Source of the DNA: Gammaproteobacteria bacterium
Lineage (GTDB): Bacteria > Pseudomonadota > Gammaproteobacteria > Steroidobacterales > Steroidobacteraceae
Length of the DNA stretch: 34,326 nucleotides
Assembly (NCBI GenBank): GCA_009692245.1
Contig: SHZN01000006.1
Span: 1 to 34,326 of the forward strand
Direction: 5' to 3'
Positions 1 through 34,326 of this stretch are shown piece after piece. A program made the position numbers and the translations under genes. Every line of letters begins with the position of its first letter. The first letter of the stretch is position 1. The notes under the pieces were generated by a model. The model was not told where the DNA came from. It searched no databases and was given only the letters and a program-made list of their open reading frames with translations.

Positions 1-489
1 ATCCGCAGCTGGACCGGGCTGACCGACGACCGGATCCGCAAGCTCTACCGATCCTATGTCGCCGACGCCGGGCGCCGCGATGTGCGTCGCCACCTCGGCA
101 AGTCACCGCGCCAGAGCGCTTTCTTCATGCGCAATGCAGGCGTCCGTCGCGAAGCCGCGGGCCTCGCGACACTCTTGTGCATCCTCGGGCTGCTGCGGCG
201 CGAGGCAGGAAGCGGACCGGGCGGCCTTGACCAGCTGCGCTGGGGAGAGCGGTTCTGCGAGGCCTACGAGACCTTCGCAAGCCTGTTTGAGCACCCGCAG
301 ATCTCCTTCGAGCACGCCTGCCATCTGATGCGATCGCTGGAGCGGCAGAACGAACTGTGCCTGGACGAATGCGATGGCTGCGGTAGCCTGCTCGTCGTGC
401 TGCGCTATGCGGAGAAGCCAAAAGCCTGCGAGTTCTGCGCCTCGACCCGCCCACCCGCGCGGCCGGGCCTGTCGGTAGGTGACTGCTAG
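1..489 (+). CDS. FlhC-like flagellar transcriptional regulator, 5'-truncated by window edge
   Basis: Frame 1 is open from base 1 (IRSWTGLTDDRIRKLYRSYV...). C-terminal CDGC-x16-CEFC matches the FlhC zinc-site spacing; overall helical context is FlhC-like. Confidence 0.55.
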   Translation: MRSWTGLTDDRIRKLYRSYVADAGRRDVRRHLGKSPRQSAFFMRNAGVRREAAGLATLLCILGLLRREAGSGPGGLDQLRWGERFCEAYETFASLFEHPQISFEHACHLMRSLERQNELCLDECDGCGSLLVVLRYAEKPKACEFCASTRPPARPGLSVGDC

Positions 490-522
490 AATGGCACATC
501 TGCTTTCGAGGAGCGGTTCCCG

Positions 523-1470
523 ATGCGCCCTGACATCGAGCGGCCCAATGTCTTTGCCGGGCCGCATGTCGATCGGCTGAAGTTGTCGCGTGCCGATTCC
601 GATACGGTCGCGCTTGCGATTGCGGAGGGAACGGCCCGCCTGATTCCCGTCTGGCGTTCGCGCTGCCCACTGATCCGCATGCCCTCGCCCAGCGCATTCC
701 TGCTTGAATTCGCCGGCGGGCCATTCGCGGACATCCATGTCGACGAGCTGATCCTGCTCGGCGAATACGGCGGCCGCGCCGTGTTCACGACCGAAATCGA
801 GGCCGATGTGCCTCCGCCGCTCGCGGACGGAGCCGAATTCGCCGACCTGCGCCTTGCAGCGAGCCTGCTGCCGCACGAAGAAGCGGGACTGCTCGCCTAT
901 GCACGGGCGATGGTCTCCTTCCGACACCGCCATCGCTTCTGCGGCAGCTGCGGGGCGCCGACACGACCGCAGCAGGCCGGACGCATGATGGTTTGCACCA
1001 ATGAAGGTTGCGCCACGGAATTCTTTCCGCGCGTGGATCCAGCAATCATCGTGCTCATCACACAAGGTGATCGCGCCCTGCTCGGTCGCCAGGCCGGCTG
1101 GCCTGCGGGCCGCTATTCCACGATCGCGGGCTTTGTCGAGCCTGGCGAAAGTCTCGAGGACGCGGTACGCCGCGAAGTGCTCGAGGAGACCGGCGTTGTT
1201 GCCGGCGCGACAAGTTACCAGTCATCGCAACCATGGCCCTTCCCGCGTTCATTGATGCTTGGCTTTCGCGCCGAGGCGCTATCGACCGATATCCACCTCG
1301 ACGACGAAGAACTCGAGGATGCCCGCTGGTTCAGCCGCGCGGAGATTGCGGCCGGCACGCCGTTACTGCCATTTCCGCAGTCGATCGCATTCCGGCTGAT
1401 CGAAGAGTGGTACGACGCAGGCAGCGTGCGTCCACTCGCCGAGGAGACGCGACTGCACGGGCAAGGCTAG
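523..1470 (+). CDS. nudC: NAD(+) diphosphatase / NADH pyrophosphatase NudC
   Basis: Zn ribbon CGSCGAPT...CTNEGC, Nudix box GFVEPGESLEDAVRREVLEETGV, and NudC-specific SQPWPFPRS; GAGGAG upstream of ATG. Confidence 0.93.
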   Translation: MRPDIERPNVFAGPHVDRLKLSRADSDTVALAIAEGTARLIPVWRSRCPLIRMPSPSAFLLEFAGGPFADIHVDELILLGEYGGRAVFTTEIEADVPPPLADGAEFADLRLAASLLPHEEAGLLAYARAMVSFRHRHRFCGSCGAPTRPQQAGRMMVCTNEGCATEFFPRVDPAIIVLITQGDRALLGRQAGWPAGRYSTIAGFVEPGESLEDAVRREVLEETGVVAGATSYQSSQPWPFPRSLMLGFRAEALSTDIHLDDEELEDARWFSRAEIAAGTPLLPFPQSIAFRLIEEWYDAGSVRPLAEETRLHGQG

Positions 1471-1479
1471 CGGTTCCAT

Positions 1480-2244
1480 ATGTGCCTGGCCCTGATCGCC
1501 TACCGCGCACACCCTCGTTACCCGCTGGTGCTCGCCGCCAATCGCGACGAATTCCACGCGCGGCCGGCACAGGCGCTGCATTGGTGGAAAGACGGTGTCC
1601 GTATGCTCGCGGGTCGCGACCTGCAGGCCGGCGGCAGCTGGCTCGGGCTCGATGGCGCGGGCCGCATCGCGCTCGTGACCAATTACCGCGACCCGTCGTT
1701 GCCGCGACCTGAAGGCACATCGCGCGGATCGCTCATCGGAGAATTTCTGGGTGGCCAGCAGGATGCAGCCGGATTCGTGCGCGCAATTGCATCACGAGCG
1801 ACGCAATTCAGTGGCTTCAATCTGCTAGCAATGGATCAGGAAGGTTTCGGCTATGTCACGAGCCATCCGGAGCCCGAGGCCCGCATGCTCCTGCCTGGCG
1901 TCTATGGCCTGAGCAACAAGCAGCTCGACACACCCTGGCCGAAACTCCTGCGCGCACGCGAACGCTTCGCACGGGAACTGGCGGGCGATTATCCGCAGCC
2001 CGAAGCGCTGATGCGAATGCTGTCAGATCGCAGCATCGCCTCCGACAAGGAATTACCCGATACCGGCATCGGCCTAGAATGGGAGCGGCTGCTGTCATCA
2101 GCCTTCATCGTCAGCGACGGCTACGGCACCCGCTGCAGCACCGTCGTTCTGATCGGCAGTGACGGGATTGTCACCGTCGAGGAACGCAGCCATGCCCCGG
2201 ACGGCGGCGTCAGCATCCGCGTCCGCATGGCCTTCCAGATCTGA
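1480..2244 (+). CDS. NRDE (TANGO2-like) family protein
   Basis: N-terminal MCLALIAYRAHPRYPLVLAANRDEFHARPA with the NRDE motif. Confidence 0.9.
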   Translation: MCLALIAYRAHPRYPLVLAANRDEFHARPAQALHWWKDGVRMLAGRDLQAGGSWLGLDGAGRIALVTNYRDPSLPRPEGTSRGSLIGEFLGGQQDAAGFVRAIASRATQFSGFNLLAMDQEGFGYVTSHPEPEARMLLPGVYGLSNKQLDTPWPKLLRARERFARELAGDYPQPEALMRMLSDRSIASDKELPDTGIGLEWERLLSSAFIVSDGYGTRCSTVVLIGSDGIVTVEERSHAPDGGVSIRVRMAFQI

Positions 2245-2255
2245 CTACACGGTTC

Positions 2256-2285
2256 TTGACCGTCTCTGCATATTTATGCAATAGT
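2256..2285 (+). promoter_or_regulatory. Putative sigma70-type promoter for the arg operon (TTGACC - 18 bp - AATAGT)
   Basis: TTGACC at 2256-2261 and AATAGT at 2280-2285; predicted TSS around 2291-2293, a few nt before the argR ATG (2297). No clear Shine-Dalgarno. Confidence 0.45.
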
Positions 2286-2303
2286 GCTGCAACTTTATGC
2301 AGA
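2265..2303 (+). promoter_or_regulatory. Tandem ARG boxes (ArgR operator)
   Basis: TGCATATTTATGCA (2267-2280) and TGCAACTTTATGCA (2288-2301). As 18-bp boxes (2265-2282 and 2286-2303) they are separated by 3 bp (21 bp centre to centre), the classic ArgR geometry. Confidence 0.85.
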
Positions 2304-2764
2304 CACTTAACCGGATCAACGGCGCACAGGCCGCCTCGGCACGCCGCGAGGCGCTCAGGCGCATCATCACCCGCTCGCCCGTCGGCCGGCAGCAGGATCT
2401 CGTGCGCCTGCTCGATCGGGCCGGCCACCACGCGACCCAGTCGAGCATCAGCCGCGACCTGCGCGAGCTCGGCGTGGCCAAGCAGGGCGACCGTTACGTT
2501 CTGCCGGACGAGTCGACGCCGGCACTCGATGATTTCGCGGCTGTGGCGGCATTTGTCCGCGACCTCAAAGCGGCCGGACCCTGCATGACGGTGATCCGTA
2601 CGACCGCGGGCGCCGCACAGAGTGTTGCAATCGTACTGGACCGTACTCAGTGGCCGGAGATCGTTGGCACGCTATCCGGCGACGACACGATCTTCGTTGC
2701 AACCCAGGGCGCCGCGGCCCAGCGCCGGCTGATCTCCCGCCTCCACCAAGAATTCCGGGTCTGA
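2297..2764 (+). CDS. argR: Arginine repressor ArgR
   Basis: N-terminal wHTH (QDLVRLLDRAGHHATQSSISRDLRELGVAK) and C-terminal TTAGAAQSVAIVLD...GTLSGDDTIFVAT. Confidence 0.92.
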   Translation: MQTLNRINGAQAASARREALRRIITRSPVGRQQDLVRLLDRAGHHATQSSISRDLRELGVAKQGDRYVLPDESTPALDDFAAVAAFVRDLKAAGPCMTVIRTTAGAAQSVAIVLDRTQWPEIVGTLSGDDTIFVATQGAAAQRRLISRLHQEFRV

Positions 2765-2772
2765 GTATCTCC

Positions 2773-4005
2773 ATGCCCAGTCTTTCACCGGGCGCCGAAG
2801 CGCCCATCCTGCTCGCTTTCTCCGGCGGTCTCGATACGTCGTTCTGCGTGCCCTGGCTCAAAGAGACCTACGGCCGCCCAGTCATCACCGTCACCGTGGA
2901 CACGGGTGGAATCGACGCAGCCGCCGCGCGGCAGCTCGCGGAGCGGGCGAATCTGCTCGGTGCCAGCGCACATCACCTGATCGATGCGCGTTACGACTAC
3001 TTTGATCGCGTGCTGCGCTGGCTGCTGATCGGCAATGTCCGCCGTGGACAGATGTATCCGCTCTGTGTCGGCGCCGAGCGCTCGATCCAGGCGCAGACGG
3101 TCGCGGCGATGGCGCGGAAACTCGGAACCAACACCGTTGCGCATGGCTGCACGGCGGCCGGCAACGATCAAGTGCGTTTCGAGGTCGCCCTGCGCACCCT
3201 CGCACCGGGACTCGAAATCCTGGCGCCTGTCCGCGACCAGGCATTCAAGCGTCCCGAGCAACTCAACTATCTTCAGGAGCGCAAGCTGCCGGTGCCGCCG
3301 CATGGCGCCGCGTACTCCACGAATCGCGGCCTCTGGGGTGTGACGATCGGTGGAAAGGAAACTCTGACATCGGCAGGCAGCATTCCGGAAGACGCCTGGG
3401 TGCTTTCGAAGGACGCATTCACGAAGCCGCCGGCGCCGCGGCGCATCGTTATCGGCTTTGAGTCCGGCACGCCCGTCTCGCTTGACGGCGAAAAGCTGGC
3501 GCCGGTCTCGTTGGTCGAGCGGCTCGAAACGGTGGCGGCGCCCTTCGGCATCGGCCGTGGCATCCACCTTGGCGACACGATCATCGGCACCAAGGGTCGC
3601 GTCGCTTTTGAAGCGCCGGCTGCGACGGTCCTGATCGACGCACACCGTGAGCTGGAGAAGCTCGTGTTGAGTGCGCGCCAGCAACGCATCAAGGATCTTG
3701 TTGCCGCCTCTTATGGCGACCTGGTTCACGAGGGGCAGAATCTCGACCCGGTCTGCCGGGACATCGAGGCGCTATTCGCCTCGTCGCAGGCACGCGTGAC
3801 CGGCAGCGTCACGATACTGCTGCGACCCGGCTCGGCCTTCGTCGAGGGCGTGGATTCGCCCTGGTCGCTGATGAAGGCCTCAAAGGGTGTGTACGGTGAA
3901 TCGGCCGGCGAATGGACCGCCGCTGACGCGCATGGGTTTTCCAAAATGGTTTCACTGCCAGGCGTGTTCTGGACACGCGCTGGCGGCGAGGGCCAAAAGC
4001 CATGA
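2773..4005 (+). CDS. argG: Argininosuccinate synthase
   Basis: LAFSGGLDTSFC ATP-binding motif, HGCTAAGNDQVRFE, GRGIHLGDTIIGTKGRVAFEAPA. ATG at 2773 chosen over the longer ORF start at 2650, which overlaps argR. Confidence 0.93.
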   Translation: MPSLSPGAEAPILLAFSGGLDTSFCVPWLKETYGRPVITVTVDTGGIDAAAARQLAERANLLGASAHHLIDARYDYFDRVLRWLLIGNVRRGQMYPLCVGAERSIQAQTVAAMARKLGTNTVAHGCTAAGNDQVRFEVALRTLAPGLEILAPVRDQAFKRPEQLNYLQERKLPVPPHGAAYSTNRGLWGVTIGGKETLTSAGSIPEDAWVLSKDAFTKPPAPRRIVIGFESGTPVSLDGEKLAPVSLVERLETVAAPFGIGRGIHLGDTIIGTKGRVAFEAPAATVLIDAHRELEKLVLSARQQRIKDLVAASYGDLVHEGQNLDPVCRDIEALFASSQARVTGSVTILLRPGSAFVEGVDSPWSLMKASKGVYGESAGEWTAADAHGFSKMVSLPGVFWTRAGGEGQKP

Positions 4006-5084
4006 TGAAGTCGATCATCGTCGACAAGATCGCCTCGGTCACGCAGGCCTGCGGGCTCTCGCACGAACTGCGGATCTCGACCGATATCCCCTGCGAGGAA
4101 GGTGTCGTGCTCGCGGTTGAAATCCTGACCGACAAGGCGCAGTACAACACGCTCGAGCTTACGAGCGGGCGCATGGCGAAGCTCGCGCGCGGCAATGTCG
4201 TGGTCGGCGCGCTCGGTCACCGCAAAGCGCTGTTCGGCTATTCGGGACACGTGCCGGAGAGACTTGCCGCAGGCGACGTGATCCATATGCTGAACATCGG
4301 CGGCGTGCTGGGCGTATGCGACTCCGCGAATCCCGAGAAGGGCCGGCCCTTCGACTGCCGTGTGCTCGGCTCTGTGCTGCATTTCCCCTACCTCGGCGAA
4401 CGCATCGGCGTGCCGGCGCGCGCCGGCATGCACAAGCTCGACCTCGCGGCCACGCTCGACACGGCGGGCGTGCCCGTTGTCGCGCTCGCAGGCAGCTGCA
4501 TGGAGGCCGGAAAAACTGCAGCGGCTTGCGCGATGATTTCGCGCATGCGACATCGCGGCCTGACGGTCGATGCATTCAAGGCGACCGGCGTCTCGCTGCG
4601 CCGTGACATCCTGGCAATGGAGGATTCCGGCGCGCGCCGCACTGCGATATTCACTGACTTCGGCGTCGTCACGACGACTTCGAAAAACGGGCCCGCGCTG
4701 ACGCGCACGATGCTGACCGAGATGGCGACCGGCAAGCCCGATGTCATCGTGTTTGAACTCGGCGACGGAATCCTTGGCGCCTATGGCGTCGAGGCCATAC
4801 TTGACGCGCCCGACATCAGGAAAGCGCTGACGGCGGTCGTGCTGTCGGCCAACGACCCGGTCGCTGCCTGGGGCGGCGTAAAGCTTCTCCGGGACCGCTT
4901 CGGCATCGAGCCCGCGGTCGTCACCGGGCCGTCCACGGACAATACCGTGGGGGTGGACATCATCCGCGAGCAACTGGGTGTCGCGGCTTTCAATGCGATG
5001 ACGAACGGGGCCGCGCTCGGTGACTGCGTGATCTCGACCGTTGGCCTCGACTCAGTTGCCCATTCCGGGGAACTCGAGCAATGA
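4002..5084 (+). CDS. P-loop protein of unknown function in the arginine operon (distantly DUF1611/DgcN- or dethiobiotin-synthetase-like)
   Basis: ATGA overlaps with both argG and argC. P-loop-like AGSCMEAGKTAAACAMISRMRHRGLTVDAFKATG, then FTDFGVVTTT and KPDVIVFELGDGILGAYG. Family call is a by-eye topology match only. Confidence 0.6.
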   Translation: MMKSIIVDKIASVTQACGLSHELRISTDIPCEEGVVLAVEILTDKAQYNTLELTSGRMAKLARGNVVVGALGHRKALFGYSGHVPERLAAGDVIHMLNIGGVLGVCDSANPEKGRPFDCRVLGSVLHFPYLGERIGVPARAGMHKLDLAATLDTAGVPVVALAGSCMEAGKTAAACAMISRMRHRGLTVDAFKATGVSLRRDILAMEDSGARRTAIFTDFGVVTTTSKNGPALTRTMLTEMATGKPDVIVFELGDGILGAYGVEAILDAPDIRKALTAVVLSANDPVAAWGGVKLLRDRFGIEPAVVTGPSTDNTVGVDIIREQLGVAAFNAMTNGAALGDCVISTVGLDSVAHSGELEQ

Positions 5085-6142
5085 GTGCCCGCACGCCGAC
5101 GATCATCCTTGGAGGCACCGGCTATGTCGCCGGCGAACTGCTGCGTCTCGTCCTCGGTCATCCGCGTCTTGCACTCGCCGCAATCGCCTCGGACAGCCAG
5201 CCCGGTGAGCCTGTCCAAAAGGCCTTTCCACATCTGGCCGCAGTCTGCGGCGAGCTGCAATACGTCTCGATCGGACAGGCAACGGAGTTGGCCGCGCAAC
5301 TGCCGTGTTCCGCAGTGCTTGCCGCCGCGCCGCATGGCGTTTCGCACAAACTCCTGGACGCTCTCCTCACCCGCGCAGCCGCCGCCGGCACGAAACCGAC
5401 GATCGTCGACATCTCCGCCGACTTCCGCTACGCGGATCTCGGCGAATACGAACGGGTCTACAAACACGCCCATGGTGCGCCCGCCCGCGCGCGTGAATTC
5501 ACCTGCGCGGTGCCGGAGCACCTGGACCGCGCACCGACGCCACACATGGCGCACCCAGGCTGCTTCTGCACCGCGACACTGCTCGCCTCCGTGCCGCTGC
5601 TGGCGCTCGATCTCGTCGAGCCGCAGATTTATGTTTCCGCGGTTACTGGCAGCACCGGCGCCGGTCGCAGCCCGATCGCCGGCACCCACCACCCGCAGCG
5701 TCACAGCGACTTCTACACCTACAACGCGCTGACCCACCGCCACGTGGCCGAAATTACGGCACTTGCACGCTCGGCCTCGGGCAAGGAAGGCCGCTTCGCA
5801 TTCGTGCCGCATTCCGGGCCATTCGCGCGCGGCATTCATGCCACGGTCCAGGCGAAACTGAAGAAGCCGCTCGACACGGCCGCTGTCATCGCGGCATTGC
5901 GCGGCTTTTACGCAGGCCGGCCATTCGTTCGCGTGCTCAACGAACCGCCGCGCTTGAAGGACGTCGTCGCGAGCAACTACGCGCATCTGTCGGCGGTCGC
6001 CGACGGCAATACGATCGTCGTGATGTCCGTCATCGATAATCTCGTCAAGGGCGCGGCCGGCGGCGCGCTGCAGTGGATGAATCGCCTGCTCGGCTTCGAT
6101 GAGACTGACGGGCTGACCACGCCCGCCCCGGGCTGGACCTGA
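5081..6142 (+). CDS. argC: N-acetyl-gamma-glutamyl-phosphate reductase
   Basis: GGTGYVAGELLRLVLGHP Rossmann start, HPGCFCTA active-site Cys, SAVTGSTGAGRSP, FVPHSGPFARGIHATV, VIDNLVKGAAGGALQWMN. Confidence 0.93.
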   Translation: MSARTPTIILGGTGYVAGELLRLVLGHPRLALAAIASDSQPGEPVQKAFPHLAAVCGELQYVSIGQATELAAQLPCSAVLAAAPHGVSHKLLDALLTRAAAAGTKPTIVDISADFRYADLGEYERVYKHAHGAPARAREFTCAVPEHLDRAPTPHMAHPGCFCTATLLASVPLLALDLVEPQIYVSAVTGSTGAGRSPIAGTHHPQRHSDFYTYNALTHRHVAEITALARSASGKEGRFAFVPHSGPFARGIHATVQAKLKKPLDTAAVIAALRGFYAGRPFVRVLNEPPRLKDVVASNYAHLSAVADGNTIVVMSVIDNLVKGAAGGALQWMNRLLGFDETDGLTTPAPGWT

Positions 6143-6143
6143 G

Positions 6144-7163
6144 ATGAAGAATTTCCTGGATCTCGCAGATTTCCCGCGCGACGAAATCGTCGAGCTTCTC
6201 GCGCTCGCGGAGCGCCTGCGTGAGCGGCCCGAGCCGAATGCGCTCAAGGGCCGCGTACTGGGCCTGCTGTTCTTCAACCCTTCGCTGCGGACGCTCGCCT
6301 CGATGCAGGTGGCAATGGCGCGCCTCGGCGGCGAGTCATTCGTCATCACGCCCGGTAGCGGCAGCTGGCAGCTTGAGACCCGCCTCGGCGTCACGATGAC
6401 CGGGAGCGCAGCGGAGCACATCCGCGAGGCTATCCCGGTGCTCGATTCCTATTGTGACGTGCTGGGTGTGCGTGCTTTTGCGGAAGGCTGCGATCTCGCC
6501 GCCGACCTCGCGGAACGCAACTTCACGAATATCGCATCGCTGTGCCGGCATCCGCTGATCAATCTTGAATCGGCGGTCAATCACCCCTGCCAGGCGCTCG
6601 CCGACTGGAAGACGCTCGATGATCTAAAGGTCCCGCGCCGCGGCCGCTTCGTGCTGTCCTGGGCCAACCATCCGCGTGCATTGCCGCTCGCCGTGCCGGC
6701 TGCCACGGTGCACATGGCGGCATTGCGCGGCATGGATGTCGTCGTATTGCGCCCGCCAGGATTTGAATTGCCCGATTCGATAATGGACAAGGCGCGGCGT
6801 GCCGCTGCCGGGTCGGGCGGGAGCGTCAGTGAAACCGACGACCGTGCTGCTGCCCTTGCTGGCGCACAGGTCGTCTATGCCAAGGAATGGGGATCGACGG
6901 AGCACTATGGCAACGCGGAAGCCGAGGCCCGGGCGCGCAGCGGTCTCGGTGACTGGATGGTCCAGGAGTCGTGGTTCCAGAAGGCCTCACCGGATTGCCA
7001 CCTGATGCATTGCCTGCCCGTGCGGCGTAACGTCGCGATCGCCGACGAGGTGCTCGACGGACCACGCAGCCGCGTGCTGGCACAGGCCCACAACCGCCTG
7101 GTCGTGCAGATGGCCGTGCTTTACCGCCTGCTCGGCGCCGCCCCCGCCGGCAGATTGCACTAA
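6144..7163 (+). CDS. argF': N-acylornithine carbamoyltransferase (ArgF'; AOTCase/SOTCase family, more SOTCase-like)
   Basis: FFNPSLRT, HPCQ, WANHPRALPLAVP and HCLPVRRN motifs of the N-acylornithine transcarbamylase subfamily rather than OTCase. Confidence 0.88.
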   Translation: MKNFLDLADFPRDEIVELLALAERLRERPEPNALKGRVLGLLFFNPSLRTLASMQVAMARLGGESFVITPGSGSWQLETRLGVTMTGSAAEHIREAIPVLDSYCDVLGVRAFAEGCDLAADLAERNFTNIASLCRHPLINLESAVNHPCQALADWKTLDDLKVPRRGRFVLSWANHPRALPLAVPAATVHMAALRGMDVVVLRPPGFELPDSIMDKARRAAAGSGGSVSETDDRAAALAGAQVVYAKEWGSTEHYGNAEAEARARSGLGDWMVQESWFQKASPDCHLMHCLPVRRNVAIADEVLDGPRSRVLAQAHNRLVVQMAVLYRLLGAAPAGRLH

Positions 7164-7182
7164 AACAAGGAGCCCTGACGAG

Positions 7183-8121
7183 ATGGTGACGCACCGCATC
7201 GACCAGTCCGCCGTGATCGCCGCGCTGCGTGGCGCGGCACCTTACATCCGGCTTTACAAGGGCAAGATCTTCGTCATCAAGGCGGGTGGAGCCGTATTCG
7301 GCGACATCGCGGGTACGCGCGGCCTGATCGAACAGATCGCGATCCTGCATCACTTCGGGATCCGCGTCGTGCTGGTGCACGGCGGCGGGCCGCAGCTCGA
7401 TGAAATGCAGCGCGCGCTTGGCATCGAGCCGCGGATGGTGCGTGGACGCCGCATCACCGATGACAAGTCCATCGACGCGACGATGATGGTGCTCAATGGA
7501 CTGATAAACACGCGGATCCTCGCGATCTGCCGCGAGGTCGGCATCAATGCCGTGGGTCTTTCGGGTGTGGACGCAGGACTTGTGCGCGCCATTCGCCGCC
7601 CGCCAGTGAAGGTGGATGGCGAGTCCGTGGACTATGGCTATGTCGGTGACATCATCTCGATCGACACCACCGTGCTGTGCAAGCAACTCGATGCAGGCCT
7701 GATGCCTGTCGTCAGCCCGTTGTCGGCGGACGATTCCGGCTGCGTTCTGAATATCAACGCAGATACCGTGGCTGCGTCGATCGGTGCGGCGCTCGGCGCC
7801 GAGAAGCTGATTATCTGCACCGGCGCGGCCGGTATCCTGGAACGCCTGAAGGACCCGCACTCACTCGTATCCTTCACTGATCTCGCCGGCCTCAAGCGCC
7901 TCGAGCAGGCCGGCAGCCTCGAAGGCGGCATGCTTCCGAAGGCCTCGGCAATCGAAGCCGCAATCCGGGGCGGCGTGCGGCGCGTGCACGTGATCTCCTA
8001 TCGAGTGCGCGACAGCGTGTTGGCGGAGGTGTTCACGAACGAGGGCACAGGCACGATGATTGTCGCCGACATCAAGGCGATGACACCGGCCGAACAGCAT
8101 CCGGAAGCGGTCACCTCGTGA
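7183..8121 (+). CDS. argB: Acetylglutamate kinase (amino-acid kinase fold)
   Basis: FVIKAGGAVFGD, VLVHGGGPQLDEMQRALGIEPRMVRGRRITDD, NINADTVAASIGAALGAEKLI. 312 aa, without a fused GNAT domain. Confidence 0.92.
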   Translation: MVTHRIDQSAVIAALRGAAPYIRLYKGKIFVIKAGGAVFGDIAGTRGLIEQIAILHHFGIRVVLVHGGGPQLDEMQRALGIEPRMVRGRRITDDKSIDATMMVLNGLINTRILAICREVGINAVGLSGVDAGLVRAIRRPPVKVDGESVDYGYVGDIISIDTTVLCKQLDAGLMPVVSPLSADDSGCVLNINADTVAASIGAALGAEKLIICTGAAGILERLKDPHSLVSFTDLAGLKRLEQAGSLEGGMLPKASAIEAAIRGGVRRVHVISYRVRDSVLAEVFTNEGTGTMIVADIKAMTPAEQHPEAVTS

Positions 8122-9320
8122 GCAGGCTCTGGGACAAGGGCGCGTCACTCGATCGTCGCGTGCTGGAGTTCACGGCCGGCGAGGATCATGCACTCGACGA
8201 TCGACTGGTCGCTTACGACGTGCGCGCATCGATCGCCCACGCCGAAATGCTGGCCGAAGTGCGCCTGCTGTCTGCCGAGGACCTGGGGAAGATCCGCGAC
8301 GGCCTGATCGAGATTGGCGCGGAACATTCGCGCGGCGAATGGCGCGTGCCGCTCGAACAGGAAGACGGGCAGACCGCACTTGAGGCGCGGCTCACGGTGC
8401 GCATCGGGCAGGCAGGAGCGCGCATCCACCTCGGCCGCTCCCGCAACGACCAGGTGCTCGCAGCCTTGCGGCTCTACATGCGCGATGCCGTCGCGGGCCT
8501 GGCGGCCGCCGCGGATGCGGTGGCCGACGCGTTGCTCGCAATCGCCGCACGCCAGGGTGAAGTTGTATTGCCCGGCTATACGCACATGCAGCAGGCGATG
8601 CCGAGCTCCGTCGACTGGTGGGCGCGCGGCTTCGCTGCCGAAATCCGCGACGACGCCGAGGGCGTGCGCCAGACGCTACGCCGCATCAACCGCAATCCGC
8701 TCGGGTCTGCGGCGGGTTTCGGCACGCCCAATCTGCCAATCTCGCGCGAAGCGACGCGGCAACGGCTCGGATTCGATGACGTGCAGGAACCGGTCACTTC
8801 GGTCCAGCTTTCACGCGGCAAGGCGGAATCCCAAGTCCTGTTCGAGGTGACGCTGCTGATGCAGGATCTCGGCCGGCTGGCGACGGATCTGCTCCTGTTC
8901 TACACGCGCGAATTCGCCTTTGTCGAATTGCCGCCAGAGATGACCACCGGCTCATCGATCATGCCGCAGAAACGGAATCCCGACGTCTTCGAGCTGATCC
9001 GCGGACGCTCCGCGACTGCGCTTGCCTGCCTCGTCGAGGTCCTGAGTGTTTACTCACGCCTGCCATCCGGGTACAACCGGGACTTGCAGCTCATCAAGGC
9101 GCCGCTGTTTCGCGGTATCGACGTCTGCTCGCAGGTGCTGGCGGTACTGCCGGCGGCACTCGAGGGCCTGCGGTTCCAGCCGGAAAATATCCGGCTCGAC
9201 CCTTCGATACAGGCCGCGGCGCGTGCAAACGAGCTGGTGGTCAAGGAAGGCATTCCGTTCCGCGACGCCTATCGCCGTGTTGCCGAAGAGATCGAAAAGG
9301 AAAGCGGAGGTCAATCATGA
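8118..9320 (+). CDS. argH: Argininosuccinate lyase
   Basis: Signature GSSIMPQKRNPD, HLGRSRNDQVLAALRLYMRD, YTHMQQAMP. GTG start overlapping the argB stop. Confidence 0.94.
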   Translation: MSRLWDKGASLDRRVLEFTAGEDHALDDRLVAYDVRASIAHAEMLAEVRLLSAEDLGKIRDGLIEIGAEHSRGEWRVPLEQEDGQTALEARLTVRIGQAGARIHLGRSRNDQVLAALRLYMRDAVAGLAAAADAVADALLAIAARQGEVVLPGYTHMQQAMPSSVDWWARGFAAEIRDDAEGVRQTLRRINRNPLGSAAGFGTPNLPISREATRQRLGFDDVQEPVTSVQLSRGKAESQVLFEVTLLMQDLGRLATDLLLFYTREFAFVELPPEMTTGSSIMPQKRNPDVFELIRGRSATALACLVEVLSVYSRLPSGYNRDLQLIKAPLFRGIDVCSQVLAVLPAALEGLRFQPENIRLDPSIQAAARANELVVKEGIPFRDAYRRVAEEIEKESGGQS

Positions 9321-9547
9321 AGAGCTGGATCAAGCCATTGGCCGGTATCGTGCTGATCACCGCAGGCGCCCTCGGCCTGACCTACGGTGAATTCACCTAT
9401 ACGAAGGACACGCACGAGGCCAGTCTCTGGAGCCTGGAATTGTCGTACAAGGAAAAGGAAACAATCGACGTCCCTAAGTGGGCAAGCGTCGGCGCAATCG
9501 GGGCGGGTGTGCTATTGCTGGTCTTTGGCCGAAAATCAGGGGGATGA
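9317..9547 (+). CDS. Small two-TM membrane protein, unknown function
   Basis: 76 aa with two hydrophobic segments; ATGA overlap with argH stop. Confidence 0.7.
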   Translation: MKSWIKPLAGIVLITAGALGLTYGEFTYTKDTHEASLWSLELSYKEKETIDVPKWASVGAIGAGVLLLVFGRKSGG

Positions 9548-9849
9548 CGATGAGAATGATCCTGATTGCGGCAACCGCCTGTGCAACCACTGCCTGCGGT
9601 GGTCCCGGAGGTCCGGGTGGTCCGGATGTCATGGGTGACTATGGCGGCGACAGCTGCACTTACGAAAATATGTCGCTGCGAGCGGATGGTGTCGCGAGCG
9701 TCACCTGGAACGGAGCGGAGATCGCCCTCCAGTATCGCCAGGAGGGCGCCAAGATCACCATGATCAAACCGAATGGCAGTTCCAGCTTGTTCACGCTCAA
9801 GGGAAACGACCTGGTACTGGAACATTCGATGTTCTGTACGCGCAAGTGA
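9544..9849 (+). CDS. Small secreted protein / putative lipoprotein
   Basis: N-terminal MTMRMILIAATACATTACGGPGGPGG signal-like with TAC-G; ATGA overlap with upstream gene. Confidence 0.6.
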   Translation: MTMRMILIAATACATTACGGPGGPGGPDVMGDYGGDSCTYENMSLRADGVASVTWNGAEIALQYRQEGAKITMIKPNGSSSLFTLKGNDLVLEHSMFCTRK

Positions 9850-10385
9850 AGGCCCTGTTGTTGGTCTGCTGCGTGCTGCTGTCCGCCTGCACAAAGCCTG
9901 CGGAACCGCCGGAGCCCGCCGATCCGCCGGGGCCCGCACTGCTTTTCGCAGGCGGCCATGGCGACTTGAGTGCCGAGGAGCGGCTGCAGGTATTCAATCA
10001 ACTCGGGCTCAGTCTCACACCGGACGGCAAGGGCTACATCGACCAGGTCTGCGGCCAGCCCGCTGACGCCAGGGTCGAGTTCCGCGACTTGAACTCGGAC
10101 GGCCGGCAGGAAGTACTGGTGATCTTCGGCAATTCCTGCACGTCCGGGCACGCCGAAAGTTCCGCGGTGCTGCTGATACGGGATGACAGCGGACATCTGC
10201 AGCACAATCTTGGTTTTCCGGCGTCAAGCGCGGATCCGCTGCCGGAAATGAATTTCGGCTATCCGGATCTCCTGATAGGGGGCCCGGGATTCTGTTTCCC
10301 CGTGTGGCGCTGGAATGGAAAAGAGTACATTGGACTGCGCAATGACCCGCAGATGCCGGGTGGCTGCGATCACTTGAACGACTGA
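9846..10385 (+). CDS. Putative lipoprotein, unknown function
   Basis: GTG start; MKALLLVCCVLLSAC-TKP lipobox followed by a Pro-rich linker. Confidence 0.7.
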   Translation: MKALLLVCCVLLSACTKPAEPPEPADPPGPALLFAGGHGDLSAEERLQVFNQLGLSLTPDGKGYIDQVCGQPADARVEFRDLNSDGRQEVLVIFGNSCTSGHAESSAVLLIRDDSGHLQHNLGFPASSADPLPEMNFGYPDLLIGGPGFCFPVWRWNGKEYIGLRNDPQMPGGCDHLND

Positions 10386-10403
10386 ACGGGGGCAACCAGG
10401 ACC

Positions 10404-11093
10404 ATGCGTCACGGTGAATGGCACAAATCCAGTCGCATCGGCTGGTTGCGCGCAGCGGTGCTGGGCGCCAACGATGGAATCGTCTCGACGGCCAGTCTCG
10501 TGATCGGCGTTGCCACCGCCGGCGCCACGCCGAGCGCCGTGCTGATCGCTGGAACCGCGGGCTTGGTCGCAGGCGCGATGTCCATGGCCGCCGGTGAATA
10601 TGTCTCAGTGAGTTCGCAGTCGGACACCGAGCAATCGGACCTCGCGCGAGAGCGCAAGGAACTTGAAACCGACGTCGAAGCCGAACATCGCGAACTCGCT
10701 GCGATCTATGTCGGTCGCGGCCTCGACCAAGCGCTCGCGACGCAGGTTTCGAATCAATTGATGGCGCATGACGCGCTGGGCGCGCACGCGCGCGACGAAC
10801 TCGGCATCTCGGAGATCGTGCGGGCGCGACCAGTGCAGGCAGCGATCGCCTCTGCCCTCTCCTTCGCGGTCGGCGCCGCGCTTCCACTGCTGACCGTCGT
10901 CATCGTGCCGCATGCAATGATGCTTTCACTGGTCGCGACTCTGTCGCTCGCGTTCCTGGCATTGCTCGGCGGTATCGCGGCGAGGGTCGGCGGCGCGCGA
11001 ATCTCGATCGGCGCCATCCGCGTGACATTCTGGGGTGCGCTGGCAATGGCCCTGACGGCCGCGGTAGGGAGTCTGTTCGGCGTCATCGCCTGA
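10404..11093 (+). CDS. VIT1/CCC1-family (Fe2+/Mn2+) transporter
   Basis: LRAAVLGANDGIVSTASLVIGVA and AGAMSMAAGEYVSVSSQSDTE, hallmark CCC1/VIT1 motifs. Confidence 0.93.
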   Translation: MRHGEWHKSSRIGWLRAAVLGANDGIVSTASLVIGVATAGATPSAVLIAGTAGLVAGAMSMAAGEYVSVSSQSDTEQSDLARERKELETDVEAEHRELAAIYVGRGLDQALATQVSNQLMAHDALGAHARDELGISEIVRARPVQAAIASALSFAVGAALPLLTVVIVPHAMMLSLVATLSLAFLALLGGIAARVGGARISIGAIRVTFWGALAMALTAAVGSLFGVIA

Positions 11094-11106
11094 ACGGCAG
11101 TGCGGC

Positions 11107-11793
11107 GTGACGACCACTACACTGGACAATCCAGTCTGGCATTCGCTGACGTCCCAACATGCAGCGCTTGCGATCACGGCGGCTGACGCCGCAAAGTACC
11201 CGGCGGCGATCGCGCCATTTGCCGCAGTCGGCGATACACCTGGCCGCGCTGCAACGCAGCTGGCAAGCCTGATCGGGGACAGCGAGTCCGTGTATCTCGT
11301 GGGCGTGGCGCCTGAACCGCCAGCCGGCTGGATGCTCGAACAGGGGAAACCCTGCCTGCAGATGATCTGTCACGCGCCGCCTGCCGAAATTCCGGGTCCA
11401 CCGGTCACCGAGATGTCCGAATTGCAGCGCGACGACATGCTGGCCCTGACGGCACTCGTGTTCCCGGGATTTTTCCGGCCGCGCACGCTGGAAATGGGGC
11501 GCTATCTCGGAATCTACGATGGCAAGCGGCTCGCTGCGATGGCGGGCGAACGCATGCGGCTCGACGGGTTCCAGGAGATCAGCGCCGTTTGCACGCATCC
11601 GGACTACACCGGCCGCCGCTACGCGCAGCGACTGGTCTCGCAGGTCAGTCGCGGCGCATTCGAGCGCGGCTTCGTGCCATTCCTGCACGTGTACCATGAC
11701 AATGCCCGCGCAATCGCCGTCTACCGCGAGCTGGGATTCATCAACCGCAGGAACATGCCACTCTGGTCGATGCACAAAGCCGGCAATGATTGA
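11107..11793 (+). CDS. GNAT (FR47-like) N-acetyltransferase
   Basis: C-terminal ISAVCTHPDYTGRRYAQRLVSQVSRGAFERGFVPFLHVYHDNARAIAVYRELGF. Confidence 0.85.
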   Translation: MTTTTLDNPVWHSLTSQHAALAITAADAAKYPAAIAPFAAVGDTPGRAATQLASLIGDSESVYLVGVAPEPPAGWMLEQGKPCLQMICHAPPAEIPGPPVTEMSELQRDDMLALTALVFPGFFRPRTLEMGRYLGIYDGKRLAAMAGERMRLDGFQEISAVCTHPDYTGRRYAQRLVSQVSRGAFERGFVPFLHVYHDNARAIAVYRELGFINRRNMPLWSMHKAGND

Positions 11794-12289
11794 AACGGAA
11801 CGACTGGTCCTCACGCATCTTGCCAATCGCGATGCCGAATTCATCCGCGGACTCCTGAATGAACCGTCGTTCCTTCGTTTCATCGGCGATCGCGGTGTAC
11901 GCACGGCGGATGACGCGTGCCGCTACATCCAGGATGGCCCCGTGGCGAGCTATGCACGCTACGGTTACGGCCTGCTCCGGGTCGGACTCAAATCCGGCGA
12001 CACGCCGATCGGTATCTGTGGCGTGCTGAAGCGCGACACATTGCCCGAACCGGATCTCGGCTTTTCCCTGCTACCAGCCTGGTGGTCGATGGGCTATGCC
12101 CATGAGGCGGCAAGCGGCGTCATGCAACATGCGCGCGGCGAACTCGGCGTCGGCCGCATCCTGGCGATCACGTCGGTGGACAATTAGTCGTCGATCAAGC
12201 TCCTCGGCAAGCTGGGATTGCGCTTCGAACGGATGATCCGGCTCGGCGACGACACCGAAGAGCTGCGGCTGTTCGCCTCCGAGCCATGA
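11786..12289 (+). pseudogene. RimJ/RimL-type GNAT acetyltransferase interrupted by in-frame TAG at 12185-12187
   Basis: MIETERLVLTHLANRDAEFIRGLLNE...ILAITSVDN* then in the same frame SSIKLLGKLGLRFERMIRLGDDTEELRLFASEP*. The resumed frame completes the GNAT C-terminus and ends in an ATGA overlap with tag. Confidence 0.8.
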
Positions 12290-12849
12290 AGCGCTGCGCC
12301 TGGGCTGCTACACCGCTTGGTATCGCCTATCACGATGCCGAGTGGGGCGTGCCCGTGCACGATGACCGCATCCTGTTCGAGTTCATCACACTGGAGGGCG
12401 CCCAGGCAGGCCTCAGCTGGGAAACTATCCTGAAGAAGCGTGACGCCTATCGCGTGGCATTCGCGGGATTCGATCCGCGGCGCGTGGCTCGCTTCACGCC
12501 CGCCCGTTGCAGGACACTCATGGACAACGCGGGCATCGTGCGCAACCGGCTCAAGATCGGGAGCACCGTGTCGAATGCGAAAGCATTCCTGGCGGTCCAG
12601 CGCGAATTCGGCACGTTCGATACGTTCCTATGGGACTTCGTGGGCGGCGAGCCCCTGGTCAATCGCTGGCGCTCCTCGAAGCAAGTCCCTGCCCGTACGG
12701 GACTTTCCGACGCCCTCAGCAAGGAGCTGCAGCGCCGGGGATGCCGCTTCATCGGCTCGACCATCTGCTACGCTTTCATGCAGGCGGTCGGCATAGTGAA
12801 CGATCACGCGACCGACTGCTTCCGTTACCGGCGCTGTGCCAAGGACTGA
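12286..12849 (+). CDS. tag: DNA-3-methyladenine glycosylase I
   Basis: RCAWA...YHDAEWGVPVHDDRILFEFITLEGAQAGLSWETILKKRDAYR. Confidence 0.94.
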   Translation: MKRCAWAATPLGIAYHDAEWGVPVHDDRILFEFITLEGAQAGLSWETILKKRDAYRVAFAGFDPRRVARFTPARCRTLMDNAGIVRNRLKIGSTVSNAKAFLAVQREFGTFDTFLWDFVGGEPLVNRWRSSKQVPARTGLSDALSKELQRRGCRFIGSTICYAFMQAVGIVNDHATDCFRYRRCAKD

Positions 12850-12855
12850 GGAGCC

Positions 12856-13857
12856 ATGCTGTTCCTCGATCGCCAGGACGTCATCGCGCTGTTGCCGATT
12901 GCAGATTGCATCACCGCGGTCGAGCGCGCCTTTACCGCCCATGCGGCGGGGGAATTACCGATCACCCCCGGCGTTCTCGGCGCGCACGTCGCAGGCGGCG
13001 GATTCCACATCAAGACCGCAGTTCTGGGTTCCGGTTCCGGCTACTTCGCCGCGAAGATCAATGCGAACTTCCCTGGCAATCCAGAGCGGCACGGGCTGCC
13101 TGCGATCCAGGGCATGATCGGCCTGTTCGACACCGCCAATGGCCGCCCGCTCGCACTCCTCGACTCGATCGAGATCACGACGCTGCGCACGGCAGCGGCC
13201 AGTGCGATCGCGGCGCGGAATCTCGCCCGCGCCGATGCTTCGACACTTGCGATCTGCGGTTACGGCAACCAGGGCCGCGCTCACCTGCGCGCCCTGCTCC
13301 AGGTGCGGAAGTTGCGGCGTGCGCTGGCCTACGATCGCGACCCATCGCGCGCGGAGATATTTGCGCGGGAAATGGCGCCGGAATCCGGCATCGAGATAGC
13401 GCCGACAGACAATCTTGCTGCCGCGGTGCAAGACTGCGATATCTGCGTCACCTGTACGCCGGCGCGCGGGGCATTCATTCGCGTCGAACATTTGCGACCC
13501 GGCCAGTTCTTCGCGGCCGTCGGCGCCGACAGTGAAGGGAAGCAGGAATTCGAACCCGAGGTGTTGCGCCGCGCGATCGTCGTTGCCGATATCGTCACGC
13601 AGGCCGTCACGATGGGTGAGCTGCAGCATGCGATCGCGGCGGGCCTGATGACCGCCGCCGATGTGCACGCCGATCTTGGGCAGATCGTGAGCGGCCAGCG
13701 CCCCGGGCGCACATCCGAAGACCAGATATTCATCTTTGACAGCACCGGGACGGCGTTGCAGGACGTCGCAGCGGCGGCAATGGTGTACGAGCGTGCTTTG
13801 CAGGCCGGTCGTGGTCTGAAGCTGTCACTGACCGGCCGGGGTGAATCCGGTGTTTGA
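12856..13857 (+). CDS. Ornithine cyclodeaminase / mu-crystallin family protein
   Basis: HIKTAVLGSG...FAAKINANFPGN, GLIGLFDTANGRPLALLDSIEITTLRTAAASAIAARNLA-type motifs, GYGNQGRAHLRALLQVR Rossmann motif. Confidence 0.88.
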   Translation: MLFLDRQDVIALLPIADCITAVERAFTAHAAGELPITPGVLGAHVAGGGFHIKTAVLGSGSGYFAAKINANFPGNPERHGLPAIQGMIGLFDTANGRPLALLDSIEITTLRTAAASAIAARNLARADASTLAICGYGNQGRAHLRALLQVRKLRRALAYDRDPSRAEIFAREMAPESGIEIAPTDNLAAAVQDCDICVTCTPARGAFIRVEHLRPGQFFAAVGADSEGKQEFEPEVLRRAIVVADIVTQAVTMGELQHAIAAGLMTAADVHADLGQIVSGQRPGRTSEDQIFIFDSTGTALQDVAAAAMVYERALQAGRGLKLSLTGRGESGV

Positions 13858-14482
13858 CTCGCAGGTCGTCACATGCACGATCGTCGCCGCGGCGATGACT
13901 ATGATTCCAGGCGCGGATACGATGCTGGTCGTGCGCAATGTGCTGCGCGGCGGGCGACGCGACGGATTCTTCACGGCGCTCGGCATCTGTTGCGGTCTAT
14001 ATGTCCACGGGCTGCTCTCTGCGCTCGGGATCTCCATGATCCTGATGCACTCGGCGACCGCCTGCACGGTCCTGAAGATTGCCGGCGCCGGCTATCTCGC
14101 GTGGCTGGGCTTCAATTCGCTGCGCAGCGCCGCGCGCGAACGCCGCGTCGCGGACCCGGCAGCAATCGTCCGGGCGGCGGTGACGCCCGCGCGCTGTTTT
14201 CGCGAGGGTTTCCTGACGAATGTCCTGAACCCCAAGGTGATCGCGTTCTACCTGGCGCTGCTGCCGCAGTTCATCGGACCGGCGGACCCGGTACTGCTGA
14301 AATCGCTGCTGCTGGCCGCGATCCACTTCGCGGAAGGCATCGACTGGTTCGCAATCGTGTCCTGGATCGTGGATCGCTCCCGCCATTTCTTCATGCACCC
14401 CGGCATGCGGCGCTGGCTCGACGCCATCTGCGGCACGATATTGGTTGGCCTCGGCCTGCGCCTGGCGATGCAGCAGCGTTGA
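13841..14482 (+). CDS. LysE/RhtB family amino-acid exporter
   Basis: MIPGADTMLVVRNVLRGGRRDGFFTALGICCGLYVHGLLSALG; GFLTNVLNPKVIAFYLALLPQF. Confidence 0.9.
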   Translation: MNPVFDSQVVTCTIVAAAMTMIPGADTMLVVRNVLRGGRRDGFFTALGICCGLYVHGLLSALGISMILMHSATACTVLKIAGAGYLAWLGFNSLRSAARERRVADPAAIVRAAVTPARCFREGFLTNVLNPKVIAFYLALLPQFIGPADPVLLKSLLLAAIHFAEGIDWFAIVSWIVDRSRHFFMHPGMRRWLDAICGTILVGLGLRLAMQQR

Positions 14483-14865
14483 TGCACCATATATCGAGCG
14501 TCGCGTTGCTGGTTCGGGACTATGACGAAGCGATCCGCTGCTTCACGCAGGCGCTGCGCTTCGTGCTTCTCGAGGATGAGCAACGGGACGGCGGCAAGCG
14601 TTGGGTACGCGTGTCGCCATCAGCCAGCGGCGCAGCCCTGCTGCTCGCAAGAGCTGCCACGCCGGAACAGGAACGCGCTGTCGGTAACCAGACCGGCGGC
14701 CGGGTTTTCATGTTCCTGCACACCGATGACTTCGACGCCGACTTCGAGTACATGAAGGCGCATGGCGTCCGGTTCACCGAGACGCCGCGCCATGAAGCCT
14801 ACGGCACCGTGGTCGTGTTCCTCGACCTGTACGGAAACAAGTGGGACCTGATCGGCCCGGCATAA
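14482..14865 (+). CDS. VOC/glyoxalase-like family protein
   Basis: MHHISSVALLVRDYDEAIRCFTQALRFVLLED...VVFLDLYGNKWDLIGPA; ATG overlaps the upstream TGA. Confidence 0.88.
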   Translation: MHHISSVALLVRDYDEAIRCFTQALRFVLLEDEQRDGGKRWVRVSPSASGAALLLARAATPEQERAVGNQTGGRVFMFLHTDDFDADFEYMKAHGVRFTETPRHEAYGTVVVFLDLYGNKWDLIGPA

Positions 14866-14881
14866 GGATTAAGATCTGACA

Positions 14882-15307
14882 ATGGGAAAAGCGGCGGATG
14901 TCCGAGCGACCGGCCGTTGCCTTTGCGGCGCGGTGCGGTTCTCCATTCGCGGCCCGCTACGTTCATCGGTTGTCGCCTGCCATTGCACGACCTGCCGCAA
15001 GTTCACCGGCGGCCTCTGGGTCGGCACCTGCGCCCGCAAGGAACACGTCGTTATCGAACGCGGCGACACGCTGAAGTGGTACCGTTCCTCCGCGGAAGCG
15101 CAACGCGGGTTCTGCGCCAATTGCGGTTCAGGCCTGTTCTGGGAAGGCGACGACGAGCCGCTTTGGTCGATCGCCGCCGGCTCGCTCGATGAGCCGACGG
15201 GCCTCAAGCTCGCCGTGCATTCCTGGACCGCAGAAAGCGCAGACTACTGGAGTTTCGATCCCGGCATTCCGACCAGGCCGGGACCATCGGGCTTGAGAGA
15301 GCCCTGA
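14882..15307 (+). CDS. GFA (glutathione-dependent formaldehyde-activating-like) family protein
   Basis: GRCLCGAVRFSI...CHCTTCRKFTG...FCANCGSGLFWEG cysteine pattern. Confidence 0.9.
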   Translation: MGKAADVRATGRCLCGAVRFSIRGPLRSSVVACHCTTCRKFTGGLWVGTCARKEHVVIERGDTLKWYRSSAEAQRGFCANCGSGLFWEGDDEPLWSIAAGSLDEPTGLKLAVHSWTAESADYWSFDPGIPTRPGPSGLREP

Positions 15308-15333
15308 CATCGTTTGATCAAGGGGGACTTGTC

Positions 15334-15750
15334 ATGAACAAGAAGTTTCTTATTGCGTGGCTCGTGATGTTCGTCGCCTACATCGCAGGCGGATTCATCG
15401 TCCATCACGCGCTGCTGAGCGAGGACTACCTGGCGCTGCCGAACCTGTTCCGTTCGGAAGCAGATGCGCAGCCGATCTTCTACCTGATGATCGTCGCCCA
15501 CGTGCTGATGGCGGGCGCCTTCACCTGGATCTATGCGCGCGGCGTTGAGAACAGGCCGTGGCTCGGACAGGGCCTGCGCTTTGGCCTCGCAGTTGCCCTG
15601 CTGTGCGTCGCGCCGATCTACATGATTTATTACGTCGTGCAGCCGATGCCGGGCATGCTGACCGTCAAGCAGATCGTGTTTGACAGCATCATGACCCTCA
15701 TCCTTGGCGGCATCGTCGCTTTCCTGTATCGCGGTCAGGGACGAGCCTGA
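15334..15750 (+). CDS. Membrane protein of unknown function
   Basis: 138 aa with about four hydrophobic segments; AAGGGGGA upstream of ATG. Confidence 0.75.
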   Translation: MNKKFLIAWLVMFVAYIAGGFIVHHALLSEDYLALPNLFRSEADAQPIFYLMIVAHVLMAGAFTWIYARGVENRPWLGQGLRFGLAVALLCVAPIYMIYYVVQPMPGMLTVKQIVFDSIMTLILGGIVAFLYRGQGRA

Positions 15751-15756
15751 GCCAGC

Positions 15757-16878
15757 ATGAGCGGGGAAAATTGGGTTGATGTCGGCGCGAGCGACGAGCT
15801 GGCCAGCAAACCCGTGCAGGAATTGCGAGTCGGCACGAAGCGCATTGCGCTGACATGCAGGGACGGCCAGTTCGGCGCGATCTCGAGCGTCTGCAATCAC
15901 GTCGGCGGGCCGCTCGGCAGTGGCACCCTCGACGGCGACTACGTCGTGTGCCCATGGCATTACTACAAGTTCCATTGGCGCACTGGTGAAGGCGAGCCGG
16001 GCTACGAAGCCGATCGGGTGCCGTCTCATGACGTCAAGGTCGAAAATGGCCGGGTGCTGGTAAGCGCAGCCCAGAAGACGAAGCGCGGCCGCCTGCCGCA
16101 CGAGCCGCATCCACTTGCACGCGATCCCAAACGCGAACCGGGCCCGATCCGGGTCCTCGGAATTTCCACGACCTCCATGACGGCGGCTCATCCGCGCTAC
16201 AGCACATCCGAGGACCTGCTCGAGCATGCGCTCGCAAGCGCGCGCGGCCACGCCGACTCTACATGCGATACACAGTTGCTTCGCGTCCGCGATCTCTCAT
16301 TCCGCGCCTGCGAGGGCTTTTATTCGAAATCGGCACGCGCCTGCACCTGGCCCTGCTCCATCACTCAGATGGATTCGAAGGACCAGATGGACATGGTCTA
16401 CGAAGGCGTCGTGCACTGGGCCGATGTAATCGTGGTCGCCACGCCGATCCGCTGGGGTGGTGCGAGCAGTCTCTATTACAAGATGATCGAGCGTATGAAT
16501 TGCATCCAGAACCAGGAGACGATCGCGAACCGACACCTGATGCGCAACAAGGTCGCCGCATTCATCATTACTGGCGGCCAGGACAATGTGCAGGCCGTGG
16601 CCGGGCAACTGCTCGGATTCTTTGCGGAACTCGGCTGCCAGTTCCCGCAGTTCCCCTATGTCGCCCATTCCCGCGGCTGGAGTGCCGAGGACATGGAAAA
16701 CAACGAGCAGTACGTGCGTGATTCGAAGGCGCTGCACGACGGCGCGGCGGCGCTCGTGCACCGGTCGGCCGACATGGCAAGGGTCATGATCGAGAGCACG
16801 CTGGGCCAGGGCGCCCTGGTGCGCGGCGGGCGCAAGGGCCATGAGCTGGATACCCGGGCCCAGCTTCCAGGGCTATGA
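15757..16878 (+). CDS. Fusion protein: N-terminal Rieske [2Fe-2S] domain plus C-terminal iron-sulfur-flavoprotein/NAD(P)H-dependent FMN reductase-like domain
   Basis: Rieske motifs CNHVGGPLGSG and CPWHYYKFHWRTG; then PIRVLGISTTSMTAAHPRYSTSEDLLEHAL, C-x10-C-TWP-C, ADVIVVATPIRWGGASSLYYKMIERMN. Confidence 0.85.
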   Translation: MSGENWVDVGASDELASKPVQELRVGTKRIALTCRDGQFGAISSVCNHVGGPLGSGTLDGDYVVCPWHYYKFHWRTGEGEPGYEADRVPSHDVKVENGRVLVSAAQKTKRGRLPHEPHPLARDPKREPGPIRVLGISTTSMTAAHPRYSTSEDLLEHALASARGHADSTCDTQLLRVRDLSFRACEGFYSKSARACTWPCSITQMDSKDQMDMVYEGVVHWADVIVVATPIRWGGASSLYYKMIERMNCIQNQETIANRHLMRNKVAAFIITGGQDNVQAVAGQLLGFFAELGCQFPQFPYVAHSRGWSAEDMENNEQYVRDSKALHDGAAALVHRSADMARVMIESTLGQGALVRGGRKGHELDTRAQLPGL

Positions 16879-16923
16879 TCGCGACGGCGCCGCCATCTAC
16901 CGGCTCATCGGCAGGAGATCCAC

Positions 16924-17484
16924 ATGACAGGCATTGCAGCACTCTGGATTCCCATATGCGTCGCCGCGGTGATCGTGTTCATCGCGAGCTCGATCATCCA
17001 TATGGGCCCGTTCTGGCATCGCAGCGAATGCCCCAAGGTCCCCAACGAAGACAAGGTCATGGACGCCTTGCGTCCCTTTGCGATCCCGCCGGGCGACTAC
17101 ATGCTGCCGCGTGCCGACAACCACGCCGCGATGAAGTCTCCGGAATTCATGGAGAAGATCAAGCGCGGCCCGGTGATGATCATGACCGTGTTGCCGAATG
17201 GCCCCATTGCGATGGGCAAATGCCTCACGCAGTGGTTCCTCTACATTGTTGTCGTCAGCATCCTTGCCGCCTATGTCACGGGACACACACTTGCGCCCGG
17301 TACGGAATACCTGACTGTTTTCCGGTTTGCCTGCACCACCGCATTCATCGGCTACGCCGTCGCGCTGTGGCAGATGTCGATTTGGTACCAGCGCTCGTGG
17401 TCCACGACGCTCAAGGCGACGCTCGACGGCGTGATTTATGGCCTGCTGACCGGCGGTGCCTTTGGCTGGCTCTGGCCAGCGTAA
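16924..17484 (+). CDS. Membrane protein of unknown function
   Basis: 186 aa, several hydrophobic segments (IWIPICVAAVIVFIASSIIH, FLYIVVVSILAAYVTG). Confidence 0.8.
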   Translation: MTGIAALWIPICVAAVIVFIASSIIHMGPFWHRSECPKVPNEDKVMDALRPFAIPPGDYMLPRADNHAAMKSPEFMEKIKRGPVMIMTVLPNGPIAMGKCLTQWFLYIVVVSILAAYVTGHTLAPGTEYLTVFRFACTTAFIGYAVALWQMSIWYQRSWSTTLKATLDGVIYGLLTGGAFGWLWPA

Positions 17485-17595
17485 GCAATGCGCAGGGTTC
17501 CCGGCTTCCCAAGCCCATGGGGTTGTGCGAGACTCCGCCGTGAACAGGTAATTGCGTTTTTTCCGCAGCAAGCCCGCGATCCGGCGAGGGAATTC

Positions 17596-18168
17596 ATGAA
17601 GTGCCTGTACTACGTGGCGCCGGAGCTGGAGAGTACCTCCCAGGTATCCGACGATCTCCACGACGTGGGCATCGACGATTTTTTCGTGCACGTGATTGCC
17701 AAGGACGAATCCGGCCTGAAGAGGCGGCACATTCACTCCGCAAATTACCTCGAGACGCTGGATGTCGTCCGTGACGGTTTCCTGGGCGCCGCATTCGGCC
17801 TGTTCGCCGGCGTCATCGGCTGTGTGCTGCTCGACCAGTTCGGGCCGTTTCCGCACATCCCGTGGTTCGTGTTCGTCGCGCTCTGCGCGGTCGCGTCGCT
17901 GTTTGGCGCCTGGGAAGGCGGCCTGATCGGCGTCGAGAAGGAAAACCGGAAGCTTGCCCGGTTCCACGACGACATCGAAGCCGGGAAATTCCTGATTCTC
18001 ATCTATGCGCGTAAGGACCAGGAAGCCGAGGTCAGGCACATGATGAAGACGCGGCACACCGAGGCGGAGTTCGCGGGCCTCGACAGTCATTTCGTCAATC
18101 CATTCTCGGCCGTGCAGCGCCGGCGACGGGCTACCGGCGACCGGGTCCGCGCAGTACAAGGGGACTAG
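17596..18168 (+). CDS. Membrane protein with central glycine-rich TM hairpin, unknown function (possibly DUF1269-like)
   Basis: ATG at 17596 within the longer ORF; DGFLGAAFGLFAGVIGCVLL and FVFVALCAVASLFGAWEGGLIG. Confidence 0.7.
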   Translation: MKCLYYVAPELESTSQVSDDLHDVGIDDFFVHVIAKDESGLKRRHIHSANYLETLDVVRDGFLGAAFGLFAGVIGCVLLDQFGPFPHIPWFVFVALCAVASLFGAWEGGLIGVEKENRKLARFHDDIEAGKFLILIYARKDQEAEVRHMMKTRHTEAEFAGLDSHFVNPFSAVQRRRRATGDRVRAVQGD

Positions 18169-18171
18169 CCG

Positions 18172-19566
18172 ATGGCGATCGCAGTCGTTCTGGTCCTACT
18201 GGTAGTCGGCTCGGTCATTTTCCATTTCATGAGTCCCTGGTGGTTCACGCCGATCGCGTCGAACTGGGGCACCATGGACGACACGGTGATCCTGACTTTC
18301 TGGGTCACGGGCATCGTGTTTGTCGTCGTCAATCTGTTCCTGGCCTGGTCGGTCATGCGTTATCGCCATCGCAAGGGGCAGAAAGCAGATTACGAGCCCG
18401 AGAACAAGAAGCTCGAATGGTGGTTGACGGGTATCACGACCGTCGGTGTCGCCGCCATGCTCGCGCCGGGACTCTTCGTCTGGGGCAAGTTCGTCGTCGT
18501 CCCGAAAGAGGCCACGATCGTCGAGGCGGTCGGCCAGCAATGGCACTGGAGCTTCCGCCTGCCGGGTCAGAATGGCGAACTCGGCTTCACGGATGAATCG
18601 CTGATCACGCCGGACAATCCGTTCGGCGTCGATCCGGCCGATCCCAATGGCCTGGACGATATCCTGATCGCGAGCCCGGAGCTGCACCTGCCGATTGGCA
18701 AGCCTGTCAAGGTCCTGCTGCGATCAAAAGATGTGCTGCACAACTTCACGGTCACGCAGTTCCGGGTCAAGATGGACATTGTTCCCGGCATGATTACCTA
18801 CCTGTGGCTGACACCGACCGTGATCGGCGAGTACGAACTGATGTGCGAGGAGCTCTGCGGGCTCGCGCACTTCGCGATGCGCGGGCGCGTCGTGGTCGAT
18901 TCGCAGGAAGCGTATGACACCTGGCTCACCTCGCAATCAACGTTCAGCCAGACACAGGCGCTTGCGGCCGCGGACCCGGCCGCGGGCGCAACGCAATATG
19001 CGGTGTGCATGGCCTGCCACGGGCCCGCGGGCGAAGGCAATCAGGCGCTGAATGCGCCGCGCATCGCGGGCCAGTCGGCCTGGTATCTCCAGCGCCAGTT
19101 GAACAACTTCCGCGCCGGTGTCCGTGGCGCGCACGAGCAGGACACATTCGGTGCACAGATGCGGGCCTTCGCAGCGATGCTGCCGGATGATACGGCGATC
19201 CGGAACGTCGCTGCCCATATCGCATCGCTTCCAGGGTCAATGGCGCAATCGACCGTGACCGGCGACGTGAATCGCGGCAAGACGCTTTATTCGAACTGCG
19301 TGGCCTGCCACGGCGCAAGTGCCCAGGGCATCTGGGCCCTGAATGCACCAAGGCTCGCACAGATGAGCGACTGGTACCTGGAGCGGCAACTCAATAACTT
19401 CCGCTCCGGAATCCGTGGCGCGCACCGGCAGGACTATTACGGCCGGCAAATGGCATTCATGGCTGATGTGCTCGCCGACGAGCGCGCAATCGACGACCTG
19501 ATCTCCTACATCAATACGCTGAAGCCTGAGGACAACCAGGTCCTGGCCTCCAGGAGGGGCTTCTGA
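18172..19566 (+). CDS. Cytochrome c oxidase subunit II with C-terminal diheme cytochrome c extension
   Basis: CuA site (DVLHNF...CEELCGLAHFAM) and two c-heme sites, CMACH (19006-19020) and CVACH (19297-19311). Confidence 0.93.
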   Translation: MAIAVVLVLLVVGSVIFHFMSPWWFTPIASNWGTMDDTVILTFWVTGIVFVVVNLFLAWSVMRYRHRKGQKADYEPENKKLEWWLTGITTVGVAAMLAPGLFVWGKFVVVPKEATIVEAVGQQWHWSFRLPGQNGELGFTDESLITPDNPFGVDPADPNGLDDILIASPELHLPIGKPVKVLLRSKDVLHNFTVTQFRVKMDIVPGMITYLWLTPTVIGEYELMCEELCGLAHFAMRGRVVVDSQEAYDTWLTSQSTFSQTQALAAADPAAGATQYAVCMACHGPAGEGNQALNAPRIAGQSAWYLQRQLNNFRAGVRGAHEQDTFGAQMRAFAAMLPDDTAIRNVAAHIASLPGSMAQSTVTGDVNRGKTLYSNCVACHGASAQGIWALNAPRLAQMSDWYLERQLNNFRSGIRGAHRQDYYGRQMAFMADVLADERAIDDLISYINTLKPEDNQVLASRRGF

Positions 19567-21326
19567 TGGCATACGTCGCAATCGCGGACCGTGACGCTCC
19601 GATTCACGATCCGCACACTTTCTTCCTGAAGTACATCTGGAGCCAGGACCACAAGGTCATCGCGATCCAGTATGCGATCGTCGCGATCAGCGTCGGTCTC
19701 GTCGCGCTGGTGCTGTCCGGGCTGATGCGCCTGCAGCTCGGCTTCCCGGGCACCTTCCACTTCATCGAACCGCAGGACTACTACCAGTTCATCACTATGC
19801 ACGGGATGATCATGGTGATCTACCTGCTGACGGCGCTGTTCCTCGGCGGATTCGGGAACTACCTGATCCCGCTGATGTGCGGCGCGCGGGACATGGTGTT
19901 CCCGTACATGAACATGCTGAGCTTCTGGGTCTACCTGCTGGCGGTGCTGGTGCTGATGGCGAGCTTCTTCGTGCCCGGCGGGCCGACCGGCGCAGGCTGG
20001 ACGCTCTATCCGCCGCAGGCAATCACGCAAGGCACGCCCGGCGCGGGCCTCGGCATCATCCTGATGCTCATCTCGCTCGGTATCTTCATCGTTGCCTTTA
20101 CGATGGGTGGCCTGAACTACGTGACAACCGTGCTGCAGGCGCGCTGCCGCGGCATGACCCTGATGCGCATGCCGCTGTCGGTGTGGGGCATCTTCATGGC
20201 GACGATCCTGGGCCTGCTCGCGTTCCCCGCCCTGCTCGTCTCGGCGGTAATGATGACGCTCGACTCGACACTCGGCACCAGCTTCTTCATGCCGGCCGTG
20301 ATGTCGCTCGGCGAAAAGCTCGGCCACAATGGCGGCAGCCCGCTGCTGTTCCAGCATTTGTTCTGGTTCTTCGGCCATCCCGAGGTCTACATCGTCGCGC
20401 TGCCCGCGTTCGGCATCGTCTCCGACCTGCTGTCGACGCATGCACGCAAGAATATCTTCGGCTATCGCATGATGGTCTGGGCGATCATCGCGATCGGCGG
20501 CCTCAGCTTCGTCGTGTGGGCGCACCACATGTATGTCAGCGGCATGAATCCGTACTTCGGGTTCTTCTTTGCAACCACGACGCTGATCATCGCGATTCCC
20601 ACGGCAATCAAGGTCTACAACTGGGTGCTGACGCTGTGGAAAGGTGACATCCATCTGACCGTACCGATGATGTTTGCGATCGGGTTCATCTTCACATTCA
20701 TCCACGGCGGCCTGACCGGCCTGTTCCTCGGCAACGTGACGGTGGACCTGCCGCTGTCCGACACCTATTTCGTCGTCGCGCACTTCCATATGGTCATGGG
20801 CGTCTCGCCGATCCTGGTGGTGTTCGGCGCGATCTATCACTGGTTCCCGAAGATCACGGGCCGCATGTGGAATCAAAAGCTCGGTATGGTGCATTTCTGG
20901 ATGACATTCCTCGGCACCTATGCGATCTACCTGCCGATGCATTACCTCGGGATATTGGGTGTTCCGCGGCGCTACTACGCCCTCGGCAACACCGACTTCA
21001 TTCCTGACTCCGTGCACTCGATCAATGCCGCAATAACGATTTCGGCGCTGATCGTGGCAGCCGCGCAGCTCGTGTTCCTGTTCAACATGATCATGAGCCT
21101 GCGTAAGGGCGAGAAGGCGCCGCCGAATCCCTGGCGCGCGACAACACTTGAATGGCAGACGCCCGACACACCGCCAAAGCACGGCAATTGGGGCCCGAAG
21201 CTCCCCGTGGTGCATCGCTGGGCCTACGACTACAGCGTCCCGGGTGCGAAAGAAGACTTCATCCCGCAGAACGAGCCGGTGGATCCGAAACTCGGGGCTG
21301 GAAGGGACCACGGTACGCATCGGTGA
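19566..21326 (+). CDS. Cytochrome c oxidase subunit I (A-type heme-copper oxidase)
   Basis: WFFGHPEVYI (His-Tyr/Glu motif), VVWAHHMYVSGM, IPTAIKVYNW (K-channel Lys), VVAHFHMVMG. Confidence 0.95.
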   Translation: MAYVAIADRDAPIHDPHTFFLKYIWSQDHKVIAIQYAIVAISVGLVALVLSGLMRLQLGFPGTFHFIEPQDYYQFITMHGMIMVIYLLTALFLGGFGNYLIPLMCGARDMVFPYMNMLSFWVYLLAVLVLMASFFVPGGPTGAGWTLYPPQAITQGTPGAGLGIILMLISLGIFIVAFTMGGLNYVTTVLQARCRGMTLMRMPLSVWGIFMATILGLLAFPALLVSAVMMTLDSTLGTSFFMPAVMSLGEKLGHNGGSPLLFQHLFWFFGHPEVYIVALPAFGIVSDLLSTHARKNIFGYRMMVWAIIAIGGLSFVVWAHHMYVSGMNPYFGFFFATTTLIIAIPTAIKVYNWVLTLWKGDIHLTVPMMFAIGFIFTFIHGGLTGLFLGNVTVDLPLSDTYFVVAHFHMVMGVSPILVVFGAIYHWFPKITGRMWNQKLGMVHFWMTFLGTYAIYLPMHYLGILGVPRRYYALGNTDFIPDSVHSINAAITISALIVAAAQLVFLFNMIMSLRKGEKAPPNPWRATTLEWQTPDTPPKHGNWGPKLPVVHRWAYDYSVPGAKEDFIPQNEPVDPKLGAGRDHGTHR

Positions 21327-21979
21327 GCAACACCGTCATATTCACGGCGCTGGCCTCTGGCGTCATCGTCTGGTTCCTGATAGCCAGCCGCCTGACTGCG
21401 AAATCCTGGGAGAGCCAGGACGAAAAAGGCGATGTCGGCGCGATCCACACTGCGCCAGAGCGCATCGGCCTGTGGATCTTCATGGCGGTCGTCACTTCGC
21501 TGTTCAGCCTGTTCATCTCGGCCTATGCGATGCGCATGCATGTCGGTGCGTGGTGCCACATCACGATCCCCAATATTCTCTGGGTGAATTCACTGGTCCT
21601 GGTTGCAGCAAGCATCGCGATGCAGCGCGCTCGCTGGGCAGCCGACCACGGAAGCCGCAGTGGCGCCCGTGCGGCGCTCGTGATGGGCGGCATGTTGTCG
21701 GTAGCATTCCTGGCAGGCCAGCTGGTGGCATGGCAGCAGGTGGGGCCGTCTGTGTATTTCATATCGGGTAGCCCCGCCATCGCGTTTTTCTACGTGCTGT
21801 CAGCGGCCCACGGCCTTCACCTGATCGGCGGCCTGTGGGTGCTGGGGCGCACCGTTTCCAGGTTCGCGGCCGGTGCGGAATTGGTTGACCTTCGCCTGAG
21901 CCTGCAACTTTGCTCGGTCTACTGGCACTTCCTGTTGCTGGTCTGGCTGGTCGTATTCGGCGTTCTGTTGTACTTGTAA
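21323..21979 (+). CDS. Heme-copper oxidase subunit III-like protein (copy 1)
   Basis: GTG start overlapping coxA stop; ERIGLWIFMAVVTSLFSLFISAYAMRM, NILWVNSLVLVAAS, AAHGLHLIGGLWVLG, CSVYWHFLLLVWLVVFG. Confidence 0.85.
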   Translation: MSNTVIFTALASGVIVWFLIASRLTAKSWESQDEKGDVGAIHTAPERIGLWIFMAVVTSLFSLFISAYAMRMHVGAWCHITIPNILWVNSLVLVAASIAMQRARWAADHGSRSGARAALVMGGMLSVAFLAGQLVAWQQVGPSVYFISGSPAIAFFYVLSAAHGLHLIGGLWVLGRTVSRFAAGAELVDLRLSLQLCSVYWHFLLLVWLVVFGVLLYL

Positions 21980-21994
21980 GGGGAAGCTCTGCCA

Positions 21995-22669
21995 ATGGCC
22001 CATGATTCCCAAGCCGCCGCCCTGCCTCCATTGCGGCAAGTCACCGAAGATTTCGCCGCGGACAAGCAGGCGTTCTCGGTGCCGTGGGGGAAGGCCATGA
22101 TGTGGATCTTCCTGCTATCCGACACCTTCATATTTACCTGCTTCCTGACGTCCTACATGAACGTCCGGCTCTCGACGCTCGCGACCTGGCCGAATCCCAG
22201 CCAGGTATTCTCGTTGAACATCGGCGGCCAGGACATCCCGCTGATCCTGATCGCGATCATGACCTTCGTGCTGATCACCAGCAGCGGCACGATGGCGCTC
22301 GCGGTCAACTATGGCTACCGGCGCAATCGCCGCTACACCGTGTTGCTGATGGTCGCGACCGCTGCGCTCGGCGCGACATTCGTCAGCATGCAGGCCTTCG
22401 AATGGACCAAGCTGATCATGGAAGGTGTGCGTCCCTGGAGCAATCCCTGGGGAGCGCCGCAGTTCGGATCCGCTTTCTTCATGATCACGGGTTTCCACGG
22501 CCTGCACGTTTCGGCCGGCGTGATTTATCTTCTGACCGTCGCGAGGCGCGTGCACACGGGCTTTTACGAGAAGCGCGGCAGCTACGAGACGGTCGAGATC
22601 GCGGGCCTTTACTGGCACTTCGTCGACCTGGTCTGGGTATTCATCTTCGCATTCTTCTACTTGTGGTGA
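21995..22669 (+). CDS. Heme-copper oxidase subunit III (copy 2)
   Basis: MMWIFLLSDTFIFTCFLTSY, FMITGFHGLHVSAGVIYLL, VEIAGLYWHFVDLVWVFIFAFFYLW. Confidence 0.92.
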   Translation: MAHDSQAAALPPLRQVTEDFAADKQAFSVPWGKAMMWIFLLSDTFIFTCFLTSYMNVRLSTLATWPNPSQVFSLNIGGQDIPLILIAIMTFVLITSSGTMALAVNYGYRRNRRYTVLLMVATAALGATFVSMQAFEWTKLIMEGVRPWSNPWGAPQFGSAFFMITGFHGLHVSAGVIYLLTVARRVHTGFYEKRGSYETVEIAGLYWHFVDLVWVFIFAFFYLW

Positions 22670-22675
22670 GGCACC

Positions 22676-22993
22676 ATGTCGCAAGCTGAAGGTCAACAAC
22701 ACCCTCTCAAGATCTACCTGTGGATCTGGTTGCTGCTGTTCGTGCTCAGCACGTTTTCCTACCTGGTGGACTACTTCCACCTGCAGGGCTATACGCGCTG
22801 GTCGCTGATCATCCTCTTCATGCTGCTGAAGGCCGGTTGCATCGTCGCGATCTTCATGCACATGGCCTGGGAGAGGCTCGCGCTCAAGTTCGCGATCCTG
22901 ATTCCGCCGCTGTGCCTGTTGATCCTGATCGGCTTCATGGCTATCGAGGGCGACTACACCTTCCTGACGCGCGGGGCCGCTTTCCTGCGTTAA
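22676..22993 (+). CDS. Cytochrome c oxidase subunit IV (prokaryotic CoxD-like)
   Basis: 105 aa, three TM segments, YTRWSLIILFMLLKAGCIVAIFMHMAWERLALKF typical of COX4_pro. Confidence 0.85.
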   Translation: MSQAEGQQHPLKIYLWIWLLLFVLSTFSYLVDYFHLQGYTRWSLIILFMLLKAGCIVAIFMHMAWERLALKFAILIPPLCLLILIGFMAIEGDYTFLTRGAAFLR

Positions 22994-23005
22994 GATGCCG
23001 GGGCG

Positions 23006-24541
23006 ATGGCAGCCCCCGTCATCCGTGAAGCCGATTTCGTGCAGAGCGTCGCCGACGCCCTGCAGTTCATTTCCTACTACCATCCGACCGATTACATCGA
23101 GCATCTCGGGCGCGCCTACGAACGCGAGCAGTCGCCCGCGGCGAAGGACGCGATCGCCCAGATCCTGACCAACTCGCGCATGTGCGCCGAGGGCCGCCGC
23201 CCGATCTGCCAGGACACCGGTATCGTCAATGTGTTCGTGAAGGCCGGCATGGGCGTGCGCTGGGACACGAACCGCGGCCTGCAGCAGATGGTGGATGAGG
23301 GCGTACGCCGCGGTTACGCGGACCCGGACAACAAGCTGCGCCCGTCCATCGTCGCGGACCCGCTGTTCGCGCGGAAGAACACCGGCGACAACACGCCGGC
23401 CGTCGTCCACGTCGAGCTCGTGCCGGGCAACGCCGTCGAGGTGACGGTCGCCGCCAAGGGTGGCGGCTCCGAAAACAAGGCGATGTTCAAGATGTTGAAC
23501 CCGTCCGATTCCATCGTGGACTGGGTGCTCGCGACGGTGCCAAAGATGGGCGCCGGCTGGTGCCCGCCCGGCATGCTTGGGCTGGGCGTCGGCGGCACGG
23601 CCGACAAGGCGATGGTGATGGCGAAAGAATCCCTGATGGCGCCGCTCGACATGCACGAGCTCCTCGTGCGCGGGCCTGCGAATAAACTCGAGGAATTGCG
23701 CATCGAACTCTACGAGAAGGTCAATGCGCTCGGCATCGGTGCGCAGGGCCTGGGTGGCCTGACCACCGTGCTCGACATCAAGATCCTGACCTTCCCGACG
23801 CACGCGGCCTCGAAGCCTGTCGCGATGATCCCGAACTGCGCCGCGACGCGGCATGCCCATTTCGTACTGGATGGCAGCGGACCCGTCGCACTCGATCCGC
23901 CGCCGCTTGAGTCCTGGCCGAATGTCCACTGGAAACCTGCAGCCGATGCGCGGCACGTGAATCTCGACGCGTTGACTCATGACGAAGTGAAGCAATGGAA
24001 GCCGGGCCAGACCCTGCTTCTCTCCGGAAAGATGCTGACCGGCCGCGATGCCGCACACAAACGCATCGCGACACTCTTGAACGCAGGCAAGAGTCTGCCG
24101 CCGGGCGTGGACCTGAAGAATCGCGCCATCTATTACGTCGGCCCGGTGGATGCGGTGCGTGACGAAGCCGTTGGCCCCGCTGGTCCGACCACGGCAACGC
24201 GCATGGACAAGTTCACGGGATTGCTGCTGGAAAAGACCGGGTTGCTCGTGATGATCGGCAAGGCCGAGCGCGGGCCTGTCGCAATCGAGGCAATCAGAAA
24301 GCATGGGGCTGCATATCTAATCGCGATCGGTGGCGCGGCTTACCTGGTCTCAAAAGCAATCCGCTCCGCGCGCGTCATTGCGTTCGAGGATCTCGGCATG
24401 GAGGCCATCTATGAGTTCGAGGTCAGGGACATGCCGGTCACGGTAGCCGTCGACTCACACGGGGAATCCGTTCACCAGACCGGGCCTGCCATCTGGGGCG
24501 AGAAGATCAAGCAGCTCAAGATCCCAGTTCGAGTCGCCTAG
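23006..24541 (+). CDS. Class I (Fe-S) fumarate hydratase
   Basis: ICQDTGIVNVFVKAGMGVRWD, AAKGGGSENKAMFKMLNPSDSI, CPPGMLGLGVGGTADKAMVMAKESL, GPTTATRMDKF. Confidence 0.93.
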   Translation: MAAPVIREADFVQSVADALQFISYYHPTDYIEHLGRAYEREQSPAAKDAIAQILTNSRMCAEGRRPICQDTGIVNVFVKAGMGVRWDTNRGLQQMVDEGVRRGYADPDNKLRPSIVADPLFARKNTGDNTPAVVHVELVPGNAVEVTVAAKGGGSENKAMFKMLNPSDSIVDWVLATVPKMGAGWCPPGMLGLGVGGTADKAMVMAKESLMAPLDMHELLVRGPANKLEELRIELYEKVNALGIGAQGLGGLTTVLDIKILTFPTHAASKPVAMIPNCAATRHAHFVLDGSGPVALDPPPLESWPNVHWKPAADARHVNLDALTHDEVKQWKPGQTLLLSGKMLTGRDAAHKRIATLLNAGKSLPPGVDLKNRAIYYVGPVDAVRDEAVGPAGPTTATRMDKFTGLLLEKTGLLVMIGKAERGPVAIEAIRKHGAAYLIAIGGAAYLVSKAIRSARVIAFEDLGMEAIYEFEVRDMPVTVAVDSHGESVHQTGPAIWGEKIKQLKIPVRVA

Positions 24542-24544
24542 CTA

Positions 24545-24621
24545 GGCCCGGGCAGGCCAGGATCGCTCGTTCGCTCAGAAGATCGGACATTCGCTCACTC
24601 GCGACCTGGCCTGCCCGGGCC
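24545..24621. repeat. Perfect 17-bp inverted repeat (hairpin 1)
   Basis: GGCCCGGGCAGGCCAGG (24545-24561) / CCTGGCCTGCCCGGGCC (24605-24621), 43-nt loop. Confidence 0.95.
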
Positions 24622-24660
24622 GTACTGGGCACGCGTACTGGAATTGCCGACTCCGGCTCC

Positions 24661-24752
24661 CGGCGCTTCAGGCGGGTGGGCGGGGTGACGAGTGAGCGAA
24701 TAAAGATCGGCTGAGCGAACGAGTCAGCCCCGACCACCCGACAGAAGCGCCG
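24661..24752. repeat. Imperfect ~30-bp inverted repeat (hairpin 2)
   Basis: Left arm CGGCGCTTCAGGCGGGTGGGCGGGGTGAC (24661-24689), right arm GTCAGCCCCGACCACCCGACAGAAGCGCCG (24723-24752), loop ~33 nt. Confidence 0.9.
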
Positions 24753-24758
24753 AATTCG

Positions 24759-25040
24759 CTAGTCTTCGACGCCGAGTGAGAATCCCGCTTCCAGTTCGCG
24801 CTTCGAGTAGGTACGAAACGCGATCATCGTCTCCGAGCCCGCGATGTCCGGCAGTTTCCGGATCCGGTCGGTGACGACCGTCGCGAGATCCTCGTTGTTG
24901 CGCACCCGCACGATTGCGACCAGATCCCAGCGCCCGGCGACGGAGAAGACCTCCTGCACGCCATCGATGCTGGTCAGCGCCTGCGCGAGGCTGCCTACCT
25001 TGTCCGTGTCCGCCTTGATCAACACCAGTGCCGCAACCAT
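24759..25040 (-). CDS. Stand-alone RAM/Lrp-AsnC ligand-binding domain protein (no HTH)
   Basis: MVAALVLIKADTDKVGSLAQALTSIDGVQEVFSVAGRWDLVAIVRVRNNEDLATVVTDRIRKLPDIAGSETMIAF. AGGAG 8 nt upstream of ATG at 25040. Confidence 0.88.
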   Translation of the reverse strand: MVAALVLIKADTDKVGSLAQALTSIDGVQEVFSVAGRWDLVAIVRVRNNEDLATVVTDRIRKLPDIAGSETMIAFRTYSKRELEAGFSLGVED

Positions 25041-25051
25041 GGATCGCACTC

Positions 25052-25900
25052 CTAGATCGATGTCCTGAGGCTGATCAGCTCGGGGAAAAATCCGCGCTTC
25101 AGCACATGCTCGAGATATCCGACACCGGTGGAACCACCAGTGCCGCGCTTAAAGCCGATGATGCGCTCGACCGTCTTCAGGTGCGCGAAGCGCCATTGCT
25201 GCAGGCGGTACTCGAGATCCACCAGTTTTTCGGCAAGTTCATAAAGGTCCCAATGGGCATTGGAATCACGGTAGATCGCGAGCCACGCAGCCTCGACTTC
25301 CGGGTGCGCTTCGTAGGACTTAGTCCAGTCGCGTTCGATGCGCTCGCGCGGGATGGCGAATCCGCGGCGCGCCAGCAATTTCAGCGTTTCGTCATAAAGC
25401 GAGGGTGTCGCGAGTTCGCGGCCAAGCAATGCGTGATTGGGCGGATCCGAGGAATGCACATCGATCAGCTTCGCATCCTTGTTGCCCAGCATGAATTCCA
25501 GCAGACGGTATTGCCAGGACTGGAAGCCGGAACTCTGGCCCAGCGAATCGCGAAAGCGCATGTAATCGGCCGGCGTCATCGTGCCGAGCACGTCCCAGGA
25601 CTGTATCATCTGGGCCTGCGCTCGCGCGACGCGCGACAGCATCTTGAAAGCCGGTTCGAGATCGTCGGCGCGGATTTGCGCACGGGTCGCGGCAAGTTCG
25701 TGCAGGCAGAGCTTGAGCCACAGCTCGCTCGCCTGATGGATCACGATGAACAGCATCTCGTCGTGCTGCCCCGAGAGCGGTTTCTGCGCGCCCAGCACCT
25801 TGTCGAGCTGGAGGTATTGGCCGTAGCTCAGCGAGCGGTCGAGATTCCAGTGAATCCCCGCCATCTGGTTATCGGGCTTCTGGTCGCGTGGGTCCGTCAT
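25052..25900 (-). CDS. kynA: Tryptophan 2,3-dioxygenase
   Basis: LSYGQYLQLDKVLGAQKPLSGQHDEMLFIVIHQASELWLKLCLHE; FQSWQYRLLEFMLGNK; FKRGTGGSTGVGYL. Internal ATG at 25900 preferred. Confidence 0.94.
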   Translation of the reverse strand: MTDPRDQKPDNQMAGIHWNLDRSLSYGQYLQLDKVLGAQKPLSGQHDEMLFIVIHQASELWLKLCLHELAATRAQIRADDLEPAFKMLSRVARAQAQMIQSWDVLGTMTPADYMRFRDSLGQSSGFQSWQYRLLEFMLGNKDAKLIDVHSSDPPNHALLGRELATPSLYDETLKLLARRGFAIPRERIERDWTKSYEAHPEVEAAWLAIYRDSNAHWDLYELAEKLVDLEYRLQQWRFAHLKTVERIIGFKRGTGGSTGVGYLEHVLKRGFFPELISLRTSI

Positions 25901-26541
25901 TCGGCGTCCGGTTGTGCTGCAGGCCGCGCCGTGGCGAAGGCCGGCAGCGACGTCAGGTGGGCGTCGATCGCGACCAGCGCCGGGTACGGCGTCACGTCGC
26001 AATAGTAACGCCGTGCGCTGTACATCTGGGGAACCAGGCAGACATCGGCGAGCGTGACACCGTTGCCGTACAGGTGGTGCTGGCCGTCGCCATGGCGGCG
26101 CGCCAGCTCCTCGAGCGCTCTGAAGCCCTCCCCGATCCAGTGCCGGATCCATTCGGCAACTGCTTCGTCGCCCTGGCCCAGCGGCCCGCGCAGGTAATTG
26201 GTCACCCGCAGGTTCTGGAGCGGATGGATGTCACAGGCGATCCCGAGCGCCATTGAGCGCACGATGGCACGACCGGCGAAATCCGGCGGGAGCAGTGGCG
26301 GGTCGGGATTGGTTTCCTCCAGGTATTCGATGATCCCCAGCGACTGGGCGAATACATTGCCGTCGTCGGCAAGCGCGGGTACGAAGCCCTGCGGATTCAC
26401 CTCGCGGTAGGACTCGCTGTGCTGCTGGCCGCCGTTGCGCACGAGGTGCACGGGCACGGTGCCATGCGGAATACCCTTGTAGTTGAGCGCAATGCGCACG
26501 CGGTAGGCGGCGGAACTACGGTAATAGGTGAAGAGTTTCAT
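25897..26541 (-). CDS. maiA: Maleylacetoacetate isomerase (zeta-class GST)
   Basis: MKLFTYYRSSAAYRVRIALNYKGIPH (SSxxxRVR motif), NPQGFVPAL; 4-bp overlap with kynA. Confidence 0.9.
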   Translation of the reverse strand: MKLFTYYRSSAAYRVRIALNYKGIPHGTVPVHLVRNGGQQHSESYREVNPQGFVPALADDGNVFAQSLGIIEYLEETNPDPPLLPPDFAGRAIVRSMALGIACDIHPLQNLRVTNYLRGPLGQGDEAVAEWIRHWIGEGFRALEELARRHGDGQHHLYGNGVTLADVCLVPQMYSARRYYCDVTPYPALVAIDAHLTSLPAFATARPAAQPDAE

Positions 26542-27236
26542 CGCGCCACGATCCCTAATTCCAGCACGCCGACGCCATCCACGCCACCCCGCACGCGATC
26601 GCCCGGCACCAGCGGGCCGACGCCGGCCGGTGTACCGGTGAAGATCAGGTCTCCGGGGAACAACTCGAACCAGCTTGAAAGCTCGGCAATGATCTCGGGC
26701 ACTTTCCAGATCATGTCCGAAAGATCGCCCTGCTGGCGCGGCTTTCCATTGACCCCGAGCCAGATCCTGCCTGCGGCCGGATGGCCCACGTTTTCCACCG
26801 TTACGATCGGTGTGACCGGCGCGGAGTGGTCGAAGCCTTTTGCGGTGTCCCAGGGCCGGCCCAGGTCCTGCGCGGCGCCCTGCTGGTCGCGGCGCGTCAG
26901 GTCATTGCCGACGGCGTAACCGAACACGAGCGAAAGCGCGGTGTCGGCCTTGACATCGCTGCCGCCGCCACTGAGCGCGACGACCAGCTCGATCTCATGG
27001 TGCAGATTTTTCGTGTGCGACGGATAGGGCACGTCGCTGCCATTCGGCATGACGGCGTCGGCAGGTTTCGTGAAGAAGAATGGCAGGGCGCGGTCGCCAC
27101 CCATGCCCATTTCGCGCGCGTGCTCGGCGTAATTGCGACCGACACAGAAGATCCGTCGTATCGGAAAGAGCAACGTGCTGCCCGCGACCTCGACGGCCGG
27201 CCGGGGAGCGGCAGGAACGGCAAAATATTCCGTCAT
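26538..27236 (-). CDS. Fumarylacetoacetate hydrolase family protein
   Basis: IFCVGRNYAEHAREMG, FFTKPADAVMPNG, HHEIELVVALSG, LIFTGTPAGVGPLVPGDRV. Confidence 0.92.
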   Translation of the reverse strand: MTEYFAVPAAPRPAVEVAGSTLLFPIRRIFCVGRNYAEHAREMGMGGDRALPFFFTKPADAVMPNGSDVPYPSHTKNLHHEIELVVALSGGGSDVKADTALSLVFGYAVGNDLTRRDQQGAAQDLGRPWDTAKGFDHSAPVTPIVTVENVGHPAAGRIWLGVNGKPRQQGDLSDMIWKVPEIIAELSSWFELFPGDLIFTGTPAGVGPLVPGDRVRGGVDGVGVLELGIVAR

Positions 27237-27295
27237 GACAACTTCTTGCGCGGGCCGCGCGGCAGGTACACTAACCGAAACGAGGATCAGCAGCC

Positions 27296-27727
27296 ATGAG
27301 TATCTGGTTCCAGGAATACAGTCTCGACGACATCAGCGCGCTGCAGCGCGAAAACATGGGCGGGCACATCGGCATCGAAATTGTGCGCATCGGGCCGGAC
27401 CATCTCGACGCGCGGATGCCGGTTGACGAGCGCACGACCCAGCCGGACGGCATCCTGCATGGCGGCGCCTCGGTCGCGCTCGCAGAGACGCTCGGCAGCA
27501 TTGGAGGCACAATGATCGTGGACCGGGAGCGTTACCAGGTCGTCGGACAGGAGATCAACGCAAATCACCTGCGCCCGGTGCGCGAGGGCTTTGTCCACGG
27601 CAGCGCGCGACCGATCCACATTGGCCGGCGCAGCCAGGTCTGGGCAATCGAGATCGTGGATGACAACCAGCGACTGGTCTGCATCTCGCGCCTGACCCTC
27701 GCGGTCATCGAGCGCCAGCCCCGTTGA
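27296..27727 (+). CDS. Hotdog-fold (PaaI/MenI-like) thioesterase
   Basis: DGILHGGASVALAETLGSIGG, VGQEINANHLRPVREGFVHGSARPIHIGRRSQVWAIEI. Confidence 0.88.
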   Translation: MSIWFQEYSLDDISALQRENMGGHIGIEIVRIGPDHLDARMPVDERTTQPDGILHGGASVALAETLGSIGGTMIVDRERYQVVGQEINANHLRPVREGFVHGSARPIHIGRRSQVWAIEIVDDNQRLVCISRLTLAVIERQPR

Positions 27728-27747
27728 GGCTGGCCTATACTGCCGCG

Positions 27748-27963
27748 ATGCGCGTGACCCGATTCCTGCTGCGATTGACGCCGGCCGCGCTCGCCGCACT
27801 GGCGGGTTGCGGACAGACCGGCGCGCTTTATCTGCCCGACGCGGGCGTTGAAACGCCAGTCGTGATCCGGTCTCCCGCGACAGCCGCTCCGGAGCCTGCG
27901 CCTGCACCCGCACCGGAGCCGGACGACAAGGAAAAGAAAACCGACCAGCCCCAGGGTCGCTGA
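27748..27963 (+). CDS. lptM: LptM (YifL-like) small lipoprotein
   Basis: Signal plus lipobox and hallmark CGQTGALYLPD after the lipid-modified Cys; Pro/Ala-rich tail. Confidence 0.75.
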   Translation: MRVTRFLLRLTPAALAALAGCGQTGALYLPDAGVETPVVIRSPATAAPEPAPAPAPEPDDKEKKTDQPQGR

Positions 27964-27966
27964 GCC

Positions 27967-30720
27967 ATGGCGAAGTCCGACAAGCTCTGGCTGGTGGACG
28001 GCTCGTCTTATCTGTATCGCGCCTTCTATGCGCTGCCGCCGCTATCCAGTTCAACCGGTGAACCGACGGGCGCAGTGCTCGGCGTCCTCAACATGTTGAA
28101 CCTGATCTTCAAGGAAGATGATCCCGACCTGATCGCCGTCGTCTTCGATGCGCCGGGCCGGACATTTCGCGATGACCTGTTCGAAGAATACAAGGCGCAT
28201 CGCCCACCGATGCCGGATGAGCTGCGCGCCCAGATAGCGCCGCTGCTCGAGGCCATTCCAGCACTCGGGCTGCCGATGCTGCGCGTCGCCGGTGTCGAGG
28301 CGGACGACGTCATCGGCACACTGGCCGAGCGCGCCGCGCGCGCAGGCCTCTCGGTCATCATTTCGACCGGCGACAAGGACATGGCCCAGCTGGTCAATGA
28401 CCAGATCACGCTGGTCAACACGATGTTCGAGACAAAGCTCGATCGCGCGGGCGTCAAGGCGAAGTTCGACGTGTTTCCCGAGCAGATCGTGGATTACCTC
28501 GCGCTCGTCGGCGACAGCTCGGACAACATCCCCGGCGTGCCGAAAGTCGGGCCCAAGACAGCCGCAAAATGGCTCAATGAGTACGGCAGCCTCGATGCCA
28601 TCATCGAGCACGCCGCCGACATCCAGGGCAAGGTCGGCGAGAGCCTGCGCGAGAATCTGGCGACGCTCGAGCTATCAAAACGTCTCGCAACCATTCGCCG
28701 CGACGTCAAGCTCGACATCGAGCCAGCCGACCTCGCGCGCAAAGCCCCCGATATCGAAGCGCTAACTCCGCTTTACAAACGCCTCGAACTCAATTCACTG
28801 CTGCGCCAGTTAGGCGCACCCATTGCGGAAGGCGCCGGCAGCCGGGCTCCGGCGAGCGAGCGCGTAAGTTCCGGCGGCGCGAGTGAGCCGGGGGCCCGGC
28901 CGCCGGCGCCGTTGCGCCACTACGAAACGATCACCACCGCCGAGCAGTTGAACTCTTGGCTCGAGAAGCTTCAAAAAGTACCGCTCTTCGCCTTCGACAC
29001 CGAGACGACGAGCCTCGACTACATGCAGGCTGAGATCGTCGGTGTCTCGTTCTGCATCGAGCCAGGTATCGCTGCCTACCTGCCCCTGGCGCACGACTAC
29101 CCCGGCGCCCCGGACCAGCTCGACCGCAAGAAGACGCTCGCGAAACTGAAGCCGCTGCTGGAGGACGCCGGGCGGCCGAAGGCAGGTCATCACCTGAAGT
29201 ACGACGCTCACGTCCTCCTGAATCACGGCATCGCGTTGGCAGGCATGCATTACGACTCGATGCTGGAATCCTACGTGCTGAATTCGACCGCGACGCGTCA
29301 CGACATGGATTCCTGCGCGAAGCATTACCTGGGTATCGACACGATCAAGTACGAGGATGTCGCCGGCAAGGGCGCAAAGCAGATCACGTTCAATCAGGTG
29401 GCGCTCGAGCAGGCATCTGAATACGCGGCCGAGGACGCGGACGTGACGCTGCAGCTGCATCGCATGCTGCACGGGGAGCTCGCGAAGCTGCCGCCACTGC
29501 TGAAGCTATATGAGGAGATCGAACAGCCGCTCGTACCGGTACTGCTCGACATGGAGCATCGCGGCACGCTGGTCGATCGCGAGCTGTTGCGCACCCAGAG
29601 CGGCGAGCTCGCAAAACGCCTCGTCGAACTCGAGGCCGATGCGCACAAGTCCGCGGGCCAGCCATTCAATCTCGACTCACCGAAGCAGCTGCAGGAAATC
29701 CTGTTTGACAAGCTCGGCCTGCCGGCGATGCGCAAGACCCGTACCGGCCAGCCCTCGACGGCAGAGGATGTGCTCGAGGAACTCGCCGACAAATATCTCT
29801 TGCCGAGAATCATCCTGGAATATCGCGGCCTCGCGAAGCTGCGCTCGACCTACACCGAGAAGCTGCCGGAACAGATCGACGAGAAGACCGGCCGCGTTCA
29901 TACCTCCTATCACCAGGCGGTCGCGGTAACGGGCCGGTTGTCGTCCAGCAACCCGAATCTCCAGAACATCCCGATCCGCACACCTGATGGCCGGCGCATC
30001 CGCCAGGCCTTCATCGCACCCAGGGGCCACATGCTCCTGGCGGCTGATTATTCGCAGATCGAGCTTCGCATCATGGCGCACCTGTCGGGCGATGAGAGCC
30101 TGAGGCGCGCTTTCGCTGCGGAGGACGATATTCACCGCGCGACCGCGGCCGAAGTGTTCGGCATCGAGCCCGCCGCAGTCAGCGTCGATCAGCGCCGCGC
30201 CGCCAAGGCGATCAACTTCGGGTTGATCTACGGCATGTCGGCATTCGGCCTCGCGCGCCAGCTCGGCATCGAACGTCACGCAGCACAGGAATACGTCGGA
30301 CGCTACTTCGGTCGTTACCCCGGCGTGCGCGATTACATGGAGCGCACCCGAGCGCTCGCGCGCAAGCAGGGCTTTGTTGAAACCCTGTTCGGACGGCGCC
30401 TCTACCTGCCCGACATCAACTCGCGCGACCGCCAGGCACAGCAGTATGCCGAGCGCAGCGCAATCAACGCGCCGATGCAGGGAACGGCCGCCGACATCAT
30501 CAAGCGCGCGATGATCGAGGTGCACGCATGGCTTGTGGCCACGTCAGTGCCCGCCAAGCTCGTCATGCAGGTGCACGACGAGCTGGTGCTGGAAGTTGCA
30601 GAATCGGCAGTCGAAAAAGTGCGCCATGAAGTCGCATCGATCATGAGCGGCGCGGCGACACTTTCCGTGCCGCTCAAGGTGGACACGGGTTTCGGGAAAA
30701 ACTGGGACGAGGCGCATTAG
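27967..30720 (+). CDS. polA: DNA polymerase I
   Basis: 5'-3' exo (WLVDGSSYLYRAFYALPPL), 3'-5' exo (FAFDTETTSLD), pol motifs (LLAADYSQIELRIMAHLSGD, RRAAKAINFGLIYGMSAFGLA, VMQVHDELVLEV). Confidence 0.97.
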   Translation: MAKSDKLWLVDGSSYLYRAFYALPPLSSSTGEPTGAVLGVLNMLNLIFKEDDPDLIAVVFDAPGRTFRDDLFEEYKAHRPPMPDELRAQIAPLLEAIPALGLPMLRVAGVEADDVIGTLAERAARAGLSVIISTGDKDMAQLVNDQITLVNTMFETKLDRAGVKAKFDVFPEQIVDYLALVGDSSDNIPGVPKVGPKTAAKWLNEYGSLDAIIEHAADIQGKVGESLRENLATLELSKRLATIRRDVKLDIEPADLARKAPDIEALTPLYKRLELNSLLRQLGAPIAEGAGSRAPASERVSSGGASEPGARPPAPLRHYETITTAEQLNSWLEKLQKVPLFAFDTETTSLDYMQAEIVGVSFCIEPGIAAYLPLAHDYPGAPDQLDRKKTLAKLKPLLEDAGRPKAGHHLKYDAHVLLNHGIALAGMHYDSMLESYVLNSTATRHDMDSCAKHYLGIDTIKYEDVAGKGAKQITFNQVALEQASEYAAEDADVTLQLHRMLHGELAKLPPLLKLYEEIEQPLVPVLLDMEHRGTLVDRELLRTQSGELAKRLVELEADAHKSAGQPFNLDSPKQLQEILFDKLGLPAMRKTRTGQPSTAEDVLEELADKYLLPRIILEYRGLAKLRSTYTEKLPEQIDEKTGRVHTSYHQAVAVTGRLSSSNPNLQNIPIRTPDGRRIRQAFIAPRGHMLLAADYSQIELRIMAHLSGDESLRRAFAAEDDIHRATAAEVFGIEPAAVSVDQRRAAKAINFGLIYGMSAFGLARQLGIERHAAQEYVGRYFGRYPGVRDYMERTRALARKQGFVETLFGRRLYLPDINSRDRQAQQYAERSAINAPMQGTAADIIKRAMIEVHAWLVATSVPAKLVMQVHDELVLEVAESAVEKVRHEVASIMSGAATLSVPLKVDTGFGKNWDEAH

Positions 30721-30799
30721 AAAGCCCTGCTGAATCAACGCCGTGCGACGGCGTTCCGCGCGGGCCTTGCGCCGGAACTTTTTTCTGAATGCTTATCTC

Positions 30800-30918
30800 T
30801 AATGTTTCGAGCGCCGTGAGACGCTCCCCGCTCCCATCCCTGGGCGGGTTGCCCGGATTGCATCCCCAAGCCGGGTCTGTATGCCCGGCGGTCCTTCGGG
30901 ATCGCCGGGCGTCTTTTA
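30800..30918 (+). ncRNA. Candidate polA-engB intergenic small RNA with C-rich loops (includes -10-like TAATGT at 30800-30805)
   Basis: SL1 CCCGC-TCCCATCCCTGG-GCGGG (30827-30848), SL2 CCCGG-ATTGCATCCCCAAG-CCGGG (30852-30875), then a strong intrinsic terminator. Syntenic with known polA-downstream sRNAs. Confidence 0.5.
30883..30917 (+). terminator. Rho-independent terminator with UUCG tetraloop
   Basis: GCCCGGCGGTCC-TTCG-GGATCGCCGGGC (12-bp stem, one wobble) followed by GTCTTTTAT. Confidence 0.9.
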
Positions 30919-31536
30919 TCCGCTGACGCTGGAACTGTCGGGCCGCAGCGGACGCCGCGCCAGCATCGTATCCAGCGCCCCACGTGCCGCATCCACTTCC
31001 GTGCCGGTCACGGCGGAGAATAGTTGCGCCGTCGCCAGGCCTGCGAGAAGCGCACGGGTCCTCTTCAGCAACTCGCGGGCCTCATTGCGGGTCAGCTTGT
31101 CCGCCTTGGACAACAGGATGTGCACCGGGCAGTTGCGTGCCGCGGCGTAATCGAGCATGACCTTGTCGCTGTCGGCAAACCCGCGCCGCGCGTCCACGAT
31201 GACGAACAGCCCCGCCAAAGACTCTCGCACCTCGAAAAAAGCCTGCATCAGCCGGCCCCAGTGCGCGCGCATCGCGGGCGGGACCTGGGCATAGCCGTAG
31301 CCGGGCAGGTCGACGAGGCGCAGGCCAGGCGTAAGCTCAAAGAAATTGACCAGTTGCGTGCGGCCTGGTGTTTTGCTGGTACGGGCCAGGTCGCGGCGCT
31401 GGACGATGGCATTGATCGCACTCGACTTGCCGCTGTTCGAACGGCCCGCAAATGCGACCTCGGCGCCGAAATCGTCGCCGAAACCGGCCGGCGCGTCGGC
31501 GCTTATCAGGAATCGTGCCCTGGGGTAGTGAGACAT
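30916..31536 (-). CDS. engB: Ribosome biogenesis GTP-binding protein EngB/YihA
   Basis: FAGRSNSGKSSAINAI (G1), DLPGYGYA (G3), LSKADKL (G4). Confidence 0.95.
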   Translation of the reverse strand: MSHYPRARFLISADAPAGFGDDFGAEVAFAGRSNSGKSSAINAIVQRRDLARTSKTPGRTQLVNFFELTPGLRLVDLPGYGYAQVPPAMRAHWGRLMQAFFEVRESLAGLFVIVDARRGFADSDKVMLDYAAARNCPVHILLSKADKLTRNEARELLKRTRALLAGLATAQLFSAVTGTEVDAARGALDTMLARRPLRPDSSSVSG

Positions 31537-31568
31537 TCGTGGGTGGACGGAAGCACCGGTGGCTTGCG

Positions 31569-31574
31569 TATAAT
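31569..31574 (+). promoter_or_regulatory. Consensus -10 hexamer TATAAT for the cytochrome c4 gene
   Basis: Perfect TATAAT 74 bp before the ATG in the divergent engB/cytochrome intergenic region; -35 weak. Confidence 0.5.
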
Positions 31575-31647
31575 TCCGGGTTCGTCGGCGGGCAGTCTAA
31601 CAGCTACCCGGATCACCCGCCCGCGGCCCTGCTGGAGAGATTCGCCG

Positions 31648-32256
31648 ATGAAAATGACGTTTGCCCTGTTGGTTCCCCTGATGCTCCTGTCTGTGTCTGC
31701 AACACCCGCATCGGCCGGCGATGCCGCAGCCGGAGCGCAGAAATCCGCTATATGCGGGGCCTGCCACGGCGCTACGGGCAGCAGTATCAATCCGGAATGG
31801 CCGAACCTGGCCGGCCAGCACGAAAGCTACATCGTCGACCAGCTCCAGTCTTTCAAGCAGACCACACGCGACAACCCGCTGATGATGCCGAACGCCGCCG
31901 CTCTCTCCGACCAGGACATGCAGGACCTCGGAGCGCATTTCGCGAGCCAGACGCCGGTCGGGCTGGAGGCCGATCCGTCGAACTACAAGCTTGGAGAAAA
32001 GCTCTATCGCGGCGGCGACCCGGAGCACAAACTGCCGGCCTGCATCGCCTGTCATGGCCCGCAGGGCAAGGGCAACGGGCCTGCAAGGTATCCGGCACTG
32101 CGCGCACAGCATGCGGTCTACACGTACAACCAACTCAAGGCCTTCGCTGAAGGCAAACGACGCACGCCGACCAACGACATCATGCAGGTCGTAGCGGCCA
32201 GGCTGACCGACGACGAAATGCACGCGCTCGCCTCCTACACCCAGGGCCTGCGCTGA
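31648..32256 (+). CDS. Diheme cytochrome c4
   Basis: Signal peptide; CGACHG and CIACHG sites; WPNLAGQHESYIVDQLQSFK. Confidence 0.92.
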   Translation: MKMTFALLVPLMLLSVSATPASAGDAAAGAQKSAICGACHGATGSSINPEWPNLAGQHESYIVDQLQSFKQTTRDNPLMMPNAAALSDQDMQDLGAHFASQTPVGLEADPSNYKLGEKLYRGGDPEHKLPACIACHGPQGKGNGPARYPALRAQHAVYTYNQLKAFAEGKRRTPTNDIMQVVAARLTDDEMHALASYTQGLR

Positions 32257-32284
32257 TTCAGCAGCATCAAGAAGGATGATAACG

Positions 32285-33166
32285 ATGATGAGGTCCCTGC
32301 TTTGCGCGCTGATAGCCATCTGCTCGCTGACCGCATGCGGCAACAAGGCGCCTGACGAGGCAGCAACGACACCGGAGCCTGCACAACAGGCTGCGCCGCC
32401 GGCCTCCGTGCCTGCATCCGAAGCGGAGGCGCTGCAGCCGCCCGCCGAAGTGCAGCAGCCCGTGGGCGAAAGCGACGGCGAAACCGTTGACGCAGGTACG
32501 ACCACCACGAGCCCGGTCGCCGCCGCGGTCGCGACGAATACGCCCGTCGTGCCCGCAACCGAGCCGCTGCGCTGGAAGAAGGGCGAGAATTACACGGAAT
32601 TCGCAGTCGCACAGCCGGTCAACACGCCGCCAGGCAGCATCGAAGTCATCGAGGGCTTCTGGTACGGATGCTCCCACTGCTTCGAACTCGAGCCGCAAGT
32701 GGTCGCCTGGGAAAAAAGCAAGCCCGCCTGGGTACACCTCAGGCGCCTTCCGGTGATCTTCAATGAAGTCACCCGCGAAGATGCGCGCCTTTATTTCACG
32801 ATCGAGGGACTCGGTCTCGTCGACAAGCTGCACTCCGAGGTGTTTCGCGAAATACACGTCCGCGGCCGTCCGCTGACGGTCGTGCGCGGCAACCGCGTGG
32901 ACCTTGGGGCGACCGAAAAGGCCGCGCGTGAATTCCTGATGTCCCACGGAGTCTCCGCCGAGGACTTCGCCCGCCAGTACCGCACCTTTTCGACCGAGAA
33001 CAAGCTGCGCCAGGCCGAAGGCCTCGCGCGCCGCTACATGCTCGACCACACGCCGATGGTCGTCGTGCAGGGCAAGTACCTGTCCGATGTCAGCATGGCG
33101 GGGGGAAGGAAGGAGCTGTTTCAGATGATTGACGACCTGGTGGCCCGTGAGCACGGCGCAACCTGA
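32285..33166 (+). CDS. dsbA: DsbA-family thiol:disulfide interchange protein with N-terminal lipobox and long linker
   Basis: FWYGCSHCFELEPQV active site, DHTPMVVVQGKYLSD cis-Pro loop; N-terminus LIAICSLTAC-GN lipobox then ~80-aa Pro/Ala/Glu/Thr-rich linker. Confidence 0.9.
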   Translation: MMRSLLCALIAICSLTACGNKAPDEAATTPEPAQQAAPPASVPASEAEALQPPAEVQQPVGESDGETVDAGTTTTSPVAAAVATNTPVVPATEPLRWKKGENYTEFAVAQPVNTPPGSIEVIEGFWYGCSHCFELEPQVVAWEKSKPAWVHLRRLPVIFNEVTREDARLYFTIEGLGLVDKLHSEVFREIHVRGRPLTVVRGNRVDLGATEKAAREFLMSHGVSAEDFARQYRTFSTENKLRQAEGLARRYMLDHTPMVVVQGKYLSDVSMAGGRKELFQMIDDLVAREHGAT

Positions 33167-33178
33167 GCGGCCGCAGAC

Positions 33179-34150
33179 ATGCTGAACTGCTTCGTTCCCG
33201 GCAACCAGGGGCTTGACCGCCTCGATCCGCCGCCGGCAGAGATCCCGGAAGCTTGCGTCTGGGTGGACCTGCTCGAACCGACGTCTTCAGAGGAACGCGC
33301 GGTCGAGCGATTGCTTGCGATTGATGTGCCCTCGCGCGAGGAAATGCGCGAGATCGAGACCTCGAACCGCCTTTATGAGGAAAACGGCACGCTGTACATG
33401 ACAGCGACCGTGGTCACGAAGATCGACACGGATCGCCCGGAATCGGCCGCGGTCACCTTCATCCTGTTGCACAACCGCCTGATCACGAACCGCTACGTCG
33501 ATCCGCTGCCATTCCGCCGCTTCATCGCTTACGCGGAGCGCCATCCCGCGGCCGCGACGACGGCGCCGGGCATCCTGGCGGGGCTCCTCGAGTCGATCAT
33601 TGAGCGCACCGCGGACGTGCTCGAACGCGTGGGCGTCGGGCTCGACGACCTGTCTGCCAGCGTCTTTGCGCCGGAGTCGAAAGCGCCAACCCAGGCGCGC
33701 AACCTGCGCGGCGTCATGGAGCGCATCGGCCGCGACGGCGACCTGACGTCAAAGGCTCGCGAAAGCCTGGTGACGCTCGCGCGACAGCTCACATTCATCC
33801 AGCAGTCGACTGCCGTACAGATACCGAATGAACTGCGCGCGCGCTACCGCAGCATGTCGCGCGACGTGCTCGCACTCGCCGATCACGCGTCATTCGTCGC
33901 GAACAAGTCGAGTTTCATGCTGCAGGCGACGCTCGGCCTGATCAATATCGAGCAGAACAACATCATCAAGATTTTCTCGGTCGCGGCCGCGGTGTTCCTG
34001 CCGCCGACCCTGATTGCGAGCATCTACGGCATGAACTTCCATGTCATGCCCGAGCTCGACTGGCCCTTTGGCTATCCAATCGCGCTCGGGATCATCCTGG
34101 TCTCGGCGGTAATGCCCTATCTCTATTTCCGCCGTCGCGGCTGGCTTTGA
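33179..34150 (+). CDS. corA: CorA-family divalent metal ion transporter
   Basis: C-terminal two TM helices with YGMNF (GMN motif) and final RRRGWL. Confidence 0.93.
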   Translation: MLNCFVPGNQGLDRLDPPPAEIPEACVWVDLLEPTSSEERAVERLLAIDVPSREEMREIETSNRLYEENGTLYMTATVVTKIDTDRPESAAVTFILLHNRLITNRYVDPLPFRRFIAYAERHPAAATTAPGILAGLLESIIERTADVLERVGVGLDDLSASVFAPESKAPTQARNLRGVMERIGRDGDLTSKARESLVTLARQLTFIQQSTAVQIPNELRARYRSMSRDVLALADHASFVANKSSFMLQATLGLINIEQNNIIKIFSVAAAVFLPPTLIASIYGMNFHVMPELDWPFGYPIALGIILVSAVMPYLYFRRRGWL

Positions 34151-34151
34151 G

Positions 34152-34173
34152 CTATACAGAATGTTCTGTATAG
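34152..34173. promoter_or_regulatory. Perfect 10-bp inverted repeat, putative TetR autoregulatory operator
   Basis: CTATACAGAA-TG-TTCTGTATAG ending 7 bp before the tetR ATG. Confidence 0.8.
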
Positions 34174-34180
34174 TTATGGG

Positions 34181-34326
34181 ATGGGGCGCCCCCCGCTAGC
34201 GAAAGAAAAGATCCTCGCCGCCGCCCGCCAGATCGTCGAGCAGGACGGCGCGGGCTGCCTGACCTTTGACGAGCTGGCCAAGGTCAGCGGCATCACCCGC
34301 GGCGGCATCACCTACCACTACCCGAC
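34181..34326 (+). CDS. TetR-family transcriptional regulator, 3'-truncated by window edge
   Basis: MGRPPLAKEKILAAARQIVEQDGAGCLTFDELAKVSGITRGGITYHYP, a TetR N-terminal HTH. Confidence 0.88.
   Translation, partial: MGRPPLAKEKILAAARQIVEQDGAGCLTFDELAKVSGITRGGITYHYP

Follow-up and report, generated by a model that had tools for sequence, protein, structure and literature searches.

The window, by which we mean the whole analyzed stretch of 34,326 nucleotides, contains an arginine biosynthesis operon, and matches to Pfam and NCBIfam models gave its gene order as argR-argG-X-argC-transcarbamylase-argB-argH, where X denotes a gene encoding a P-loop protein. The genes of this operon are as follows.

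2297..2764, + strand: argR
2773..4005, + strand: argG, start placed at the ATG at 2773 (the mechanical ORF begins at 2650)
4002..5084, + strand: gene X, candidate N-succinyl(acyl)glutamate synthase, ATG start, 360-aa P-loop protein
5081..6142, + strand: argC, N-acyl-gamma-glutamyl-phosphate reductase
6144..7163, + strand: knotted acyl-ornithine transcarbamylase, best read as N-succinylornithine transcarbamylase (SOTC), although its NCBIfam name is that of the acetyl form
7183..8121, + strand: argB, stand-alone N-acylglutamate kinase without a NAGS domain
8118..9320, + strand: argH

The reading frame of X was present with the strand, start codon and length given in the preliminary description, and the translational coupling proposed there was also found in the DNA, where X overlaps by 4 bp (ATGA) both argG at its 5′ end (argG stop codon at 4003-4005) and argC at its 3′ end (argC start at 5081). 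The substitutions between X and five orthologs are located chiefly at third codon positions, which indicates that the frame is coding; in the comparison with locus L019, 24, 7, and 131 substitutions were counted at codon positions 1, 2, and 3, respectively, corresponding to 120 synonymous and 27 non-synonymous codons. An antisense ORF at 3726-4973, which is open in several relatives, was rejected, because it is explained by the high GC content and the substitutions track the frame of X. The gene content agreed with the earlier view that ArgB stands alone in this operon, and no argA, argJ, GNAT, or M20 gene was found among the genes of the operon. Because the transcarbamylase belongs to the acyl-ornithine type, the pathway is implied to be acylated as far as citrulline. 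The recognized genes cover all steps of arginine synthesis except the acylation of glutamate and the deacylation, and X is the sole unassigned gene. A gene of the ornithine cyclodeaminase/mu-crystallin family is located about 3.5 kb downstream of the operon (12856-13857).

The argR-argG-X-argC-(argD)-transcarbamylase-argB-argH operon is conserved across the Steroidobacterales (about 80 loci). The 80 orthologs of X that were retrieved share 74–93% identity and come nearly all from MAGs of Steroidobacteraceae and related Gammaproteobacteria, while one is from Povalibacter uvarum. Where the contig permits, nearly all of them are found in the order argR-argG-X-argC, a gene of about 1.1 kb, and transcarbamylase-argB-argH; the extra gene in L042 encodes an argD-family aminotransferase. 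This aminotransferase gene, present in most relatives, is missing from the window operon (5081-7163), in which the gap between argC and the transcarbamylase gene is 1 bp. Two more distant gammaproteobacteria (G040 and G118), whose X is 45% identical, have the rearranged order transcarbamylase-argB-argH-argG-X-argC. A sister family, X′, which has 27–33% identity to X and a profile probability of 100%, occurs sporadically in Gammaproteobacteria and in one further class. In two bacterial classes, a branch of X′ is located directly downstream of an M20 deacylase gene and often of a flavin-reductase-like gene (L178:7399-10246, L179:6913-9125, L181:6666-9612, and L219:7133-9967), with the identity of the M20 and flavin-reductase genes established by Pfam in L178 only and deduced in L219 from gene sizes and order. 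This neighborhood is possibly an N-acyl amino acid operon, which is no evidence regarding X itself. The X′ gene of G257 (L180:7219-8259) is interrupted by a TAA codon in frame and is possibly a pseudogene.

The distribution of X was compared with that of known synthases in 59 genomes of the order, in which X was called at E < 1e-100 and the NAGS domain was defined by PF04768. X together with stand-alone ArgB (about 312 aa) was found in 43 of the 59 genomes and fused ArgB-NAGS in 11, while no genome contained both; the five genomes that lack X and PF04768 also show no match to ArgB. This exclusion corresponds to a Fisher p value of about 1e-11 by genome and of 0.001 by family (7 families with X to 5 with fused NAGS), with the caveat that the X/SOTC/stand-alone-ArgB operon could be one inherited block and the 54 genomes are not independent events. 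None of the 43 X genomes contains PF04768 or reaches the cut-off for ArgA, and hence a hidden ArgA or fused NAGS was rejected; in the single-contig X genomes G266, G274, G277, and G281 the TIGR01890 matches are limited to their ArgB. Besides the MAG of the window, none of the other 58 genomes of the order, 42 of them with X, contains ArgJ. This MAG, which is 76% complete, has a 98-aa C-terminal fragment of ArgJ (L157:5226-5522, G000:C107), located terminally on a 5.5-kb contig that also carries pilin- and prepilin-peptidase-like ORFs, and the absence of ArgJ from the 58 other genomes suggests that the fragment is probably a contamination. Hence, with this fragment aside, a genome-wide search found X where ArgB is stand-alone and where ArgA, ArgJ, and fused NAGS are absent. 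In the 11 fused-NAGS genomes the operon, read where the contig allows, is of the Xanthomonas type: acetylornithine transcarbamylase-argG-M20-argBA-argC-argH. The comparative genomics strongly backs the proposal of the preliminary description that X is a non-homologous N-acylglutamate synthase, with the activity itself predicted from gene content and sequence; X very probably acylates glutamate, in either the acetyl or the succinyl form.

The P-loop domain of X contains four conserved motifs, the first three of which had been quoted in the preliminary description.

4491..4517, + strand: Walker A motif GSCMEAGKT, residues 164-172; G164, M167, G170, K171, and T172 are invariant in 17 diverse orthologs
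4578..4607, + strand: KATGVSLRRD, residues 193-202; K193, T195, G196, R201, and D202 are invariant
4650..4664, + strand: FTDFG, residues 217-221; F217, D219, and G221 are invariant
4752..4769, + strand: FELGDG, residues 251-256; E252, G254, D255, and G256 are invariant

The FELGDG motif appears to be placed like EGQGS of DUF1611 and EGAGG of BioD, and the latter site is presumably its counterpart, with the invariant glutamate at the place of the BioD metal ligand. No model in Pfam or NCBIfam claims X, the P-loop matches being all sub-threshold, and searches of PDB sequences with X and with its profile returned nothing meaningful. In particular, X has no match to PF01960 (ArgJ), PF00583, or PF04768, and no GNAT fold. 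The structure predicted by AlphaFold2 from 55 orthologs had a mean pLDDT of 79.7, with high confidence for most of the P-loop domain (about residues 150-350) and weaker confidence for the N-terminal domain. The comparison of the model by Foldseek with PDB structures gave dethiobiotin synthetase (BioD) as the best match (E 4e-6), followed by many SIMIBI P-loop proteins; HypB and FtsY were among the matches, as were the DUF1611 protein 2OBN (E 1.3e-4) and DgcN (7XRJ, titled N-acetyltransferase, E 1.6e-4). The P-loop domain aligns to 2OBN and 7XRJ over about 240 columns. The DUF1611 fold consists of an N-terminal Rossmann-like domain and a P-loop domain. The modeled N-terminal domain of X, which is of lower confidence, is strand-rich and weakly resembles a beta-barrel, with weak matches to EF-G_D2 in 6 of 17 family members (E up to 0.1, best 0.0045). 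Membership of X in DUF1611 was considered and rejected: PF07755 does not match X of the window up to E=1, the hhalign probability is 12% over 44 columns of the P-loop only, and the modeled N-terminal domain looks different. Weak PF07755 matches were seen in 8 of 17 members of the X family (best E 5.5e-4). Thus, the tie to DUF1611 and DgcN suggested earlier holds at the level of the fold and the P-loop, but not as family membership, and X is best regarded as representing a new family, whose P-loop domain is BioD-like and which may work like DgcN. Two X-bearing genomes (G017 and G167) also contain true DUF1611 genes, and the one in G017 adjoins an enolase-superfamily gene (L187:5549-7553) in an arrangement that, judged from sequence, is DgcN-DgcA-like. 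No DgcA-type N-acylglutamate racemase gene was met beside X, which sits in arg operons.

The identity of the acyl group was assessed from the transcarbamylase, in which Glu92, Asn185, and Lys302 are typical of the N-acetylornithine enzyme (AOTC), while A/S/P/V/Q, P, and V/I/E at these positions are typical of SOTC (Shi, Allewell and Tuchman, PMC4581275). The numbering is that of Xanthomonas AOTC, and the register was fixed by AOTC chains in the PDB that differ at the residue (GDTAEH, GDTSEH, and GDTVEH versus GDTEEH). The corresponding residues in the window are as follows.

6411..6413, + strand: Ala90, SOTC signature (AOTC Glu92 position)
6684..6686, + strand: Pro181, SOTC signature (AOTC Asn185 position)
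7035..7037, + strand: Ala298 instead of Lys (AOTC Lys302 position), yet outside the published SOTC V/I/E

The enzyme of the window has therefore the SOTC residues at positions 92 and 185, but not V/I/E at 302. The signature in X operons is A-P-A in 72 and A-P-V in three, while P-P-E and V-P-E occur in the two distant gammaproteobacteria. At position 92 alanine was found in all 75 readable Steroidobacterales X operons, proline in G040, and valine in G118, so that glutamate occurs in none of the 77 readable operons; position 185 is proline in every readable X operon, and position 302 is alanine, valine, or glutamate, with lysine in no readable one. In contrast, the signature of the fused-NAGS operons is E-N-K in eight of nine and E-N-Q in one. 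Because the X operons carry the SOTC signature and the fused-NAGS operons that of the acetylornithine enzyme, the acyl group is probably succinyl. The transcarbamylase of the window is best read, from these residues, as N-succinylornithine transcarbamylase, so that the missing step likely yields N-succinylglutamate. The choice between acetyl and succinyl, left open in the preliminary description, is thus tilted toward succinyl, and X is probably the N-succinylglutamate synthase of the arginine pathway in this organism.

It is unlikely that X is instead an N-acetylglutamate synthase, with the transcarbamylase signature misleading or the pathway promiscuous. Such a role would agree with the matches of ArgB and ArgC of the window to acetyl-pathway models, with the N-acetyltransferase activity of the distant relative DgcN, and with the above-cut-off score of the transcarbamylase (6144-7163) against NCBIfam NF003384, N-acetylornithine carbamoyltransferase. 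However, NCBIfam does not separate AOTC from SOTC, and the score of a succinyl-type enzyme against NF003384 means that automatic annotation will misname it. The residues at positions 92 and 185, which differ between all readable X operons and all nine fused-NAGS operons (Glu and Asn), argue against the acetyl form, and the succinyl form agrees with DapE being the sole deacylase candidate.

The deacylation step was analyzed in the M20 proteins of X genomes. A dedicated ArgE was rejected, because the complete X genomes examined keep one ArgE/DapE-type M20 protein, which is DapE: the single M20 protein of G258 is DapE, far over the cut-off, while G281 contains one such protein, also DapE far over the cut-off, and one aminopeptidase-like protein. 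As DapE strips succinyl groups from an amino acid, a second role of this enzyme beside lysine synthesis, the removal of succinyl from N-succinylcitrulline, is plausible by analogy. The enzyme proposed for this deacylation in Bacteroides is likewise distantly related to DapE (PMC7311316). The dapD and dapE genes are adjacent in the genome of the window (L189:3662-5741, G000:C30).

The preliminary description had also considered X for the deacylation of acylcitrulline. If X were the deacylase of the pathway, acting on N-succinylcitrulline or N-acylornithine, glutamate would be acylated by an unrecognized GNAT. The operon lacks both a synthase and a deacylase, and fused-NAGS operons have an M20 gene beside argBA; moreover, all X genomes examined contain GNATs, with 5-12 PF00583 proteins each, one of which might conceivably acylate glutamate, as the GNAT ArgA2/BT3761 does in Bacteroidetes. 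On the other hand, when the PF00583 proteins from seven X genomes were clustered by reciprocal hits, which was rough in that some clusters chain different GNATs, one RimI-containing group was present in all seven and the other groups were patchy, so that no further clear GNAT ortholog group emerged and a conserved GNAT as the actual synthase was rejected. In addition, an amide hydrolase would not be expected to have a BioD-like P-loop fold and an intact Walker A motif, and DapE is available for the step. Further evidence was provided by G541, from another class of the phylum, in which X (72% identical) is part of an argR-X-argC-argB cassette (L218:7089-10739; GC around the X locus 48%), while an ordinary argG-argF-argH cluster, whose ornithine carbamoyltransferase scores over the cut-off, is located elsewhere. 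In G541 a combined query detected neither ArgJ nor a second ArgB/ArgA-type kinase nor AOTC/SOTC; the absence of ArgJ is meaningful, because the ArgJ part of the query recovers ArgJ structures from several phyla (E 5e-11 to 1e-6). The cassette, which was apparently transferred horizontally, shows that X travels, separately from the transcarbamylase, with the enzymes acting after the acylation of glutamate. A function linked solely to acylcitrulline is thereby disfavored, while an acylornithine deacylase is still compatible with the cassette. Taken with the fold and DapE, a deacylase role for X is quite improbable.

Two further roles are, if anything, slightly less probable still. X as an ArgJ-like transacylase, returning the acyl group from acylcitrulline or acylornithine to glutamate, would close the two gaps by a single gene and account for the lack of a dedicated deacylase in the operon, but X has no ArgJ-type features, its invariant Walker A and KxTG...RD motifs suggest the use of a nucleotide or CoA, and the cycle would still need a priming synthase. 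An accessory or regulatory function (e.g., carrier, chaperone, or feedback regulator) is equally doubtful: metallochaperones and targeting GTPases belong to the SIMIBI class, and HypB and FtsY match the fold, but the strict exclusion with the fused NAGS domain, the absence of X from genomes without ArgB, and the transfer of X together with argC and argB speak against such a function.

In the proposed pathway, X would succinylate L-glutamate at its amino group, the resulting N-succinylglutamate would be turned into N-succinylornithine by ArgB, ArgC, and ArgD, and SOTC would make N-succinylcitrulline, from which a desuccinylase, probably the DapE common to lysine synthesis, would take off the succinyl group before ArgG and ArgH complete arginine. 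The donor could be succinyl-CoA, by analogy with the acetyl-CoA that the distantly similar DgcN reportedly uses on D-glutamate, or succinate and ATP, in which case the P-loop would phosphorylate a carboxylate in the manner of BioD-fold ligases. We consider the odds of the two donors about even, as the intact Walker A GKT and the invariant glutamate placed like the BioD metal ligand are as compatible with an ATP-dependent ligase as with a CoA transferase. More tentatively, X might be the founder of an enzyme family of BioD-like ATP-dependent N-acyl ligases, which would convert succinate, glutamate, and ATP into N-succinyl-L-glutamate in an order-wide succinylated pathway that shares DapE.

To our knowledge, several solutions to the first step of arginine synthesis have evolved, namely ArgA, ArgJ, fused NAGS, S-NAGS, C-NAGS, ArgA2, and LysW/ArgX, all of them so far GNATs, enzymes of the ArgJ type, or systems with a carrier protein. 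A P-loop enzyme would add another one that is unrelated to these. If the proposal is correct, the succinylated arginine pathway, characterized in Bacteroidetes, would extend to Gammaproteobacteria, the annotation gap that makes the order look unable to start arginine synthesis would be filled, and the routine naming of its transcarbamylase would be corrected. It would also suggest a testable function for the wider set of unnamed X′ proteins, one branch of which lies beside M20 deacylases. In the literature covered, which omits most subscription journals, neither X nor an N-acylglutamate synthase of the P-loop type was found to be named.

Compared with known systems, X shares with DgcN and other DUF1611 proteins (PF07755; 7XRJ, 2OBN, and 2G0T) the motif order P-loop, TG..., DF..., E.x.G, and with DgcN (Foldseek E about 1e-4) the proposed N-acyl transfer to glutamate. 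It differs in having GKT where the aligned DUF1611 sequences have GK[KR], in its modeled N-terminal domain, and in its likely substrate, L-glutamate instead of D-glutamate. The P-loop enzymes BioD, MobB, and CbiA are the closest in fold in the PDB and likewise have an intact Walker A ending in GKT, but they belong to a different pathway and show no sequence match above family cut-offs, and X adds an N-terminal domain of about 150 residues. Fused ArgB-NAGS of the Xanthomonas type (PF04768), which is found in X-less families of the same order, ArgA, and ArgJ catalyze the same first step, yet they are not homologous to X and use acetyl, where X would use succinyl. The closest functional parallel is with Bacteroidetes, where the first step has been assigned to the GNAT ArgA2/BT3761, an N-succinylglutamate synthase (PMC9026213, PMC7311316). 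The proposed reaction, the link to SOTC, and the place in the pathway are the same for X and ArgA2, while the GNAT and P-loop folds are non-homologous. The succinylated pathway of Bacteroides similarly has SOTC, a stand-alone ArgB, and a proposed DapE-like desuccinylase, whereas in the gammaproteobacterium studied here the genes form one operon, X would replace ArgA2, and the desuccinylase is probably DapE itself.
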